This document shows positions 1 through 64,000 of a stretch of DNA of 64,000 nucleotides, piece after piece; within the stretch, counting starts at the first letter, position 1, and each line of letters opens with the position of its first letter. The notes beneath the pieces were generated by a model that did not search any database, was not told where the DNA came from, and saw only the letters and a list, made by a program, of their open reading frames with translations. Both the position numbers and the translations under genes were made by a program. Origin of the DNA: Algibacter miyuki (GTDB lineage: Bacteria > Bacteroidota > Bacteroidia > Flavobacteriales > Flavobacteriaceae); assembly GCF_030409805.1 (NCBI RefSeq), contig NZ_JAUFQP010000007.1:1054001-1118000 (forward strand). Reading direction: 5' to 3'.

Positions 1-579
1 GCTATTGGCACGAATAATAATTCTCAAAATGCATATACAAATACCATTATAACAAATAATATTATTACAGGTGCACTGTATGTGTATAACCATGATAGTA
101 CGACTATTAAAAATAATATTTTTTCAAACACTAATGGAAGCAGACAAATTGTAAACCATAATAGTTCTACAGGCATGTTAACAGTGCAAAACAACATTAT
201 CTATAGACATTATTATAGTACACTCGGTGTTAATAGTGCTGGGGTTCGGTACGAATACTGTTTAGCATATAATCGAAGCTCAGGAAACCTTGATGATTTA
301 GATGGCGATAATAACCTAAATAATCAAAACCCGCTTTTTGTTGAAGATAATGATGATGCTCTTTTTAGTGCTGGAGATGACTATCACCTCAAGCTAGGCT
401 CACCAGCTATTGGAGCAGGAGCCAATGGTGTAGATATCGGCTTATACGATGGAACACCGTTTATTTTTAATAATTATGGGTATTCTAACGGTATTCCAAC
501 GGTTAAAATTACCAGCATTACCGATCGTGTGGCAACTGGTGAAAATTTAAGCGTTACTATAAACACTAACGCCAATTAA
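1..579 (+). CDS. C-terminal part of a secreted parallel beta-helix protein (truncated by window edge)
   Basis: The reading frame is open from base 1 to the stop at 577-579, so the gene begins upstream of the window and only its last 192 residues are visible. They are rich in Asn, Thr, Ile and Gly, with short repeating NNI/IT turns typical of right-handed parallel beta-helix proteins. The segment LGSPAIGAG followed by DIGLYDG is the signature closing many Bacteroidota choice-of-anchor-Q beta-helix proteins. No T9SS sorting domain follows; the protein ends at NTNAN. The next gene starts one base after this stop, so the two are probably co-transcribed. The ligand or substrate cannot be judged from this fragment. 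Confidence 0.8.
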   Translation, partial: AIGTNNNSQNAYTNTIITNNIITGALYVYNHDSTTIKNNIFSNTNGSRQIVNHNSSTGMLTVQNNIIYRHYYSTLGVNSAGVRYEYCLAYNRSSGNLDDLDGDNNLNNQNPLFVEDNDDALFSAGDDYHLKLGSPAIGAGANGVDIGLYDGTPFIFNNYGYSNGIPTVKITSITDRVATGENLSVTINTNAN

Positions 580-580
580 C

Positions 581-1783
581 ATGAAAAAGGTTTTATGTTT
601 AGTTTTTACTTTGTGCAGCCTTACAGCGATGTCGCAAAGTATAACTTTGGCCGAATACTTTTTTGATGACGATCCAGGTGTAGGTTTAGCCACTGAACTA
701 ACAACAGCTAGCAATACAGGTGCGCTTACTCAAACCTTTACTATTCCTACTTCTGAACTTTCAGATGGATTTCATAGTCTGTACATTAGAACAAAAAGTA
801 GTGATAATGATTGGAGTTTATACGACAGAACACATTTTTATGTTAGAGGTTTATCTGAATATCATGTTACGGCTGCCGAATATTTTTTTGAAATAGATCC
901 GGGTATTGGAAACGGCATTCCTCTTGCTATAGATGCAGGTACGGGTGTATTAACACAAATATTCACGATTCCAACAACTGAATTGTCTAACGGATTTCAT
1001 AGTCTATACATTAGAACAAAAAGTAATGATAACGATTGGGGTTTATACGATAGAGAAACGTTTTATATCACTAATTTTAACTCGCATACCATTACTGCTG
1101 CGGAATATTTTTTTGATGAAGATGAAGGCGTTGGTAGCGGCACAGCTCTGGCAGTTGATGCCAATTCGGGACAGTTAAATCAGGTGTTTTCTATCCCTAC
1201 AGCGGGTTTGGCTGATGGGTTTCATAGTTTTTATATCAGAACTCAAGATAACGCGGGCCATTGGAGTTTGTATGACAGGCAGATTATATATATCAAAGAT
1301 TTCGATTTTACACCAGATGAAATAACAAAAGCAGAGTATTTTATAGATGAAGATCCTGGTATTGGAAGTGGCACTGAGGTTTCTTTTACCGAAGGTTCAC
1401 TCAGCTCACAAATGATAAATGTTAATACCACAGGTTTAGAAGTAGGCGAGCATCGGTTTTATGTGCGTGTACAAGATTCGAGTGGCGATTGGTCTATTTA
1501 TGATACGGCAGAATTTACTATAGAGACTGGATTATCTGTTGATGAAGCGTTGTTTAAAACAACAAAGATTTATCCGAATCCTTTTGAAAATGAATTAACT
1601 ATTGAGGTGAATGCTAACAGTAACCTTTCCGAAGTAAAAATTTATAATAACATTGGTCAGGTCGTGTATTCTAGTTCAGAAAACATGAAAAATTTAGAAT
1701 TATCGCACCTTACTAGCGGGCTTTATATTCTAAATTTAAAAACCACTTTAGGGCAGGCTTCTTTCCGAATAATTAAAAAATAA
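581..1783 (+). CDS. T9SS cargo protein with four AEYFF-type repeats
   Basis: This 400-residue secreted protein has a signal peptide at about residues 1-18. Four tandem repeats of about 74 residues follow (roughly 20-313). Each starts AEYF(F/I) plus an acidic DPGxG turn and ends with FHS(L/F)YIRT, a DW or HW, and SLYDR-like text. A C-terminal Por secretion-system sorting domain (about 328-400, starting IYPNPF and ending in basic residues) marks it as type IX cargo attached to or released at the cell surface. The acidic D-x-D-x-G turns could bind calcium, which is inference. No catalytic motif is visible. The start lies one base after the preceding stop, implying an operon. Confidence 0.85.
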   Translation: MKKVLCLVFTLCSLTAMSQSITLAEYFFDDDPGVGLATELTTASNTGALTQTFTIPTSELSDGFHSLYIRTKSSDNDWSLYDRTHFYVRGLSEYHVTAAEYFFEIDPGIGNGIPLAIDAGTGVLTQIFTIPTTELSNGFHSLYIRTKSNDNDWGLYDRETFYITNFNSHTITAAEYFFDEDEGVGSGTALAVDANSGQLNQVFSIPTAGLADGFHSFYIRTQDNAGHWSLYDRQIIYIKDFDFTPDEITKAEYFIDEDPGIGSGTEVSFTEGSLSSQMINVNTTGLEVGEHRFYVRVQDSSGDWSIYDTAEFTIETGLSVDEALFKTTKIYPNPFENELTIEVNANSNLSEVKIYNNIGQVVYSSSENMKNLELSHLTSGLYILNLKTTLGQASFRIIKK

Positions 1784-1860
1784 TACATAAACAGAGGTTG
1801 TTTGTTGTTGTTAAATGCCATCAACCTCTTTTCATTATTAATCTTCAAAAAGTGATAATT

Positions 1861-2991
1861 ATGAAAAAACTACTACTCTTTATCGGCTTACTTATATTGA
1901 ACCCTATTTATGCACAAACTAATACTATTGATGTTCCTGAAGTATGGGAAACAGATTCTTGGGATGGTGTTAATTGGAACGTATTTTCTCAATTAACCTA
2001 CACGTTTAGTAATGCGTGTTTGCCCACAACAATACTTAGCAAAGTGATTGATTTTGGAGGAACCGAAATGTTAGAAGATGTAGGTTTTGTTACTGTAAAT
2101 TATAATGCTCAAGATGAGCCAACAGGCTCATTATCTAAGTATTGGGATGATGAGGCTGAAACATGGGAAGATAATTATCAAACCGTATTTACAGTTGTTA
2201 ATGGTAATATTACAGAGGTTATTGGTTCGGATTGGATTAATGGTGTTTGGGAACCTAGTGATAGAGAAACAAGGGCATATAATTCGGAGGGTTTAATGAT
2301 TCAAAAAATTGAGCAAGATTGGGGGGAATCGGGTAATGATTGGGTGAACGATTCGAAAATAGAATACACTTATAATTTAGACGAAACGCTAAATGTAGTA
2401 ACCAATTATGAATGGAGCACATCTATTCAAAATTGGGTTAATAATACTCTAGAAACATATTCGTATTCTAGTGGTTTAGCGGCAACTTTAAAAACGGAAG
2501 ATTGGAATGGATCTGCTTGGGGAAATGATAGGTTGCGACATTATACCTATGATAGTAATGAGTTTTTAATTGAAACTTTGAAAACTAAATGGAACGGAGA
2601 TACTTATGACAATGAGGAACTATTGTCTAGAACAAATAATGCGGATGGAAATCCAACAGAAACTATTACTCAGGCTTGGTTTTTTGGCAACTGGGTTAAT
2701 ACCTCTAGAGATCGACGAACTTACCCAAGTTGTGCCACATTATCAACCCAAAACATAGCAAAAGCTGAATTTAGAGTGTATCCAAATCCAGCTCAAAACC
2801 ATGTAAATGTGCAAACGAATATAAGCGGCAATTTATCGGTGATTGATATCCATGGTCGTCAATTAATATCGCAACAAAGTACTGTAGGTAGTAATACCGT
2901 AAATACCGCGTTGTTAACTAATGGCATGTATTTGCTTTCCATTGAAAATCAAAATACAAAAACAACCAAACGCTTAGTTATTGATAAGTAA
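1861..2991 (+). CDS. T9SS cargo protein with Trp/Tyr-rich short repeats
   Basis: I place the start at 1861 because an ideal signal peptide (MKKLLLFIGLL...YAQ) begins there; the upstream extension of the frame lacks one. The mature 376-residue precursor carries about five or six degenerate repeats of about 43 residues with the pattern Y-T/S-Y, then W-x(4-6)-W-x-N, resembling beta-strand YD/RHS-like surface repeats. The C-terminus (about 305-376) is a type IX sorting domain with VYPNPAQN and MYLLSIENQNTK, ending KRLVIDK. Function is unknown; it is probably a surface or secreted adhesin-like protein. It follows the preceding T9SS gene in the same direction after 77 bases. Confidence 0.82.
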   Translation: MKKLLLFIGLLILNPIYAQTNTIDVPEVWETDSWDGVNWNVFSQLTYTFSNACLPTTILSKVIDFGGTEMLEDVGFVTVNYNAQDEPTGSLSKYWDDEAETWEDNYQTVFTVVNGNITEVIGSDWINGVWEPSDRETRAYNSEGLMIQKIEQDWGESGNDWVNDSKIEYTYNLDETLNVVTNYEWSTSIQNWVNNTLETYSYSSGLAATLKTEDWNGSAWGNDRLRHYTYDSNEFLIETLKTKWNGDTYDNEELLSRTNNADGNPTETITQAWFFGNWVNTSRDRRTYPSCATLSTQNIAKAEFRVYPNPAQNHVNVQTNISGNLSVIDIHGRQLISQQSTVGSNTVNTALLTNGMYLLSIENQNTKTTKRLVIDK

Positions 2992-3001
2992 GGCGTGCTA
3001 T

Positions 3002-4009
3002 TTATTTAGCATTCCTCATAAATTCTTCGGCTTTTTTAACCATGTTTTTGCTTCCGCAAATAAACGGAACACGTTGGTGTAGTTCGGTAGGTTCAACCTC
3101 CATAGTTCGTGTAAAACCATCACTAGCAAAACCGTTAGCTTGCTCGGCTAAAAAAGCCATTGGATTACATTCGTAAAGTAAGCGAAGTTTTCCATTCGGG
3201 TTTTTCGAACTTTGTGGGTATAAATAAATGCCTCCTTTTATCATATTTCTATGGAAATCGGATACTAAAGATCCAATATATCTAGAAGTGTAAGGTCTGT
3301 CATCTTCTTCTTGCTGGCAATATTTAATATAATCTTTTATGCCTTGCGGGAAATGAATATAATTCCCTTCGTTTACAGAGTAAATGTTTCCATCTTCTGG
3401 AAATTCCATATTGGGGTGCGATAAATAAAACGATCCAATAGCAGGGTTTAAAGTAAAGCCATTAACACCATCACCTGTAGTATAAACTAACATAGTCGAT
3501 GTGCCATAAACCACATAACCAGCAGCAACTTGTTCAACGCCTTTTTGTAAGAAATCTTTAAGCTGAACAGGTGTTCCAACCGGAGTAACACGTCTGTAAA
3601 TTGAAAAAATAGTTCCAACTGATACGTTAACATCAATGTTAGACGAACCATCTAAAGGGTCGATTAATACAACATATTTGTTTTGATGATTTTCATCTTG
3701 ACTATTAATCGTAATAAAGTCGTCCTCTTCCTCACTAGCAATACCACAAACAATATTTCGTTTGGTAAGTGTTGCAATAAACTTTTCATTGGCGTAAACA
3801 TCTAGTTTTTGTTGATCTTCACCTTGGATGTTCGTATCACCGGCAGCACCAATAATATCGACTAATCCGGCTTTGTTTACCTCATGGTTAACAACTTTTG
3901 CTGCTAATCTAATAGAGTTTAAAAGGCTTGATAATTCACCCGAAGAGTATTTAAATGAAGATTGATTTTCAATGATAAATTCTCCTAAAGTTTGTTTTTT
4001 GTGAGACAT
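3002..4009 (-). CDS. fbp: Fructose-1,6-bisphosphatase, class I
   Basis: Hydrolyses fructose 1,6-bisphosphate to fructose 6-phosphate in gluconeogenesis in the cytosol. The 335-residue protein matches the usual length of the class I family. I choose the start at 4009 ([11 protein letters not shown]), since the eight upstream residues look unlike a family N-terminus. Visible motifs are the acidic metal-binding stretch EEEDDF at about 93-98, [10 protein letters not shown] at about 119-128, and the substrate-binding [10 protein letters not shown] near the C-terminus. It pairs functionally with ATP-dependent PEP carboxykinase at 38-40 kb. It is convergent with the T9SS gene on its left and divergent from the GNAT gene on its right. 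Confidence 0.95.
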
Positions 4010-4081
4010 AAAGTTTTTATTTAGTTTGTACAAATATCTATAAAAATTAACAAACTACAACGATTTCGTGAAAGTTATGTA

Positions 4082-4112
4082 TTGAAACATCTTGAACTTT
4101 AAGGTATATTTG
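4082..4112 (+). promoter_or_regulatory. Bacteroidota-type promoter for the GNAT gene
   Basis: A TTG at 4082-4084 and TATATTTG at 4105-4112 (consensus TAnnTTTG) are separated by 20 bases, matching the known Flavobacterium/Bacteroides sigma-ABfr promoter. The ATG of the downstream gene is 19 bases after the -7 box. Confidence 0.65.
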
Positions 4113-4131
4113 AAAAACATTAATAATCGTT

Positions 4132-4617
4132 ATGAATTTTATAATAAGAAAAGCAAATAAAGAGGATATGTTACAGGTTCTGCACCTAATCAATGAGTTA
4201 GCTGTGTTCGAAAAAGAGCCTGATGCTGTTGAAGTTACTTTAACAGATCTAGAAAATGATGGTTTTGGCCCACAACCAGCCTTTCAATGTTTTGTTGCTG
4301 AGGTGGAAAATAAAGTAGAAGGTATCGCGTTGGTTTATAATCGTTATTCTACCTGGAAGGGAAAAATAATTCATTTAGAAGATTTAATTGTAAGTCAGAA
4401 AATGAGAGGCTCCGGTTTAGGTACGGCATTGCTAGATCAAGTGGTGAAGTACGGGCACAGTAAAGGCGTAAAACGTATTAACTGGGAAGTGATAGATTGG
4501 AACGAACCAGCCATTGCATTCTACGAAAAAAAGGGTGCAAACGTTATGCGCGATTGGGATGTAGTGCAGTTGGATGAAGCTGGAATTAACAACTATATAG
4601 CGAATATAAAAAACTAA
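4132..4617 (+). CDS. GNAT N-acetyltransferase, diamine acetyltransferase-like
   Basis: A 161-residue single-domain acetyltransferase. The acetyl-CoA pyrophosphate loop is at residues 92-97 (RGSGLG), preceded by YSTWKGKIIHLEDLIV (about 72-87), the arrangement of the spermidine/spermine N1-acetyltransferase group. The C-terminus has the usual WNEPAIAFYEKKGA acceptor-end motif. The likely reaction is acetyl-CoA-dependent acetylation of a polyamine or a related primary amine such as a thialysine-type substrate; the exact substrate is not determinable here. It has its own promoter and is followed 47 bases later by aspartokinase. Confidence 0.85.
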   Translation: MNFIIRKANKEDMLQVLHLINELAVFEKEPDAVEVTLTDLENDGFGPQPAFQCFVAEVENKVEGIALVYNRYSTWKGKIIHLEDLIVSQKMRGSGLGTALLDQVVKYGHSKGVKRINWEVIDWNEPAIAFYEKKGANVMRDWDVVQLDEAGINNYIANIKN

Positions 4618-4664
4618 TCAGTACTATTTTTTACTGAAATAATAAATACATAAAACCGCATTAA

Positions 4665-5915
4665 ATGCAGATTTTTAAATTTGGTGGCGCTTCGGTAAAA
4701 GATGCCAACGGTGTCAAAAATGTAGCTTCCGTTTTGCAAAAAACAGGTTATAAAAACACATTGGTTGTAGTTTCTGCCATGGGAAAAACAACAAACGCTT
4801 TAGAACGTGTTGTTAAAAGTTATTTTGATAACAAACCGGAGTTACAAAGTAGTTTACAGGAGGTTAAAAAATTTCATAACGAAATTTTAATCGATTTGTT
4901 TCCAAATGAAAATCATGGAGTTTTCAAAAAAATAAATGATTTTTTTTCTGAGTTAAATCAGTTTTTGGCGAGTAATAAATCGCCCGATTACAATTTTGTT
5001 TACGATCAAATTATTGGATTTGGTGAACTGGTTTCTACAACTATTATCAGTGCGTATTTAAATCAAATTGGTTTGGATAATATTTGGGTAGATGTTCGAA
5101 ATCATATAAAAACAGATAACTATTACCGCCGAGCTAATGTAAATTGGGAAGCCACGCAACAATTAATTTCAAGTAGCTTTAATACCTCTGTTTTAAATAT
5201 TACACAAGGTTTTTTAGGAAGCGATGCTAATAATTTCACCACTACTTTGGGGAGAGAAGGCAGCGATTATACAGCGGCTATTTACGCATATTGCCTAAAC
5301 GCCGAAAGTGTTACCATTTGGAAAGATGTACCAGGTGTTTTAAGTGCCGATCCGCGTTATTTTGATAATGCGCAGTTGCTAACTAATATCTCATATCGAG
5401 AAGCCATAGAGCTCGCATTTTATGGTGCATCGGTAATTCACCCAAAAACATTACAGCCTTTACAACGAAAAGAAATCCCGCTTTATGTAAAATCTTTTTT
5501 GGAGCCCGAATCTATGGGAACTAAAATTAGTAAAAATGCGACACTAAACCCTGTAGTGCCTTGTTTTATCGTTAAAAAAAATCAAATATTAATTTCTATA
5601 TCATCCTTAGATTTTTCATATATTGTTGAAGAGAATATTAGTGAGATATTCAATCTGTTACATTTGTATAAGATGAAGGTAGATGTTATTCAAAATTCTG
5701 CCATAAGTTTCTCGGTTTGTATTGATAATATATTCGATAATCTCGATAAATTATTACACCACCTAAAATCAAAATTTAAAGTAGTTTGTAACCAAAATGT
5801 ATCGCTTTACACTATTCGGCATTATAATGAGATGTCTATTAATAAGATAGAGGCCAATAAAACAGTGCTGTTAAAGCAATTAACACCAGAAATCGTACAG
5901 ATAGTTACCGCTTAA
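4665..5915 (+). CDS. Aspartate kinase (monofunctional)
   Basis: Phosphorylates L-aspartate, the first step towards lysine, threonine and methionine. The N-terminus has the family motif KFGGASVKDANG (residues 5-16). TTLGREGSDYTAA (about 189-201) and WKDVPGVLSADPR (about 215-227) complete the amino-acid kinase fold, and a shorter, divergent regulatory part follows from about 300. Total length is 416 residues, slightly short of the usual 430-450, because the ACT region is reduced. There is no fusion to homoserine dehydrogenase. The weak ACT domain may mean altered feedback control, which is inference. OlsF follows 31 bases downstream. Confidence 0.92.
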   Translation: MQIFKFGGASVKDANGVKNVASVLQKTGYKNTLVVVSAMGKTTNALERVVKSYFDNKPELQSSLQEVKKFHNEILIDLFPNENHGVFKKINDFFSELNQFLASNKSPDYNFVYDQIIGFGELVSTTIISAYLNQIGLDNIWVDVRNHIKTDNYYRRANVNWEATQQLISSSFNTSVLNITQGFLGSDANNFTTTLGREGSDYTAAIYAYCLNAESVTIWKDVPGVLSADPRYFDNAQLLTNISYREAIELAFYGASVIHPKTLQPLQRKEIPLYVKSFLEPESMGTKISKNATLNPVVPCFIVKKNQILISISSLDFSYIVEENISEIFNLLHLYKMKVDVIQNSAISFSVCIDNIFDNLDKLLHHLKSKFKVVCNQNVSLYTIRHYNEMSINKIEANKTVLLKQLTPEIVQIVTA

Positions 5916-5933
5916 AAACATATTTTATTTTAC

Positions 5934-5941
5934 TACATTTG
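5934..5941 (+). promoter_or_regulatory. -7 element directly before olsF
   Basis: TACATTTG matches TAnnTTTG and ends only five bases before the olsF ATG at 5947. Transcription from it would begin at or almost at the start codon, giving a leaderless message. No convincing -33 TTG is seen at the ideal spacing. Confidence 0.45.
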
Positions 5942-5946
5942 CAGCC

Positions 5947-7791
5947 ATGACCAACGCAAACTCAGAGAAAAAAGGCTTAGTCACCGCCAAAGAAGTCGCT
6001 AAAGCAATAAACCTAGATAAATACGGGTTTGTTGGTACTTTTGTTGGTTGGTCGCTTATGAAAGTGCTTAAAATATCGGCTATAGATAAGTTTTATAAGC
6101 GTAATAATCATCTCGAAGGCATCGAGTTTTTAGATAAAATTTTAGAAGAATTTCAAATTAAATTCGAAATCCCTGAAGAAGATTTAAAACGCCTCCCAAA
6201 AGAAGGCGCTTACATTACGGTTTCCAACCATCCACTTGGTGGTATCGATGGTGTTTTACTTTTAAAATTAATGTTAGAACAACGCAGCGATTTTAAAATA
6301 ATAGCTAATTTTTTGCTACACCGCATTGAGCCTATGCAGCCTTATATTATGCCTGTAAATCCTTTTGAGGATAGAAAAGACGCAAAATCGAGCATCGCTG
6401 GTTTTAAAAATTCTATTCTACATTTACGTGGTGGCCATCCGTTAGGTTTATTTCCTGCCGGAGAGGTTTCAACTTATAGAGATGGAAAATTAGTAATCGA
6501 TAAACCTTGGGAAGAATCGGCTTTAAAACTAATCAAACGTGCCGAAGTTCCGGTGGTTCCTATATATTTTCATGCTAAAAATAGTAAGTTGTTTTACCGC
6601 CTTTCTAAAATTAGCGACGTCTTTAGAACAGCGAAACTTCCATCGGAGGTTTTAAGTCAAAAACGACGTGTTATTAAAGTGAGAATAGGAAAACCTATTT
6701 CGGTTACCGATCAAAAAGAGCATGTTTCTTTAGACGATTTTTCTAATTTTTTAAGGAAGAAAACATACATGCTGGCAAATGCTTTCGAGAAAAAATCGAA
6801 AATTTTAGAAAGTATTTCTTCAACATTAAAAACAGCGAAAGCGCCTAAGAATATTGTAACTCCGGTAGATTCGAAGGTTATGATTAATGAGGTTGAAGCG
6901 CTAAGAAATAATGATGGCCGCCTTTTAGAAAGTAAGAATTACGAAGTATTTTTAGCTGAAGCTGAAAAAATCCCGAATATTCTCAGTGAAATAGGACGTT
7001 TGAGAGAAATTACCTTTCGAGAAGTTGGGGAAGGCACAAACGAGGCGACAGATTTAGATAGTTTTGATCAATATTATCACCATTTGTTTTTATGGGATCG
7101 CGAACGCAATTTACTTGCTGGAGCTTACCGCATGGGACTAGGTTCTAGAATATTCGAAGCCCACGGTATTGACGGATTTTACCTTCAAGATTTATTTCGC
7201 TTTGAGCCCGAATTGTATAAAATGATGAGCCAATCTATTGAAATGGGGCGTGCTTTTATTATTAAAGAATATCAACAAAAACCAATGCCTTTATTTTTAC
7301 TTTGGAAAGGTATTGTGCATACCACATTGCGTTTTCCGGAGCATAAATTTTTAATTGGTGGAGTGAGTATTAGTAATCAATTTTCTAATTTCTCAAAATC
7401 GTTGATGATTGAGTTTATGAAATCGCATTACTACGATCCGTATATTGCGCAATATGTGCACCCAAAAAAGGAATTTAAAGTGAAGTTGAAAGATGCCGAT
7501 AAGGATTTTGTTTTCGACGAGACCGAAGCTGATTTAAACAAGTTTGATAAAATTATAGATGAAATAGAACCAGGAGCTTTGCGTATGCCGGTGTTACTTA
7601 AAAAGTACATTAAGCAAAACGCACGTTTGGTAGCTTTTAATGTTGATCCGTTGTTTAATAATGCGGTTGATGGTTTGATGTATATTAAAATTGCCGATTT
7701 ACCACAAAGTACCGTGCGTCCTGTAATGGAAGAGTTTCAAGCCGAATTAGAACGGAAGTTTACAGGAACTACAAATACAGATTCAGAATAA
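5947..7791 (+). CDS. olsF: OlsF-type bifunctional acyltransferase (ornithine lipid synthesis)
   Basis: A 614-residue fusion. Residues about 60-290 form a PlsC-like O-acyltransferase with NHPLGGID (94-101; catalytic His95, Asp101) and FPAGEVS (169-175). Residues about 330-560 form a GNAT/hemolysin-type N-acyltransferase with LREITFREVGEGTN and an LWDRE element. This is the order known for OlsF of Serratia proteamaculans and Flavobacterium johnsoniae, where the C-terminal half makes N-acyl-ornithine and the N-terminal half adds the second acyl chain. The product would be a phosphorus-free membrane lipid, which fits the phosphate-scavenging genes elsewhere in the window, although no Pho-like box is seen in front of it. 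The His-Asp spacing is HX5D rather than HX4D. Confidence 0.85.
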   Translation: MTNANSEKKGLVTAKEVAKAINLDKYGFVGTFVGWSLMKVLKISAIDKFYKRNNHLEGIEFLDKILEEFQIKFEIPEEDLKRLPKEGAYITVSNHPLGGIDGVLLLKLMLEQRSDFKIIANFLLHRIEPMQPYIMPVNPFEDRKDAKSSIAGFKNSILHLRGGHPLGLFPAGEVSTYRDGKLVIDKPWEESALKLIKRAEVPVVPIYFHAKNSKLFYRLSKISDVFRTAKLPSEVLSQKRRVIKVRIGKPISVTDQKEHVSLDDFSNFLRKKTYMLANAFEKKSKILESISSTLKTAKAPKNIVTPVDSKVMINEVEALRNNDGRLLESKNYEVFLAEAEKIPNILSEIGRLREITFREVGEGTNEATDLDSFDQYYHHLFLWDRERNLLAGAYRMGLGSRIFEAHGIDGFYLQDLFRFEPELYKMMSQSIEMGRAFIIKEYQQKPMPLFLLWKGIVHTTLRFPEHKFLIGGVSISNQFSNFSKSLMIEFMKSHYYDPYIAQYVHPKKEFKVKLKDADKDFVFDETEADLNKFDKIIDEIEPGALRMPVLLKKYIKQNARLVAFNVDPLFNNAVDGLMYIKIADLPQSTVRPVMEEFQAELERKFTGTTNTDSE

Positions 7792-7833
7792 AACATATTA
7801 TTTCGCCCATAGAAAATTAAGAAAACAACAAAT

Positions 7834-7869
7834 AAAAAAAAGCTGAAACAAATATGTTTCAGCTTTTTT
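7834..7869. terminator. Bidirectional terminator between olsF and the TM2 gene
   Basis: Perfect stem (AAAAAAGCTGAAACA pairing with TGTTTCAGCTTTTTT) around an AATA-type loop, with an A-tract on one side and a T-tract on the other, between convergent genes. Confidence 0.85.
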
Positions 7870-7903
7870 AGTATATCAAATAATGGAATCTATTGCGTTG
7901 TAA

Positions 7904-8323
7904 TTAAAACCAACCTTTTTTTCCTACTTGGTAAGTATTGTAAAAATCTTCATCCGATTTTGTTAAATAGATGATGCCTTCAATAAAAGGAATAATACCT
8001 GCTAAACCACAAGTTACACAAGTAATTACAATTTGAATAATACCTTCTTTAGTGTATCCTAAAATAAATTTATGAACACCTAAGTATCCCAGAAATAGAG
8101 CTAAAACACCAGCTAGTATTTTTTTGTTTTCGCTAGCAAGTACTTGATTAGCACCATTTGCAAATTCTGAAGCAGATTCTTTAGCTTCACCTGCAAATTC
8201 CTTTGCTTTTTCTCTAGCCTCACCTGCAAATTCTTTTGCTTCTCCAGCTGCTTTTTTAGCACCATTTTTGGCGTCTCCTAACATTTCGTTAAGGTCGTCG
8301 CCTAAATTTTTTTCTTCTGACAT
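7904..8323 (-). CDS. TM2-domain membrane protein with amphipathic Ala/Lys/Glu repeat
   Basis: I choose the start at 8323 (MSEEKNLGDD), giving 139 residues. The first about 75 residues are soluble and contain three or four 11-residue-like repeats around AKEFAGEA(R/K)E, predicted to form an amphipathic helix like LEA or apolipoprotein repeats. The C-terminal half is a TM2 domain: two membrane helices with GYLGVHKFILG between them and a short acidic turn, ending in the YQVGKKGWF tail. The role of TM2 proteins in bacteria is not established. It is convergent with olsF and 65 bases from the TauE gene, which could be upstream in the same unit. Confidence 0.8.
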   Translation of the reverse strand: MSEEKNLGDDLNEMLGDAKNGAKKAAGEAKEFAGEAREKAKEFAGEAKESASEFANGANQVLASENKKILAGVLALFLGYLGVHKFILGYTKEGIIQIVITCVTCGLAGIIPFIEGIIYLTKSDEDFYNTYQVGKKGWF

Positions 8324-8388
8324 TATATTGTAATTAGATTTAGACTGTAAATGTAATAAAAAAATTGGCGCATTACACAACGGCTTTT

Positions 8389-9153
8389 TTATCCGAATAG
8401 CATGATTAAACCTCCAATGGCGGTTACTATTAAAATAAAACGGCGGTAATTTACATTAGAAATAAGTTTAACAATGTAAGCACCCACGAAAAAACCAATA
8501 ATTACAGCAGGAATTAATACCGAATTTAAAACTAATGTTTCCTTGGTAACTGTGCCCCAAACAAAAATATGAAACGGAAGTTTAAACACATTAATGATGA
8601 AAAATAACCAAGCCGCGGTACCAATAAATTCGTTTTTAGGAAAGCGTATGGCAAGAAAGTAAATGTTAGAAATAGGTCCGGCTAAATTACCTATCATCGT
8701 TGTAAAACCCGATAAAAAACCAGTACCGGTAGAAAACCATTTGTTGGTGGGTACAATAACCGATTTTTTACGTTCCATATAAATCATTATAAAAACCGAG
8801 CCAATAATAATGATGGCCATGAGTCTTTTAAATAACATTTCGGAAATATCGTTACCAACCCAAACGCCAACAAGTACACCAACAATCATCCACGGAATAA
8901 GTTTTTTAATAATACCCCATTGAGCATGACGATTATAGTAAATAACGGCAAAAATATCGGCACAAATAAGCATCGGAAGCAAAACGCCGGTAGATGCTTT
9001 TTCGCCAAAAACAAAAGCTAAAATCACAACGATAATAATACCGATGCCTTTAATACCAGATTTTGATAACCCTAGAAGGAATACCGCAAAAGCAATGGCA
9101 GCCCATTGTAAGGTTGAAAGATTAAAGGAATTGAGAATTTCTAAATAAGACAA
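8389..9153 (-). CDS. TSUP-family permease (TauE/SafE-like)
   Basis: A 254-residue integral membrane protein with about eight hydrophobic segments in two pseudo-repeats, typical of the TauE/SafE (TSUP) family, which exports or imports sulfite, sulfoacetate or other organic anions. Recognisable family features are FLLGLSKSGIKGIG near residues 21-34 and a second Gly-rich loop FLSGFTTMIGNLAGP at about 149-163. The substrate cannot be read from the sequence. No sulfur metabolism genes are adjacent; neighbours are the TM2 gene downstream and a lipoprotein gene 33 bases upstream on the same strand. Confidence 0.85.
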   Translation of the reverse strand: MSYLEILNSFNLSTLQWAAIAFAVFLLGLSKSGIKGIGIIIVVILAFVFGEKASTGVLLPMLICADIFAVIYYNRHAQWGIIKKLIPWMIVGVLVGVWVGNDISEMLFKRLMAIIIIGSVFIMIYMERKKSVIVPTNKWFSTGTGFLSGFTTMIGNLAGPISNIYFLAIRFPKNEFIGTAAWLFFIINVFKLPFHIFVWGTVTKETLVLNSVLIPAVIIGFFVGAYIVKLISNVNYRRFILIVTAIGGLIMLFG

Positions 9154-9186
9154 TAAAAAAGGGTTTTGGAAATGTTAAATCTCAAT

Positions 9187-9705
9187 TTATGGTTTAAGGA
9201 TGATAATACCATCGGCCTCAATTTTTTGATTCATTTGAAAGTTGAGGTTCGAAAACGATTTTAGGAAATCTTGTATAGCTAAAAGCAATTCTTTTTTGCT
9301 TGTTGTACTAAGGTTAGATAAACTTTTTAATTTGTAAAGATGCGTTTCTAGTGCTGCTATTCTAGCAATGGTGGATGGGCTATTTACGGCTTCCGGAATA
9401 TCTTTAACTAAATCTCTTAAAAGCTTTTTAATATTTTTATCGTTATCGTAGAAAAAAGTTAAATCGGCTTTTTTTACATCGTTAATTACAGTTTCTAACT
9501 GAAAATACTCTTGCCAGTCTTCAATTGCTTTTTTTGTTTTGATATCTAAAGCGTATTCTATATATTTTAATTTAGAAATGGCTTTTTCTGTAATATCTTG
9601 AGATATTTTTTCTTCAGTTACAACCTCTGTGTCGGCGTCTTGTGTTTTTTTACAAGCTACAAACGAAAGGAGTATGCTTAGAGTAATTATAAGTTTTAGT
9701 TTCAT
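9187..9705 (-). CDS. Small lipoprotein of unknown function
   Basis: A 172-residue protein with a lipoprotein signal (hydrophobic stretch, then SFVAC with the lipobox Cys at residue 18). The mature part is highly charged and helical (Lys/Glu/Leu-rich) with no recognised enzyme motif. It begins with a short acidic linker DADTEVVTEEK. It is probably a periplasmic or outer-membrane-anchored helical protein. It is followed 33 bases later by the TSUP permease on the same strand. I do not recognise the family. Confidence 0.7.
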   Translation of the reverse strand: MKLKLIITLSILLSFVACKKTQDADTEVVTEEKISQDITEKAISKLKYIEYALDIKTKKAIEDWQEYFQLETVINDVKKADLTFFYDNDKNIKKLLRDLVKDIPEAVNSPSTIARIAALETHLYKLKSLSNLSTTSKKELLLAIQDFLKSFSNLNFQMNQKIEADGIIILKP

Positions 9706-9862
9706 TGTGAGCTAATTATAAATATAAAATACAAATATATACTAATACTTAATGTTTCGCTAAATCTTAGAGTAAATTGGCAGACTATTTATGATGGGTA
9801 TGCGTTGGAAACAATACAGGATACTTGGGCTATAAAATGAATAAACGTTTTTAAATTAATTG

Positions 9863-9870
9863 TATATTTG
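9863..9870 (+). promoter_or_regulatory. -7 promoter element upstream of the HupE-like gene
   Basis: TATATTTG matches TAnnTTTG, 98 bases before the ATG at 9969. The implied leader of about 90 bases contains a trivial 8-codon ORF at 9881-9907, for which I see no evidence of a regulatory role. Confidence 0.45.
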
Positions 9871-9968
9871 GAGCACGCCAATGATTTTAAAACGGAACGC
9901 TATGTAATTATAGTTGTTTTTGTATGTTTTTTAATTTGTTTGGTTAAACCCCCTAAATTGTAATTGAT

Positions 9969-10559
9969 ATGCTTGAAAATTTTTGGTTTAATGTGGAATA
10001 TGGTATCAACCATGTGCTTGATATTAATGCTTACGACCATGTTTTATTTCTAATAGTGCTTACGGTAGCTTATACCTTTAAAGACTGGAAACGCGTGTTT
10101 CTATTGGTTTCTATGTTTACTTTGGGACATACCTTATCCTTGGTTTTAGCGGCTTATGGTGTTGTTAGTATAAACGGCGCTATGGTCGAGTTTTTAATTC
10201 CGATTACCATACTTATTGCGGCACTTTTTAATGTGTTTACGGCAGGAAAAGGCGCTCAAAAAGAAAAAGTGGGTGTATTGTTTTTAACCACATTGTTTTT
10301 TGGTTTAATACATGGTTTAGGTTTTGCTAGGGAGTTTAAAATGTTCCTTGGCGATAGCGATAATAAAATTATATTATTATTAGAATTCGCTTTAGGTATA
10401 GAATTAGCACAAATAATTATTGTGTTTATCGTGCTGTTTTTAGGGTATTTAGTGCAAACCATTTTTAGGTTTTCTAAGCGCGATTGGGTTATGGTTATTT
10501 CGGCTGTTGTGGTTGGATTAGTGATCCCGATGATACTGAACAGTAGTTTTTTATCTTAA
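9969..10559 (+). CDS. HupE/UreJ-family membrane protein
   Basis: A 196-residue protein with about six transmembrane segments. Conserved His-containing motifs are visible in order: DHVLFL (about 23-28), GHTLSL (about 53-58), and HGLGFAREF (about 112-120). This is the HupE/UreJ pattern; members act as nickel or cobalt permeases or accessory membrane proteins of hydrogenase or urease. Neither enzyme is encoded in the window, so general metal uptake or efflux is as likely. Unlike many family members it has no cleavable signal or long periplasmic N-domain. Confidence 0.8.
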   Translation: MLENFWFNVEYGINHVLDINAYDHVLFLIVLTVAYTFKDWKRVFLLVSMFTLGHTLSLVLAAYGVVSINGAMVEFLIPITILIAALFNVFTAGKGAQKEKVGVLFLTTLFFGLIHGLGFAREFKMFLGDSDNKIILLLEFALGIELAQIIIVFIVLFLGYLVQTIFRFSKRDWVMVISAVVVGLVIPMILNSSFLS

Positions 10560-10640
10560 TTCTTTTTTAAAAACTTTAACTTTCAAGGGTTGTAATTAAA
10601 ATACAATGGAACTATATTCGTTTTACCGAACAATGGTTTT

Positions 10641-10754
10641 GCGTTAGGGATTGATGCGGCATCCTTTTTTGGTTTGTATTGCTGCCTAAGCAGGATTATA
10701 AACCAAAAAAGATACAGCGGAAAGCCCGACCCGAATAGGCCAACTGTTACCTTT
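10641..10754 (+). repeat. Intergenic repeat family, copy A (A/B subtype)
   Basis: Begins GCGTTAGGGATTGATGCGG and ends GGCCAACTGTTACC. The middle is a long imperfect stem made of GCATCCTTTTTTGGTTT and AAACCAAAAAAGATACAGC around an inner CTGCCTAAGCAG palindrome, followed by the conserved AAAGCCCGACCC. It lies 81 bases after the HupE-like gene. Its inner arms match copy B at 18.3 kb rather than copies C-F. Confidence 0.8.
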
Positions 10755-10802
10755 TAAAGCCTAAATATTCTAATGAGGGTAACGCCATAATGCTATTGAT
10801 TT

Positions 10803-11234
10803 ATGTTACAAAATAAACAACAAAAATACGATAAAGCTTATTTGAGAATTGCTAAAGAATGGGGGAAATTATCCTATTGCGAACGCCGACAAGTAGGTGC
10901 TATTATAGTAAAAGATAGAATGATTATTTCGGACGGGTTCAACGGAACTCCAACGGGATTTGAGAATTTTTGCGAAGATGAGGCAGGTTACACTAAGTGG
11001 TATGTGTTGCATGCCGAGGCAAATGCTATTTTAAAAGTAGCGGCATCAACGCAGTCGTGTAAAGGGGCAACGTTATATATTACGATGTCACCGTGTAAAG
11101 ATTGCAGTAAATTAATCCATCAGGCAGGTATTGTAAAAGTGGTGTATCATCAATCGTATAAAGATGATTCAGGTTTACGATTTTTAGAAAAAGCAGGTAT
11201 TGCCTTGGAACAAATTGAAGATTTAACAGCATAA
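10803..11234 (+). CDS. dCMP deaminase-family protein
   Basis: Zn-dependent deaminase of 143 residues. The Zn/proton-shuttle motif HAE is at 70-72 and PCxxC is at 97-101 (SPCKDC), the standard cytidine/deoxycytidylate deaminase signature. The N-terminal YLRIAKEWGKLSYCERRQVGAIIVKD is the dCMP deaminase type. The likely reaction is dCMP to dUMP, feeding dTTP synthesis. Its stop TAA shares a base with the ATG of the S41 protease gene (TAATG at 11232-11236), so the two are translationally coupled. This pairing looks characteristic of Flavobacteriia; no functional link is obvious. Confidence 0.9.
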   Translation: MLQNKQQKYDKAYLRIAKEWGKLSYCERRQVGAIIVKDRMIISDGFNGTPTGFENFCEDEAGYTKWYVLHAEANAILKVAASTQSCKGATLYITMSPCKDCSKLIHQAGIVKVVYHQSYKDDSGLRFLEKAGIALEQIEDLTA

Positions 11235-12832
11235 TGGGCTATCAGAAAAAATATTTACCTTTAATTTTAGGCGCGGCAATTGCTGTGGGAATTCTTATTG
11301 GAGGAAAATTAAGTTTTTCTAACGGTTCGGGACGCTCGTTTACGTCTAATAGTAAAAAGGAAAAACTGAACCGATTGATTGATTATATTGATTATGATTA
11401 TGTTGATGAGATTAATACGGACAGTATTGTTGATGTAACCGTAAATGGTATTCTGGAGAATTTAGATCCACATTCGGTATATATTCCTAAGGAAGAAATG
11501 GCAAGTAGTACGGAAAGTATGAGAGGCGATTTTGTGGGTATTGGTGTAAGTTTTTACCCTTATAAAGATTCTATAGCTGTAATCCGACCTATTGAAGGCG
11601 GACCAAGTGAAAAGGCAGGTATTATTGGTGGAGACCGTATTGTGATGGCCGATGGCGATTCGCTTTTTGGGAGTCGTTTACGTGAAGATGATATGGTGAA
11701 AAAACTAAAAGGTCCCGTAGATACCGATGTGGTGCTTAAAATTTTTAGAAAAGGAGAGCCTGAACTTTTAAATATTACGGTTAAGCGTGGGCATATACCT
11801 TTAAAAAGTGTAGATGCGGCTTATATGCTAACCAAAAAGCTTGGGTATATTAAGGTAAACCGTTTTGCAGAAACTACCTATGATGAGTTTAAAACAGGTT
11901 TAGATAAGTTGATAGATTTAGGGGCTACAGAAATTGCATTGGATTTACGTGAAAATCCGGGTGGTTTTTTAGATATAGCGAATAAAATTTTAGATGAATT
12001 TTTAGAAGAGAATAAGCTGCTTTTATTTACCAAAAACAGGCGTGGTCAAATAGATAAAAGTTTTGCTACGGATGAAGGAGATTTTGAAGATGGAAAACTG
12101 TATGTCCTTATTGATGAAAACTCTGCTTCGGCCAGTGAAATTGTAGCAGGAGCCATACAAGATAATGATAAAGGAACTATTATCGGACGCCGTTCTTACG
12201 GTAAAGGATTGGTGCAGCGCGAAATGGATTTAGGTGATGGGAGCGCGGTACGTTTAACGGTATCTCGCTATTATACGCCAACTGGGCGCTCTATTCAACG
12301 ACCATACAAAAACGGGAATAAAGATTATTACGATGAATATTATGAGCGTTTGGAAAGTGGTGAATTATTAGATGAAGAAAAAATACAGGTAGCCGATTCG
12401 TTAAAGTTTACAACACCTGGCGGAAAAGTAGTTTACGGCGGCGGCGGTATTATTCCCGATGTGTTTGTACCGATAGATTCGAGCATGCAAAATGAAACGC
12501 TCACCTTTTTGCAGCGTCGTGGTTTTATTCGATATTTTGTGTTTGAAGAATTAGAGAAAGACCGTCATAAATATGATAATATCACACGTCAAGATTTTAT
12601 AGATTCTTACGAGGTAGAAGATGATATGGTATTTTCTTTTCAGGACTATTTAAATGTACGAACCGATTCGGATATTACGTTTGTAGCCTACCATAAAGAG
12701 GTAAAACAGTTTATTAAAGCCACTTTAGGCGAGCAAATTTTTGGTAATGGCGCCTTTAATGAAATATTTAATCAACGTGATATTATGATTGATGAAGTGA
12801 TTAAGTTAAGTGATGAAAGCTTGAAGGAATAA
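11234..12832 (+). CDS. S41-family C-terminal processing peptidase
   Basis: A 532-residue periplasmic serine protease anchored by one N-terminal membrane helix (about 8-24). A PDZ domain spans about 95-180 (GIGVSF... PSEKAGI.. GDRI). The catalytic core is NSASASEIVAGA (296-307, nucleophile Ser) with the general-base Lys at 324 in SYGKGLVQ. A C-terminal helical tail of about 150 residues follows. It would cleave proteins at unstructured C-termini in the envelope. It overlaps the dCMP deaminase stop by one base and is followed by a strong bidirectional terminator. Confidence 0.92.
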   Translation: MGYQKKYLPLILGAAIAVGILIGGKLSFSNGSGRSFTSNSKKEKLNRLIDYIDYDYVDEINTDSIVDVTVNGILENLDPHSVYIPKEEMASSTESMRGDFVGIGVSFYPYKDSIAVIRPIEGGPSEKAGIIGGDRIVMADGDSLFGSRLREDDMVKKLKGPVDTDVVLKIFRKGEPELLNITVKRGHIPLKSVDAAYMLTKKLGYIKVNRFAETTYDEFKTGLDKLIDLGATEIALDLRENPGGFLDIANKILDEFLEENKLLLFTKNRRGQIDKSFATDEGDFEDGKLYVLIDENSASASEIVAGAIQDNDKGTIIGRRSYGKGLVQREMDLGDGSAVRLTVSRYYTPTGRSIQRPYKNGNKDYYDEYYERLESGELLDEEKIQVADSLKFTTPGGKVVYGGGGIIPDVFVPIDSSMQNETLTFLQRRGFIRYFVFEELEKDRHKYDNITRQDFIDSYEVEDDMVFSFQDYLNVRTDSDITFVAYHKEVKQFIKATLGEQIFGNGAFNEIFNQRDIMIDEVIKLSDESLKE

Positions 12833-12862
12833 AAGCGTCATCATTCAATAAATATAAAACTA

Positions 12863-12895
12863 AAAACGCCCGATTTTATTAAAATCGGGCGTTTT
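12863..12895. terminator. Bidirectional terminator between S41 protease and hemD
   Basis: Perfect 15-bp stem, AAAACGCCCGATTTT with AAAATCGGGCGTTTT, three-base loop, between converging genes. Confidence 0.9.
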
Positions 12896-12916
12896 GTTTA
12901 TTATAAAAAGGAGGGT

Positions 12917-13666
12917 TTATTTTCCTTTATTTACTTTATCAATATATTTCTGTAAAGCCATCGTCATTGAAGGTGTTTCCGGAGTTGGCGCAGCAATATC
13001 TACACGTAAACCTTTTTCTTCAACAGCTTTAATGGTGGTATTTCCAAATACAGCGATACGGGTATCGTTTTGTTGAAAATCTGGAAAGTTTTGAAATAAA
13101 GATTCAATTCCTGATGGGCTAAAGAATACTAAAATATCGTAAAGTACATCGGCTAAATCTGTTAAGTCGCTCACTACCGTTTTGTAAAAAGTAGCTTGTT
13201 TCCAATCTACACCAAGTGCATTTAAAGTATCTGGTACTTCAGGTTTTACTTTATCAGTATTTGGTAGTAAGAACTTTTCGTCTTTATATTTTTTAATAAG
13301 TGGCGAAAGTTCAGCAAAAGTACGTTTTCCAACATAAATTTTACGTTTCCTGTAAACTACATACTTCTGAAGGTAGTAGGCTACAGCTTCCGATTGGCAG
13401 AAATATTTCATGCTATCTGGCACTTTAAAACGCATTTCTTCAGCTACTCTAAAAAAATGATCTACAGCATTTCTACTGGTTAAAATAATAGCAGTATATT
13501 GGTGTAAATCTACTTTTTGATGTCTAATCTCTTTTCCAGATACGCCTTCTACGTGTATAAAAGGACGAAAATCAATTTTTACCTTTTGTTTTTCTTCTAA
13601 ATCGAAGTAAGGAGAGTTTTCTATTTTCGGTTCGGGTTGCGAGACCAAAATGGTTTTCACTTTCAT
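12917..13666 (-). CDS. hemD: Uroporphyrinogen-III synthase
   Basis: Cyclises hydroxymethylbilane to uroporphyrinogen III in haem synthesis. The family is poorly conserved, but the 249-residue length, the two-lobed layout, and the segments ILVSQPEP (N-terminus), ILTSRNAVDHFF (about 56-67) and VFFSPSGIESLF (about 165-176) are typical of flavobacterial HemD. The neighbouring DUF4271 membrane protein, 22 bases upstream on the same strand, is the usual partner in this family and supports the call. No other haem genes are in the window. Confidence 0.87.
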   Translation of the reverse strand: MKVKTILVSQPEPKIENSPYFDLEEKQKVKIDFRPFIHVEGVSGKEIRHQKVDLHQYTAIILTSRNAVDHFFRVAEEMRFKVPDSMKYFCQSEAVAYYLQKYVVYRKRKIYVGKRTFAELSPLIKKYKDEKFLLPNTDKVKPEVPDTLNALGVDWKQATFYKTVVSDLTDLADVLYDILVFFSPSGIESLFQNFPDFQQNDTRIAVFGNTTIKAVEEKGLRVDIAAPTPETPSMTMALQKYIDKVNKGK

Positions 13667-13688
13667 AAGAACAGTTCGTTTTATTCAG

Positions 13689-14336
13689 TTATTTTGAAGT
13701 TAGAATCTTACATATAAATAAGTAAGGTACAATTTCAAGTGCGCAAAGATACAAAATAAAATAAAACAAGTTAGATTTAATTAAATTTAGATGCCTTTTA
13801 AATGAGGTTATTAAGCCGATAATATTCACTAAAAATAGTAAGCCAACAAAGCCATAGATCACTGGCATGGTTGGCGAAAACGTGAACAGTAATAAGGCAT
13901 TTATGGGTAGTAAAATGAGCCCTAAAAAATTCTTGTAACTTATTTTCTGAAACAAATATTGATCAATTAATCCATCAATATTAAATATACTGCCTAATAA
14001 ACGTTCTAAAAGTACCTTTATAAGAATGAAAACGGCAATGCCCACTGCTATTTTAAAGATTACATTAGGCGAAAGGCTTGCTACATTATTTAGGTCTCTA
14101 TAAATAATAGAACTAAATACAGATGCAGAAAGTATTAAATTGCCAAAGAGTAGGGCGTCAAAGTTGTCAAAAAACTTTTGATCGCGACTGTATATATTTA
14201 AATATTTAGAGTTTATAACCACGAAAGTGAAATCTCTAAAGCGTTTAGGTGCAGTAAGTTTGGCTATAGCAATAACAATCATACCAATCATTAATAGTAT
14301 GGTAAATAGTTCATTTGATGGTATCGCTCTAATCAT
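13689..14336 (-). CDS. DUF4271 integral membrane protein
   Basis: A 215-residue protein with five or six hydrophobic helices. The gene order, directly upstream of hemD and 22 bases apart, and the motif FRDFTFVVINSKYLNIYSRD (about 34-53), which precedes the main membrane block, fit DUF4271 of Flavobacteriia. Its function is unknown; the fixed position next to uroporphyrinogen-III synthase suggests a role linked to haem synthesis or to the membrane in which later haem enzymes work, but that is inference only. Confidence 0.78.
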   Translation of the reverse strand: MIRAIPSNELFTILLMIGMIVIAIAKLTAPKRFRDFTFVVINSKYLNIYSRDQKFFDNFDALLFGNLILSASVFSSIIYRDLNNVASLSPNVIFKIAVGIAVFILIKVLLERLLGSIFNIDGLIDQYLFQKISYKNFLGLILLPINALLLFTFSPTMPVIYGFVGLLFLVNIIGLITSFKRHLNLIKSNLFYFILYLCALEIVPYLFICKILTSK

Positions 14337-14414
14337 GGTATAAAATTATTATAAATATTAATAAAACACTCGAAATATTAAGGAATTTTTAAAGAACTCG
14401 TCTTTTAAATAATG

Positions 14415-14422
14415 TACATTTG
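14415..14422 (+). promoter_or_regulatory. -7 promoter element for the glycosyltransferase-pyrC-DUF4296 operon
   Basis: TACATTTG, consensus TAnnTTTG, 29 bases before the ATG at 14452 and divergent from the DUF4271/hemD unit. Confidence 0.5.
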
Positions 14423-14451
14423 CTAAAAATTTGTAGGCTTTCAATAGGGAA

Positions 14452-15177
14452 ATGATGAAGGATAGCGTTGTAATTATTCCAACATATAACGAAATAGAAA
14501 ATATCGAAGCTATAGTTAAGGCTGTGTTTGCGCAGTCTGATGCTTTGCATATATTGGTTGTAGACGATAATTCTCCAGATTTTACTTCGGCAAAAGTTAA
14601 GGAACTTCAGAATGAGTTTTCTAATAGATTATTTCTGGAAGTGAGACAAGAAAAGTCGGGTTTAGGTACCGCTTATATTCATGGTTTTAAATGGGCTATT
14701 GAAAAAAAATATGAGTATATTTTTGAAATGGATGCCGATTTTTCTCATAATCCAACCGATTTAATCAAACTTTATAATGCCTGTAAACTAGAAGGTGCCT
14801 CATTATCAATAGGTTCCCGCTATAAAACAGGCGTAAATGTTGTAAATTGGCCCATGAATCGCGTTTTGATGTCGTATTTAGCATCAAAATATGTGCGCTT
14901 AATCACGGGTATGCAAATTCATGATACCACTGCTGGTTTTGTTTGCTACAAACGCGAAGTGCTTGAAACTATAGATTTAAATACCATTAAATTTATTGGG
15001 TACGCCTTTCAAATTGAAATGAAGTTTAAGGCCTACTTAAAAGGATTTAAAATTATCGAAGTCCCAGTGATTTTTACTGATAGAACAAAAGGTGTCTCTA
15101 AATTAAGCGGAGGTATTATTTCCGAAGCCATTTTTGGAGTGATTACTATGAAATTAAAAAGTCTATTTAAAAAGTAG
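14452..15177 (+). CDS. Polyprenol-phosphate sugar transferase (DPM1-like GT2)
   Basis: A 241-residue GT-A fold glycosyltransferase. The nucleotide-sugar part has IIPTYNEIENI (8-18), VVDDNSPD (36-43) and the metal-binding DAD at 94-96 in MDADFSHNP. There are no C-terminal membrane helices, matching the soluble dolichol-phosphate mannose synthase class. It would transfer mannose or a related sugar from a nucleotide sugar to a polyprenol phosphate for envelope glycan or protein O-glycan assembly. An alternative ATG lies one codon in. It is followed after 7 bases by dihydroorotase and is clearly co-transcribed. Confidence 0.88.
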   Translation: MMKDSVVIIPTYNEIENIEAIVKAVFAQSDALHILVVDDNSPDFTSAKVKELQNEFSNRLFLEVRQEKSGLGTAYIHGFKWAIEKKYEYIFEMDADFSHNPTDLIKLYNACKLEGASLSIGSRYKTGVNVVNWPMNRVLMSYLASKYVRLITGMQIHDTTAGFVCYKREVLETIDLNTIKFIGYAFQIEMKFKAYLKGFKIIEVPVIFTDRTKGVSKLSGGIISEAIFGVITMKLKSLFKK

Positions 15178-15184
15178 AAAAAAT

Positions 15185-16531
15185 ATGAATTTAAGAACGA
15201 CACTTATTAAAAACGCCCATATTGTTACCGATGGCAAAATAACAAAAGGCGACATATTAATTGAAGGGAATTATATTAAAGAAATTAATGATTCCATAAG
15301 CGCAAAATCTGCCGATGTTCATGTTTTAGATGCCGAAGGAAAATATGTTTTACCAGGAGCTATTGATGATCAGGTGCATTTTAGAGAGCCAGGTTTAACG
15401 CACAAGGCTAATATTGAAACCGAATCTAGAGCGGCTATTGCTGGCGGTATTACATCGTTTATTGAAATGCCAAACACCAACCCGCAAACTACAACAGTTG
15501 AAAAGCTGGAAGAAAAATTTAGTCGTGCAGCCGAAACATCGTATGCAAACTACTCGTTTATGTTTGGTGGTACAAACGATAATTTAGAGGAAATTTTAAA
15601 AGTAGATCCAAAATCGGTAGCCGGATTAAAGTTGTTTTTAGGATCTTCTACTGGAAATATGTTGGTGGACGATCCAAAAGTATTGGAAAACATTTTTAAA
15701 AGTACCGATATGGTTATTTCTGTACATTGTGAAGATGAAGAAACTATTAAAAAGAATTTACAAGAACATATCGATAAATTTGGCGATGATATTCCATTAA
15801 AATATCACCCCGTAATCCGTAGTGAAGAGGCCTGTTATTTATCATCTTCAACAGCGATTGAATTAGCTAAAAAAACAGGAGCAAGGTTGCATATTTTTCA
15901 TGTATCTACAGGAAAAGAAACCAGCTTGTTTAGTAATAAAATTCCTTTAAAAGATAAAAAGATTACAGCCGAAGTTTGCGTACATCACCTTTGGTTTAGC
16001 GATGAAGATTACGAAACAAAAGGAACTTTAATAAAATGGAATCCAGCCGTAAAAAGCAAGGAAGACCGCGATGCCCTTTGGGAAGCTTTATTAGACGACC
16101 GTATTGATGTAATTGCTACAGACCATGCGCCACATACTATAGACGAGAAAAATAACGTTTATACTAAAGCTCCTTCTGGTGGGCCGTTGGTACAACATGC
16201 GTTACCAGCTATGCTAGAAATGTTCCATAAAGGGAAAATTAAAATTGAAAAAATAGTCGAAAAAATGTGCCATAATCCAGCTATTCTATTTCAGGTAGAA
16301 AAGCGCGGTTATGTAAAAGAAGGTTACTTTGCTGATTTAGTTTTAGTAGATTTAAATAACCCTTGGACAGTTAAAAAAGACAATGTTTTATATAAATGTG
16401 GTTGGTCTCCTTTCGAGGGTGCTACCTTTAAATCTAGAATAACTCATACTTTTTTAAATGGTAGTTTAGTATATCATAACGGTAAATTTACCGATGTAAA
16501 AGCAGCAAAACGATTAACTTTCGATAGATGA
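15185..16531 (+). CDS. pyrC: Dihydroorotase
   Basis: Amidohydrolase of 448 residues that closes N-carbamoyl-aspartate to dihydroorotate in pyrimidine synthesis. Visible metal-site elements are IDDQVHFREPG (60-70), GLKLFLGSSTGNM with the carboxylation-candidate Lys (about 149), VHCEDE, IFHVSTG and the catalytic ATDHAPH. The canonical HxH at the first metal site reads QVH (Gln63, His65), so one ligand is replaced; the remainder is intact and I still expect activity. The 3' end overlaps the next gene by four bases (ATGA). Confidence 0.93.
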   Translation: MNLRTTLIKNAHIVTDGKITKGDILIEGNYIKEINDSISAKSADVHVLDAEGKYVLPGAIDDQVHFREPGLTHKANIETESRAAIAGGITSFIEMPNTNPQTTTVEKLEEKFSRAAETSYANYSFMFGGTNDNLEEILKVDPKSVAGLKLFLGSSTGNMLVDDPKVLENIFKSTDMVISVHCEDEETIKKNLQEHIDKFGDDIPLKYHPVIRSEEACYLSSSTAIELAKKTGARLHIFHVSTGKETSLFSNKIPLKDKKITAEVCVHHLWFSDEDYETKGTLIKWNPAVKSKEDRDALWEALLDDRIDVIATDHAPHTIDEKNNVYTKAPSGGPLVQHALPAMLEMFHKGKIKIEKIVEKMCHNPAILFQVEKRGYVKEGYFADLVLVDLNNPWTVKKDNVLYKCGWSPFEGATFKSRITHTFLNGSLVYHNGKFTDVKAAKRLTFDR

Positions 16532-17199
16532 TTTTAAAACAAGTTTTACCATATTTAAGTATCATGTTACTGGTTACAGGTTGTTTCCAGTTTAGCGAGC
16601 CAGAAAAACCTACGAATTTAATTTCGAAGGAAAACATGGTTAAGATATTAATCGATGCCAAAATTTTGGGGTCGGCAAATATGGCAAACAAACGCATCAT
16701 GGAAGAGCATGGTGTTCAGTTAGGAAGCTACGTGTTTGAAAAACATAATATAGATAGTTTGCAATTTGCACAGAGTAACGAATATTACGCTTTTCATATT
16801 GAAGAATACGAAGAAATTTATGAAAAAGTAAAAGATAGTTTAGACGGTTTAAAAGTTTTCTATACTGCCATAAAAGATAAAGAAATAGCAAAGGCTAAAG
16901 CTTTACGAGCTAAAGATTCTATTGAGATAGTTACAAAGTTAAAGGATTCCATTTCTAACCTAAAACTGCACGATTCTATAAAAACCCGCTTAAAAGAAGA
17001 ATTAGGTTCAGACCCAATTTTAATTAAAAAAATAGGAAAAAATATAGAAGCGTTTATAGAGAAAAAAGAATTAGAAGCCTTAGAAGATATCGAAGCCCTT
17101 GAGGCTATTGAAGCCGAAGACCTCCGCCGTATGAGTCGAGAAGAAGCCCCTAAGCTACTTAAACCGATTTCTGATAAAGGTGCCCGATCTTTAAAATAA
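16528..17199 (+). CDS. DUF4296 lipoprotein
   Basis: A 223-residue protein starting inside the pyrC stop (ATGA overlap), so translation is coupled. A lipoprotein signal ends LLVTGC at residue 19. The next about 100 residues (ENMVKILIDAKILGSAN...EYEEIYEKVKDSLD) fit DUF4296. The rest is a highly charged helix rich in Glu, Ala and Leu, including a run of EALEDIEALEAIEAEDL. The function is unknown. Its last 41 bases overlap the convergent epimerase gene on the other strand. Confidence 0.8.
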   Translation: MILKQVLPYLSIMLLVTGCFQFSEPEKPTNLISKENMVKILIDAKILGSANMANKRIMEEHGVQLGSYVFEKHNIDSLQFAQSNEYYAFHIEEYEEIYEKVKDSLDGLKVFYTAIKDKEIAKAKALRAKDSIEIVTKLKDSISNLKLHDSIKTRLKEELGSDPILIKKIGKNIEAFIEKKELEALEDIEALEAIEAEDLRRMSREEAPKLLKPISDKGARSLK

Positions 17200-18166
17200 C
17201 AGTATCAACAGCTTTAAATTCAAACTTTAAAGCTGTTTTTATTTTACCGCTTTCATACCGAGTATCGCTTTCTAAAGTGTCTACTAAGTGGCGTGTTAAT
17301 TGCCTACGCTTTCCTGTAAGCTGGGTTTTAAGCCAATCTAATCTCCAACCCAAATTTAAAAACCATCGCGAAGCTTGTTTCTTGGCAGGTTTCCCATTAA
17401 CCGATAAGGCTAAGTTTTCTAAAAACTGCTTATAAGGTACATGTTCGGACACCAAAACAAAACGCTCATTAATAATATCGCTTTCCATAAGGGTAACCAT
17501 AGCGCGAATAACATCATCAATAGCCACTAAAGCAATCGTGCCAGACGTGTAATACGGGATGCCTTTTTTCGCTCTTTCAAACAAATTTCCAGTGCCATAA
17601 TGCCAAATACCAGCGCCTAAAATAACACCAGGATTTACAATTACAGCGTTTAAACCTTCCTGAGTACCACGCCAAACCTCCATTTCAGCGCCATATTTGG
17701 TAATCCCGTAAACGCTATTCTCGTCCTCTGGGTTCCAAACGGTTTCTTCGCTAACCGGCTTGTTATTAAGTTCGCTACCCAAAGTGGCAATCGAACTTAC
17801 ATAACACAGTTTTTCAACCTTTTCAGCCAAACATAAATTAACAATATTAGCTGTGCCATCAATATTTGTGCGCCTTAAAAGCTGGTATTTATTAGGTTCA
17901 AATGATACAAAAGCCGCGCAATGATACACTTTGGTAACACCCGAAAAAGCTTCAGTTAATGTAGGAATATCCAATAAATCGGCTTGAAGCCAAGTGATCG
18001 AATTAAAAAGCACGTCCACCCCGTCGCCATAAGTTGCAAACACATTTTTTACATGCTGCAATTTGCGTTCATTCCTGTAAATGGCTCTAACTGTTTCCTT
18101 TTGGCTGGCCAGTTTGTACAATAAATGCGCACCAACCAAACCTGTTCCTCCCGTAACTAAAATCAT
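17159..18166 (-). CDS. NAD-dependent epimerase/dehydratase family protein
   Basis: A 335-residue extended short-chain dehydrogenase. The Rossmann nucleotide loop GGTGLVG is at residues 6-12 and the catalytic YxxxK is in VYGITKYGAE (about 152-161), with the upstream catalytic Ser in CYVSSIATLGS. The NAD(P)-binding half is complete; the C-terminal substrate half resembles the dihydroflavonol-reductase/3-beta-HSD-like group, so the substrate is uncertain (sugar nucleotide or hydroxy-ketone). Its 3' end overlaps the DUF4296 gene by 41 bases and contains that gene's terminator hairpin. Confidence 0.87.
   Translation of the reverse strand: MILVTGGTGLVGAHLLYKLASQKETVRAIYRNERKLQHVKNVFATYGDGVDVLFNSITWLQADLLDIPTLTEAFSGVTKVYHCAAFVSFEPNKYQLLRRTNIDGTANIVNLCLAEKVEKLCYVSSIATLGSELNNKPVSEETVWNPEDENSVYGITKYGAEMEVWRGTQEGLNAVIVNPGVILGAGIWHYGTGNLFERAKKGIPYYTSGTIALVAIDDVIRAMVTLMESDIINERFVLVSEHVPYKQFLENLALSVNGKPAKKQASRWFLNLGWRLDWLKTQLTGKRRQLTRHLVDTLESDTRYESGKIKTALKFEFKAVDTVILKIGHLYQKSV
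17207..17246 (+). terminator. Terminator of the pyrC/DUF4296 operon inside the epimerase gene
   Basis: AACAGCTTTAAA pairs perfectly with TTTAAAGCTGTT across seven bases, followed by a T-rich tract. It is oriented for the plus-strand operon but lies within the coding end of the opposite-strand epimerase. Confidence 0.75.
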
Positions 18167-18255
18167 GCAACTAAAGTAATAAATATTTAAGCCAAAGTAC
18201 TTGTTTTAGTATAATTTGGGCAATTTTATTTTGGCTTTTAGTGGCCAAAATAAAC

Positions 18256-18397
18256 CGCGCTTTCCGCTATATCTTTTTGCAAAGTAATCCTGAACTTGTT
18301 TCAGGATCTGTTCAATTCCAAAGAAATTTCAGTTAAAAATTAAAGCATAGCCTATTTAAATGCTTTACAAAAAGGATGCCGCTACAATCACTATCGC
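18256..18397 (-). repeat. Intergenic repeat family, copy B (degenerate, A/B subtype)
   Basis: Read on the minus strand it begins GCGATAGTGATTGTAGCGG, then CATCCTTTTT, and returns with AAAAAGATATAGCGGAAAGC, matching copy A arm for arm. The insert between the arms is longer and includes a GATCCTGAAAC/GTTCAGGAT hairpin. The right end is eroded. It lies 34 bases after the stop of the DUF2007 gene. Confidence 0.65.
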
Positions 18398-18431
18398 ATA
18401 AAGTTCTGGGACCTATTGAATAGTAATGCAA

Positions 18432-18641
18432 TTAAACTTGCATGGCACTCATTATTTTCTCAGCCTGTTCTAGGTCTGAATTTAACACCTGAAGTTCAAC
18501 TTCACAAGTAGGTACATAATGCATTAATTGTGTTGTAAACTCGTTTTTTAAGTAACAGGTAATGCCTTCAGATTCTAGTTTGCCTTTTAGTATAATTAAA
18601 TCCGAAGCTAAGTTCGATTTTTTAATGGTTGTTAAGCTCAT
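18432..18641 (-). CDS. DUF2007-type small signal-transducing-like protein
   Basis: A 69-residue protein of compact alpha/beta type: an N-terminal strand, the LKGKLESEGITCYLKNEF segment, a central variable loop, and the C-terminal VELQVLNSDLEQAEKIMSAM. This is the DUF2007 pattern, often named putative prokaryotic signal transducing protein, related to the PII/ACT-like ferredoxin fold. No experimentally settled role is known to me. It stands alone on the minus strand. Confidence 0.75.
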   Translation of the reverse strand: MSLTTIKKSNLASDLIILKGKLESEGITCYLKNEFTTQLMHYVPTCEVELQVLNSDLEQAEKIMSAMQV

Positions 18642-18673
18642 TTATTTTTTTTGGTATTAATTTTAACGTAAAA

Positions 18674-18709
18674 TAATAACACCTTATCGTTTAAAATAAA
18701 GTGTTATTT
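18674..18709 (-). terminator. Probable terminator after the 89-residue hypothetical gene
   Basis: AATAACAC pairs with GTGTTATT over a loop of about 19 bases; moderate stem with a weak T-tract on the minus strand. Confidence 0.4.
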
Positions 18710-18749
18710 CATAATAAATAGAATTATTTTTATACATGGTCAAACCGTA

Positions 18750-19019
18750 TTAGTCCACATGGTCTTCTTCAAAATACCACCATAAACTGGAATCTATGGA
18801 CGATTTCATCTTGGAGATATCCGCATCATCTTTTAAAAATACAGTAATATTTTCGCCAACTCTATTTTGTCCAATACTTTCTGTTATTTCAATAAGATCA
18901 ATTTCATTAAAATGCTCCAAATGTTTTTTAATTCGTGTATCTAAAGTTTCATCACTCAAGAAAATCTTGATAGCTTGCTGGTTTGGGGAATTTCTAATTT
19001 CAGATCTAAAGGGTAGCAT
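18750..19019 (-). CDS. Small hypothetical protein
   Basis: The start at 19019 (MLPFRSEIRNSPN) gives 89 residues; the upstream extension of the frame has a hydrophobic, unlikely N-terminus. The protein is acidic with alternating strand/helix character (AIKIFLSDE, ENITVFLKDDADISKM) and ends SLWWYFEEDHVD. I do not recognise a family. The neighbouring DUF2007 gene is of similar size and direction, so they may be co-expressed, but a hairpin separates them. Confidence 0.6.
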   Translation of the reverse strand: MLPFRSEIRNSPNQQAIKIFLSDETLDTRIKKHLEHFNEIDLIEITESIGQNRVGENITVFLKDDADISKMKSSIDSSLWWYFEEDHVD

Positions 19020-19121
19020 AGGCGTAAGTATTAAGTTAAACAATAAGTAATTGCAAATGCAATAGTCTAAAGTTAATGATTTATTCAATATATTTCAATA
19101 AAATTATTAAATTAACACTAA

Positions 19122-19583
19122 ATGAGTATTATTTTAACAAAAATGCTATTTAAAATAGAACAGCATATTCCTTTTGAAAGTAAAACTAATGCTGAAATTT
19201 CGAAATCTACGGTAGGTTGGCAGCTAGATCATGCTCTGAAAGTGATTAATTCGGTAAGTGCGCAAGCGATAAATTCTGACCCGGGAAGCTATAAATCTAG
19301 CTTTAGTTTTATGCGGATAGCGTTGTTTAAATTGGGTTTCTTTCCAAGAGGTAAGGCAAGAGCTCCAAAAGCGGTTAGGCCTCCGGAAATCATTGTAGAA
19401 GCTGAAATACTTAAGCAGCTGCAAACGGCTAGAACGTATATTAATAAACTAGAAATACTTCCAGAAAACGCCTATTTTAATCATCCGATGTTTGGTATGC
19501 TAAATAAAAAGCAGACGCTCCGTTTTTTAGAAATCCACACCAATCATCATCTGAAAATTATACGCGATATTTTAAAATCATAA
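19122..19583 (+). CDS. DUF1569 (DinB-like) protein
   Basis: A 153-residue helical protein. WQLDHALKVINS (about 28-39) near the N-terminus and the C-terminal NHPMFGMLNKKQTLRFLEIHTNHHLK (His at about 125, 142, 145 and 146) give the conserved His pattern of DUF1569, a branch of the DinB/YfiT metal-binding four-helix fold. Likely a cytosolic metal-dependent hydrolase or thiol transferase relative; the reaction is unknown. A strong terminator begins at the stop codon. Confidence 0.8.
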   Translation: MSIILTKMLFKIEQHIPFESKTNAEISKSTVGWQLDHALKVINSVSAQAINSDPGSYKSSFSFMRIALFKLGFFPRGKARAPKAVRPPEIIVEAEILKQLQTARTYINKLEILPENAYFNHPMFGMLNKKQTLRFLEIHTNHHLKIIRDILKS

Positions 19584-19621
19584 AAAAAGGTTCTTCGAAA
19601 TGCTTTCAAAGAACCTTTTTT
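19584..19621. terminator. Bidirectional terminator between DUF1569 and phytase genes
   Basis: AAAAAAGGTTCTT pairs with AAGAACCTTTTTT around a 13-base loop, between convergent genes. Confidence 0.85.
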
Positions 19622-19640
19622 AATTAAAATATAAAATGTT

Positions 19641-20657
19641 TTATTCTAGTAATTTCAGCTTTGCTAAATCGTGGAAATAGAAATTCTTTTCATCATTCAT
19701 AGAAACAAAAACACCATTAGGGAATTTATCGCCTAAAGCCACTGTTGTAACGTCGCAACCGTCGGTTTCCAAAGTGCCTAAATTTAACTCCTTAATAAAA
19801 GCGTTTGTTTTTAAATCGAAAATGCAAAACGTATGTGCTTGTTGGTTAGATACTATTAAAAACGATTTGTTGGCGTATTTTGCAATAGCAATACCTTCAA
19901 TATCGCGTTCAAAATATTCACCACCAAAGGTGTGAATTTCTTTATCGCCTTGCGATGGCTCAGCGTGGTATTGACGTATGCCATGCATCTCATCAGAATA
20001 ATATACCATACCAGTTTCATTATCTACGGCAATAGCTTCTATTTCTTTTTTGCCGCTAAAAGCTCCAAAAGTTCTAACAAGTTTTGAGTGTACCCCCAAA
20101 CTATCCGAAGTCAATAAATATTGGTGTAAATAACCTTCTTTTGGTCCGTTTTTACGTCCAACAATAGCGTAGATATCATTTGTTTTTGGCGACTTATAAA
20201 GTGCGATACCCATTGGGGCGTCGAATTCTAGCTCTGTTTCATTTTCAAAAACAGGAAAACCGCCGTTATCCAAAGGTTTCATATCTGGCACCGAATACAA
20301 ACGGATGGTTTTGTTTTCTCTTTCGGTAAAAGCAATAATATCGGATTGGGTAGAATCGTTGAGTTTAAAACCATATTCTAAATCGATGTTGTTAGGTCGT
20401 TTTATGTTTCTAATGGTTTTATTTTCTATAATTTTTCCGTCTAAATCAAAAGCATAAATAGCACCATTGGTTTCTTTATCTGTCCCGAAAATGATGCTTT
20501 TTGATGCATCGTTTGGGTTTACCCAAATGGCAGGGTCATCAGTGTCGTGAAGTGTGTTTTCTGTAATAACATCTGGTGCAATTTCAGGAAATTGAGTTCC
20601 GCATGCGGTCAATAATGTTAAGCTTCCTAATAATATTATTTTATTGTACTTCATCAT
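19641..20657 (-). CDS. Beta-propeller phytase, lipoprotein
   Basis: A 338-residue protein with a lipoprotein signal (LLTAC, Cys at about 19). The N-terminal TLHDTDDPAIWVNPNDASKS (about 36-55) is the phytase signature that supplies calcium ligands, followed by GTDKETNGAIYAFDLDGK and later EGIAIAKY/EAIAVDNETG blades. The family hydrolyses inositol hexakisphosphate at a six-bladed propeller. It follows the TonB receptor gene by two bases, and that operon carries candidate Pho boxes, so the pair is probably an outer-membrane phytate-phosphorus uptake unit. Confidence 0.92.
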   Translation of the reverse strand: MMKYNKIILLGSLTLLTACGTQFPEIAPDVITENTLHDTDDPAIWVNPNDASKSIIFGTDKETNGAIYAFDLDGKIIENKTIRNIKRPNNIDLEYGFKLNDSTQSDIIAFTERENKTIRLYSVPDMKPLDNGGFPVFENETELEFDAPMGIALYKSPKTNDIYAIVGRKNGPKEGYLHQYLLTSDSLGVHSKLVRTFGAFSGKKEIEAIAVDNETGMVYYSDEMHGIRQYHAEPSQGDKEIHTFGGEYFERDIEGIAIAKYANKSFLIVSNQQAHTFCIFDLKTNAFIKELNLGTLETDGCDVTTVALGDKFPNGVFVSMNDEKNFYFHDLAKLKLLE

Positions 20658-20659
20658 GT

Positions 20660-23503
20660 TTAATTTCTTTTAAATAGATCGTATTTTAAACCAAAAGTTA
20701 AGCGTTGTCCGTAAGATTCAGATTGCATAGTTCTCGATTTTTTACCTTGATAATAACGTAAGGCCTGGTCTGTTATGTTGTTTAAACTTGCGTATATACT
20801 TAAGTTTTTATTGAACTTATAACCAGCGTTAAAATCTAAGAAAAATTGTTTGTCGTAATAACGGTCTTCAAAAGCGCGACCACCAATTTCATCTACATAA
20901 GCACCAGAGAAATTACCCGAAAGTCTAGCGTTAAACTTTTTATCAGCATAAGCTAACGATGCGTTAAACATATTTGGAGCTGTATTTGGTAAATCTAAAT
21001 CTGTACGTTCTTCGCCATCTTCATTTCTAATACCATCTGCACTAGATGATAAATGTGTGTAATTTAAGTAAACACTTAAGTTTCTTGCAAAACTTGGTAA
21101 GAAATCTAGTTGACGTTGGAACGCAAATTCAAATCCTAAAATAGAAGCTTGATCTCCATTGAAAGGTTGGTAAACTTCGTATTCGTTTTCATCTTCATAT
21201 TGAAAAACATAAATGAAATCTTGAATATCTTTATAGAAAACACCTCCGGAAATAATACCAACAGATTTAAAATAATGCTCTGCCATAACATCGAAATTCA
21301 TAGATGTTGTTGGATCTAGTTCGGAGTTTCCTAACTTAATTTCCTCATCTTCATTATTTATTTCTCTAAAAGGAACCAAATCAATATAGTTTGGTCTAGC
21401 CAGTGTGTTGGTCCAAGCAAAACGTAAAACGGTTTGTTTTGATAAGTCGTATTTTAAATGTAAACCCGGTAAAATGTTAGTGTATGTACTTTTGTCTGTA
21501 ACACTATTGCTGCCCGTGAAATCACCTTCTTCATCAAAAATAATTTCGTTACCTGTACTATTAATACTGGTGTGCTCTAATCTAATACCAAGTAAAATAT
21601 TTAATTTATCGGTTACTTGTTGGCTTGTCATGGCGTAACCAGAAAATACATTTTCGTCGACATCAAAATTTGCTGTTAGGTATTCTTCTGGTAAATCTTC
21701 AGCTTCAAATAAAGCAGCGTCGTTTAGGTTTAATTGTCCAAGAAATTCGGTAGTTGCAAAAGATCCAATAGCGTATTGACTACCAGCTAAGAAATCTGGA
21801 TTACTATAATTTCTAGTTGGAATACCTCCCAATAGATCGAAACTAGAATCTTCTGGGCTGTATTCGATAAAATTGTTGTTTCTGTTTTTGTTTTTTAATC
21901 TTGTTTTTATACCAAATTTTAAAGTTCCGTTGTGATCATCAAAGATGTTTAATGGTAATTTGAAATTAGCTAAAACGTTAAAGTCTTTTTCCTCGGTGTA
22001 TTGATTTTCTTCGGTTAACTCACCAAATTCAAAACTATTATAAAGTGCATCAGTATTATCAACAGGAGTGAATAAAGGATTTCTAGAGTCGTTGTTGTAA
22101 TTAATGGTGTATTCACTTTCGTATTCTAAATAACGCTCGTTTAAACGCTCTTCAGAAGCTTTAGAATAAGCCGCCATCCAGTCTATTTGTAGTTTGTTAA
22201 CTAAGTGCGCACCACCAATGTTATAGTTTTGCATGCGTTGATCTTCTAGTCTGGTATTTTGATTTCTATCATTGTCAATACCGCCTTTAGTTTGGCGTTT
22301 TGCTTCTACTGGAAACATGCTTAAATTACCATTAGAGTCTACCGTAAAATCGCCTGGCGCAATATCTTCGCCATCTAGAATTTCATGTTCTAATCTAAAT
22401 CTATTTTCGCGATCGTCTCTCCAGTTGTAAATGGATTTAAAGTAGATGCTGTTATTTTCATTTAATTTATAATCTAAATTGGCCGAAAAACTACGTCGTG
22501 TACGTTGTACAATATAATCTCTAATTTCAAAGGTTTTTGCATAAGGATTAACGGCTACTTCTTCTAAATTATCTTCGTCATCATTAGCGTTATATTCAAA
22601 TTCATCTTCCCATTCGGCTTCAAAATTATGACTTCCAAAATCGTTATCATTTACCGATGCTGAGAGCATCCATCCAAATTTTCCGTTATTACTTCTATTT
22701 CCTATTAAAAAGGAACCATTAAGTATTTTTTTATTTGAGATGTAATTAACACCCGATCCGGCAGTGGCTGAAACACGGAAACCTTCTGGAGATGTTCTTG
22801 TTACCAAGTTTACCGAGCCACCTAAAGCATCGGCATCCATATCTGGAGTTACGGCTTTGCTTACTTCAATAAGCTGAATCATATCCGCAGGAATTAAATC
22901 CATTTGTACATTACGGTTATCGCCTTCGGCAGAGGGTATACGGCTACCATTTAAAGTTACAGAGTTTAGTTGTGGCGCTAAACCACGAACAATAATGTTT
23001 CTAGCTTCACCTTGGTCTACTTGCATGGTGATACCGGGTATACGTTTAATAGCGTCACCGATGTTGGCATCTGGAAATTTACCAATTTGATCTGTAGATA
23101 CTACGTTGGTAATGTTTTGTTTGTTTTTTTGTGCATTAAGTGCTTTTGCTTGGCCACTAACATAACTTGTAATGGTTACGCCATCTAACTCTAATGCTTT
23201 TGGAGTAATATTAAAGTTTAATGTGGAAGTTGCTCCGGCTTTTACTAAAACGTCTGCGCTGCTATCATCATAACCTATGTAAGTTACTGTTATGGTTTGG
23301 TTACCTGCAGGAACGCCAATAAGTGTAAAATTTCCGTTAACATCGGATATTGTTCCCTTTTTTAAAGATTTAATTATAATATTACTAAAAGGGACTTTCA
23401 GTCCGTCGCTATCTGTAATAACTCCTTGTATATTACCTTCTTGCGATATGCCTAACAGCGAAAGTAGTAGCGTTATTATTAAAATGGCATTGTTTTTTCT
23501 CAT
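20660..23503 (-). CDS. TonB-dependent receptor of the phytase operon
   Basis: A 947-residue outer-membrane transporter. It has a signal peptide (1-20), a carboxypeptidase-regulatory-like domain (about 23-110, VITDSDGLKVPFSN...VTYIGYDD), a plug (about 125-240, with IPGITMQVDQGEARNIIVRG), and a 22-strand barrel ending LTFGLKYDLFKRN, whose final aromatic region suits BAM recognition. No SusD partner is adjacent; the phytase lipoprotein occupies that position two bases downstream. The likely cargo is phytate, inositol phosphates or another phosphorylated compound, inferred from context and candidate Pho boxes upstream. Confidence 0.9.
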   Translation of the reverse strand: MRKNNAILIITLLLSLLGISQEGNIQGVITDSDGLKVPFSNIIIKSLKKGTISDVNGNFTLIGVPAGNQTITVTYIGYDDSSADVLVKAGATSTLNFNITPKALELDGVTITSYVSGQAKALNAQKNKQNITNVVSTDQIGKFPDANIGDAIKRIPGITMQVDQGEARNIIVRGLAPQLNSVTLNGSRIPSAEGDNRNVQMDLIPADMIQLIEVSKAVTPDMDADALGGSVNLVTRTSPEGFRVSATAGSGVNYISNKKILNGSFLIGNRSNNGKFGWMLSASVNDNDFGSHNFEAEWEDEFEYNANDDEDNLEEVAVNPYAKTFEIRDYIVQRTRRSFSANLDYKLNENNSIYFKSIYNWRDDRENRFRLEHEILDGEDIAPGDFTVDSNGNLSMFPVEAKRQTKGGIDNDRNQNTRLEDQRMQNYNIGGAHLVNKLQIDWMAAYSKASEERLNERYLEYESEYTINYNNDSRNPLFTPVDNTDALYNSFEFGELTEENQYTEEKDFNVLANFKLPLNIFDDHNGTLKFGIKTRLKNKNRNNNFIEYSPEDSSFDLLGGIPTRNYSNPDFLAGSQYAIGSFATTEFLGQLNLNDAALFEAEDLPEEYLTANFDVDENVFSGYAMTSQQVTDKLNILLGIRLEHTSINSTGNEIIFDEEGDFTGSNSVTDKSTYTNILPGLHLKYDLSKQTVLRFAWTNTLARPNYIDLVPFREINNEDEEIKLGNSELDPTTSMNFDVMAEHYFKSVGIISGGVFYKDIQDFIYVFQYEDENEYEVYQPFNGDQASILGFEFAFQRQLDFLPSFARNLSVYLNYTHLSSSADGIRNEDGEERTDLDLPNTAPNMFNASLAYADKKFNARLSGNFSGAYVDEIGGRAFEDRYYDKQFFLDFNAGYKFNKNLSIYASLNNITDQALRYYQGKKSRTMQSESYGQRLTFGLKYDLFKRN

Positions 23504-23577
23504 GATTATGGTTCGTTATTTTGTCTTGACGAAATAATAAAAATGAGAATGAAATTAAGTTATCGTTTTTTAAAATT

Positions 23578-23599
23578 AACGTTAACTTAATTGAGGAAA
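23578..23599 (+). promoter_or_regulatory. Candidate Pho box, receptor/phytase operon (weak copy)
   Basis: AACGTTAACTT is followed in phase by AATTGAGGAAA. The first 11-mer fits the AA(T/G)GTTA motif well, the second only partly. It lies 75-96 bases upstream of the receptor start. Confidence 0.4.
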
Positions 23600-23606
23600 G
23601 CCTAGG

Positions 23607-23628
23607 TTTTTAACCTGTAGTTAACATT
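23607..23628 (-). promoter_or_regulatory. Candidate Pho box, receptor/phytase operon
   Basis: On the minus strand AATGTTAACTA is followed directly by CAGGTTAAAAA, with GTTA repeated at exactly 11 bases. Same orientation as the receptor gene. Confidence 0.5.
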
Positions 23629-23665
23629 AAAAACATATTGATAAAACATCAGTTTTTACCAACAC

Positions 23666-23695
23666 AAAAACCCCTTCTGTTTCCAGAAAGGGCTT
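23666..23695 (-). terminator. Terminator of the L21-L27 operon
   Basis: Read on the minus strand, CCCTTTCTG and CAGAAGGGG form a stem around GAAA-type loop bases and are followed by TTTTTG. It lies just after the rpmA stop. Confidence 0.75.
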
Positions 23696-23719
23696 TAATT
23701 CTATTAAGAATGTTAGTTT

Positions 23720-23980
23720 CTAAGCTTCGAAAGGTTCGATAGAAACATAAGATTTGTTATCTTTTTTCTTAGTAAATTTAACAAGACCATCAACATATGC
23801 ATGTAATGTATGATCTTTTCCTTGGTAAACGTTTTCACCTGGGTGATGCGTGTTACCACGTTGTCTTAAAATGATATTTCCAGCAATAGCAGCTTGTCCT
23901 CCAAATATCTTAACGCCTAAACGTTTTGATTCAGATTCTCTACCATTCTTCGAACTACCAACTCCTTTTTTATGAGCCAT
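23720..23980 (-). CDS. rpmA: 50S ribosomal protein L27
   Basis: An 86-residue basic protein. The N-terminus [20 protein letters not shown] and the following [27 protein letters not shown] and GKDHTLHA are the complete L27 signature. The N-terminal tail reaches the peptidyl-transferase centre. There is no extra N-terminal leader needing cleavage of the Firmicutes kind. It lies 41 bases downstream of rplU in the usual bacterial order. Confidence 0.97.
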
Positions 23981-24021
23981 GATCTAAGGTTTTATATTGT
24001 TATACTTAAGTAATTCAGCGA

Positions 24022-24645
24022 TTAAGCTTTACCACCATCTAATTCGTCTTGCCATTTTTTCAACTCATCCCATTTACCATCAGCAGCTAATTGAGCTTGT
24101 GCTGGCCATGTGTCAGTTACGTGGTTTCCACGAACATCAGCGATGATTTCAGAAATTTTAGCGGCATCTGTTTTCGCTAATTCAGCAAAAGTTGCAATAC
24201 CTGCAGCAGCTAAAGTTTCAGCGATTTTTGGTCCAATACCTTCAACTTTTTTCAAGTCATCAGCTTTTCCTGTTGCTTTTTTAGCAGCTGGTTTAGCTTC
24301 GGTTTTTTTTGCTGGGGCTGCCTTTTTAGCTCCAGAACCAGTAATACTTTCAATTACAATTTCAGTTAAAGATTGACGGTGACCATTTTTAACACGGTAA
24401 CCTTTACGTCTTTTCTTTTTGAAAACTATAACTTTGTCACCTTTAAGGTGTCTTAAGATTTTTGCACTTACTTGTGCTCCATCTATAGCTGGGGCGCCTA
24501 CAGTTACATTGTCACCATCACCAACTAGAAGTACGTTATCGAAAGAAACTTCCTTACCTTCTTCTGTTGCTAAACGGTTAACAAAAACTTTTTGGTCTTT
24601 TTCAACTTTAAATTGATGCCCTGCTATCTCTACAATTGCGTACAT
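24022..24645 (-). CDS. rplU: 50S ribosomal protein L21 with C-terminal helix-hairpin-helix extension
   Basis: Residues 1-103 are a complete L21 (MYAIVEIAGHQFKVEKDQK, and FKKKRRKGYRVKNGHRQ near the end). An Ala/Lys/Pro-rich linker of about 25 residues follows (KKAAPAKKTEAKPAAKKA), and then about 75 residues with LKKVEGIGPKIAETLAAAGI, a helix-hairpin-helix motif of the nucleic-acid-binding type, finishing with WPAQAQLAADGKWDELKKW. Normal L21 is about 103 residues, so the protein is doubled. The extension is common in Flavobacteriia; its purpose is unknown, with rRNA or DNA binding as the obvious possibility. Confidence 0.95.
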   Translation of the reverse strand: MYAIVEIAGHQFKVEKDQKVFVNRLATEEGKEVSFDNVLLVGDGDNVTVGAPAIDGAQVSAKILRHLKGDKVIVFKKKRRKGYRVKNGHRQSLTEIVIESITGSGAKKAAPAKKTEAKPAAKKATGKADDLKKVEGIGPKIAETLAAAGIATFAELAKTDAAKISEIIADVRGNHVTDTWPAQAQLAADGKWDELKKWQDELDGGKA

Positions 24646-24708
24646 AGCGTAACGTTTTTATTAATTAATTTGTTTATAAAATATGCTTACTTTGTCCATA
24701 AGCGGGTG

Positions 24709-24738
24709 CAAATATACTGCTAATTAATTAATTTACAA
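24709..24738 (-). promoter_or_regulatory. Promoter of rplU-rpmA
   Basis: On the minus strand TTG (24738-24736), a 19-base spacer and TATATTTG (24716-24709), a near-ideal Bacteroidota promoter. Confidence 0.65.
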
Positions 24739-24743
24739 ACCAT

Positions 24744-25196
24744 TTATTCGTTTTCAGTTACATTTTGACTTATTTTAAAGCGTTGCATGATTACAAAAGC
24801 CGAAACTACCGTTGTTGCTAAACCCATTATAGCAACTATAAAAGTAATTAAACCTGCGTTAATATTGAAGTTTCCGTTCATAGAATTAGTAAGTGCAGGT
24901 AAATAGTTCTGATCTATTTCTGTAGAATAAATTAAAAAGAAAGCTGTAAAAATTAGTGTGGCTATAAAACCAGTAAAAACACCTGTTTTAAAACCTTCGG
25001 CATAACTAAAAGTGTTAATATTTTGTAGTTTACGCAGACGTATTACTTCATAAATTCCAAAACCTGTAATTACAGAATTAAACAAACTAAATAAGGGGTT
25101 TTTGTGTAGGTCGAATAACCCGAGAACCAAGAAATATGCAATTAACACAGCACTTGTAACGAGTCCGAATCTAAGCGAGAGCGATATTTTTTTCAT
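24744..25196 (-). CDS. DUF4199 membrane protein
   Basis: A 150-residue protein with four predicted membrane helices. The pattern FGLVTSAVLIAYFLVLGL, then NSVITGFGIYEVIRLRK, then FSYAEGFKTGVFTGFIATLIFTAFFLIY, and a C-terminal helix ending in VVSAFVIMQRFK fits DUF4199, a Bacteroidota-specific family of unknown function often near glycosyltransferases. It stands alone here between the L21 promoter and the divergent metal-binding gene. Confidence 0.8.
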   Translation of the reverse strand: MKKISLSLRFGLVTSAVLIAYFLVLGLFDLHKNPLFSLFNSVITGFGIYEVIRLRKLQNINTFSYAEGFKTGVFTGFIATLIFTAFFLIYSTEIDQNYLPALTNSMNGNFNINAGLITFIVAIMGLATTVVSAFVIMQRFKISQNVTENE

Positions 25197-25344
25197 GGTT
25201 TTTATGGTTTAGTTCTTTTCAATTTCGTGAAAATTTGTGGTTTATCATAATATTTAAATGTTTTTTGATTAAAAATATTGTAATCACTCTGTTATAAGAA
25301 TCATAAAAAATCTCTATTTCAGGCTCTAAATAACAAGTATTTAG

Positions 25345-25352
25345 TAATTTTG
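25345..25352 (+). promoter_or_regulatory. -7 promoter element of the HMA lipoprotein gene
   Basis: TAATTTTG (TAnnTTTG), 27 bases before the chosen ATG at 25380. Confidence 0.45.
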
Positions 25353-25379
25353 TTATTCCATAAACTTAAAACGCTAGTT

Positions 25380-25775
25380 ATGAAAATGATAAAAAATATT
25401 TTAATGCTTGCAGTGGTTACTATTTTTGCATTTAGTTGTAAAAATGAAGCTAAAGCTGAAGTAAAAACAGTTGAACATGCTAATGATGCTGTTGCTAAAT
25501 TAGATCCAAATGCTACTTATGCTAAAGCGGAATTTACTATTGAAGGGATGACGTGCGCTATGGGATGTGCTGCGGCCATCGAGAAAAAAATAGCTAAAAT
25601 GGAAGGTGTAAAATCCTCTAAAGTTGATTTCGATAAAAAAATAGCCATGGTAGAATACGATGAAGCTAAAGTAACTCCAGAGTCTCTAACAAAAACCGTG
25701 TCTAGCGTTGCTGATTTATACAGTGTAAAGGATATGAAAACAGTTGCTGCTTTTTCTTCGGAAAGTGGAAGCTAG
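25380..25775 (+). CDS. Heavy-metal-associated domain lipoprotein
   Basis: Start chosen at 25380, where MKMIKNILMLAVV begins a lipoprotein signal ending FAFSC (Cys20). The 131-residue product holds one HMA fold (about 54-115) with FTIEGMTCAMGCAAAIEKK. The metal loop is C-x3-C (Cys-Ala-Met-Gly-Cys) instead of the classic CxxC, a variant I associate with Bacteroidota envelope HMA proteins. Likely role: periplasmic or outer-leaflet capture of copper, mercury or another thiophilic ion. No metal ATPase is adjacent. Confidence 0.87.
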   Translation: MKMIKNILMLAVVTIFAFSCKNEAKAEVKTVEHANDAVAKLDPNATYAKAEFTIEGMTCAMGCAAAIEKKIAKMEGVKSSKVDFDKKIAMVEYDEAKVTPESLTKTVSSVADLYSVKDMKTVAAFSSESGS

Positions 25776-25804
25776 TTCGTTTTCGAAAAATAATATTTTA
25801 TTAT

Positions 25805-25838
25805 AGATGCTTTGGTTTTAACTGAAGCATCTTTTTTT
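25805..25838 (+). terminator. Terminator of the HMA lipoprotein gene
   Basis: AGATGCTT pairs with AAGCATCT and is followed by a run of T. Confidence 0.8.
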
Positions 25839-25889
25839 ATTTCAAAATGCACCGTTTTAATAGCATTGCTTTCGGAATTGAAGCTCTTT

Positions 25890-26480
25890 TTATTCTTTCC
25901 ACTTAATGGTTTCCATAATATGCTTCATGTCGTTTTGTAAATAATTTGCGGCAGGAAGTATGGAGTCGTAGTTAGGTTTCGTGTTGAAATATAAAGAAGC
26001 CGTTAAAAAATGATTGATACTATCAGTAATATAAAACTGCGCTGGCGAAGCAACGTTTCCAATAACTTCAGAAAATAACCCGTAAACTTTACGCTCCGCA
26101 TTTTCGTATGGATATGCCGGAATTTCATCTGCCTTTTTGGTGTGTTCTAAAGTGAGTTTTTGCGCATCTTGAATAAAGTTTTCAAGGTTTGTATTGTTTT
26201 CGTTTACTGCTTTATATGTTAGAAATACGGTGCCATTTAATGTGGGATAGTCAATGTTAAGACCATAAGTTTGCGTTGGTGCATGCAATAATTTTAATGT
26301 TATTGGTGCCGCTAATGCGTTAGTTTCAAAAGTAAAAGGCAGTGGCTCTAAATGTGATGCGCTGTATTTAGGTGTTGGATATTCTAAGCGTAAAAAGGCT
26401 TTAGGTTTTGGGATAAAATCTTCTTGGCATGAAAAACATACTGCTAGTAGTAATAAAACGTAAAACCTTTTTAATGTCAT
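25890..26480 (-). CDS. gldD: Gliding motility lipoprotein GldD
   Basis: A 196-residue lipoprotein (CFSC, Cys18). The mature start QEDFIPKPKAFLRLEYPTP and the later YPYENAERKVYGLFSEV and AQFYITDSINHFLTASLYF are characteristic of GldD, required in Flavobacterium johnsoniae for gliding and linked to type IX secretion. It is the last gene of a mutY, ssb, gldE, gldD series on the minus strand and starts two bases after gldE ends. The T9SS cargo at the left edge indicates the machinery is in use. Confidence 0.92.
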   Translation of the reverse strand: MTLKRFYVLLLLAVCFSCQEDFIPKPKAFLRLEYPTPKYSASHLEPLPFTFETNALAAPITLKLLHAPTQTYGLNIDYPTLNGTVFLTYKAVNENNTNLENFIQDAQKLTLEHTKKADEIPAYPYENAERKVYGLFSEVIGNVASPAQFYITDSINHFLTASLYFNTKPNYDSILPAANYLQNDMKHIMETIKWKE

Positions 26481-26482
26481 AA

Positions 26483-27787
26483 TTATGTAATTGTAAACTT
26501 AACGAGTCTAATGCGTTTTTTGTCTAAAGCTTCAATGGTAAAAACGTAATTTTTGAAATTTATTTTACTATTCAGTTTGGGGAAACTTCTAGAAATCTCT
26601 AAAACAAAGCCTGCAATGGTTTCAGCTTCTCCTTTATGATCTTCAAAAATGGTTTCGTCATCAAGTTTTATTACCTTGTATAGGTCTTTTAAAGCTGTTT
26701 TACCTTCAAAAACATAATTGTTATCGTCCAGTTTGGAGTATGTTAAGTCTTCGTCGTCAAACTCATCACTGATGTCGCCAACAATTTCTTCAATAATATC
26801 TTCCAAAGAAATTAATCCCGAAGTGCCTCCATATTCATCAACTACAACGGCTAAGTGGACTTTCTTTTCTTGAAATTCAGCCATCAAATCATCTAGCTTT
26901 TTATTCTCTGGAACAAAAAATGGTTCACGAATTAATGTAGCCCAATCAAATTGTTTCCGGTCAATAAAAGGGAGTAAATCTTTTACGTACAGAATACCTT
27001 TTATAGTGTCGATATTATCTTTGTAAACAGGAATCCTAGAATAGCCATTTTCTACAATATCCGGCATTATATCCATGTATTTCTGATCTATGTTAAGCGC
27101 GAAAATATCAATTCGCGGGCGCATTACTTGTTTGGTATCGGTGTTTCCGAAGGATACAATACCTTGTAGTATTTTTTGTTCTTCTTTGGTAGTGTCATCT
27201 TCACTTGTCAATTCTAAGGCTTGCGATAATTGATCGACACTTAAATTAGATTTTTGTTTACCTAATTTTTGGTGTATGGATAATGTTACGCTTCGCATTG
27301 GGAGACTTATAGGAGACAGTAGTACATCTAAAACCTTTAAAGGGTAGGCCATAAATGTGGCGAATTTTAGATTATTTCTACTAGCATAAATTTTAGGAAG
27401 TATTTCACCAAAAAGTAATATTAAAAAAGTGACGATTACAACCTCTAAAGTGAATTTTAATATTGGGTTTGTAATGCCTTCAAATAGGTTGCTGCTTAGA
27501 TAAGCAAACAGAATAACCACTGCAATGTTTATAAAATTATTGGCCACTAAAATGGTGGCTAGTAATTTTTTAGGACGCTCTAATAGTTGAAGTACAATTT
27601 GTATACGTTTAGATTTTGCCGCTATATCGGCCTCAACATCCGATTTAGATAATGAAAATAGTGCCACTTCTGCACCAGAAATAAGGGCAGAGCACAGGAG
27701 TAGTACAAATAATAATAGGTAACCTAAGGCAACAGAAAAATCGATTGCTACAAATAAACTTATTAAACTAACGGGGTCAGGATCCAA
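26483..27787 (-). CDS. gldE: Gliding motility-associated protein GldE (CNNM/CorC-type)
   Basis: A 434-residue membrane protein. The first about 200 residues hold a CNNM/DUF21 transmembrane domain (LLLCSALISGAEVALFSLSKSD at about 28-49). Two CBS domains follow (about 215-340, including VMRPRIDI and HLAVVVDEYGGTSGLISLEDI), then a C-terminal CorC/HlyC transporter-associated domain ending RIRLVKFTIT. The family moves magnesium or cobalt; GldE is thought to assist GldD. It sits between ssb and gldD, the standard flavobacterial order. Confidence 0.92.
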   Translation of the reverse strand: MDPDPVSLISLFVAIDFSVALGYLLLFVLLLCSALISGAEVALFSLSKSDVEADIAAKSKRIQIVLQLLERPKKLLATILVANNFINIAVVILFAYLSSNLFEGITNPILKFTLEVVIVTFLILLFGEILPKIYASRNNLKFATFMAYPLKVLDVLLSPISLPMRSVTLSIHQKLGKQKSNLSVDQLSQALELTSEDDTTKEEQKILQGIVSFGNTDTKQVMRPRIDIFALNIDQKYMDIMPDIVENGYSRIPVYKDNIDTIKGILYVKDLLPFIDRKQFDWATLIREPFFVPENKKLDDLMAEFQEKKVHLAVVVDEYGGTSGLISLEDIIEEIVGDISDEFDDEDLTYSKLDDNNYVFEGKTALKDLYKVIKLDDETIFEDHKGEAETIAGFVLEISRSFPKLNSKINFKNYVFTIEALDKKRIRLVKFTIT

Positions 27788-27840
27788 GAGCTTGGTTTTT
27801 GGTTAAACGCGGGGTTCTCGATATGGTATCGAGAATGATA

Positions 27841-28293
27841 TTAAAACGGAAGGTCATCATCAGCATCTTCAATAGGTTTACTTGCAGGTTGTGGGCTAGT
27901 AGTTGCAGTTTTTTGTTCGGCAGGAGCTGCTTTGGCAGCGTTGCTTTCGCTTTCTTTTTTAGTAGAAAGAAACGTGAAATCATTACATTGAATTTCCGTA
28001 GAATATCTATCTACACCTTTATCATCTTGCCATTTTCTAGTTTTCAATCGGCCTTCAATATAGACTTTATCACCTTTGCTTAAATACTTTTCGCAAATTT
28101 CGGCGCCTTTATTTCTAACTACAATATTATGCCACTCGGTGTTGGTAACACGTTCGTTGGTTTGCTTGCTAACATAAGTTTCGTTGGTTGCTAAAGAAAA
28201 ACGCCCAACACAGTTACCGCCTTCGAAGTAGTGCATTTTTACTTCGTCGCCTAAATGCCCAATAAGCATTACTTTATTTAATGTTCCAGCCAT
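27841..28293 (-). CDS. ssb: Single-stranded DNA-binding protein
   Basis: A 150-residue protein with an N-terminal OB fold (MAGTLNKVMLIGHLGDEVK, then EWHNIVV and the YIEGRLKTRKWQDKDG-like strand) over residues 1-110. A flexible Ala/Pro/Gln linker (about 115-143) and the acidic tip DADDDLPF at the C-terminus recruit replication and repair proteins. It functions as a tetramer in replication and repair. It lies between mutY and gldE, 53 bases upstream of gldE, and has its own -7 element. Confidence 0.96.
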   Translation of the reverse strand: MAGTLNKVMLIGHLGDEVKMHYFEGGNCVGRFSLATNETYVSKQTNERVTNTEWHNIVVRNKGAEICEKYLSKGDKVYIEGRLKTRKWQDDKGVDRYSTEIQCNDFTFLSTKKESESNAAKAAPAEQKTATTSPQPASKPIEDADDDLPF

Positions 28294-28315
28294 AATTATT
28301 TCTTTTGAAAGAATG

Positions 28316-28323
28316 CAAAAATA
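28316..28323 (-). promoter_or_regulatory. -7 promoter element of ssb
   Basis: Minus-strand TATTTTTG (TAnnTTTG), 23 bases before the ssb ATG. Confidence 0.5.
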
Positions 28324-28449
28324 GATAAATAATTCTTATTAATCTGTATTTAAAATAGAACCGAAGCGGTTTGTTATTTTTAAATAAGATCAATTTCATT
28401 CCGTTTTTTAAAATTAATAAAAAATTGTGGTTTAGAAGAAATTAATACG

Positions 28450-29490
28450 TTAAAAATTAAAGCGTTCAATAAAATCGCCAATTAAAATGGGGACGGGAAA
28501 ATCTCTTACATTTTCAATATTAATACCGTTTATAGGGAGTTTGTCAACCTTAATAATCCAGAAATGTGTGTATAGGTGCTGGTGCGAAAGTTTGTGCACT
28601 ACAGCTTCCTTATTATATAGGAGTAATTCAAAATCTTGATTTGTAAGTAATTCATGATCCTTTATTAAGCTTTTAAAGCTTTTGAAATTGGTGGCTTTTT
28701 CAGTTTCAATTAAAGGAAATTGATAAAGGTTTTGCCAAATGCCTTTGCCTTGGCGCTGTTCTATAATCGTTTTTTCATCTTCAGAAATAAAAACTAAAAA
28801 ATTGAAATGTTTCTTTTTCGCTTTCGCAGCTTTAATTTTTACGGGCAACTCGCTAATGGTGTTTTTGCTTAGGGCTATGCAGCTCGAGTTAAATGGACAC
28901 GTATCGCAATCCGGATTTTTGGGTTTGCATTGTGTGGCGCCAAACTCCATAATGGCTTGGTTGAATTCAGCTGGCTGTTTAGTATCGATTAGTTTTTGAG
29001 CCAGTTGTTTAAATTCTTTTGCACCAGGCGTAGAGTTTATGGCGGTTGAAATTCCAAAATAACGAGACAAAACGCGGTAAACGTTTCCGTCCACTACAGC
29101 AGTAACTTCATTAAAGCAAATGGAAGCTATGGCACTTGCTGTATAATCGCCAACACCTTTTAGTTTTAGTAAGTCTTTATATGTGTTCGGGAATTTTCCG
29201 CCCAAATCAAAGGCTATATGTTTTGCGGTAGCATGCAAATTTCTAGCTCGCGAGTAGTATCCTAGACCTTGCCAAAGTTTTAAAACAGCACTTTCATTTG
29301 CGTTAGCTAAATCGAAAACTGTAGGATATTTAGCGGTGAAAGCATCATAATATGGTAACCCTTGCTTAACTTGTGTTTGCTGTAAAATAATTTCAGACAA
29401 CCATATATAGTATGGATTTGTAGTTTTTCGCCAAGGAAGATCTCTTTTGTTAATTGAATACCAGTTGATTAGGGTTTTTGAGAACTTCAT
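28450..29490 (-). CDS. mutY: A/G-specific adenine DNA glycosylase
   Basis: A 346-residue base-excision repair enzyme removing adenine opposite 8-oxoguanine. It has a helix-hairpin-helix LKGVGDYTASAIASI (about 110-124), the catalytic Asp in VVDGNVYRVLSRYF (about 133-146), and the iron-sulfur cluster cysteines C-x6-C-x2-C-x5-C in CKPKNPDCDTCPFNSSC (about 192-208). A NUDIX-like C-terminal domain (about 228-346) recognises 8-oxoG. Its minus-strand unit continues into ssb, gldE and gldD. Confidence 0.96.
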   Translation of the reverse strand: MKFSKTLINWYSINKRDLPWRKTTNPYYIWLSEIILQQTQVKQGLPYYDAFTAKYPTVFDLANANESAVLKLWQGLGYYSRARNLHATAKHIAFDLGGKFPNTYKDLLKLKGVGDYTASAIASICFNEVTAVVDGNVYRVLSRYFGISTAINSTPGAKEFKQLAQKLIDTKQPAEFNQAIMEFGATQCKPKNPDCDTCPFNSSCIALSKNTISELPVKIKAAKAKKKHFNFLVFISEDEKTIIEQRQGKGIWQNLYQFPLIETEKATNFKSFKSLIKDHELLTNQDFELLLYNKEAVVHKLSHQHLYTHFWIIKVDKLPINGINIENVRDFPVPILIGDFIERFNF

Positions 29491-29510
29491 AGTTGAATTT
29501 GTAACGGCTG

Positions 29511-29518
29511 CAAAAATA
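29511..29518 (-). promoter_or_regulatory. -7 promoter element of mutY
   Basis: Minus-strand TATTTTTG, 21 bases before the mutY ATG. Confidence 0.5.
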
Positions 29519-29552
29519 AACGTTTATATTCTTAAATTTTAATGAATTAGGT

Positions 29553-29584
29553 TTGAAATATTGAATATTTAATCCTTATATTTG
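29553..29584 (+). promoter_or_regulatory. Promoter of the HU gene
   Basis: TTG (29553-29555), 21-base spacer, TATATTTG (29577-29584): a near-perfect Bacteroidota promoter, as expected for an abundant protein. Confidence 0.7.
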
Positions 29585-29628
29585 CATCCCTTTTAGAATT
29601 TAGTAGTAACCTAAAAATAATAGCAATA

Positions 29629-29919
29629 ATGACAAAAGCTGATATAGTAGCAAAAATTTCAGAAAAATTAGGAATTGAAAAAGGAGACGTTCAAGCAACA
29701 GTTGAAACTTTCATGGAAGAAGTAAAAACTTCTTTAGAAGGTGGTGATAACGTTTACTTAAGAGGTTTCGGAAGCTTTATAATTAAAACTAGAGCAGAGA
29801 AAACTGGTAGAAATATTTCAAAAAATACAACTATCAAAATACCTGCACACAATATTCCTGCATTTAAGCCAGCAAAAGTATTTGTAGAAGGCGTTAAAAC
29901 AAATGTAGACGTAAAATAA
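29629..29919 (+). CDS. HU-family DNA-binding protein
   Basis: A 96-residue nucleoid protein. The N-terminal dimerising helices (MTKADIVAKISEKLGIEK) are followed by VETFMEEVKTSLEGGDNVYLRGFGSFIIK and by the minor-groove arm RNISKNTTIKIPAHNIPAFKPAKVF, where the intercalating Pro lies in KIPAHNIP. It is full length for HU. Codon use and a strong promoter suggest high expression. Fifty-nine bases downstream begins a tiny, very basic protein gene that is probably co-transcribed. Confidence 0.95.
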   Translation: MTKADIVAKISEKLGIEKGDVQATVETFMEEVKTSLEGGDNVYLRGFGSFIIKTRAEKTGRNISKNTTIKIPAHNIPAFKPAKVFVEGVKTNVDVK

Positions 29920-29978
29920 GCATCATTGCTGAGATCGTTCAGCGTTAAAACGAATTATTAACTTAAAACAGACTATTT

Positions 29979-30071
29979 ATGCCAAGTGGTAAAAAACGTA
30001 AGAGACATAAGGTTGCAACGCACAAACGTAAGAAACGTAGACGCGCTAACCGTCACAAGAAGAAAAAATAA
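29979..30071 (+). CDS. 30-residue Lys/Arg-rich protein, probably ribosome- or nucleic-acid-associated
   Basis: An ORF of 30 codons begins MPSGKKRKRHKVATHKRKKR and ends with a run of lysines. Two thirds of the residues are Lys, Arg or His, with no acidic residue. It lies between HU and RNase E/G and has its own terminator hairpin immediately after the stop, which supports a real gene. Comparable tiny basic proteins occur in other Flavobacteriia at this place as far as I recall. The composition fits a small ribosomal protein or RNA-binding peptide; whether it equals any named small ribosomal protein cannot be settled here. Confidence 0.8.
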   Translation: MPSGKKRKRHKVATHKRKKRRRANRHKKKK

Positions 30072-30074
30072 ATC

Positions 30075-30106
30075 AAAAAAGTAGTTAGAGATTAGCTACT
30101 TTTTTT
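30075..30106 (+). terminator. Terminator after HU and the small basic protein
   Basis: AAAAAAGTAG pairs with CTACTTTTTT, T-tract continuing, four bases after the stop of the 30-codon gene. Confidence 0.8.
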
Positions 30107-30271
30107 GGTTTTACAAAACACCAAGTTCTTTGAAATGAGTTCATTCAATTAAAATAATGAACTCCACAGATTTATTAAAAAATCCTGTGGTTTGGTAAAG
30201 CAATTTGCCAAACAAAAATATTGTATAATCCATCTGTCTCGAGTATTTCGAGGTGGATAAAAATTAACAAA

Positions 30272-31819
30272 ATGGATAAAGAATTGATTATTCGATCTAG
30301 TTCCGAGCATGTTGATTTTGCCTTATTAAAAGATGGAAAACTTATTGAATTACAGAAAGACGAAGATGACAACAATTTTGCTGTAGGCGACGTGTTTATC
30401 GCTAAAATCAGAAAAACTGTTCCGGGTCTAAATGCCTCATTTGTAAATGTAGGCTACGAGAAAGATGCATTCTTGCACTATCACGATTTAGGTCCAAAAT
30501 TACCTTCACTTTTAAAATTCACAAAACGTGTAAGCACAGGTAAACTTAAAGATTTTTCTTTAAAAAATTTCCCATTTGAAAAAGACATCGATAAAGACGG
30601 TAAAATTGTCGATGCCTTAAAATCAAATCAATCGCTATTAGTACAAATAGTAAAAGAACCAATATCTACAAAAGGCCCTAGAATAAGCTCAGAGCTCTCT
30701 ATTGCTGGTAGATACATTGTTTTAGTGCCTTTTTCAAACCGTATATCTATTTCTCAAAAAATAGAAGATCGCGAAGAAAAAGACCGCCTAAAACGATTAG
30801 TGAAAAGCATAACCCCTCCAGGGTTTGGTATCATTGTTCGTACTGTAGCACAAGGCAAAAAAGTAGCCGAACTAGATAAAGATTTACAAAACTTGTTAGG
30901 CCGTTGGGCAACAATGTGCAGTAAACTACCAAAAGCAATTCATCCAAGTAAAGTATTGGGAGAAATGAATAAAGCCTCATCAATTTTGAGAGACATATTC
31001 AACGACACCTTTACAGGAATTACAGTAGACGATGAAACGCTTTTTTATCAAATTAAAGAGTATTTGCAAGAAATTGCACCTAAAAAAGAATCAATAGTAA
31101 AATTGTATCAGTCCAAAACACCTATTTTCGAGAAATTCGGAATAGAACGACAAATTAAAACCTCATTTGGCAAAACCGTGTCCATGGCAAAAGGTGCCTA
31201 TTTGGTAATAGAACATACCGAAGCCCTTCACGTTATAGACGTAAATAGCGGAAACCGTTCCAACAAAGCCAACAGTCAAGAAGATACAGCGCTTGAGGTT
31301 AATCTAATCGCAGCTACCGAAATGGCTCGCCAATTGCGTTTACGCGACATGGGCGGCATTATTGTAGTCGATTTTATAGATATGACCAATGCTGAAAACA
31401 GACAAAAACTCTTCAATCATCTTCGTGACGAAATGAAGGACGACAGAGCAAAACATAAGATTTTGCCACCAAGTAAATTTGGACTAATTCAAATCACAAG
31501 ACAACGAGTTCGACCAGAAATGAACATTAAAACACGAGAGGAAAATCCCGACGTAATAATTAATGGTTCCGAGGTAGAAGCACCAATAGGCATCGTGGAG
31601 AAAATTAACCACGACCTAGAAAAATTATTAAAAAAAGACTATAAAAAGCTGACTTTAAACACGCATCCTTTTATAGCAGCCTTCATAACAAAAGGCTTTC
31701 CATCGTTGCGTTCAAAATGGTTTTTTGAGCACAAAAAGTGGGTTAAAATTTTACCAAGAGATGCTTACACGTATCTAGAATACCATTTTTTCGATAAAGA
31801 TGGTAATCAAATTAAATAA
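30272..31819 (+). CDS. rng: Ribonuclease E/G family endoribonuclease
   Basis: A 515-residue enzyme of RNA turnover and rRNA processing. The start at 30272 (MDKELIIRSS) matches family N-termini. An S1-like RNA-binding part spans about 35-130 (GDVFIAKIRKTVPGLNASFVNVG). The catalytic core has LHVIDVNSGN (about 322-331) and GGIIVVDFIDM (about 363-373), each supplying a magnesium-binding Asp. After TRQRVRP the usual Zn-link CPxC is replaced by cysteine-free text (EENPDVIINGSE), so the zinc-bridged tetramer seen in RNase E cannot form that way. There is no long C-terminal degradosome scaffold. Confidence 0.94.
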   Translation: MDKELIIRSSSEHVDFALLKDGKLIELQKDEDDNNFAVGDVFIAKIRKTVPGLNASFVNVGYEKDAFLHYHDLGPKLPSLLKFTKRVSTGKLKDFSLKNFPFEKDIDKDGKIVDALKSNQSLLVQIVKEPISTKGPRISSELSIAGRYIVLVPFSNRISISQKIEDREEKDRLKRLVKSITPPGFGIIVRTVAQGKKVAELDKDLQNLLGRWATMCSKLPKAIHPSKVLGEMNKASSILRDIFNDTFTGITVDDETLFYQIKEYLQEIAPKKESIVKLYQSKTPIFEKFGIERQIKTSFGKTVSMAKGAYLVIEHTEALHVIDVNSGNRSNKANSQEDTALEVNLIAATEMARQLRLRDMGGIIVVDFIDMTNAENRQKLFNHLRDEMKDDRAKHKILPPSKFGLIQITRQRVRPEMNIKTREENPDVIINGSEVEAPIGIVEKINHDLEKLLKKDYKKLTLNTHPFIAAFITKGFPSLRSKWFFEHKKWVKILPRDAYTYLEYHFFDKDGNQIK

Positions 31820-31820
31820 C

Positions 31821-31860
31821 ACAAACCCCGCACTAAGTAATTAGTCTGGGGTTTTTTTGT
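31821..31860 (+). terminator. Terminator of rng
   Basis: AAACCCC pairs with GGGGTTT around an 18-base loop, then a run of T; begins at the rng stop. Confidence 0.8.
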
Positions 31861-31872
31861 GTCTTGTATTTT

Positions 31873-31975
31873 GGGCGTTACCCGAAAAGGGTCGGGCTAT
31901 CACTACTCGCTTTTTTGTGTTGCAAAGGCGCAACAACACAAAAAGAGCTCAAACAAACCGTTCTATCCCTAACGC
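31873..31975 (-). repeat. Intergenic repeat family, copy C (C/E subtype)
   Basis: In the direction of rng it reads GGGCGTTACCC, GAAAA, GGGTCGGGCTATCACTACTCGC, then an inner stem (TTTTTTGTGTTGC with GCAACAACACAAAAA), GAGCTCAAAC and finally ATCCCTAACGC. The terminal GCGTTA and TAACGC are complementary. It begins 54 bases after the rng stop, beyond the terminator. Confidence 0.85.
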
Positions 31976-32103
31976 ACTTCATCGATTAAGTTTATGTTAT
32001 TCGTCTAAAAGGTAGTTGGTTCATTGAATAATAGTTATAAAAGCAATCTATAATTATTAAATTTGCACCAACCTTAACCATCTTACAACCCTATTTTTTT
32101 AGA

Positions 32104-32484
32104 ATGATACATTCCGTGTATAATCATCAGACGCAAATTCTTGAAACCGAATTTAAAGACGTTGTTAGCACTAAAGATTTAGTGCGCTACTTATTGCATT
32201 TTAAAAGCAATAAGCTCTACCCTAGACAATTACGAAGTATAGTTGATGCTACCGATGTTGTGGTAACTTTTACTTTTAAAGATTTACAGCTTTGCAATCA
32301 AGCTAAAACAAAATCTTTAGAAGATTATGCCTTTGTAGCTAGTGCCGTTGTTATTAGTAATCCTGCAACAGCAGCAATAAGCACGTTGTATGGAGCTATA
32401 GCTCAAAATAAAAAATATAAGTATAAGGTATTCTCAACCCGCTCGGCAGCCTTAAGTTGGCTGGACGGATTTAGTTTTAAGTAA
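32104..32484 (+). CDS. Hypothetical protein, possibly SpoIIAA/STAS-like
   Basis: A 126-residue cytosolic protein with strand-helix alternation. MIHSVYNHQTQILETEFKDVVSTKDLVRYL, then LRSIVDATDVVVTF, then FVASAVVISNPATAAISTLYG and VFSTRSAALSWLDG resembles the SpoIIAA-like/STAS layout, in which a small alpha/beta domain ends with an AxxWL helix. No signal or membrane segment. The family assignment is tentative and the function unknown. It stands alone between the copy C repeat and a strong terminator. Confidence 0.7.
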   Translation: MIHSVYNHQTQILETEFKDVVSTKDLVRYLLHFKSNKLYPRQLRSIVDATDVVVTFTFKDLQLCNQAKTKSLEDYAFVASAVVISNPATAAISTLYGAIAQNKKYKYKVFSTRSAALSWLDGFSFK

Positions 32485-32527
32485 GCTAATAAATTATTAT
32501 TTTCAAGACTTAGTAAAATGTAAAACA

Positions 32528-32578
32528 AAACGGTTCGAAAAGCTAGCTAGACAACACTACCTGCTTTTCGAACCGTTT
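32528..32578. terminator. Bidirectional terminator hairpin
   Basis: AAACGGTTCGAAAAGC pairs with GCTTTTCGAACCGTTT, a perfect 16-bp stem between convergent genes. The loop of about 19 bases is long. Confidence 0.75.
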
Positions 32579-32604
32579 CAATTTAAAAATATGAAGCTTA
32601 GTTA

Positions 32605-33189
32605 TTAGTTTCCAATAAAGCCAATAACTTCATAAGCACGTGTACCATCAACTTGAATTTTTTCATATAGAACATCATTAAATTCATAATAACGTTCACC
32701 GTCGATTGTTACTTTTTCAGCTTCCGAAGGGAGTTCATACACTATGGTGCCAATTTCTGGGTTTATAACTTCATAGTAATTATTTGTTTTAACAAAGTAA
32801 ATGCCATTGTGTACATAATAGCTATGGTTGTTGTGGTTAATGCGTTTGTAGCCTGTAGGTAGCATTTTAATTTGAAAACCTCGTGTAGGTACAACAGGTA
32901 AATATCTACCACCATTCAGTCTAAAAAAGCTATTGTTGGTATAGTATATAGATGTGCCGTTGTGTTTTATTGTAACCGACGATTTTGGTATATTTCTAAC
33001 CGATACTACTTTTCTAGTGGGGGTTTTATACTGTACTTTACTACGCGATACGGGGGCCTTTTTTGCACTTGTTTTTGTTGTTACCGTTTTAGTAACCGTT
33101 GTGCGTCTAGAGTTTGTTTGTGCAAAACTAGTTGCCGAAATCCCTAATACTAATAAAAGTGCTACGCTTGTTTTAAATATAGTTTTCAT
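32605..33189 (-). CDS. Secreted DUF6515-type protein
   Basis: A 194-residue protein with a signal peptide (about 1-23, ISATSFAQ). A Thr/Lys/Arg-rich basic linker follows (about 25-70). The rest is a beta-rich, Tyr-rich part of repeating strands (HNGTSIYYTNNSFFRL, HSYYVHNGIYF, YYEFNDVLYE) with VINPEIGTIVYELPSEAEKV, which fits DUF6515. The location is probably periplasm or cell surface and the role is unknown. The Tyr-aromatic repeats suggest a glycan or surface interaction, which is inference. Confidence 0.72.
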   Translation of the reverse strand: MKTIFKTSVALLLVLGISATSFAQTNSRRTTVTKTVTTKTSAKKAPVSRSKVQYKTPTRKVVSVRNIPKSSVTIKHNGTSIYYTNNSFFRLNGGRYLPVVPTRGFQIKMLPTGYKRINHNNHSYYVHNGIYFVKTNNYYEVINPEIGTIVYELPSEAEKVTIDGERYYEFNDVLYEKIQVDGTRAYEVIGFIGN

Positions 33190-33335
33190 GTTTTTTATTT
33201 TTATGAGTTATACCCTTTAGACCTTGTAATGTCGGCAGTGTTTAACGCGATATCAGGCTTTAACATAACTTTATAAGTTAGTTTAGATGGATAAAACGAA
33301 AAGAACTGATAGATAATTATAAAAAAGAAGTACCA

Positions 33336-33374
33336 TAAAAAAAAGTGCTAGATGTGTTAGTCGTCTGGCACTTA
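33336..33374 (-). terminator. Terminator of the TIGR02594/peptidoglycan-binding gene
   Basis: On the minus strand AAGTGCCAGA and TCTAGCACTT form a stem with one mismatch, followed by eight T. Confidence 0.7.
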
Positions 33375-33416
33375 ATAGTTAAGCGATGTGTTTTAAATTC
33401 TGTTGGAAAATCGTTT

Positions 33417-34085
33417 TTAGGAGGTAAATAGGCTTTCTAAAACCGTTCTAGATTCACTACCATAAATGCCATCGACGGTAATATGGTTGTCGGTTTGAAA
33501 ATTTCTGAGTGCTTTTTCGGTATTCGGACCAAATACACCATCGGCATTTCCAGTTAAAAATTGCATTTTTATTAATATAAGTTGAAGCAGTTTCACGTTT
33601 TTACTACTATCACCTTGGCGTAAATAACCGGTTGGAATTACCAACTGAGATGAAACTTGGTCTGTTAAACTTCTAAATTCCAAAATACGATCCAATGGAA
33701 AGGTTTGTATGTTAACCTCATCGTTCTGATTACCGCCAATACAATAAATTGATTTTCCACTTTTTGTATAACCTATAAAGAAACCTACATGCCCAAAGGG
33801 ACCATTTCTATTCGTTCTCCAAAACACAACAATGTCGCCAGGTTGCGGCCAATCGGTTTTGTGTCCCACCTTTAACCAGCTTCGGGCCATAGCACTATTA
33901 GATTGTTCTAATTTAGCTTGTAAAGCCACCCAGTTGGCAAAAATACTACACCAAGCCACCTCGTCGTTTCCAAAAGAAAGACCCGTTGTTTCTTGATATT
34001 CTAAAATGCGGTCGTTGTGTTGGGTACCTTTTATTTCTTTTTGTCCCAATTCGCCTAGAGCGATTTTTAATGTGTCTCCTAACAT
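33417..34085 (-). CDS. TIGR02594-type cell-wall amidase/endopeptidase with C-terminal peptidoglycan-binding domain
   Basis: A 222-residue protein with two domains. Residues about 1-145 form an NlpC/P60-CHAP-like catalytic domain of the TIGR02594 type, with the nucleophile Cys in VAWCSIFANWVA (about 43-54) and the His in GPFGHVGFFIGY (about 95-106). Residues about 155-220 form a peptidoglycan-binding domain 1 (LRQGDSSKNVKLLQLILIK, then DGVFGPNTEKALRNFQ). There is no signal peptide, so export would need lysis, a contractile device or another unseen route. Domesticated endolysin and contractile-system effector are both possible. Confidence 0.82.
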   Translation of the reverse strand: MLGDTLKIALGELGQKEIKGTQHNDRILEYQETTGLSFGNDEVAWCSIFANWVALQAKLEQSNSAMARSWLKVGHKTDWPQPGDIVVFWRTNRNGPFGHVGFFIGYTKSGKSIYCIGGNQNDEVNIQTFPLDRILEFRSLTDQVSSQLVIPTGYLRQGDSSKNVKLLQLILIKMQFLTGNADGVFGPNTEKALRNFQTDNHITVDGIYGSESRTVLESLFTS

Positions 34086-34198
34086 AATATAAAGTGTTTA
34101 AACGTTAAATATGCTAAGTAATTAGTTGATAGAGATTTAAATATAAGGAATTAAATTTTAAAAGCATTAATTTCATAGAGGCTGATTAATATCTTCTA

Positions 34199-34897
34199 CT
34201 ATTCAATTTTAACATTTTCTTCGCGTTCAGAAAGTTTTATGGTGTATTTAACAATAAAAAGAGATGCAATAATATGGAAAGCACGATCGTAATAAAATAA
34301 AATATTCCAATCATAATAATAGGCCAAAAAGGAAAAAAGATCCATAAGAGATAGCGCAAGAACAACTATTAATAGCTGCATAGATTTTTTAGTGTTTTGG
34401 GTGAAGCTATGGCAAGCAGCAACAATACAACTAAAAATGATGAATAAGCCATAAATATAATGTGTGATTTCTTGAGAGACATCGATCATTTTATAACTTA
34501 CTGTATGCATAATAACATATAGGCAGTATAAGTTTAGAATAATTAAAAACCCGAAAAATACAAGAATATAAGGATCTACTTTTTTTATACTCGTTCTTTT
34601 TGTAATATGAAATATCAATGCGCTGTAACCAATAATACTCACATAGGATGTTAATTTATTAAAAATTAAAGATTCATAGTTGAACATGAGTAGGTTGCAT
34701 ATGGTAAATGACATAATTGTAATAAAAATATTTGGATGTCTGTAACCTTTAATATAGATAAAGAAAGAAAGAAAAACTAAGCTTGTAATAATTTTTGCTA
34801 TTCTGTTTTCAAATAGATTTAGGGTGCTAAAAACAAATATGTTTATAATTAGCAAAAAGATAGAAGTAAGTATTAAGATTTTATTTTTGGGACTCAT
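34199..34897 (-). CDS. Hypothetical polytopic membrane protein
   Basis: A 232-residue protein of about eight hydrophobic helices with almost no soluble parts (FSTLNLFENRIAKIITSLVFLSFFIYIKG near the start, ALSLMDLFSFLAYYYDW near the end). I do not recognise the family; the helix pattern recalls YhhN-like flavobacterial membrane proteins, but I would not assign it. It precedes the unsecreted wall hydrolase on the same strand, 113 bases apart. The codon use is AT-rich compared with its neighbours. Confidence 0.65.
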   Translation of the reverse strand: MSPKNKILILTSIFLLIINIFVFSTLNLFENRIAKIITSLVFLSFFIYIKGYRHPNIFITIMSFTICNLLMFNYESLIFNKLTSYVSIIGYSALIFHITKRTSIKKVDPYILVFFGFLIILNLYCLYVIMHTVSYKMIDVSQEITHYIYGLFIIFSCIVAACHSFTQNTKKSMQLLIVVLALSLMDLFSFLAYYYDWNILFYYDRAFHIIASLFIVKYTIKLSEREENVKIE

Positions 34898-35240
34898 TTA
34901 CTACTCGTAATAAGTATAAATTTAGTCTAAATATGATAGTTATTATAATTTCAGATTAAAAAAATTTATAATAAATCACTTCTTGTAAGATTTTATTCAT
35001 GTATTTATCGAAATTGTTATAGAATAACTTAAAAATCAAAAATTTTAAATTAAAATAGCAGAATAAAACGCTTGATTTGGCGCGTTTTATATCTGCTATT
35101 TAATATGTAACATTCTGATTTTGTGATGTTTTTCTCTCAAAAACAATAGGTGTTATTAATTTTAAAAATATATTTATTCGAAATAGTTTTGGACTTTTTA
35201 AATTTTTAAAATTTGTTTTTATGGGTGTTTTGAGTCGTAT
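34898..35240. other. AT-rich non-coding gap with one long hairpin
   Basis: Between the membrane protein start and the aldo/keto reductase stop there is no gene. It holds a 19-bp imperfect stem (35053-35071 with 35082-35101, GC-rich at the loop) reading AAATAGCAGAATAAAACGC on one arm, and little else but AT-rich sequence. Confidence 0.5.
35053..35101 (-). terminator. Long hairpin downstream of the aldo/keto reductase
   Basis: Nineteen base pairs with one bulged base around a ten-base loop, 140 bases after the reductase stop on the minus strand. A strong T-tract is lacking, so a rho-independent role is plausible but not clear. Confidence 0.4.
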
Positions 35241-36278
35241 TTATGGTGCTGGATTTGGAATAGCAGCATGAACGGCATTAATTTGTTCTAGAACAGAATC
35301 GCTTAATACAACGTTTATACTATCGATGTTTTCTTTAAGTTGTTCTAAGTTGGTGGCACCAATAATATTACTCGTTAAAAACGGACGTTGGTTAACAAAA
35401 GCAAGGGCCATTTGTGCAAGCGACATGTTATGGGCTTCAGCAATTTTAAGATAGCGTTTTGTAGCTTCGGTAGATTGCTCGCTGCTGTATCGTGCGAACC
35501 TTGGGAATAAGTTCAATCTTGAGTTTTCGGACTCTGTGCCTTTTATGTATTTACCAGATAAGACCCCAAAAGCCATAGGCGAATAAGCTAATAATCCTAA
35601 ATTTTCACGCATAGACACTTCCGCCATGTCACCTTCGAAAACACGATTTATTAGTGAGTAGGCGTTTTGTATGGTGGCCATACGAGGTAAATTATTTGTT
35701 TTAGATTCTTCCAGATAGCGCATGGCTCCCCAGGCTTTCTCGTTTGACATTCCGATATGTCTAATTTTTCCAGATTTTATAAGGGTATCTAACGTATTTA
35801 AAATACTATTGAAGTTATCTTGCCAGGCATCGTTTGCATCATGATTGTAATCGCGCACACCAAAATAATTGGTTTGGCGTTCTGGCCAATGCAGTTGAAA
35901 TAAATCAATATAATCGGTTTGTAAGCGTTTTAATTCGCCATCTACGGCATTGTTTATGGCTTCAGGGCTGAAACCTGTTTTACGAATATGCGCAGTATAA
36001 TCACCTTTACCAGCTATTTTTGAGGCTAAAACAATTTGATCTCTCTTGCCTGTTTTTTTAAGCCAAGTACCAATAATTTTACTGGTTCGTCCTTGGGTTT
36101 CTGCTGTTGCTGGTACCGGATAAAGTTCGGCGGTGTCAATAAAATTAACGCCTTGTTCTAGTGCGTAATCTAATTGTGCATGGCCTTCGGATTCTGTGTT
36201 TTGATTGCCCCAAGTCATAGAACCTAGGCATATTTTACTAACTTTTATATTGGTATTCGGTAGTGTTGTGTATTTCAT
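35241..36278 (-). CDS. Aldo/keto reductase, Tas-like
   Basis: A 345-residue NADP-dependent TIM-barrel reductase. The N-terminus MKYTTLPNTNIKVSKICLGSMTWG, FIDTAELYPVPATAETQG (catalytic Asp and Tyr at about 48 and 53), VLASKIAG with the catalytic Lys, and LFQLHWPERQTNYFG follow the Escherichia coli Tas group closely. The physiological substrate is unknown. A short disordered-looking tail ends AAIPNPAP. It is separated from the saccharopine dehydrogenase-like gene upstream by repeat copy D. Confidence 0.9.
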   Translation of the reverse strand: MKYTTLPNTNIKVSKICLGSMTWGNQNTESEGHAQLDYALEQGVNFIDTAELYPVPATAETQGRTSKIIGTWLKKTGKRDQIVLASKIAGKGDYTAHIRKTGFSPEAINNAVDGELKRLQTDYIDLFQLHWPERQTNYFGVRDYNHDANDAWQDNFNSILNTLDTLIKSGKIRHIGMSNEKAWGAMRYLEESKTNNLPRMATIQNAYSLINRVFEGDMAEVSMRENLGLLAYSPMAFGVLSGKYIKGTESENSRLNLFPRFARYSSEQSTEATKRYLKIAEAHNMSLAQMALAFVNQRPFLTSNIIGATNLEQLKENIDSINVVLSDSVLEQINAVHAAIPNPAP

Positions 36279-36464
36279 GTTGCGGTTTTCGAGATATTTT
36301 TAACTTAGTCGTTAAAGATAAAAAAACCTTTAAAAGCTTTTGTTTTTTTGAGGGTTTTTATGATGGTTTTACTTCAAGTGGGGTGTTTTAAAAAGGATTA
36401 GAATATTTTGTTTTTCTGAAGATGAACTGTAATTTATTATGGTTCTATAGTTTAGGAAAGGCCT

Positions 36465-36567
36465 GCGTTAGGGATTGCAGCGGATAGCCCACAGCCCGAC
36501 GCAGGAGGTGCGAGGACTTGCAGTGTAAAGCCCGCCTCTCCCGATTGCTATCGGGAGAGGAACGCCC
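36465..36567 (+). repeat. Intergenic repeat family, copy D (D/F subtype)
   Basis: Reads GCGTTAGGGATTGCAGCGG, then ATAGCCCACAGCCCGACGC, AGGAGGTGCGAGGACTTG, AAAGCCCGCC, and a CTCTCCCGAT/ATCGGGAGAG hairpin before GAACGCCC. It ends seven bases before the stop codon of the minus-strand gene at 36575, so in that gene's direction it follows the stop directly. Confidence 0.85.
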
Positions 36568-36574
36568 AAAAGGT

Positions 36575-37939
36575 TTATCTATTTAAAGGATTGTAACCCA
36601 AATAAGGGACTTCTTTCTCTATAAATGTGATGCCAAATGGTTCTAACTGTTTTAGGATAGGCTCATAAACTTCTTTGTTTATTGGGATTTGTACACCGGG
36701 AGTGGTAATTTTTTTATTGAGAATGGCAATGGTTGCTATGGCGACTGGTAAACCCACTGTTTTGGCCATGGCAGTGTAGGTTTGATCTTGACCGAGCGTG
36801 ACCATACTGGAGTCTATTTGGTAATGTTTTCCATCTTTTTCGTAGCCAAATTTATGGTACATAACAAGCATGTCTTTGTCTTTTGGGGCAAGTGTCCAGC
36901 TGTCCATAAGTATTTTTTGGAGTATTTGAGCTGGGGTGGCTTTAACGAGTTCTACTTTTTTATTGGGATTAAATATGTCAAGCTCTAAGAGTTTGTCCCA
37001 AATAATATCGTCTTGGTCAATTTTAAGTTGGTAACGCAGTTTGAGTTCTACGGAATCGTTAGGGCTGTAGGGAAGAAAAGCGTTTGTGAAATCGCGATAA
37101 CTCATGTTTTCGCTGTCTTCTATGGTGTAGCTATCATCCGTCATGCCTAGGGTTACAAAAATATTCCATGCTTTGCAGAAGCCTACACGGCGGATAGTGC
37201 CTCGGTATAACGTTTTTACATTTTCGAGCCCGTAAATGCTTTGATATTTTAAAGAATCGCGGTTGGCATAAACCTCGAAACGTCCGAAATTTTCGATTTC
37301 TAGAAATTCGGTACGACGAAATAAACGGTTGTAAGGAATGTACTTATAGGTGCCTTCTTGAAGAAATTTTGCAGAACCACCTTGGCCTGCAATAACCACA
37401 TTTCGGGGGTTCCAGGTGAATTTGTAATTCCATAAATTGGTGTCGCTTTCTGGTGCTACAAGGCCTCCCGTGAATGATTCGAACAAAATAAGCTTGCCAC
37501 CATTGTCACGAATACGGTCTAAAACGTGCATGGCGCTCATGTGGTCTATGCCGGGATCTACGCCAATTTCGTTCATTAAAATAAGCCCTTTCTTTATAGC
37601 TTCTTGGTGTAAATCTTGCATGTTTTGGTCTACATACGATGCCGTTACCATGTGTTTTTCATACAAAACGCAATCTTTAGCAACTTCAATATGGAAACGT
37701 GCCGGAAGCATAGAAATCACAATGTCGGCTGCTTGAATAGCTGTTTTTCTGTCGCTATCGTTAAATACATCGAGTGTTATTGGCTTGGCATTTTTGTGGT
37801 TTGCAATTAAGGTTTTTGCTTGGGTGATGTTTAAATCGGCAACAGTGATAAATAATTGTTCGCTTTCCGATTTATCTAGTAAATACTTTAACAAATAGGC
37901 AGTAGATTTTCCGGAACCAATGATTAATATATTTCGCAT
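36575..37939 (-). CDS. Saccharopine dehydrogenase-family protein (Lys9-like)
   Basis: A 454-residue NAD(P)-dependent enzyme. The Rossmann loop IIGSGKSTAYLLKYL is at residues 5-19, followed by DIVISMLPARFH (about 71-82), HMVTASYVD and LNEIGVDPGIDHMSAMHVLD (about 116-137), the saccharopine reductase signature. The remainder is the C-terminal substrate domain. It would act in lysine degradation or in a related amino-acid reduction. It has no fused lysine-ketoglutarate reductase half and no lysine pathway neighbours. Confidence 0.87.
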   Translation of the reverse strand: MRNILIIGSGKSTAYLLKYLLDKSESEQLFITVADLNITQAKTLIANHKNAKPITLDVFNDSDRKTAIQAADIVISMLPARFHIEVAKDCVLYEKHMVTASYVDQNMQDLHQEAIKKGLILMNEIGVDPGIDHMSAMHVLDRIRDNGGKLILFESFTGGLVAPESDTNLWNYKFTWNPRNVVIAGQGGSAKFLQEGTYKYIPYNRLFRRTEFLEIENFGRFEVYANRDSLKYQSIYGLENVKTLYRGTIRRVGFCKAWNIFVTLGMTDDSYTIEDSENMSYRDFTNAFLPYSPNDSVELKLRYQLKIDQDDIIWDKLLELDIFNPNKKVELVKATPAQILQKILMDSWTLAPKDKDMLVMYHKFGYEKDGKHYQIDSSMVTLGQDQTYTAMAKTVGLPVAIATIAILNKKITTPGVQIPINKEVYEPILKQLEPFGITFIEKEVPYLGYNPLNR

Positions 37940-38024
37940 ATTGAGTAATTTTGTTTGGTGGTGTAATAATTGGGTTTATGCTTCACTAATTTAATGAATT
38001 TTAAAGGATTTAATTTTAATTATT

Positions 38025-38417
38025 ATGAATAGAACTATTTTAATAACAGCTTCCATTTTAGGATTAATCAGTATTGTTTTAGGTGCTTTTGGAGCTCATG
38101 GTTTAAAAGCGTTAATTTCTGTTGAGGCTGTACAAACTTTTGAAACAGGTGTACGTTACCAAATGTATCATGCTTTTTTATTGCTGTTTGTTGGTGGTTC
38201 AAATGTTATTTCTGAAAAAACAAAAACCAAAATGTTTTATTTAGTGATTGTTGGTTTACTGTTTTTTTCTGGTTCTATTTATGGTTTAGCAACTAATACT
38301 TTAACAGGTTTCGACTTTAAAACTATAGGGTTTATAACACCTATTGGAGGTTTGTTACTTATTGTTGCTTGGTTACTTATGTTTATTGATTTCTTAAAAA
38401 AGAAGCCTATTGTCTGA
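38025..38417 (+). CDS. DUF423 membrane protein
   Basis: A 130-residue protein with four membrane helices. LGAFGAHGLKALI (about 20-32), ETGVRYQMYHAFLLLFVG (about 41-58), FFSGSIYGLA (about 80-89) and the C-terminal TPIGGLLLIVAWLLM are the DUF423 (YgdD-type) signature. Function unknown. It is 45 bases ahead of pckA in the same direction and may be co-transcribed. Confidence 0.88.
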   Translation: MNRTILITASILGLISIVLGAFGAHGLKALISVEAVQTFETGVRYQMYHAFLLLFVGGSNVISEKTKTKMFYLVIVGLLFFSGSIYGLATNTLTGFDFKTIGFITPIGGLLLIVAWLLMFIDFLKKKPIV

Positions 38418-38462
38418 TTTATTTGTTTTAAATTTACGCAATAAATAATTTATCATCAAAAC

Positions 38463-40079
38463 ATGGGAAATTACACTCAAACTACGAAAACGATTGCGTT
38501 AGAATCTTACGGTATTAAAAAGGCCAAAATTCATTATCAATTATCACCCGAGGAACTTCATGCTATTGCTATTGAAAAAGGGCAGGGGCAAACAGCTTCG
38601 TCTGGAGCTTTAGCAGTAAATACAGGTGAATTTACAGGGCGATCGCCAAAAGATCGCTTTATTGTTAAAGACGATATTACTAAAGATAAAGTATGGTGGG
38701 GCGATATCAATATCCCTTTTGAAGCGGATAAATTTGATGCGCTTTATAATAAGGTTGTTGATTACTTGTCGGGAAAAGAAATTTTTGTTCGCGATAGTTA
38801 TGCTTGCGCCGATGAAAATTATAAACTGAATATTAGAGTTATAAATGAATTTCCGTGGAGCAACCAGTTTGCTTACAATATGTTTTTAAGGCCTACGGAA
38901 GCCGAATTGGAAGATTTTACCCCGGAATGGACGGTTGTTAATGCACCCGGATTTATGGCTGTAGCAGCCGAAGATGGAACGCGACAACATAATTTTGCTA
39001 TTTTAAACTTCACTAAAAAGATAGCCTTAATTGGTGGAACGGGATATACAGGAGAAATTAAAAAAGGCATTTTTTCGGCATTGAATTTTATTTTGCCTGT
39101 ATTTAAAAACACCCTACCTATGCATTGCAGTGCCAATGTGGGGGAAGATGGAGATACAGCTATTTTCTTTGGACTTTCAGGAACAGGAAAAACAACGTTG
39201 TCTACCGACCCGAATAGAAGCTTAATTGGCGATGATGAGCATGGGTGGACTAATGAAAATTCAGTATTTAACTTTGAAGGCGGTTGCTATGCTAAAGTGA
39301 TTAACCTTTGTAAAGATAACGAGCCTGAGATTTTTGATGCCATTAAAAAAGGAGCTATTCTTGAAAATGTTATTTTAGATAAAAGCGGCGATGTTAATTT
39401 TGCCGATACATCGATTACACAAAACACACGAGTAAGTTATCCGATAGATCATATTGAGAATATCAGGAAACCTTCCGTAGGGAAAAATCCGAAGAATATT
39501 TTCTTTTTAACGGCAGATGCTTTTGGTGTTTTACCTCCAATTTCTAAGTTAACACCAAGCCAGGCTGCATATCATTTTATTTCGGGTTATACGGCTAAAG
39601 TTGCAGGAACCGAAGCGGGTGTTGTTGAACCTGTACCATCGTTCTCAGCTTGTTTTGGTGCACCTTTTATGCCATTACATCCTTCTAAATACGCCGAGAT
39701 GTTAAGTCAAAAAATGACTGATGCTGGTGTAAATGTATGGTTGGTAAATACCGGTTGGACGGGCGGTCCTTACGGTGTAGGTACACGTATGAAATTGAAA
39801 TATACCAGAGCCATGATAAACGCTGTGCTTAATGGTGATTTGGGTTTATACACTTATGATGATTACCATATTCACTCGGTATTTGGTGTGGCGCAACCTC
39901 GGGAATGTCCAGGTGTACCAACCAGTGTTTTGAGTCCGCGTGCCACTTGGAATGATGATGAAGCTTATTATACAACAGCTTTTAAATTAACTAATGCATT
40001 TCGTGAGAATTTCAAAAAATTCGAAGCCCATTGTAGTGAAGAAATTAGACGTGGCGGCCCGCAACGTTATGCATTCTAG
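38463..40079 (+). CDS. pckA: Phosphoenolpyruvate carboxykinase (ATP)
   Basis: A 538-residue gluconeogenic enzyme making phosphoenolpyruvate, ADP and carbon dioxide from oxaloacetate and ATP. It shows GEFTGRSPKDRFIV (about 51-64), the kinase 1a loop GLSGTGKTTLS (about 238-248), the metal-binding DDEHGW (about 259-264), and NTRVSYPIDHI (about 322-332), all intact. Full length for the ATP-type family. With fructose-bisphosphatase at 3-4 kb it covers both ends of gluconeogenesis. Confidence 0.97.
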   Translation: MGNYTQTTKTIALESYGIKKAKIHYQLSPEELHAIAIEKGQGQTASSGALAVNTGEFTGRSPKDRFIVKDDITKDKVWWGDINIPFEADKFDALYNKVVDYLSGKEIFVRDSYACADENYKLNIRVINEFPWSNQFAYNMFLRPTEAELEDFTPEWTVVNAPGFMAVAAEDGTRQHNFAILNFTKKIALIGGTGYTGEIKKGIFSALNFILPVFKNTLPMHCSANVGEDGDTAIFFGLSGTGKTTLSTDPNRSLIGDDEHGWTNENSVFNFEGGCYAKVINLCKDNEPEIFDAIKKGAILENVILDKSGDVNFADTSITQNTRVSYPIDHIENIRKPSVGKNPKNIFFLTADAFGVLPPISKLTPSQAAYHFISGYTAKVAGTEAGVVEPVPSFSACFGAPFMPLHPSKYAEMLSQKMTDAGVNVWLVNTGWTGGPYGVGTRMKLKYTRAMINAVLNGDLGLYTYDDYHIHSVFGVAQPRECPGVPTSVLSPRATWNDDEAYYTTAFKLTNAFRENFKKFEAHCSEEIRRGGPQRYAF

Positions 40080-40105
40080 TAGAATTCTATTAGATTGAAT
40101 TATAT

Positions 40106-40145
40106 AAAAAAGAGCGATTTCATAACTTTGAAATCGCTCTTTTTA
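40106..40145. terminator. Bidirectional terminator after pckA
   Basis: AAAAAGAGCGATTTCA pairs with TGAAATCGCTCTTTTT across six bases, between convergent genes. Confidence 0.85.
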
Positions 40146-40166
40146 TTTATTTATAAGTCGTGTTCT

Positions 40167-40772
40167 TTATAAAACTTTATCGTGTACTTTGGCGTGTTTT
40201 CCGTTGTTCCAAAGGGTTAAAATATCAGTGGCCACATGAGCACCACTTCCGGAAGCTATGGCAAATTGACTGCGCCATCCGGCTAAAGTACCAGCGACAT
40301 AAAGATTAGTTTCAATTAAATGATCGGTATTTTTTAACCAAATACGATCTTTTTCGGCCGCAGCTCTAGGGTGTGGTTCTATAAATGGCTCTAAGCCATT
40401 GATGTTTATTAAATTGGTGTAACCTACAGCAACTACCACGATTTTAGCTGTGTAAGTGCTTTTGTTTGTGGTTACCGTAAAACCGTTTTCAGATTTTGAA
40501 ATATCAGAAACCTTTTCGTGGTCTATTTGTTCAACATGCGGATATAACGCGGTAAGTTGCGCAATGCCATTATCTAAAATAGATTCGCCAGTGGTACCTG
40601 GAGCCAGACCTAATACGTTATTAAATAAGGCTGTTTGTAAATGTGATGTTTTTTGGTGGGTGATTATCGCTATGGATTTATCTTTAGCAAAGGCTTTGTT
40701 TTGGGCCGAACCTAAAACTAAGGCGCAAGATAAACCTGCTGCACCGCCACCAATAATTAAAGCATCAATCAT
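40167..40772 (-). CDS. Short NAD(P)/FAD-dependent oxidoreductase, thioredoxin-reductase-like
   Basis: A 201-residue flavoprotein. The FAD dinucleotide loop is at residues 7-12 (GGGAAG), and the second FAD motif is in TNLYVAGTLAGWRSQFAIASGSG (about 155-177). A normal thioredoxin reductase has about 310 residues: here the NAD(P) domain and the redox CxxC are missing, so only the flavin fold remains. It is not obviously truncated, since both ends are family-like. An electron donor or partner protein would be required. It starts one base from the small membrane protein gene upstream. Confidence 0.78.
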   Translation of the reverse strand: MIDALIIGGGAAGLSCALVLGSAQNKAFAKDKSIAIITHQKTSHLQTALFNNVLGLAPGTTGESILDNGIAQLTALYPHVEQIDHEKVSDISKSENGFTVTTNKSTYTAKIVVVAVGYTNLININGLEPFIEPHPRAAAEKDRIWLKNTDHLIETNLYVAGTLAGWRSQFAIASGSGAHVATDILTLWNNGKHAKVHDKVL

Positions 40773-40773
40773 A

Positions 40774-40977
40774 TTAATTACGTCCTTTTACTTTTTGTTC
40801 AATTTGCTTAGAAACTCTTAAAATAAGCATCATTAAAATAACGCAAAGCGAAGCTACAATGGTAATTATAGCAATGGCGCTTTGGCCTTCTAATGGATTA
40901 CTGAAATCAATTTGTGTAAAGTTAAAAGCAATAAGTGCTAAGGCAAGTATGCTGAGTACGATGGTTAAAATTTTCAT
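40774..40977 (-). CDS. Small two-helix membrane protein
   Basis: A 67-residue protein with two hydrophobic helices (about 3-22 and 33-54) and a basic tail ISKQIEQKVKGRN-like. The gene is tightly packed between MarC (12 bases upstream) and the flavoprotein (one base downstream), so it is likely co-translated in the same operon. I do not recognise the family. The tail could contact cytosolic partners, for example the reduced flavoprotein, which is inference from gene order. Confidence 0.65.
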   Translation of the reverse strand: MKILTIVLSILALALIAFNFTQIDFSNPLEGQSAIAIITIVASLCVILMMLILRVSKQIEQKVKGRN

Positions 40978-40989
40978 AGGATATAAAGA

Positions 40990-41577
40990 TTATGCAACTT
41001 GAAAAAGTGCTTTAATGTTGTGAGTAAATAATTTTACGGCAATAGCCAATAATATAACGCCAAATACTTTACGAATTATATTGATGCCATTTTGCCCTAG
41101 AATACGCTCTATGCGTGTTGATGTTTTTAAAACGATATAAATAATAAGGACATTCATTAAAACGGCAACAATAATATTTTCTATTCTGAACTCTGCTCTA
41201 AGCGATAATAAAGTGGTTAAACTTCCAGGTCCTGCAATTAATGGAAAAGCTAGAGGGAATACAGCGGTATTCATCGAGGTTTCTTCGTCTTGCTTATAAA
41301 GTGTAATACCTAAAATCATTTCTAAAGCAATAAAAAATAGGATAAAAGCACCAGCTACGGCAAAAGAATTAACATCAATACCAATAAGGTTCAAAATACT
41401 TTTTCCTAGAAATAAAAAAATAATTAAAATAACACCTGCAATAACAGATGCTTTTCCACTTTGTATATGTCCTGCTTTTTTACGTAAATCGATAACAATC
41501 GGTATGTTACCAATGATGTCTATAACAGCAAAGAGCACCATAAAAGCTGTAATGATTTCTTTAAAATTAAGTTGCAT
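40990..41577 (-). CDS. MarC-family integral membrane protein
   Basis: A 195-residue protein with six membrane helices. The segments FKEIITAFMVLFAVIDIIGNIPIVIDL (about 4-30), FFIALEMILGI (about 81-91) and FPLAFPLIAGPGSLTTLLSL (about 106-125) are the MarC pattern; the last is the conserved P-L-x-x-G-P-G loop. Members were once linked to multidrug resistance but their function is not settled. It heads a three-gene minus-strand unit with the small membrane protein and the short flavoprotein. Confidence 0.88.
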   Translation of the reverse strand: MQLNFKEIITAFMVLFAVIDIIGNIPIVIDLRKKAGHIQSGKASVIAGVILIIFLFLGKSILNLIGIDVNSFAVAGAFILFFIALEMILGITLYKQDEETSMNTAVFPLAFPLIAGPGSLTTLLSLRAEFRIENIIVAVLMNVLIIYIVLKTSTRIERILGQNGINIIRKVFGVILLAIAVKLFTHNIKALFQVA

Positions 41578-41644
41578 AAATTGGGGCTTTAAATTTTCGG
41601 CAAAAGTAGTTTATTTTTTTAATTAAAAAGACTAAGGTATTAAC

Positions 41645-41652
41645 TATTTTTG
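41645..41652 (+). promoter_or_regulatory. -7 promoter element of the DUF3109 gene
   Basis: TATTTTTG (TAnnTTTG), 23 bases before the ATG. Confidence 0.5.
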
Positions 41653-41675
41653 TAGTCTACAAGATAAAAAAATAT

Positions 41676-42239
41676 ATGTTTCAATTAGGGAAAACCATTG
41701 TGTCAGAGGACGTTATAAAGAAGGATTTTTTATGTAACCTATCGGCCTGTAAAGGGGCTTGTTGTATCGATGGAGATGCGGGAGCGCCGTTGGAAGCGGA
41801 GGAGACAGAAATATTAAAATCTATTTACCCGAAGGTGAAACCCTTTTTGCGCCAAGAAGGTATTGATGCTATCGAAGCTCAAGGTACTTTTACAACATCG
41901 GAAGATGGCGATTTGGAAACGCCGTTAATTAATGGAGCCGATTGCGCTTATGTGATTTTCGATGATAAAAACGTAGCGCTTTGTGCTATTGAAGAAGCTT
42001 ATAATCAGGGTGAAATATCATGGAAAAAGCCCGTTTCTTGTCATTTATACCCAGTTCGAGTGAGCGATTATACCGAGTTTTCTGCAATTAACTATCATAA
42101 ATGGCAAATTTGCGACGATGCTTGTTCTTTAGGAGAAGAATTGGGTGTGCCTATTTATAAATTCGTAAAGGAAGCTTTGATTAGAAAGTTTGGCGAAGAC
42201 TGGTATATGGAACTTGAAAAGGTAGCCGAAACCATGTAA
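41676..42239 (+). CDS. DUF3109 cysteine-rich protein
   Basis: A 187-residue soluble protein. The N-terminal FLCNLSACKGACCIDGDAGAPL (about 17-38) has four closely spaced cysteines, and later ADCAYVIF, LCAIEEAY, CHLYPVR and CDDAC add more, so about nine Cys in all. This is DUF3109, related to YkgJ-type zinc or iron-sulfur cluster proteins. Likely a cytosolic metalloprotein of unknown reaction. It has its own promoter and is divergent from the MarC operon. Confidence 0.85.
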   Translation: MFQLGKTIVSEDVIKKDFLCNLSACKGACCIDGDAGAPLEAEETEILKSIYPKVKPFLRQEGIDAIEAQGTFTTSEDGDLETPLINGADCAYVIFDDKNVALCAIEEAYNQGEISWKKPVSCHLYPVRVSDYTEFSAINYHKWQICDDACSLGEELGVPIYKFVKEALIRKFGEDWYMELEKVAETM

Positions 42240-42921
42240 ATTAAAAATCGGCTGTCTTTATTCGGTTTTATTTTTTTCAAAATAAATTATTTTAAAGCAT
42301 TGCAACTTTTGTGGTGATGCGTACGCGAGTATTTTATAAAATCATACTTTTTTAAGGCTGGTTTTGCTTTTACTATTTTTAAATTTTGAACACTTTTTAA
42401 GTGAAAAAAAAATAAAAAAAGTGGTATTTAAATTTTGATTTTAGGAAAGTTTATAATGCAAAATTAAATAGCAATCCTTTCATGAATTATTGAAAATTGG
42501 CAAAAATAAGGAAAGTGAAATACAGGACAATCAAGTGTAAAACAAGGGGTTTTAAGGCGAATTTGTAGTGATAATTCTAGGTGCAAACTTGGTTTTTTAA
42601 TGTTTTTAATATTTTGATATTCAGAATGATAAGAATATCAAAAAAATAGCGGGAGCTTTTTGCGATATTTCTAAATTGTTAAAAACTTGTTGACAATGTT
42701 TATAAAATACCCTTTCATTTTAAACTACAATTGTCAATCTTTGTTGTCGGCAAAAATAGCAACGCTTTTCTTTTTAATATAAGATGGATTAGTAATGTAA
42801 AAGAAGCCTCTTTTTATTTCTCTAAAGGGAAAACATAACACGATTTTACAGATTAATTAATAGTATTTTGAATTACTTATTACGATTCAAATGACGATCT
42901 AGCTAGTAACAGAAAATAATT
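42240..42921 (+). other. 682-base gap upstream of nrdB, AT-rich, one hairpin
   Basis: No gene of either strand is convincing here. There is an inverted repeat TTTTGATATTC (42612-42622) and GAATATCAAAA (42633-42643) around a ten-base loop and runs of A and T. The NrdR-type ACAC-ATATAT-GTGT box is not seen. The gap probably holds the nrdBA promoter and a long leader. Confidence 0.45.
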
Positions 42922-44196
42922 ATGGAGATTACACAAATTATAAAAAGAGATTACGAAACAAGTCCTTTTGTTTTAAGCAAAATCTCTAATGCAGTTGAAA
43001 AAGCCATGCTTTCAGTTGGAAACGGAACTAAAGAAGATGCTGAATCGGTTGCTATAAAAGTTTTAAAAACGTTACTAGAAAGAAAAGAAAAAGATATTAA
43101 TTATTTACCCAACGTAGAGCAAGTTCAAGATCTTGTTGAGGATAAATTAATGGATAGCCAGTTTCACGATGTTGCAAAAGCATACATATTATATAGAAAC
43201 GAGCAAACTAGAAGTAGAAAAACCAATATTTTCGAAAAACGAATTAACCTAAAACCTTACGAATACCCAGCACTTAACGATTATGTTGATGCGATTAGAC
43301 ATTCGTATTGGATTCATTCAGAATTTAATTTCACTAGTGATATTCAAGATTTTAAAACACGCCTAACACCAATAGAGCAAAATGCCATTAAGAATACTAT
43401 GTTGGCTATTTCTCAAATTGAAGTTGCTGTAAAAAGCTTTTGGGGCGATATTTATAATAAAATGCCAAAACCAGAAATTGGTTCGGTAGGTGCTACTTTT
43501 GCTGAAAGTGAAGTACGCCATCATGATGCATATTCGCATTTACTGGAAATATTAGGTCTTAACAATGAGTTTAAAAACCTAAAGAAAAAACCGGTAATAA
43601 TGAGACGTGTACATTATTTAGAAACCGCTTTAAAAAATGCTAAAAGTGAAAATAATAAGGATTATGCAGAATCTATTTTGCTATTCTCTTTATTTATTGA
43701 ACATGTGTCTCTGTTTTCACAATTTTTAATAATTATGGCGTTTAATAAACATAAAAACATGCTTAAAGGGGTGTCTAATGTTGTTGAAGCGACTTCTAAA
43801 GAAGAACAAATACATGGCGATTTCGGCATTGATATTATTCAAATTATAAAAGAAGAAAACCCAACTTGGTTTGATGCTGAGCATGAAGCCTTAATTAAAC
43901 AATTATGTATTGAAGCTTTCGATTCTGAAAGTGATATCGTGGATTGGATTTTTGAAGATGGTGAATTGGATTTCTTACCAAAAGATGTGATTAATGAATT
44001 TATTAAAAACAGATTCAATAATTCGTTAGAGAGCATTGGTATTGAAAAAGTATTTGAAGTTAATGACGATTTAATAAAACAGACTGAATGGTTTGATGAT
44101 GAAATTATCGGAACAAAACACGGTGATTTCTTTGTTAAACGCTCCATAAATTACAGTAAAAGAACGAAAAGTATAACTAGCGACGACCTATTTTAA
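42922..44196 (+). CDS. nrdB: Ribonucleotide reductase small subunit NrdB with N-terminal ATP-cone
   Basis: A 424-residue radical-generating subunit. Residues about 1-95 are an ATP-cone (IKRDYETSPFVLSKISNAVEKAM), normally found on the large subunit. The ferritin-like body follows with probable metal ligands Glu167 and the ExxH pair Glu197/His200, with Tyr204 at the place of the Escherichia coli radical Tyr122. NrdB-borne ATP-cones are known from Leeuwenhoekiella blandensis, where they set overall activity by NrdB oligomerisation, and Flavobacterium johnsoniae NrdB is a manganese class Id protein. By kinship this one may be similar. nrdA follows two bases after its stop. Confidence 0.94.
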   Translation: MEITQIIKRDYETSPFVLSKISNAVEKAMLSVGNGTKEDAESVAIKVLKTLLERKEKDINYLPNVEQVQDLVEDKLMDSQFHDVAKAYILYRNEQTRSRKTNIFEKRINLKPYEYPALNDYVDAIRHSYWIHSEFNFTSDIQDFKTRLTPIEQNAIKNTMLAISQIEVAVKSFWGDIYNKMPKPEIGSVGATFAESEVRHHDAYSHLLEILGLNNEFKNLKKKPVIMRRVHYLETALKNAKSENNKDYAESILLFSLFIEHVSLFSQFLIIMAFNKHKNMLKGVSNVVEATSKEEQIHGDFGIDIIQIIKEENPTWFDAEHEALIKQLCIEAFDSESDIVDWIFEDGELDFLPKDVINEFIKNRFNNSLESIGIEKVFEVNDDLIKQTEWFDDEIIGTKHGDFFVKRSINYSKRTKSITSDDLF

Positions 44197-44198
44197 AA

Positions 44199-45995
44199 AT
44201 GAACAATCAGACAGAAAATCAGACCGAAAAGAGTTTAAATCAAGACACAACATCATCTAATTACGATGATTTGAAAAAAGCTAGAAAAGAAGCTAGAAAA
44301 GAAATAGGGAAACAGCCAGAAATTAAATGGTTAACCGAAAATAGTCGCAAGTTTTTAGGATCTGGATACCTTACAGAAGGTGCAACACCAGAAGGAAGAA
44401 TAAGAGAAATTGCAGAACGTGCCGAAGAAATTTTAAAAATCGATGGTTTTGCCGATAAGTTTTACGGGTACATGGCCGAAGGGTATTACTCTTTAGCATC
44501 TCCAGTATGGTCTAACTTTGGGAAACGTCGTGGCTTACCAATTAGTTGTTTTGGTTCGCATATTTCTGATGATATGGGCGATATTTTATATACCCAATCA
44601 GAAGTTGGAATGATGTCTAAACTTGGTGGTGGTACATCAGGATATTTCGGAAAATTGCGCCATAGAGGTGCACCAGTAAAAAATAACGGAGAGTCTTCAG
44701 GTGCAGTTCACATCATGCAACTTTTCGAAAAAATGGTCGATGTTGTAAGTCAAGGGTCTGTACGTCGTGGTCGTTTTTCACCGTATTTACCAATTGAGCA
44801 CCAGGATATCCACGAGTTTTTAGAAATAGGAACAGAAGGAAATCCAATTCAAGAATTAACGCACGGTGTTACTGTAAGTAACGAGTGGATGCAAGAAATG
44901 ATTGATGGTGATGCTGATAAAAGAGCCATTTGGGCAAAAGTATTACAACGTAGAGGCGAAATAGGATACCCATATATTTTCTTTAGAGACAACGCGAACA
45001 ACAACGCACCAGATGTTTATAAAGATAAAAATCATGAGATTTACGCTAGTAACTTATGCTCGGAAATTATGTTACCTACTAACGATCGTTGGTCTTTTGT
45101 ATGTGTATTATCTTCTATCAATTTATTAAAGTATGATGAGTGGAAAGATACCGATGCGGTAGAAACTATGGTGTACTTTCTAGATGCCGTTTTAGAAGAA
45201 TTTATTACCAAGTTAGAAGTTTATAGGGATTCTGATAATAGAGACGATAGACACACCTTCATGTTTATGGAGAAAGCGTATACGTTTGCAAAAGAAAACC
45301 GTGCTTTAGGTATGGGCGCTTTAGGATGGCACTCATTATTACAATCTAAAATGTTAGGTTTTGATAGTCAAGAAGCTTTCGATTTAAACAGTGAAATATT
45401 TAAAACGATTAAAGAAAAATCAGTTAAAGCTTCAGAAGAATTAGCTGTTTTATTTGGCGAGCCAGAAGTTTTAAAAGGTTACGGTAGAAGAAATACAACA
45501 TTAAATGCTGTAGCTCCAACAACCTCTTCAGCTTTTATTTTAGGACAAGTATCACAAGGTATTGAGCCAATTTGGTCTAATAGTTATGTAAAAGATATTG
45601 CAAAAATAAAAACGACTATTAAAAACCCGTTCTTATTAGATCTTTTAGAAGAAAAAGGAATTAATACTACGGAAATTTGGAAGTCTATTCGTGATAATGA
45701 TGGATCGGTACAACATCTAGAAGAAGAGCTTACAGAGCACGAAAGAGATGTGTTTAAAACCTATTCTGAAATTGACCAGATGACTATTATTTATCAGGCT
45801 GCCAACAGACAGAACCATATTGATCAAGCACAATCGTTAAATATTATGGTGCACCCAGATATGCCTGTAAAAGATATTAATAAAATCTATGTTACAGCTT
45901 GGCAATTAGGTGTTAAATCGTTGTATTACCAACACAGTATGAATGCTGCACAAAAATTCAAACAAAAGAAAGAATGTAAAAGTTGTGAAGGTTAA
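44199..45995 (+). CDS. nrdA: Ribonucleotide reductase large subunit NrdA lacking an ATP-cone
   Basis: A 598-residue catalytic subunit that reduces ribonucleoside diphosphates. Substrate-site cysteines are visible in PISCFGSHISDD (about 123), in SNLCSEIMLPT (the thiyl Cys; about 286) and in WSFVCVLSSINLL (about 304), and the tail has the redox pair CKSCEG. The N-terminus is a charged linker leading straight to the catalytic barrel; the approximately 90-residue ATP-cone is absent, complementing the NrdB ATP-cone. It starts two bases after nrdB. Confidence 0.95.
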   Translation: MNNQTENQTEKSLNQDTTSSNYDDLKKARKEARKEIGKQPEIKWLTENSRKFLGSGYLTEGATPEGRIREIAERAEEILKIDGFADKFYGYMAEGYYSLASPVWSNFGKRRGLPISCFGSHISDDMGDILYTQSEVGMMSKLGGGTSGYFGKLRHRGAPVKNNGESSGAVHIMQLFEKMVDVVSQGSVRRGRFSPYLPIEHQDIHEFLEIGTEGNPIQELTHGVTVSNEWMQEMIDGDADKRAIWAKVLQRRGEIGYPYIFFRDNANNNAPDVYKDKNHEIYASNLCSEIMLPTNDRWSFVCVLSSINLLKYDEWKDTDAVETMVYFLDAVLEEFITKLEVYRDSDNRDDRHTFMFMEKAYTFAKENRALGMGALGWHSLLQSKMLGFDSQEAFDLNSEIFKTIKEKSVKASEELAVLFGEPEVLKGYGRRNTTLNAVAPTTSSAFILGQVSQGIEPIWSNSYVKDIAKIKTTIKNPFLLDLLEEKGINTTEIWKSIRDNDGSVQHLEEELTEHERDVFKTYSEIDQMTIIYQAANRQNHIDQAQSLNIMVHPDMPVKDINKIYVTAWQLGVKSLYYQHSMNAAQKFKQKKECKSCEG

Positions 45996-46056
45996 TATTC
46001 ACACTTAAAAGATAGAGTATTGAAAATCCTGCTATAGGGGTAGGTAAGTGTTAATT

Positions 46057-46086
46057 AAAGCATCTCGAAAGAGGTGCTTTTTTTTT
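46057..46086 (+). terminator. Terminator of nrdBA
   Basis: AAAGCATCTC pairs with GAGGTGCTTT around CGAA-type loop bases, then T-run. Confidence 0.8.
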
Positions 46087-46133
46087 ATGCCTTCAATTGA
46101 AATAGAAAAGAATTTACTTTATATTTAAAACCG

Positions 46134-46163
46134 AAAAAGGAAGCTGTGAGGCTTCCTTTTTTA
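46134..46163 (+). terminator. Second hairpin terminator after nrdBA
   Basis: AAAAAGGAAGC pairs with GCTTCCTTTTT over six loop bases; symmetric, so it can also serve the minus strand. Confidence 0.7.
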
Positions 46164-46242
46164 TATAACCCATAAGTTGCTAGATAATGCAGTAGCTAGG
46201 TTTTAAATAGTGTTTAAACTGGGTTTTAAACTAAAGTTATGG

Positions 46243-46317
46243 CTATTGACATAAATACGATGTTTGAACGCTAACTATTACTTGGAATTTCTCGTTTGAA
46301 CCAATGTTATATTTTTC
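46243..46317 (-). pseudogene. Decayed, internally deleted copy of ppnP
   Basis: On the minus strand 24 codons read EKYNIGSNEKFQVIVSVQTS then YLCQ and a stop. They match the last codons of the intact ppnP at 47.4 kb (EKYTIDANEKFQVTVSEQTA, YLCQ, then YK) at 18 of 24 positions, with the final two codons lost. Immediately upstream the bases match the ppnP leader instead of its body: TATATTTTTC joins to AGTTGGTAACAAAATAAAAA. In intact ppnP, TATATTTTTC occurs at 47486-47495 and nearly again at 47702-47712, so deletion between these short direct repeats explains the junction. Confidence 0.85.
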
Positions 46318-46332
46318 AGTTGGTAACAAAAT

Positions 46333-46362
46333 AAAAAAGCACCTCAATTGAGGTGCTTTTTT
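46333..46362. terminator. Terminator of the OmpA-family gene
   Basis: AAAAAAGCACCT and AGGTGCTTTTTT arms, fully palindromic core CACCTCAATTGAGGTG. Homologous in position and arm to the hairpin before intact ppnP at 47.73 kb. Confidence 0.85.
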
Positions 46363-46385
46363 ATGCTTATATAGTTTGGTGTGTT

Positions 46386-47243
46386 TTAATCCAAAATATT
46401 GGTTTCGGCTAAGTCTTCATTGTTTTCAGACATTAAAGCGAAAAATTTATCAATGTTTGGAAGAATAATAATTTTTGTTCTTCTGTTTTTTGCTCTGTTT
46501 TCAGCCGAATCATTAGTCGCAACAGGTTGGTAGCTACTTCTACCAGCTGCAATTAGTTTTTCTGGAGCAACATTATATTTGCTTTGTAATTTACGAACAA
46601 CAGATGTAGATCTTAATACACTTAAATCCCAATTATCGGCAATGTTAACCGTGTTTATTGTTCTAGAATCTGTGTGCCCTTCTACCATAACATCTAAACT
46701 AGGTTCAGAATTAATTACATCGGCTAATTTTTGTAAAATATTATCAGACTTAGCGCTTAAACGATGACTACCAGTATTAAATAACATATCATCTGCGATA
46801 GAAATCATAACTACAGTTTCGTTAATGTTTACCGCAAAATCTTCATCTTCATTGATGTTACTTTCGTTAATGGTTTTTTGCAGATTATAGGCTACAGCTA
46901 AATTCATAGAATCTTTAAGCGTTTTTGCTTGGCTTAGTTTGTTTGGATCAACATGTTTAAGTGTTTCACGCATTTTAGACTTGACAGTATTAGAGATAAC
47001 AACATTACCAACAACATCTAGTTTGGTATCGTTTTCTTGCTTTAAAGTCGCTAATTTGGCGTTATAAGTATCAACGCGAGACTGAATTTTATCAAACTTT
47101 GCTTCTAAGTCTTCTTTCGCTACTCTGGTTTTAAGTAGTTCACTTTTTATTTCACCATTTTCATGTTCAAGGGCTAAGTATTTCTTTTTTGAAACACAAG
47201 AAAAAGTAAGGGCCAATAGTAATATAATCGATATTTTCTTCAT
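46386..47243 (-). CDS. OmpA-family lipoprotein with coiled coil
   Basis: A 285-residue envelope protein. A lipoprotein signal ends TFSC (Cys16). A coiled coil follows (about 22-75, EHENGEIKSELLKTRVAKEDL onward). The C-terminal OmpA/MotB domain (about 150-265) has MVEGHTDSRTIN, WDLSVLRSTSVVRKL and AENRAKNRRTKIIIL, the peptidoglycan-binding signature with its Asp and Arg. It would tie the outer membrane to the cell wall. It separates intact ppnP from the decayed ppnP copy. Confidence 0.9.
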   Translation of the reverse strand: MKKISIILLLALTFSCVSKKKYLALEHENGEIKSELLKTRVAKEDLEAKFDKIQSRVDTYNAKLATLKQENDTKLDVVGNVVISNTVKSKMRETLKHVDPNKLSQAKTLKDSMNLAVAYNLQKTINESNINEDEDFAVNINETVVMISIADDMLFNTGSHRLSAKSDNILQKLADVINSEPSLDVMVEGHTDSRTINTVNIADNWDLSVLRSTSVVRKLQSKYNVAPEKLIAAGRSSYQPVATNDSAENRAKNRRTKIIILPNIDKFFALMSENNEDLAETNILD

Positions 47244-47362
47244 AATAATAAAATTTTCATTTATTACATTTACGGTGAAGTATCGTGTTTAGACGTTAAT
47301 AAGTAAATTTATTTAAAGAAACCAGGCTTAAATCGTTTCTGATTAGGCAGATGTGTTTAAAA

Positions 47363-47394
47363 CAAAAAAGCACACCTATTAGGGTGCGCTTTGT
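47363..47394 (-). terminator. Terminator of ppnP
   Basis: Minus-strand stem AAAGCGCACC with GGTGTGCTTT (one mismatch) followed by TTTTTTG, 20 bases after the ppnP stop. Confidence 0.7.
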
Positions 47395-47414
47395 TATTTG
47401 TATCTTTTTTAGAT

Positions 47415-47696
47415 TTACTTATATTGACATAAGTAAGCTGTTTGTTCACTCACGGTTACCTGGAATTTCTCGTTGGCATCAATGGTATATTTTTCGCCAG
47501 CTTTATAAGTTACCCATTCTGATGAGTTTGGTAATTTTACTAACATTTCCCCTTCAATAACATTCATGGTTTCATGTTTTGTTGTTCCAAATTCGTAGGT
47601 TCCAGCTTCCATAACACCTATAGTAGATTGTCCTGTTGCCGATGTGTAGCCTAACGATTTTACGTTGCTATCAAAATATTCGTTTGCAGATATCAT
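47415..47696 (-). CDS. ppnP: Pyrimidine/purine nucleoside phosphorylase
   Basis: A 93-residue cupin of the PpnP (YaiE) family that cleaves nucleosides with phosphate. The start at 47696 (MISANEYFDSNVKSLGY) is chosen because family members begin M-x-x-x-x-YFDG/S-NVKS. GVMEAGTYEFGTTKHETMNVIEGEM (about 27-51) and WVTYKAGEKYTIDANEKFQV (about 60-79) complete the family signature. The full length matches the usual 94 residues. Its product balance depends on phosphate, which suits a phosphate-responsive neighbourhood. A decayed second copy lies beyond the OmpA gene. Confidence 0.92.
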   Translation of the reverse strand: MISANEYFDSNVKSLGYTSATGQSTIGVMEAGTYEFGTTKHETMNVIEGEMLVKLPNSSEWVTYKAGEKYTIDANEKFQVTVSEQTAYLCQYK

Positions 47697-47721
47697 TTCT
47701 TTATATTTTTTCAGTTGATTA

Positions 47722-47729
47722 CAAAAATA
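47722..47729 (-). promoter_or_regulatory. -7 promoter element of ppnP
   Basis: Minus-strand TATTTTTG (TAnnTTTG), 26 bases before the ppnP ATG and adjacent to the stem of the upstream gene's terminator. In the decayed copy one A is lost here, breaking the element. Confidence 0.55.
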
Positions 47730-47759
47730 AAAAAGCACCTATAGAATAGATGCTTTTTT
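47728..47759 (-). terminator. Terminator of the Pit transporter gene
   Basis: AAAAAAGCA(T/C)CTAT-type stem: AAAAAGCACCTAT with AGATGCTTTTTT, minus-strand T-tract, 24 bases after the Pit stop. It overlaps the ppnP promoter region. Confidence 0.75.
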
Positions 47760-47782
47760 GCGTTATAATTTTGGTAAAAATA

Positions 47783-50119
47783 TTATTCTTCTTCTGTACT
47801 AGAAATTGTTGCAGGTTCCACAGAGGAATCGTGCGCATTATGATATTCTTCTAATAAACTCATAGTGGCTTTAAGCAAATCTTTCGTTTCTAATAACACC
47901 CCAAAGTATAAGGTGGTGTTCTTCGGACTCGATTCTTCAGTACGTGTTCTTTCAACTTGTTTCTGAATTTTTTCAGATAACAACTTAAACACATCGTCTT
48001 TTCTGCTTAAAATTTGTCCTATTTGCTCAAAAGAATGCGAATCGAAAGCCGTTTTCATATCATGAAACAATCCTTCAACCGATGCATCAACCTCTTTCAA
48101 CTCTTTAATTTGGTTGAATTTCAGTTTCTTATGGTTGTTGTTAATATGCTTATAACTCACCTTAGAAATATATTCTAAAGATTGTGCCATATCCTGTAAG
48201 TAGCCTAAAACATTAATGTAGAAATTACTTGCACCAACACTAGATTCGTCTAAGTTTTTAATAAAATAGAAAATGTTGTTACGTAAATCGTCAACTTCAA
48301 TAGATAATTTATTAACCTGTTTTTGGTTCTTTTTAAGCGATACTAAATCTTGTTTAGCGAGACCGTTTATAGCGTTTGTATAAATTTTGTTTCCACGTTT
48401 TACTACGTTAGCAATATTGCCAGCACTTTCGTGAATAACACCTTGTACAGAACTACTTTCTGCCTTTATCAAGCTATCTTCTGCTCTAACTTCTTTCGAT
48501 TTTTTATTATGAACTACCGAACTTCTAATTAATAAACCAAAGGCTGCAACCAATAATATAGGGAACATTACCGTAATGTTTAGGTTTAATAAATAGGCGA
48601 CTAAAGCTGCTGCTGAAAACGCACTAAAGGCTGTAAAAAACCATCCACCAATAACGTTTATTACACCCGCTACACGGTACACAGCACTTTCTGCACCCCA
48701 AGCTCTATCGGCAAGTGATGATCCCATGGCTACCATAAAAGTAACGTATGTTGTAGATAGTGGTAATTTGTATGAGGTTGCTATAGAAATTAAAACTGCA
48801 GCAATCATTAAGTTTAATGCTGCTCGCACTAAATCGAAAGCAGGTAATTCTACTGTTTTATTTTTTGATAAGGTAATCACTGGAACTTCAAACTGTTTAT
48901 CAATTTTAGCTTGCCAAGAATTTGGTAGTAAATATGATGTTGTTTGAGAAAGTAAAACCGCTACACGCACAAAACCACGTGATAAAAAGTTAGGTTGAAA
49001 ACGTTCTTTAGTTTCACTTTGGCTAGCAAGGTCTAACGATGTTTTTACAACGTTTTTCGCTTTGGTAGAAAACCATAACGTTAGTACCATAATCATACCT
49101 GCAGCAAAAAGCAACCAGTTGTTGGTTGGTACTTTTTCGGCTAAAATAGTCATCGGGAATTCGTAAGCAGGAACTCCAGAGGCCGACCATGCTAAAAAGG
49201 CATTGTAAGCCGCAACAGGTACACCAATAAAGTTTACTAAATCGTTACCAGCAAAAGCAAGTGCTAAGGCAAACGTACCTACTAAAATAATAAGTTTGTA
49301 GATGTTTATTTTGGCAAGCGAAATAAGAGCTAATGAAAGTAAAGACCATATTACAGAACTTACTAAAATAATACCAAGTACTTGAGTTTCTAAAAAGTGA
49401 GCCATAGTACCACCACCCAAAATATCGTAAGATTCGTTGGCGTAAGAGGTGCCTTTTAATCCTTTCATAAAGATGAAATAGGTAATGGCTGTAATGGCAA
49501 AACCACCAAATAGCGCACCAACCCATGGGGCTTTATTTTCAAAATTATAAGATAATAGTAAACGGGCAACCCATTGTACTAAAGCACCAATGGAGAATGC
49601 GACGACCACCGAGAGCAGAATTCCGAATATAATTTGAGACGCTTTTGAAGTGTTGATATAGTTAATAACATCGCCAAAATCGCCACCATCGTGTCCAATT
49701 TTTATTAAGGCAATGGCAACTGCAGCCCCCAATAATTCGAATACAATGGAAACTGTAGTTGATGTTGGCATCCCAACGGAGTTAAAGAAATCGAGCAGTA
49801 ATATGTCCGTAATCATTACGGCCATAAAGATGATCATGATTTCGTTAAACATAAACTCACTTGGGTTAAAAATACCCTTACGAGCAACTTCCATCATACC
49901 GCTAGAAAAAACAGCTCCAACCGCAACACCTACACTGGCCACAATCATAATGGTTTTAAAAGAAATGGCTTTAGAGCCAATAGCCGAGTTTAAAAAGTTT
50001 ACGGCATCGTTACTAACGCCCACCACCAAATCTGCAATTGCAAGAATGGCTAAGGCGATAATCATATACAAATAGATATTATCCATAGTGTCTGGTTGAA
50101 ATAAGGTTGCAAATATCAT
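47783..50119 (-). CDS. Pit-family inorganic phosphate transporter with C-terminal PhoU-like helical domain
   Basis: A 778-residue inner-membrane transporter. Both PD001131-like Pit repeats are visible: GVSNDAVNFLNSAIGSKAI near residue 33 and GNDLVNFIGVPVAAYNA near 290. About twelve membrane helices precede residue 560. The last about 210 residues are soluble and helical (LSIEVDDLRNNIFYFIKNLDESS and so on), resembling the PhoU/DUF47 proteins usually encoded beside Pit; here the two are fused, as in many Bacteroidota. It starts 39 bases after the phosphate porin. An alternative start lies 11 codons in. Confidence 0.92.
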   Translation of the reverse strand: MIFATLFQPDTMDNIYLYMIIALAILAIADLVVGVSNDAVNFLNSAIGSKAISFKTIMIVASVGVAVGAVFSSGMMEVARKGIFNPSEFMFNEIMIIFMAVMITDILLLDFFNSVGMPTSTTVSIVFELLGAAVAIALIKIGHDGGDFGDVINYINTSKASQIIFGILLSVVVAFSIGALVQWVARLLLSYNFENKAPWVGALFGGFAITAITYFIFMKGLKGTSYANESYDILGGGTMAHFLETQVLGIILVSSVIWSLLSLALISLAKINIYKLIILVGTFALALAFAGNDLVNFIGVPVAAYNAFLAWSASGVPAYEFPMTILAEKVPTNNWLLFAAGMIMVLTLWFSTKAKNVVKTSLDLASQSETKERFQPNFLSRGFVRVAVLLSQTTSYLLPNSWQAKIDKQFEVPVITLSKNKTVELPAFDLVRAALNLMIAAVLISIATSYKLPLSTTYVTFMVAMGSSLADRAWGAESAVYRVAGVINVIGGWFFTAFSAFSAAALVAYLLNLNITVMFPILLVAAFGLLIRSSVVHNKKSKEVRAEDSLIKAESSSVQGVIHESAGNIANVVKRGNKIYTNAINGLAKQDLVSLKKNQKQVNKLSIEVDDLRNNIFYFIKNLDESSVGASNFYINVLGYLQDMAQSLEYISKVSYKHINNNHKKLKFNQIKELKEVDASVEGLFHDMKTAFDSHSFEQIGQILSRKDDVFKLLSEKIQKQVERTRTEESSPKNTTLYFGVLLETKDLLKATMSLLEEYHNAHDSSVEPATISSTEEE

Positions 50120-50158
50120 GACTATATAATGGTGTTGTGTTATGTTAATGTTATTTCT

Positions 50159-51349
50159 TTAAAAGTGTATATCGCACTGTAAACGATACATGATTTTATT
50201 GTTTCCGCCTGCCACATCTAAGTAGCTTAAATCGGTTTGAATTTTTAATTTATGTCCAACAATATATTTTGACAAACCAATGGTGTATTGGTTTTCGGCG
50301 TTTTCGTTGGTGATGTTTTTATCTAAAGTAATATTGGTGTAACGTCCAGAAACTTCGTAGTTGCTTTTAAGTAAATACCCGGTTTGAAGGTTTAAACCAC
50401 GGCCTACTTGCACCACATCGCCAGTTAAAGTGCCATCAGAATTCATGGCAATTGGGTTATCGGCATCTCTATCGGCGTATTCAGCCATAAAAGAAAATCC
50501 TTGATACTTAAACATGGCATCTATAAAAAGTGTGCTAATGTTGGTTTCAAAAAAACCGGTATCAGTTTCCATATAGCTTCCCATATTGCTGCGTGTTTTT
50601 ACAGCATTATTGTTATAATCGTATACTACGCCTAGTGCTAGTTTTGGGGTCGATTCTCGTTTTAAGTCGGCACCTTTATAATCGCCATCACTGGTAAATT
50701 CACCGAAAGGGTAAAAATCTAATCGGCCAGTATATTGATGTCCGCCTAAGTTTCCAGTAGTTACATTTCGGCCTTCACCTTGTGCTATTGAAAAAGTTTC
50801 TTTAACAATAAAAGAGTTGGTTAGGTTAAAATGATGTTTTAATTGCATTCCGAAATCACGATCGATGTTAAAACGGCTATTAAGTAAAGAGCGATCTACT
50901 TGTTGCAAGTTTGCTGAAGATATAATACGTTCGCGGTTGCCAGGTAATTTTGTTTGGCCTACCCAAAGTTCAAAATTCTTATAAAAATTCCACATTAAAA
51001 ATGCATCTAAAATATAACGTGGCGCGTTCCCTGTAAATTCCGAAGCACCCGATTGGTCTCTGTTAGATAAGCCCAATTCAATTTTATATTTTAATTTCGG
51101 GCTGTAAGCAAAACCATTAAATTTCAATCGAGAGCGTCTAATTAGGAAGTTGGCGTCGCTTTTTTCGCCATCTTCCCAAACGGAAGAGCCAAGAAGTTGA
51201 ACTCGTAATCCTACTTTCATGGTCCAAGAGCTGTCTTTTCCAACCACGTTGAAAATACCGTTTCCGAATTTTCCGGTTGTAATCTCTTGCGCTTGCGCGG
51301 AAGCCATAAACCAGAAAACTACTCCAAACAGGATAAGTTTAAGTTTCAT
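50159..51349 (-). CDS. Phosphate-selective porin (OprO/OprP family)
   Basis: A 396-residue outer-membrane barrel with a signal peptide (1-20, SAQAQ). Alternating strands run throughout (SWTMKVGLRVQLLGSSVWED near 40, RRSRLKFNGFAYSPKLKYKIELGL near 68-91) and the protein ends MYRLQCDIHF, with a terminal Phe as the assembly signal. This is the OprO/OprP porin family, which in Pseudomonas takes up phosphate or pyrophosphate. With Pit 39 bases downstream it makes a two-membrane phosphate import operon, preceded by candidate Pho boxes. Confidence 0.9.
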   Translation of the reverse strand: MKLKLILFGVVFWFMASAQAQEITTGKFGNGIFNVVGKDSSWTMKVGLRVQLLGSSVWEDGEKSDANFLIRRSRLKFNGFAYSPKLKYKIELGLSNRDQSGASEFTGNAPRYILDAFLMWNFYKNFELWVGQTKLPGNRERIISSANLQQVDRSLLNSRFNIDRDFGMQLKHHFNLTNSFIVKETFSIAQGEGRNVTTGNLGGHQYTGRLDFYPFGEFTSDGDYKGADLKRESTPKLALGVVYDYNNNAVKTRSNMGSYMETDTGFFETNISTLFIDAMFKYQGFSFMAEYADRDADNPIAMNSDGTLTGDVVQVGRGLNLQTGYLLKSNYEVSGRYTNITLDKNITNENAENQYTIGLSKYIVGHKLKIQTDLSYLDVAGGNNKIMYRLQCDIHF

Positions 51350-51389
51350 TATTCAGTATTAGTTTTTGTCGCTGCAAAGAACTAAAAAG

Positions 51390-51422
51390 AATGTTAACTT
51401 AATGTTTCCTAATGATTAAGTT
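51390..51422 (+). promoter_or_regulatory. Candidate Pho box of the porin/Pit operon
   Basis: On the plus strand AATGTTAACTT is followed in phase by AATGTTTCCTA and a weaker ATGATTAAGTT. Two perfect AATGTT units lie 11 bases apart. It is 41-73 bases upstream of the porin start. Confidence 0.6.
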
Positions 51423-51432
51423 TGAAACAAAA

Positions 51433-51458
51433 AAGGCTACCTAAAAATAGGTAGCCTT
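51433..51458 (-). terminator. Orphan terminator hairpin between divergent genes
   Basis: AAGGCTACCTA pairs with TAGGTAGCCTT over AAAA. On the minus strand it is followed by TTTTTTG, the normal rho-independent form. It could end a short intergenic RNA, or stop read-through from the receptor operon at 52-56 kb. Confidence 0.65.
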
Positions 51459-51647
51459 ATTAGAATTCACTATAATGTAGTCGACAAAAACTAATAGATT
51501 ATATGAAAAACTAATCTTGTTGTCCAAGGATATTACAAATATCTTGGATTAAATTGACTTAAATGTAACCACAATATTAAGTAATTATTAATATTGTGGT
51601 GAATTTAATAAAATGTAAAATACTGATTAATAATTATTTATACTTCC

Positions 51648-51680
51648 AATGTTAATTTAATGTTACGTAAATGTTGTGTA
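51648..51680 (+). promoter_or_regulatory. Candidate Pho box of the MORN protein gene (three perfect units)
   Basis: AATGTT starts at 51648, 51659 and 51670, exactly 11 bases apart, in AATGTTAATTT, AATGTTACGTA and AATGTTGTGTA. The last unit includes a TTG at 51674-51676 that stands 20 bases before a TATCTTCG -7-like element at 51697-51704, so the box overlaps the -33 region as class-II activators do. Confidence 0.65.
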
Positions 51681-51737
51681 ATTGTAAAATATTTTCTATC
51701 TTCGTAATGGAAATAATAATCTCAAACCCAACTTACA

Positions 51738-52052
51738 ATGAAAAATATATTAATTATCGCATTAGCTTTGTTTACATCTTTGACTTTTGCTCAAAATGAT
51801 AAAAAGCTAACTTTAAATAAAGAAACAAATCAAATTGATGCTGTTTACTATCATGAAAATGGTAAAGTTAGCCAAACAGGAACTTTTACTGCTGATGGGA
51901 AACTAGACGGAAAATGGATTAGTTTTGATGAAGCTGGTGAAAAAACAACGGTTGCTTTTTATAAAGATGGTAAAAAAGTTGGAAAATGGATTCACTGGAT
52001 CGAAGGAAAGAAAAAAGTAGTAAGTTATGAAAATAACGTAGCTACCTTATAA
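51738..52052 (+). CDS. Small secreted MORN-repeat protein (YwqK-like)
   Basis: A 104-residue protein with a signal peptide (about 1-18, LTFAQ). Three MORN-like strands follow: YYHENGKVSQTGTFTADGKLDGKWISFDEAG, then VAFYKDGKKVGKWIHWIEG. This matches the short YwqK-type proteins common in Flavobacteriia, some of which carry the misleading name nicotinic acid mononucleotide adenyltransferase; no such enzyme motif is present. The role is unknown. The three-unit candidate Pho box in front of it suggests phosphate-starvation expression. A terminator follows the stop. Confidence 0.85.
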   Translation: MKNILIIALALFTSLTFAQNDKKLTLNKETNQIDAVYYHENGKVSQTGTFTADGKLDGKWISFDEAGEKTTVAFYKDGKKVGKWIHWIEGKKKVVSYENNVATL

Positions 52053-52073
52053 ATAGCATACTATTTTAACATA

Positions 52074-52110
52074 AAAAGAACGCCTAAAACAATATGTTTT
52101 AGGCGTTTTA
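52074..52110. terminator. Bidirectional terminator between MORN and receptor genes
   Basis: AACGCCTAAAAC pairs with GTTTTAGGCGTT around five bases, between convergent genes. Confidence 0.88.
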
Positions 52111-52130
52111 CTTTTATAAAAAGAAATCTT

Positions 52131-54959
52131 TTAGAACTTATATGCGTATCCAATTGAAAACTCGGTACCAGGTTCTCTTAAAGAGAATATTTGATCTTGG
52201 GCTTCATACGATTGGAAAACACTTTCTCTGTCGCTGCCTAAGATGTTTGATACTTTAATATCTATAGATGATTTTTTAGACGCTCCAAAAGCTTTGTTTA
52301 ACGTAAAGTTTAAGCTCTGGAATGGTTTTGTAAATACATCTGGAACACCACCTAAACCAACAACCTCTAAGGTTTTACCTTGCACATTAAAGAATAGACC
52401 GGTTTGTAGACCAAGTTCTTTATTAGCGTAGTTTAAGCTCGTGTTTACTAAAAACGGTGCTTGCCCTTGTAATTGTCTTTTTTCGTCTATGGTTTGGCCA
52501 TCTCTTGCGTTGGCAACTCTAGAGTTGTATTCTTCCTCAGACATGGTTAACTCCGATTCGGTAACCGATACGTTTAAAGCAAACTTTAAATCGTTTAAAT
52601 CTTCAGCAATAAAACCTAAGCTTTTTCTAAACTCTACCTCGGCACCATAAACCTTGGCGCTACCTAAGTTACCAATAGTTAATTGGGTTGGGGCAGAAGC
52701 AAAGAATGATTTTTCTAAAGGATCTTTAAAATCTTTAAAGAAAGCACTTACCGCAAACATTTGTCCGCCAGCTCCGAAGTTTTCAAATCTTAAATCGAAG
52801 TTGTTTACATAGGTTGGTTTCAAATCGATGTTACCAATAAATAAACGGTCTGTAATAGGATCGAAAATTTGAGATAAAGAAGCTTCTTTAAAAGAAGGTC
52901 TTGCTGTTGTTTTATAATATGATGTACGAATGTTAGATTTTTCGGTAGCGGCATAAATAAAGTTGGCCGACGGAAATAAATCGTAAACATCAATCACTTT
53001 GAATCTATTATATAAATCTGCACCATCTTGCCCAGTGTAATATGATGAAAAGGCTTCAGCTCTTAAACCTAAAATAGTTTTTAGTTTTTCAGAAATATTA
53101 AATTCATTAGAAATGTAAGTTGAAGAAATATGTTGCTCACCTTCATAAGCATCATTAGGGTTAAAAAGATCACCAGAAATTAAATATGTACCGTTTGAGT
53201 TATCTCTACTCCAAAGGTTTTCTGTTGCTAAAATATTATCAGGATTTCCGTTTAAAACTGATGTTCCGTTATTGTCAAACGTCCAATCGTCTACACTAAA
53301 ATCTCTAAATTTATACGTATGGCCACCACCAAATTTCACTTTTGCAGGTTTTCCGAATAATTCGTATTTTTTACTCAAATCGACTTTACCAGCCCAGTTT
53401 TCTTCTTGTAAAAAACGCCAAATTCTAATAGGGAACGTTGCTGCGGAAGCACTAATAAAATAATCGCCAGTTTGAGATTCTTGAAGCGGTGTTACTCTAT
53501 GATCTAAGTCGTGAACTTTAGATATTGTTGGAGATAATTTCCATTCGAAGTTCCAGTCATTTTCTGCACCAAAAGAGTGCGTACCATTTAATAATACGTT
53601 GGTTACGGAGCGTTCGGTATAAGTAATAGCGTCTTTTGTTAATGGCTCATATCCAGAGCCAGAACCAGAACCACCTTGTGCTACGGTTTGACTAAAGAAA
53701 CCACCAGCAGATTCTCCATTTTGAATATGAAGTACATTAAAACGGTATTTTGAGTTTTGTGTTTTAAAAGTAAGTCCAACAAGTCCGTTTACAAGAACAT
53801 TATTAATACCTTCACGACCATTAGAAATTCTATCGGCAACTAACTCATTATTCGACGTATCGTTAGCATCTATAGAGTATGCGCCATCACGTCTGTTTTC
53901 GTAAAATGTTGTACTGTTTTTGTATGAAAAAGAAGCTAAGTAACCAAACTTGTTATATTCACCTACTTCAAATTGATCTCCAATAGTAAAACCGAAATCG
54001 AAGTTAGGTTTGCTTGTTTCTTCTTTAGCTCTTAATTGGCTATCGAAACGGCTTGTAAGGGTTGTTAATAAGCCACGGTTATCAAATGTACCAGGAATGT
54101 TTTGGTAACGGTGAATTGGGCGGCTTCTAGAATTATCATCATATCCAAAAAAGTCCGTGCTACTAGAATTTCCTATTAAAAAATTATCTTTACCATGCAT
54201 GCTTGGGTTAAAAGCTGCACCAAGCGAAATAGACGCTTCAAATTTCGTTGGAAAATCTTTAGTTACAATATCTACAACACCACCGGTAAAATCGGCAGGG
54301 TATTCGGCAGCAGCAGATTTTACTACAATAATATTATCGATAATATTAGTTGGAAAAATATCCATTTGAATTGTGTTTCTGTCAGGATCTAAACCGGGAA
54401 TATCAACCCCGTTCAAAGTTGTTTTTGTGTAACGATCTCCAAGACCACGTACATAAACATATTTTCCTCCCTCTACAGAAACACCAGGAACACTTTTTAC
54501 AGCACTTGCGATGTTACTTGCTCCGCTAGATTTTATGCTTTGCGCCGATAAACCATCTAAAAGGGTAACCGATTTTTTCTGAAGATTTAAAACCGCATTT
54601 TCAGTATTGCGTTTGGCGCTTGTAGTAATTACAATTTCGTCTAAAGAATTCGATTTTAAAATAACATCTAAATAGAAAACTTGGTTTGCTTTAATAACAA
54701 TATCACTAATTTCCTTCGATTCGTATCCAACAAAAGAGAATATTAGGGTATAATTTCCGGCATCTAAATTTAGTTGGTATTTACCATCAAAATCTGTTGT
54801 TGTGCCGGTTGTAGTTCCTTTTACTAAAATGTTGGCAAAAGCCATAGCTTCATTATTGTATTCGCCATCTAGCACATTTCCAGTAACAGTTCCTGTTTGT
54901 GCGCTTAAACTTAATATTGAAGTTAAAAAAAGCGTAAGAAGGATATAAATATTTTTCAT
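52131..54959 (-). CDS. TonB-dependent receptor of the phosphorus island
   Basis: A 942-residue outer-membrane transporter; the start at 54959 (MKNIYILLTLFL) begins a clear signal peptide. A carboxypeptidase-regulatory-like domain spans about 22-105 (VTGNVLDGEYNNEAMAFANILVKG), the plug about 125-235 (SNIASAVKSVPGVSVEGGKYVYVRGLGDRYTKTTLNGVDIPG) and the barrel the rest, ending GYAYKF with terminal Phe. It follows the beta-helix lipoprotein gene by 82 bases, an order like SusC/D with a different lipoprotein. Candidate Pho boxes lie before the lipoprotein gene. The cargo is presumably a phosphorus compound, by context. Confidence 0.9.
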   Translation of the reverse strand: MKNIYILLTLFLTSILSLSAQTGTVTGNVLDGEYNNEAMAFANILVKGTTTGTTTDFDGKYQLNLDAGNYTLIFSFVGYESKEISDIVIKANQVFYLDVILKSNSLDEIVITTSAKRNTENAVLNLQKKSVTLLDGLSAQSIKSSGASNIASAVKSVPGVSVEGGKYVYVRGLGDRYTKTTLNGVDIPGLDPDRNTIQMDIFPTNIIDNIIVVKSAAAEYPADFTGGVVDIVTKDFPTKFEASISLGAAFNPSMHGKDNFLIGNSSSTDFFGYDDNSRSRPIHRYQNIPGTFDNRGLLTTLTSRFDSQLRAKEETSKPNFDFGFTIGDQFEVGEYNKFGYLASFSYKNSTTFYENRRDGAYSIDANDTSNNELVADRISNGREGINNVLVNGLVGLTFKTQNSKYRFNVLHIQNGESAGGFFSQTVAQGGSGSGSGYEPLTKDAITYTERSVTNVLLNGTHSFGAENDWNFEWKLSPTISKVHDLDHRVTPLQESQTGDYFISASAATFPIRIWRFLQEENWAGKVDLSKKYELFGKPAKVKFGGGHTYKFRDFSVDDWTFDNNGTSVLNGNPDNILATENLWSRDNSNGTYLISGDLFNPNDAYEGEQHISSTYISNEFNISEKLKTILGLRAEAFSSYYTGQDGADLYNRFKVIDVYDLFPSANFIYAATEKSNIRTSYYKTTARPSFKEASLSQIFDPITDRLFIGNIDLKPTYVNNFDLRFENFGAGGQMFAVSAFFKDFKDPLEKSFFASAPTQLTIGNLGSAKVYGAEVEFRKSLGFIAEDLNDLKFALNVSVTESELTMSEEEYNSRVANARDGQTIDEKRQLQGQAPFLVNTSLNYANKELGLQTGLFFNVQGKTLEVVGLGGVPDVFTKPFQSLNFTLNKAFGASKKSSIDIKVSNILGSDRESVFQSYEAQDQIFSLREPGTEFSIGYAYKF

Positions 54960-54973
54960 AAATATAATTTGAA

Positions 54974-55005
54974 AACTACTGCTCACCCGAAAGTAAGCAG
55001 TAGTT
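54974..55005 (-). terminator. Intercistronic hairpin between lipoprotein and receptor genes
   Basis: AACTACTGCT pairs with AGCAGTAGTT over 12 bases, between two genes that look like one operon. On the minus strand only a short TTTT follows, so it may be an attenuator or RNA processing site that sets the ratio of the two proteins. Confidence 0.6.
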
Positions 55006-55041
55006 GTATATTTTTTTAATATAAAGTGAAGCGGTTATTTT

Positions 55042-56310
55042 TTATAATGATAAACCACCTTCGATTACAGCGTAAGTCCAAGTAAACTCAGAGATTGTTG
55101 CTCCAACAGTTTGTGCACCTTTAGCAACTGCAGTAGCTTCCGAGCCGAAACCAGTAACTGTTACAGTTTCTGCTTTGTTAGCAAAAACATCTGTTACCGC
55201 GGTAACACCTGTTGGTAATACAATTTCCCAAGCAGAGAATGTTAATTTAGCGTCGTTATAGTTTGTGGCTACACCGTCGTTATCTAATTCTACATCAGAA
55301 TCGGCTTTAAATCCGTAAGCATAAACATTGTTAGTTGCTCCAGTAGCACCACTTCTGTAATCGGCATATTCACCGTTTGCAGTAACACCGTTTCCAACAA
55401 TAGTTGCGTTTTGTAAAGTAAAAGATCCTGTAGCAGTTCCTTCTGGTCCGTCAATTTCAAAAGCATGATCAGATGCGTCTCCTAAAACAACAACCGCATT
55501 GTCAATAGTTCCAGAGTAAGCTTGATCAATATCTAAAGCATCATCACCTTGTCCCCAAACTAATACGTTTTTTACGTTTACTGTACCACCGAAAAACTCG
55601 ATACCATCATCAACATTTGCGATAACTTCAATGTTTTCAATTACAGTTCCAGTACCAACACCACCAAGTGTTAAACCGTTAATTTCGTTTCCTTCACCAA
55701 TTAAAGCACCACCGTGACGGATAGAAATGTATTTAAGTACTCCAGAGTTATCAGCAGCATCTGTTCCACCGTATAATCCAAAAGTATCATCAGCAGGAAT
55801 ACCTTCAATTTGAACTTCAACTAAATCACCTTTAAAAGAACAAGGTGCGTTACCTAAAACAATTAGGCCACCCCAAAGTCCTCTGTTAGATTCATCTAAA
55901 TTAGAACCTGCATTTTCGCCTGCATCAATATCATCACTTGTAGAAGTAAAAATAATTGGGCTTGTAGAAGTACCTTCAGCATTAATTTTAGAACCTCTTG
56001 CAATAATTAAAGCAGATGCTAAAGAACCTGTTCCTGGCTTTCCTTTAATAATAGTTCCAGCTTCAATAGTTAAAGTAGCTCCATTATCAACAACTACTTT
56101 TTGGTTTAATTCATATATTTTGTCATTCGTCCAAGTGGTATTTTCAGTAATTGCTCCAGTTACTGCAACCGTTTCCGTAGTACTTGTGCCATTGCCACCA
56201 TCTTGGATAATTGTAATTTCTTCTATTATAATAGGTGTATCATCATCTTTAAGACAACCAGTAAAAACTAGTGTAGATACCATTAACAGAGGTAAAATTA
56301 TTTTTTTCAT
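55042..56310 (-). CDS. Surface lipoprotein with right-handed beta-helix, receptor partner
   Basis: A 422-residue lipoprotein (FTGC, Cys19) with an acidic, low-complexity linker and then beta-helix coils (GATLTIEAGTIIKGKPGTG near 96; LWGGLIVLGNAPCSFKG near 165; DGIEFFGGTVNVKNVLVWGQGDDALDIDQ near 260-288). The rungs are typical of the Bacteroidota T9SS-unrelated lipoproteins often mislabelled multidrug transporter; there are no transmembrane helices. It occupies the SusD place upstream of the TonB receptor, so it probably binds the cargo at the cell surface. The candidate Pho boxes just upstream are the strongest in the window. Confidence 0.85.
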   Translation of the reverse strand: MKKIILPLLMVSTLVFTGCLKDDDTPIIIEEITIIQDGGNGTSTTETVAVTGAITENTTWTNDKIYELNQKVVVDNGATLTIEAGTIIKGKPGTGSLASALIIARGSKINAEGTSTSPIIFTSTSDDIDAGENAGSNLDESNRGLWGGLIVLGNAPCSFKGDLVEVQIEGIPADDTFGLYGGTDAADNSGVLKYISIRHGGALIGEGNEINGLTLGGVGTGTVIENIEVIANVDDGIEFFGGTVNVKNVLVWGQGDDALDIDQAYSGTIDNAVVVLGDASDHAFEIDGPEGTATGSFTLQNATIVGNGVTANGEYADYRSGATGATNNVYAYGFKADSDVELDNDGVATNYNDAKLTFSAWEIVLPTGVTAVTDVFANKAETVTVTGFGSEATAVAKGAQTVGATISEFTWTYAVIEGGLSL

Positions 56311-56409
56311 GAGTTTTTTAATTTTGATATATTTTGTTTATTTCTTTCGGCAAAGAAACTACCGTAATCTTAAAATGGTGTTAATTCAAGATTAACGAAC
56401 GGTAATAAA

Positions 56410-56442
56410 AGTGTTAGTAAAAGGTTACCTTAATGTTGCTTG
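56410..56442 (+). promoter_or_regulatory. Candidate Pho box of the lipoprotein/receptor operon, three units
   Basis: AGTGTTAGTAA, AAGGTTACCTT and AATGTTGCTTG follow each other without gap, GTT repeated every 11 bases. About 100-130 bases upstream of the lipoprotein start. Confidence 0.55.
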
Positions 56443-56452
56443 ATTTTACAAG

Positions 56453-56474
56453 AGGGTTACATTAAGTTAACATT
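56453..56474 (-). promoter_or_regulatory. Candidate Pho box, second, opposite orientation
   Basis: On the minus strand AATGTTAACTT is followed directly by AATGTAACCCT, 11-bp phased. Confidence 0.55.
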
Positions 56475-56550
56475 AGAAAATGGCTTAATGCTATAGTTGA
56501 TTTCGAGGAAATGTGGTAATCTATTATTTGGGAACATAATATAAAGACAT

Positions 56551-56589
56551 AAAAAAAACAGCCTTCTAATTAAGAAGACTGTTTTTTTT
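56551..56589. terminator. Terminator of the regulatory-like protein gene
   Basis: AAAAAACAG(C)CTTCT with AGAAG(A)CTGTTTTTT, one mismatch, T-tracts on both sides, after the stop at 56617. Confidence 0.8.
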
Positions 56590-56616
56590 ATAATGAATGA
56601 AATATGTTATTATCCT

Positions 56617-57006
56617 TTAATTACTTGCTGTAACCGATGATGTTTCTGCGGTTTTACTATTTGCGAAAGCGGCCATTAAATCGTCTAAAGATAAAGTGTT
56701 GGCGCCTAAGGTTTCATTTATTGTAGTTATCCTGTTATCAACAACATTAACAGCTATCGTTTTAGATTCGTAACCCACAAAACTAAGTGATACATTGTAC
56801 GTTCCGGCTTGTAAATGTTCAAATTTAAAGCTTCCGTTTTTGTCTGTTACCGTTTTAGCGCCCGTTTCTTTAATAGTTATAGTTGCTAGTTCTAGTGGAG
56901 CTTGGTTCGATTCTAAATCTAGAATATTTCCTGAGATAGATACGTTATCTTGAGCAAAGCTTGTAGCCGATATTAAAAAAGCGAATATTAAAAAAAGATG
57001 TTTCAT
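56617..57006 (-). CDS. Stand-alone carboxypeptidase-regulatory-like secreted protein
   Basis: A 129-residue protein with a signal peptide (1-18, ATSFAQ). The remainder is one carboxypeptidase-regulatory-like (CarboxypepD_reg) beta-sandwich (about 22-100: VSISGNILDLESNQAPLELATITIKETG, then YNVSLSFVGYESKTIAVNVVDN), then a short tail ASNSK-like. The same domain opens TonB receptors, including the one next door, but no plug or barrel follows and the stop is not obviously a truncation: the tail LSLDDLMAAFANSKTAETSS is unlike receptor sequence. It may be an accessory to a receptor's N-terminal domain. Candidate Pho boxes precede it. Confidence 0.8.
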   Translation of the reverse strand: MKHLFLIFAFLISATSFAQDNVSISGNILDLESNQAPLELATITIKETGAKTVTDKNGSFKFEHLQAGTYNVSLSFVGYESKTIAVNVVDNRITTINETLGANTLSLDDLMAAFANSKTAETSSVTASN

Positions 57007-57047
57007 GGTAATACTAAATAAATTTTGCTCTGCAAAATAAAGGCATT

Positions 57048-57069
57048 AAGGTCACTAGAATGTTATGTA
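57048..57069 (+). promoter_or_regulatory. Candidate Pho box of the regulatory-like protein gene
   Basis: AAGGTCACTAG then AATGTTATGTA, 11-bp phased, 42-63 bases from the gene at 57006. Confidence 0.5.
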
Positions 57070-57091
57070 ACAATTAAACAACTGTGATGAT

Positions 57092-57113
57092 AAGGTTACC
57101 CTAATGTTAAGCG
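57092..57113 (+). promoter_or_regulatory. Candidate Pho box between the regulatory-like and dGTPase genes
   Basis: AAGGTTACCCT then AATGTTAAGCG, 11-bp phased. It could serve either the minus-strand gene or dgt (ATG at 57171). Confidence 0.5.
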
Positions 57114-57170
57114 AATTTTTATTTATTTTTTATTAGGAAATGTTATCTTGCCAGCATATAAATTTTTACC

Positions 57171-58511
57171 ATGAACTGGGAACAACTACTATCCTTAAAA
57201 CGCTTTGGCGACACCAATAAACGTATTAGAAAAGAACAAGACGAAACCCGTTTAGGTTTTGAAGTAGATTACGATCGTGTAATTTTTTCATCAGAATTTA
57301 GAAGTTTACAAGATAAAACTCAGGTTATTCCGTTATCCGAAACCGATTTTGTTCACACACGCCTCACGCACAGTTTAGAGGTTAGTGTGGTTGGGCGCTC
57401 ACTTGGGCGTTTGGTGGGTAAAAAACTATTAGAAAAACACCCACATTTGCAAAGTTCATTAGGCTATCAAGCCAACGATTTTGGTGCTATTGTTGCCGCA
57501 GCAGCTTTGGCTCACGATATCGGGAACCCACCTTTCGGGCATTCTGGGGAAAAAGCCATTGGTGAATTTTTTATCACCGGTGCTGGTAAAAGTTTCAAAA
57601 ATCAATTGACTGATAAAGAATATCAAGATCTTTGCGATTTTGAAGGTAATGCTAACGGATTTAAAATTTTAACCGAAGATCGCGATGGGCGTTTGGGCGG
57701 ACTCCGTTTAAGCTACGCCACACTTGGGGCGTTTATGAAATACCCCAAAGAATCGTTACCTAAAAAGCCAACAGCACATATTGCAGATAAAAAATACGGA
57801 TTTTTCCAAAGTGAAAAAGAAGCTTTTCAAGATGTAGCCAACGAGCTTGGTTTATTAAAACGTAGCGAAACCGATTTAAGTTTTTCACGTCATCCCTTAG
57901 CTTTTCTAGTGGAAGCAGCCGATGATATTTGTTACACCATAATCGATTTTGAAGACGGTATCAACCTCGGACTTATTCAAGAAGAGTTTGCTCTAGAATA
58001 TCTTTCAAAAATCATTCGTCATAATATAAAGCCCGAAAATTATTACGCACTATCCTCCCGCGAAGACCGCATTGGTTATTTACGTGCATTATCTATTGGT
58101 AGTTTAATAAACGAAGCCGTAAACCTGTTTATGGAAAACGAAGAAGCTATATTAAACGGGAGTTTTGATTGTGCATTGCTTGATAAAAGCCAGTACGAAG
58201 CCCAAATAAACGACATCATTAAAATTAGTATCGATAACGTTTACCAATCCAGCGAGGTTATCGATAAAGAAATTGCAGGTTATGGCGTTATAAACACGCT
58301 GTTAAATACCTATGCAAGTGCTGTAAATAACGATTTCAATAACACGGCATCTAATTACGATAAACTCATACTAAAAAGCCTGCCTAAAGGTATCAATTCA
58401 ACAAGCACTAGTCTGTACAAACGTCTATCTAGTGTGTGTTACTACGTGTCGCTCCTCACCGATAGTAAAGCTATAAAAGAATATAAAAAGATAAAAGGTT
58501 TCGGGTTTTAG
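57171..58511 (+). CDS. dgt: Deoxyguanosinetriphosphate triphosphohydrolase (dGTPase)
   Basis: A 446-residue HD-domain enzyme splitting dGTP to deoxyguanosine and triphosphate. FSSEFRSLQDKTQVIPL (about 38-54) and FVHTRLTHSLEVSVVGRSLGRLVG (about 61-84) precede the metal-binding AHDIGNPPFGHSGEKAI (about 115-131); the later Asp is in FLVEAADDICYTIIDFEDG (about 246-264). This is the dGTPase type common in Bacteroidota. It starts 57 bases after the plus-oriented candidate Pho box at 57092, which may or may not control it. Triphosphate release would be a phosphorus link, a speculation. Confidence 0.93.
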   Translation: MNWEQLLSLKRFGDTNKRIRKEQDETRLGFEVDYDRVIFSSEFRSLQDKTQVIPLSETDFVHTRLTHSLEVSVVGRSLGRLVGKKLLEKHPHLQSSLGYQANDFGAIVAAAALAHDIGNPPFGHSGEKAIGEFFITGAGKSFKNQLTDKEYQDLCDFEGNANGFKILTEDRDGRLGGLRLSYATLGAFMKYPKESLPKKPTAHIADKKYGFFQSEKEAFQDVANELGLLKRSETDLSFSRHPLAFLVEAADDICYTIIDFEDGINLGLIQEEFALEYLSKIIRHNIKPENYYALSSREDRIGYLRALSIGSLINEAVNLFMENEEAILNGSFDCALLDKSQYEAQINDIIKISIDNVYQSSEVIDKEIAGYGVINTLLNTYASAVNNDFNNTASNYDKLILKSLPKGINSTSTSLYKRLSSVCYYVSLLTDSKAIKEYKKIKGFGF

Positions 58512-58520
58512 TACCCCTTT

Positions 58521-58623
58521 GGGCGTTACCCTTCCCGATTGCTATCGGGAAGGGTCGGGCTATCACTACTCGCTCCCTCCCAAAAGGTCGGGGAGCTCAA
58601 ACAGGCCGTTCCATCCCTAACGC
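58521..58623 (-). repeat. Intergenic repeat family, copy E (C/E subtype)
   Basis: In the direction of dgt it reads GGGCGTTACCC, then the hairpin CTTCCCGAT/ATCGGGAAG, GGGTCGGGCTATCACTACTCGC, an inner stem (CTCCCTCC with GGGGAG), CTCAAACAGG and ATCCCTAACGC. It begins nine bases after the dgt stop. It shares the ACTACTCGC and GAGCTCAAAC blocks with copy C. Confidence 0.85.
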
Positions 58624-58706
58624 AACAGCCTGCCAAGATATTTGTGTAAAAGTAAATGAATTATTATCCGGAATGTAAGTGCGTACTCTAAGTCCGTTTA
58701 GTTATC

Positions 58707-59831
58707 TTATTTCCTAAATTTCAACACATAATTATTCGAGCCATCGCTACCATCTAGAGCCACACCACTTGGGCAATACAAGTATTCCGGTTCGTTATTA
58801 GCATCCATTAAAAGCTGAGGTCTTTCAAATTTAACATGTTTTCCATAGCGCGGATTGGCACCTTCAGGAACTTGCCCGTTAAGATAATATTGTTGGAAAT
58901 TATGAAATCCAGACAACGGTTCGGAATTAAACTTAAGGCCATCTTCTGATACCCAAAGCAAACCGCCGCCTTTTTCTAAAATACCATGATTATCCGTAGT
59001 TAACAAACAAACTTGATTACGCCACAAAAACACATAACCATCTTCTATTCGGGCTTTATTACTCGTAATAGGGTCGGGTTGGATAAGGTAAGGTCCTTCT
59101 AATTTATCCGAAATAGCAACGCCCATACTTACTTTTGCACCCGATCCTTTTGGGCCAGCCATGGCTTTAAAATATAAATGATATTTTCCGTTAGGGAGTT
59201 TTATAATACTTGGGTTGTTTACGCCTAGTCCGCTATTATGGCACCAAATGGTATTATCGTTTGGCGGACTAAGTAATGGGGTGTTTTTGTTTGGAGTTTC
59301 TATCCAAGGCCCGTAAATGTTGTCACTAATAAGCATACCAATACGTTGGCTCGGGCCATGTTGTTTATCGCCATCATTAGCGATGTAAACTAAAACATAT
59401 TTATCGTCAATTTTCCTGATATTAGGGTTATGGAAACCTGCGGCATTCCAAGCGTTGCCGCCTTTCCCTTGTCCTATAACACCTTTAAATCGAAACGGAC
59501 CTTCCGGACTTTTGGCTTCGTAATGTGCTATTTCACTATTAAAACGCCAAGCTGTTTTAAAAGGCGTGTTCGATGGCCATCTTGCCGAAAATAAATGTAC
59601 GTTACCTTGCTCATCTCTTATGGGCGAACTTCCCCAAACATCATAACCAGGTTCGTTTATAGATTCTCCTATAAATGCCCATTGGTCAGACATGGCTGTT
59701 GGCATCTTTTCGTAAGGTTTTGAAGTCACTTCCGTAGAGGTTTCTGTTTTCTTACTCGTGTTTTCTTTGCAGGCTATAAAAAAGGTAGCGGAAATAGTAA
59801 TGGTTAGTAATGTTAATTTTGCAAGTTTCAT
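58707..59831 (-). CDS. GH43-like five-bladed propeller lipoprotein
   Basis: A 374-residue lipoprotein (FIAC, Cys21) with a Ser/Thr/Glu-rich linker. The rest is a propeller of repeated blades (GYDVWGSSPIRDEQGNVHLFSARW, HNPNIRKIDDKYVLVYIANDG, NNPSIIKLPNGKYHLYFKAM, RIEDGYVFLWRNQVCLLTTDNHG), like glycoside hydrolase families 43/117. Candidate catalytic acids fall in the blade turns but I cannot assign them firmly. Likely surface or periplasmic hydrolysis of an algal polysaccharide side chain. No polysaccharide locus is adjacent; it stands alone. Confidence 0.82.
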   Translation of the reverse strand: MKLAKLTLLTITISATFFIACKENTSKKTETSTEVTSKPYEKMPTAMSDQWAFIGESINEPGYDVWGSSPIRDEQGNVHLFSARWPSNTPFKTAWRFNSEIAHYEAKSPEGPFRFKGVIGQGKGGNAWNAAGFHNPNIRKIDDKYVLVYIANDGDKQHGPSQRIGMLISDNIYGPWIETPNKNTPLLSPPNDNTIWCHNSGLGVNNPSIIKLPNGKYHLYFKAMAGPKGSGAKVSMGVAISDKLEGPYLIQPDPITSNKARIEDGYVFLWRNQVCLLTTDNHGILEKGGGLLWVSEDGLKFNSEPLSGFHNFQQYYLNGQVPEGANPRYGKHVKFERPQLLMDANNEPEYLYCPSGVALDGSDGSNNYVLKFRK

Positions 59832-59886
59832 TAGTGGTGTGTCAAAGGGAAGTGTTGTTGGTGTTTATGTCGTTTTAATTCCAATG

Positions 59887-60120
59887 TTATTGTTTTTGTA
59901 ACCACACCCTAATTTCCTTTCGTAAAGAAACTTCAGGTTTTGGTAACGGAATTTTTTGTCCAAATTGTTTGCTTTTATTAAATTTTGAAAACATAATTTT
60001 ACGTTTTTTCCAAACCTCAGGATACAATTCCAAGAACTTATTAAAAAAAGTTTGTTCATTAATTTTTCCTTCTATTTTAGAAAGTACTTCTTTAAATTTC
60101 TCTTCTTGTTCTATAATCAT
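59887..60120 (-). CDS. Small charged hypothetical protein
   Basis: A 77-residue protein, helical, rich in Lys, Glu and Phe (EEKFKEVLSKIEGKINEQTFFNKFLELYPEVWKKRK), ending LRKEIRVWLQKQ. No signal or membrane segment. Codon pattern and charge periodicity look protein-like, and a different-frame overlapping ORF at 59865-60059 is less convincing. I do not recognise a family with certainty; similar short proteins occur in other Flavobacteriia as far as I recall. Confidence 0.6.
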   Translation of the reverse strand: MIIEQEEKFKEVLSKIEGKINEQTFFNKFLELYPEVWKKRKIMFSKFNKSKQFGQKIPLPKPEVSLRKEIRVWLQKQ

Positions 60121-60338
60121 TGTGTTATTATATAGTAGTCAGTAAACTATTGGTAGTTTCTGATTTTATTCTTTTTAGTTCTCGGTAACCGAAGGATATC
60201 AGTACACCCAAATATATATCACTTTGCCGCATAATAAAAATGAGATAGATTTTATTCTTCAATTTTAACTTTTAGCGTAGAATAATACTATAGCTTCTAC
60301 TAGTTTTGTTTAAGTGAGAAAGAAATTGTTGGAGCTTA

Positions 60339-61124
60339 CTAATTGGCATCCTCTTCAAAACCAGTTTTGTTTTTTAATTTACGTCGGATAAAAAAGAGTA
60401 GAACAGCGAAAAGTAAAGCTACTAAAGCTCCCCAGAATTTCACGAAGTTATCCCAAACAATATTAAGCAACTCATCTAATTTTTTTAAAAAGTCATTTTT
60501 GCGATCAACATTTACGTTTACCGATAAGGTTTTAGCTGTTTTTGGAGTCGATGTACCACTGCAATCACTGGTTTCAAATAATTCGATATTGGCGCTAACT
60601 CGGTAAACTCCTTTAGATTTTGGCTTAATCGAAAAACGAACTTCCGAACCGCTAGCATCTATTTTATGGCATTTTGCAGGCATGGGGTTGAGTACTTCAA
60701 AGTCGGGTGCAACAGGTGTTATTTTGGCGTATTTTCCAACCGATTTTGGGAACATGGTTTCATCTTCAACCATTCCGACCATGCGTTCCGGTCTAATCGA
60801 GGTATCGCCAAGCCATACACGTAGTATGCCTATTTCATTCAAGTGAATAATACTATCAACTGATAAATGTACACGGTATTTGTCCTTATTTAATTCGTTT
60901 TCTTTCGGGATTATAATGGGTGCTTGAATATCTTTCGGGGTATCACCTATGTTTTCAGTAGTATTTTCTACTGCTTCTTCCATGGCCTCTTCTATAGCTT
61001 CTTTAATGCTTTCAGTAGCCGATTCATCAACTTTTTGTTGAGCTCGTTTGGAGTCGCCACAGGAGCTCATAAAAAGAACCGTAATTACGATAAATAGCCT
61101 CCCCAGGCCAATAAAATTTTTCAT
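60339..61124 (-). CDS. Envelope lipoprotein with C-terminal membrane anchor, unknown
   Basis: The start at 61124 (MKNFIGLGRLFIVI) opens a lipoprotein signal ending MSSC (Cys22), giving 261 residues. An acidic coiled stretch rich in Glu/Ala (about 30-55) precedes a beta-rich part (YRVHLSVDSIIHLNEIGILRVWLGD; EVRFSIKPKSKGVYRVSANIELF) that resembles TIR-associated or immunoglobulin-like stress-sensing domains. One transmembrane helix near the C-terminus (FWGALVALLFAVLLFFIRRKLKN) spans the membrane. The combination of an N-terminal lipid anchor and a C-terminal helix is unusual. Function unknown. Confidence 0.7.
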   Translation of the reverse strand: MKNFIGLGRLFIVITVLFMSSCGDSKRAQQKVDESATESIKEAIEEAMEEAVENTTENIGDTPKDIQAPIIIPKENELNKDKYRVHLSVDSIIHLNEIGILRVWLGDTSIRPERMVGMVEDETMFPKSVGKYAKITPVAPDFEVLNPMPAKCHKIDASGSEVRFSIKPKSKGVYRVSANIELFETSDCSGTSTPKTAKTLSVNVNVDRKNDFLKKLDELLNIVWDNFVKFWGALVALLFAVLLFFIRRKLKNKTGFEEDAN

Positions 61125-61295
61125 CTTTAATAAAGGTTTAAAGTCTATTAACAGTGTTCTGCTTGCATAAATAGGTCTGTGTGCGGACTCATTCTGCAAG
61201 GGTGTGGCTATTAAAATGTACCTGTGGGGAGAGATGTGTTAGAATATAACTAAGATAGTTGTTTTTTCTCACGAAAACAAATTTAAAAAAGTTAT

Positions 61296-63053
61296 TTAAA
61301 GCAGTGTTTTAATGAATTTTAAGATGCTATCAGCATCTAAACCAATGCGTTGGTGTAATTCATCAACTTTAGCGTGTTCAATAAAATGGTCTGGAATACC
61401 TAAGGTTTTAATGGTGTTTTTGTAGTTGTGCTCAGCTGAAAATTCTAAAATAGCTGTACCAAAACCTCCGGTAATAGCGTTATCTTCAATAGTGATTATT
61501 GTTTGGTTTGCTTTAAAAATACGGTGTAGTAAGTTAGCGTCTAGAGGTTTTATAAAACGCATATCGTAATGTGAAACGTCTAAAGTTTCAATGGCTTTAC
61601 TTACAGGTTCGGCCATGTTGCCTATACTTAAAACTGCAAGATGATTTCCTTGCTTAAGTGAAACACCTGAGCCTATTTCAATTTTTGAAAACGGTTGTTT
61701 CCAGTCAATGGTAACACCACGACCTCTAGGGTAGCGAATGGCTATGGGATAATCTAGTCCCAATTGCGCTGTGTACATGATGTTGCGTAGTTCGATTTCG
61801 TTTCGCGGAGCAAAAATAATTAAATCTGGGATGCATCTTAAATAAGATAAGTCGAAAACTCCGTGATGGGTGGCGCCATCTTCTCCCACTAATCCCGCGC
61901 GATCCAAACAAAAAATAACAGGTAGTTTTTGCAAGGCTACATCGTGAATAATCTGGTCATAAGCACGCTGTAAAAAGGTCGAGTAAATATTGCAAAATGG
62001 TATTAAACCTTGAGTAGCCATACCTGCAGCTAAAGTTACGGCGTGTTGTTCGGCAATACCAACATCAAAAGCACGGTCGGGCATATCGGCCATCATGTAT
62101 TTTAAGGAACTTCCGGTGGGCATTGCAGGTGTTATGCCTACAATTTTTTTATTAATTTTAGCGAGTTCAACAATGGTATGGCCAAAAACATCTTGATATT
62201 TTGGAGGTTCAATGGTTGGGGCTTTGATACTTAAATCGCCTGTTTTAGCATTGAATTTTCCTGGTGCGTGATATTTTACTTGGTCTTCTTCAGCTTGTTT
62301 TAAACCTTTTCCTTTTGTAGTAATAACGTGTAAAAACTTCGGACCTTTTACGGTTTTTAAACGTTCTAATTCCGGAATTAGTTTTGGTAAATCGTGCCCA
62401 TCAATAGGCCCGGAATAGTTGAAATTTAAGGCTTCAAAAATATTATCTTGTTTTTGTGTGCCTTTTTTAACGTTGGTTAAATATTGTTTTAAAGCCCCAA
62501 CACTGGGGTCTATACCAATAGCATTATCGTTTAAAATTACTAAAATATTAGAGTTGGTAACACCTGCATGGTTTAAGCCTTCGAAAGCCATACCTCCAGC
62601 AATACTCGCATCGCCAATAACGGCAATGTGTTGTTTTTCAAAATCACCTTTTAATTTGGAAGCAATGGCCATGCCTAAAGCTGCAGAAATAGAGGTGGAG
62701 GCGTGTCCAACACCAAAAGTATCGTAAATACTCTCATCACGTTTTGGAAAGCCACTTATACCATGTAATTGGCGGTTGGTATGAAAATTATCACGCCTTC
62801 CTGTTAATATTTTATGACCGTAAGCTTGGTGACCAACATCCCATATAAGCTGGTCGTTGGGTGTATTGAAAACGTAATGCAATGCAATAGTTAACTCGAC
62901 AACGCCTAAACTAGCGCCTAAATGCCCTTCTTTTGTAGCTACAATATTAATAATGAAGTTTCGCAGTTCTTGAGCAAGTTGCGGTAAGTCTTTTTGGTTT
63001 AAAAGACGAAGTTGTTCGGGTGAGTTTATTTGGTTGAGTATGTTGTTTTGCAC
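61296..63053 (-). CDS. dxs: 1-deoxy-D-xylulose-5-phosphate synthase
   Basis: The thiamine-diphosphate enzyme that starts the MEP isoprenoid pathway by joining pyruvate and glyceraldehyde 3-phosphate. FVNATKEGHLGASLGVVELTIALHYVF-type N-terminus with the catalytic His in GHQAYGHKILTGR (about 75-87), GDASIAGGMAFEGLNHAG (about 148-165) with LNDNAIGID for the cofactor phosphate, EQHAVTLAAGMA (about 362-373, catalytic Glu) and FCLDRAGLVGEDGATHHG are present. The frame is open to an ATG at 63068, but a -7 promoter element overlaps that codon; I prefer the GTG at 63053 (VQNNILNQINSP), where family members begin, giving 585 residues. Confidence 0.94.
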   Translation of the reverse strand: MQNNILNQINSPEQLRLLNQKDLPQLAQELRNFIINIVATKEGHLGASLGVVELTIALHYVFNTPNDQLIWDVGHQAYGHKILTGRRDNFHTNRQLHGISGFPKRDESIYDTFGVGHASTSISAALGMAIASKLKGDFEKQHIAVIGDASIAGGMAFEGLNHAGVTNSNILVILNDNAIGIDPSVGALKQYLTNVKKGTQKQDNIFEALNFNYSGPIDGHDLPKLIPELERLKTVKGPKFLHVITTKGKGLKQAEEDQVKYHAPGKFNAKTGDLSIKAPTIEPPKYQDVFGHTIVELAKINKKIVGITPAMPTGSSLKYMMADMPDRAFDVGIAEQHAVTLAAGMATQGLIPFCNIYSTFLQRAYDQIIHDVALQKLPVIFCLDRAGLVGEDGATHHGVFDLSYLRCIPDLIIFAPRNEIELRNIMYTAQLGLDYPIAIRYPRGRGVTIDWKQPFSKIEIGSGVSLKQGNHLAVLSIGNMAEPVSKAIETLDVSHYDMRFIKPLDANLLHRIFKANQTIITIEDNAITGGFGTAILEFSAEHNYKNTIKTLGIPDHFIEHAKVDELHQRIGLDADSILKFIKTLL

Positions 63054-63057
63054 AGCG

Positions 63058-63065
63058 CAAAAATA
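63058..63065 (-). promoter_or_regulatory. -7 promoter element of dxs
   Basis: Minus-strand TATTTTTG (TAnnTTTG), five bases before the GTG start, so the message would be leaderless or nearly so. Confidence 0.5.
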
Positions 63066-63108
63066 CATGATTTTTCAAGTTGGAGCGTAATTAAATAGTT
63101 TCAAATTG

Positions 63109-63116
63109 TATTTTTG
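63109..63116 (+). promoter_or_regulatory. -7 promoter element of tadA
   Basis: TATTTTTG (TAnnTTTG) four bases before the ATG at 63121; again a leaderless or near-leaderless arrangement, divergent from dxs. Confidence 0.5.
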
Positions 63117-63120
63117 CTAG

Positions 63121-63570
63121 ATGATACAACCTTTTGATGATACTTATTTTATGAAAAAGGCACTTCAGGAAGCAGAGTCGGCTTTTGAACGTGGCGAAAT
63201 TCCGGTGGGTGCTGTAATTGTAATTGATAATAAAATTATTGCACGCGGACATAATTTAACCGAAACCTTGAATGATGTTACGGCACATGCTGAAATGCAA
63301 GCCATAACAGCAGCTGCTAATTTTTTAGGTGGAAAATATCTGCAAAAATGCACGTTGTACGTTACTTTAGAGCCGTGCCAAATGTGTGCAGGTGCGTTGT
63401 ACTGGAGTCAGATTTCTAATATTGTTTATGGCGCCAGAGATTTGGAACGCGGTTGTATTCATTTAAACACGAAATTGCATCCCAAAACAAAAATTAAAGG
63501 GGGTATTCTGGAAGATGAAGCTTCTGCTTTAATGAAACGTTTTTTTATTGCTAGACGTGGTTTGAATTAG
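63121..63570 (+). CDS. tadA: tRNA-specific adenosine deaminase
   Basis: A 149-residue zinc deaminase that converts A34 of tRNA-Arg(ACG) to inosine. It has the catalytic TAHAEMQAI (His-Ala-Glu at about 58-60), LEPCQMCAGAL (about 88-98, the zinc cysteines), and the YGARDLERG and GCIHLN loops that follow in bacterial TadA. The C-terminus ALMKRFFIARRGLN is family-like. It is close in family to the dCMP deaminase at 10.8 kb but the motif LEPCxMC distinguishes it. It is divergent from dxs, 67 bases between starts. Confidence 0.93.
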   Translation: MIQPFDDTYFMKKALQEAESAFERGEIPVGAVIVIDNKIIARGHNLTETLNDVTAHAEMQAITAAANFLGGKYLQKCTLYVTLEPCQMCAGALYWSQISNIVYGARDLERGCIHLNTKLHPKTKIKGGILEDEASALMKRFFIARRGLN

Positions 63571-63679
63571 GAGTTAACGTAGGTTGTTAGCTTCTTTAAA
63601 AAAAAGTACACGATTTTTATTATACGATTTCTCCTGTTGTTTGAATGACGAGTTTGAAATGCTTACGGCAAATATGCCC

Positions 63680-63769
63680 GCGTTAGGGATTGCAGTGGAT
63701 AGCCCACAGCCCGACGTAGGAGGTGCGAGGACTTGGAACGGAAAGCCCGACCCTTTTCGGGTAACGCCC
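63680..63769 (+). repeat. Intergenic repeat family, copy F (D/F subtype)
   Basis: Reads GCGTTAGGGATTGCAGTGG, ATAGCCCACAGCCCGACGT, AGGAGGTGCGAGGACTTG, AAAGCCCGACCCTTTTCGGG and TAACGCCC. It ends eight bases before the stop codon of the minus-strand gene that runs off the window, so in that gene's direction it follows the stop directly. Confidence 0.85.
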
Positions 63770-63777
63770 AAAAAAGT

Positions 63778-64000
63778 TTAATTTTTTTTATCGCGTTGAG
63801 AGGCTTTCATTTTATCCAGATTTTCTTTGGTTAGCATGTAATCTTTGGGGTCTTTTCCTTTCCAACGGTAGTATGAAAATATGGGGAAAACGATAAGAAA
63901 AAGGCTTGTTACGCCAAAGCCGATGAGCTTTTCGGTGTAATCTACTTCGAGTACGAAACCAAGAATGATACTGGTGAAAGCGGCGATGGTTAATATGGCG
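63778..64000 (-). CDS. C-terminal part of a membrane protein (truncated by window edge)
   Basis: The minus-strand frame is open to base 64000 and stops at 63778-63780. The visible 73 residues hold two hydrophobic helices (ILTIAAFTSIILGFVLEVDYT and LIGFGVTSLFLIVFPIFSYYRW) and a charged cytosolic tail GKDPKDYMLTKENLDKMKAS. It could be a small DUF of the Bacteroidota type or part of a larger transporter; the fragment is too short to decide. Copy F of the intergenic repeat follows its stop. Confidence 0.6.
   Translation of the reverse strand, partial: AILTIAAFTSIILGFVLEVDYTEKLIGFGVTSLFLIVFPIFSYYRWKGKDPKDYMLTKENLDKMKASQRDKKN

Follow-up and report, generated by a model that had tools for sequence, protein, structure and literature searches.

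The repeats that recur every 11 bp before several genes of the window, as we call the whole 64-kb stretch of DNA analysed here, are, with a probability of about 0.86, Pho boxes, i.e., predicted operators of a flavobacterial PhoB-like response regulator switching on phosphate genes. The phasing of the units, their conservation, their position on promoters and the set of genes behind them are observed, and the interpretation already offered in the preliminary description is supported by the phosphate-gene set found behind such predicted operators in relatives and by the adjacency of a gene for a PhoB-like regulator.

Phased units on the promoters of the window

With at most one mismatch allowed, the two-unit word AAKGTTANNNNAAKGTTA has 9 matches in the 64 kb against 0.54 expected, and none of 100 shuffles reaches 9; all 9 are sites named in the preliminary description. 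Seven of the eight sites to which it had ascribed 11-bp repeats are covered in this way, but 23578-23599, with its poor second unit AATTGAG, fails the two-unit word test. If two mismatches are allowed, the excess becomes weak (14 matches versus 8.2, with 14 or more in 7 of 100 shuffles). The exact spacing ascribed to the site at 51390 does not hold in the register first given, where the third unit is 10 bp off, and is recovered only if the units are read as TTAAT/AAACA/TTAACA on the minus strand. Over the whole genome (4.94 Mb) the bare word has 427 matches, compared with 551 for the reversed word; since it is not enriched genome-wide, the evidence must come from arrays in promoter context, which alone are informative, a bare two-unit scan of the genome being uninformative. 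The 11-bp units themselves are real, but the TGTTA core once given for them has no fixed orientation, most promoters carrying TTAACA towards the gene and the MORN promoter TGTTA. The identities of the genes behind the sites were named correctly (Pit, porin, MORN, TonB receptor, lipoprotein, CarboxypepD_reg and phytase by Pfam, with MORN_2 weak and the lipoprotein without a match), and several units had been overlooked: at 56349-56396 three promoter-proximal ones before the lipoprotein gene, at 50136-50153 a box before the Pit gene, and a fourth unit of the MORN promoter.

The most complete anatomy is that of the lipoprotein promoter. The gene itself (55042-56310, minus strand) has neither a Pfam match nor a relative found in a PDB search and is called FII by analogy with Fjoh_0546; of the 60 family genomes considered, the own one counted, 54 have a match to it, and it adjoins the gene of a TonB-dependent receptor (TBDT) in all 20 relatives fetched, the receptor being here the second gene of the operon (52131-54986, minus strand, assigned by domain search). 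Its proximal Pho box with units TTAATC/TTAACA/TTTAAG and the predicted -7 element TTTCTTTGC occupy 56349-56396 on the minus strand, and the distal units, given earlier as 56410-56442 and now extended to 56408-56442 on the same strand, are in phase with the proximal ones. A further two-unit box at 56453-56474, recognised by the two-unit word, was assigned to neither strand and reads AATGTTAACTTAATGTAA on the minus strand; in relatives devoid of the CarboxypepD_reg gene a similar box lies close to where the divergent HD gene starts. A terminator-like inverted repeat, noticed by eye, lies at 56551-56589 between the lipoprotein and CarboxypepD_reg genes. The order Pit - (porin) - MORN - TBDT - lipoprotein - (CarboxypepD_reg) - HD, which occupies 47783-58511 in the window, is largely syntenic in many of the 20 relatives.

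For the alignment of this promoter 30 upstream regions were listed, 22 with a tblastn score >350 were kept, and two (L070 and L082) that did not fit the motif were left out, resulting in 20 promoters from 20 genera, the own one and those of 19 relatives, which were anchored on the predicted -7 element. TTAAC with no more than one mismatch stands at columns 31, 42, 64, 75 and 86 in 19, 17, 17, 19 and 16 of the 20 genomes, respectively, the first two columns corresponding to the distal units of the window, while the in-phase column 53 carries it in one of 20 only. All steps from unit to unit are multiples of 11, and columns between the units are largely decayed. In the 20 promoters the place of the -33 element is taken by the last unit, TTTACA, which begins 19 bp upstream of the TTTG within a gTTTcTTTGC element, the -7 elements being assigned by consensus.

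The same phase, in the opposite orientation, is found at the promoter of the gene for a MORN_2-like secreted protein (51738-52052, plus strand; PF07661 below cut-off). Its four-unit array AATGTTA/AATGTTA/AATGTTG/ATTGTAA (51648-51688, plus strand, in TGTTA orientation) is defined by conservation and by the model R2 described below, and the predicted -7 element TATCTTCG (51697-51704, plus strand) by consensus, with TATATTTG as its counterpart in relatives. The box at 51648 had been placed over the -33 region; the units then listed (51648-51680) stop short of it, but the fourth unit TGTAAA (51683-51688) does reach it, ending 8 bp before TATCTTCG at 51697 and starting 18 bp before TTTG if the -7 element, recognised by consensus, is taken as the reference. 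Among 16 MORN promoters, the own one and those of 15 relatives, TGTTA recurs at 11-bp steps in 16, 16, 7 and 14 cases, and in the relatives the last unit again precedes a TATATTTG-like element.

The remaining arrays were located by the word scan or by the model R1 trained on the lipoprotein promoters (see below). The outer-membrane porin gene (Porin_O_P, PF07396; 50159-51349, minus strand) is preceded by a Pho box with a predicted -7 element at 51373-51419 on the minus strand, which with 21.8 bits (E 0.001) is the second-best R1 match of the 4.94-Mb genome and stands outside the training set. The gene of the Pit-type phosphate permease (PF01384; 47783-50119, minus strand) has the two-unit box TAACATTAACATAACACA at 50136-50153 on the same strand. 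The CarboxypepD_reg-like protein gene (56617-57006, minus strand, domain search) carries a box with a predicted -7 element at 57031-57079 (minus strand, R1 12.5 bits) and a second array at 57081-57111 (minus strand, R1 10.5 bits). Before the TonB receptor and phytase genes, which follow each other in this order within 19641-23503 on the minus strand (PF02333 and TBDT domains), there is a proximal array at 23557-23590 (minus strand, R1 10.5 bits) and a distal box at 23608-23630, attributed to neither strand, with 11.5 bits of R1 on the plus strand and AATGTTAACTACAGGTTA on the minus one. A de novo motif search over the phytase-receptor upstreams alone gave a neighbouring stretch of coding sequence and a terminator but missed the box.

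Promoter models and spacing across genomes

R1 was built from the sequences of the 20 lipoprotein promoters only and comprises 51 columns; in the own genome 150 of 6283 first-look candidates were scored with it. The lipoprotein promoter at 56349-56396, itself a member of the training set, is the best match of the genome with 36.6 bits. Altogether, there are 45 matches at E ≤10, and 4 of the 44 left after exclusion of the training gene fall within one 5.9-kb interval of the window (binomial p 2.7e-7, independence assumed). R2, trained on 13 MORN promoters with the window's own left out, returns the window MORN promoter as best in the genome (49.9 bits, the next match having 16.8 bits), and 3 of 15 other matches lie within the same interval (p 7.7e-7). 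Outside the window R1 gives no clear further target in the own genome: among the 30 loci listed 5 are in the window and 25 elsewhere, of which 14 fall within open frames of ≥110 aa; for the other 11, an ORF of at least 60 aa follows within 400 nt in five cases and is absent in six, and no phosphate gene was recognised among those five ORFs. A strong three-unit array (L147, 6080-6131; G000:C3:478.1 kb) was seen between genes of an AraC-type regulator and a 198-aa secreted protein, a locus not obviously related to phosphate.

To assess the spacing, a matrix of the single unit was derived from the lipoprotein promoters of the 19 genomes other than the own one and applied to 68 upstream regions of six gene families, mostly from the same relatives, and to 72 control upstreams. 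For two units spaced by 11 bp, 57 of 68 regions exceed the 95th percentile of controls, compared with totals of 2-16 at spacings 8-10 and 12-14; for three units the corresponding values are 50 of 68 at spacing 11 and 4-12 at the others. By family, the two-unit score at spacing 11 is above this level for 15 of 16 Pit, 6 of 9 porin, 16 of 16 MORN, 6 of 6 CarboxypepD_reg, 4 of 6 PhoB-like and 10 of 15 phytase-receptor upstreams, the latter reaching 13 of 15 with three units. The tested genes are somewhat above controls at other spacings too, as A+T-rich promoters would be. An earlier version of the test with 176 controls, some of which had been fetched because of matches, agrees with these results. 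For PhoX (PF05787), named in the preliminary description among possible targets, none of the 26 scorable upstreams is above the control 95th percentile; from the 30 loci of this set two had no usable start and two had <20 bp upstream, a fifth having only 30 bp, and the starts were chosen by rule; the majority of the set may lack orthology to the gene of F. johnsoniae.

R1 was also applied to a second genus (that of G127), where 54 of 61 genomes have a match at E ≤0.1. All 30 loci listed, from 30 genomes, are situated 15-37 nt before an ORF; by BLAST to the window proteins 27 of these ORFs are TonB receptors and one is porin-like, and the other two, each of 444 aa, have no Pfam match in their first 150 residues. 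Eight regions picked for good or several matches were opened and contain 17 matches in all: eight stand before a TonB receptor gene located beside a PhoB-like gene, one of them overlapping the script-assigned start, three before pstS, one before Porin_O_P, one before a lipoprotein gene, three before a gene for 443-457 aa, and one is off gene starts. The occurrence of boxes before pst genes, about which the preliminary description had asked, is thereby seen in three of the eight regions opened. In G336 the genes pstCAB-phoU come after pstS (pstC, another permease gene, that of an ATPase, and phoU), with PstS, PstC and PhoU passing curated cut-offs; two other boxed pstS genes pass PF12849 when their first 90 residues are scanned.

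Further down the ranking of this genus, all 20 remaining places to E 0.0152 outside the existing loci were considered. They include five TonB receptors, two porin-like genes, three genes of DUF47/PhoU_div type (one Pfam-confirmed), one of the ArsC family and one for another secreted protein, while two places are inside long frames and six are without an ORF of at least 60 aa within 250 nt. The ArsC-family gene, of arsenate reductase type, lies behind the match L252 (G332:C122:5411-5450). Two matches, L249 and L259, were rejected: they have no ORF of this length within 250 nt and resemble an ordinary promoter that a leader peptide and a terminator follow. About 450 nt behind them are 84% identical in the two genomes, and a short leader-like ORF with a terminator-like stem is visible there by eye. 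In family f5, R1 has matches in 43 of 80 genomes, and among the 30 loci listed the two best stand before metallophosphoesterase-like genes, two others before TonB receptors and another before a Na/Pi-cotransporter-like gene, all named by eye or BLAST; most of the 30 have no phosphate gene behind them, and the loci not named here look like chance.

The candidate regulator and the alternatives

The own genome encodes three Trans_reg_C regulators. One of them, at G000:C3:308404-309081 with the gene of a PhoR-like kinase adjacent, is likely the ortholog of the regulator found beside the boxes in relatives. In 5 of the 20 relatives the place of the divergent HD gene is taken by a PhoB-like regulator/kinase pair, so that the genes of regulator and lipoprotein diverge (66-83% identity), and in all eight opened regions of the second genus the regulator gene is beside the receptor (76-78% identity). 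The NCBIfam models that match the regulator best are two PhoB models, TIGR02154 with 218.1 bits (cut-off 296.2) and NF053854 with 208.3 bits (cut-off 270); as both remain below the curated cut-offs, the protein is named PhoB-like. Matches to it occur in 126 of 148 genomes of the order, paralogs included. Upstreams of regulator genes exceed the control 95th percentile in 17 of 30 cases, the own gene having 12.7 against 12.77.

We infer that the PhoB-like regulator binds the arrays, that binding activates transcription and that phosphate is the signal. Each 11-bp unit TTAACA(T)nnnn, which reads TGTTA on the opposite strand, would probably take up one monomer of the phosphorylated protein, bound head to tail with the next; two to five recognisable units stand in phase, the last of which would replace the -33 element 18-19 bp before TTTG of a TAnnTTTG-type -7 element. 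The bound regulator may then recruit RNA polymerase when phosphate is scarce and switch on genes for phosphate uptake through the outer and inner membranes (porin, Pit), phytate use, TonB receptors and lipoproteins.

Regulators of the OmpR family generally use direct repeats of 10-11 bp, and the core of ArcA is TGTTAA; the arrays might serve another member of this family, for example an ArcA-like redox regulator, which we consider unlikely. The motif of Riemerella PhoP was found by its authors to resemble E. coli ArcA (PMC9603813), and two more Trans_reg_C regulators are present in G000. However, no array passes the thresholds used in the 10-kb regions round those two, the regulator adjoining the box is the PhoB-like one, and the gene set is phosphate-related, with pstS included in other genomes. 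It is very improbable that the repeats are just A+T-rich promoter sequence of one operon family, inherited without any specific regulator. The source genomes are indeed related, words like TTAAC are common in A+T-rich upstreams, and the tested genes do exceed controls at other spacings, although much less; inheritance of this kind is at odds with conservation confined to units 11 bp apart between decayed columns, with the recurrence of the unit at this spacing before different genes in both orientations, and with the ability of a model of one promoter to find others. That 27 of 30 listed loci of the second genus precede TonB receptors might suggest a mark of such genes in general, e.g., of iron or ECF-sigma control, rather than of phosphate genes. 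This is scarcely credible, as matches also precede pstS, Porin_O_P, DUF47/PhoU_div-type and ArsC-family genes, the Pit, porin and MORN genes of the window carry arrays, and a phosphate response is published for genes of F. johnsoniae that bear the same description (PMC8115612).

The Pho-box reading is preferred with several observations counted against it: the bare word is not enriched, none of the scorable PhoX upstreams passes, only part of the regulator upstreams pass, f5 loci are mostly chance-like, of the 20 next-ranked matches in the second genus six lack an ORF nearby and two are inside long frames, the PhoB models stay below cut-off, OprP is not induced in F. johnsoniae (PMC8115612), and the orientation of units relative to the gene is inconstant.

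The Pit permease contributes a peculiarity of its own. Its C-terminal part (47786-48487, minus strand), a conserved tail of 234 residues with sub-threshold Pfam PhoU matches only, is predicted by AlphaFold from 15 sequences with pLDDT 88 to adopt a fold whose two best Foldseek matches in PDB are PhoU (TMq 0.69 and 0.73). Pfam searches of the own genome detected neither PhoU nor PstS, each of which was found in 13 of 14 control genomes. Because neither was detected there, a PhoU fold is attached to Pit and Pit is under the same box, the fusion can be read as a phosphate reporter: tentatively, and with somewhat less than even confidence, we propose a phosphate regulon devoid of the classical Pst-PhoU sensor, where the Pit-PhoU fusion may report phosphate entry to PhoR and the arrays may be readable both ways. 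This would make the Pit transporter itself a candidate phosphate sensor, signalling of the tail to PhoR being a guess. In S. aureus, PhoU-like proteins are tied to the Pit and NptA transporters (PMC13170248).

Relation to known systems

The operator described here is very probably of a known kind, a flavobacterial variant of the Pho box of PhoB-like regulators. Its units are 11-nt direct repeats with about seven conserved and four variable positions; they are located before phosphate genes (those of the window, and pstS, porin and PhoU_div-type genes in the second genus), though not before PF05787 genes, and overlap the -35/-33 region of the lipoprotein and MORN promoters as placed by the consensus of their -7 elements. 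The Bacillus PhoP box, built of direct repeats of comparable length, has the consensus TT(A/C/T)ACA; provided this consensus is right, its core is nearly identical to the one found here, the phylum being different and the -7 element here being TAnnTTTG. A Pho box is defined as two 11-nt repeats with a consensus differing by species (PMC4415409). In E. coli the core is CTGTCAT/TGTCA instead of TTAACA/TGTTA, whereas here as many as five units are recognisable and either orientation occurs; the Streptomyces PhoP box GTTCACC also consists of direct repeats of similar length, in another phylum and on another promoter type (PMC4415409).

By description, the gene set is like that of the phosphate regulon of F. 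johnsoniae (phoBR, TBDT, lipoprotein FII, phytase with its TBDT), where depletion of phosphate induces PhoB, the TBDT Fjoh_0545, FII Fjoh_0546 and the phytase with its TBDT, but not OprP (Table 1) or PafA (PMC8115612); 'pho box', 'motif' and 'promoter' do not occur in the main text of that paper. For Bacteroides fragilis a mobility-shift test showed binding of PhoB to the promoter of pstC, the main text containing neither 'consensus' nor 'motif' (PMC3547664). Putative Pho boxes were predicted, likewise computationally, in plcP clusters of marine bacteria, the flavobacterium Dokdonia sp. MED134 included, with neither a box sequence nor word on whether any Bacteroidetes cluster has such a box in the accessible text (PMC4796936), and the accessible text of PMC8812569 has no 'pho box' or 'motif'. 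The main texts of the open-access literature searched yielded no description of an arrayed flavobacterial Pho box. The closest published counterpart comes from another member of Flavobacteriales, Riemerella anatipestifer. DAP-seq of its PhoP gave TTTAACA as the most conserved nucleotides, a core common to both systems; the regulator binds upstream of its own phoPR operon, said to be raised in phosphate starvation, and was framed in terms of virulence and aerotolerance (PMC9603813). Since this core is published, it is not new. 'Direct repeat' is absent from the main text of that study, nor does its accessible text mention an 11-bp phase, a promoter position or a set of phosphate genes (PMC9603813). 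Prior papers, as far as their accessible text goes, report the core bound by PhoP, a regulon or binding by PhoB, and no arrayed box. Novelty appears to lie in the phasing of the array, in its place on the promoter and in the genes behind it. Together they provide an operator anatomy (unit, phase and position on the TAnnTTTG promoter) for the response to phosphate in a group of bacteria that is a major one in soil and sea, by which flavobacterial Pho regulons become predictable from sequence.
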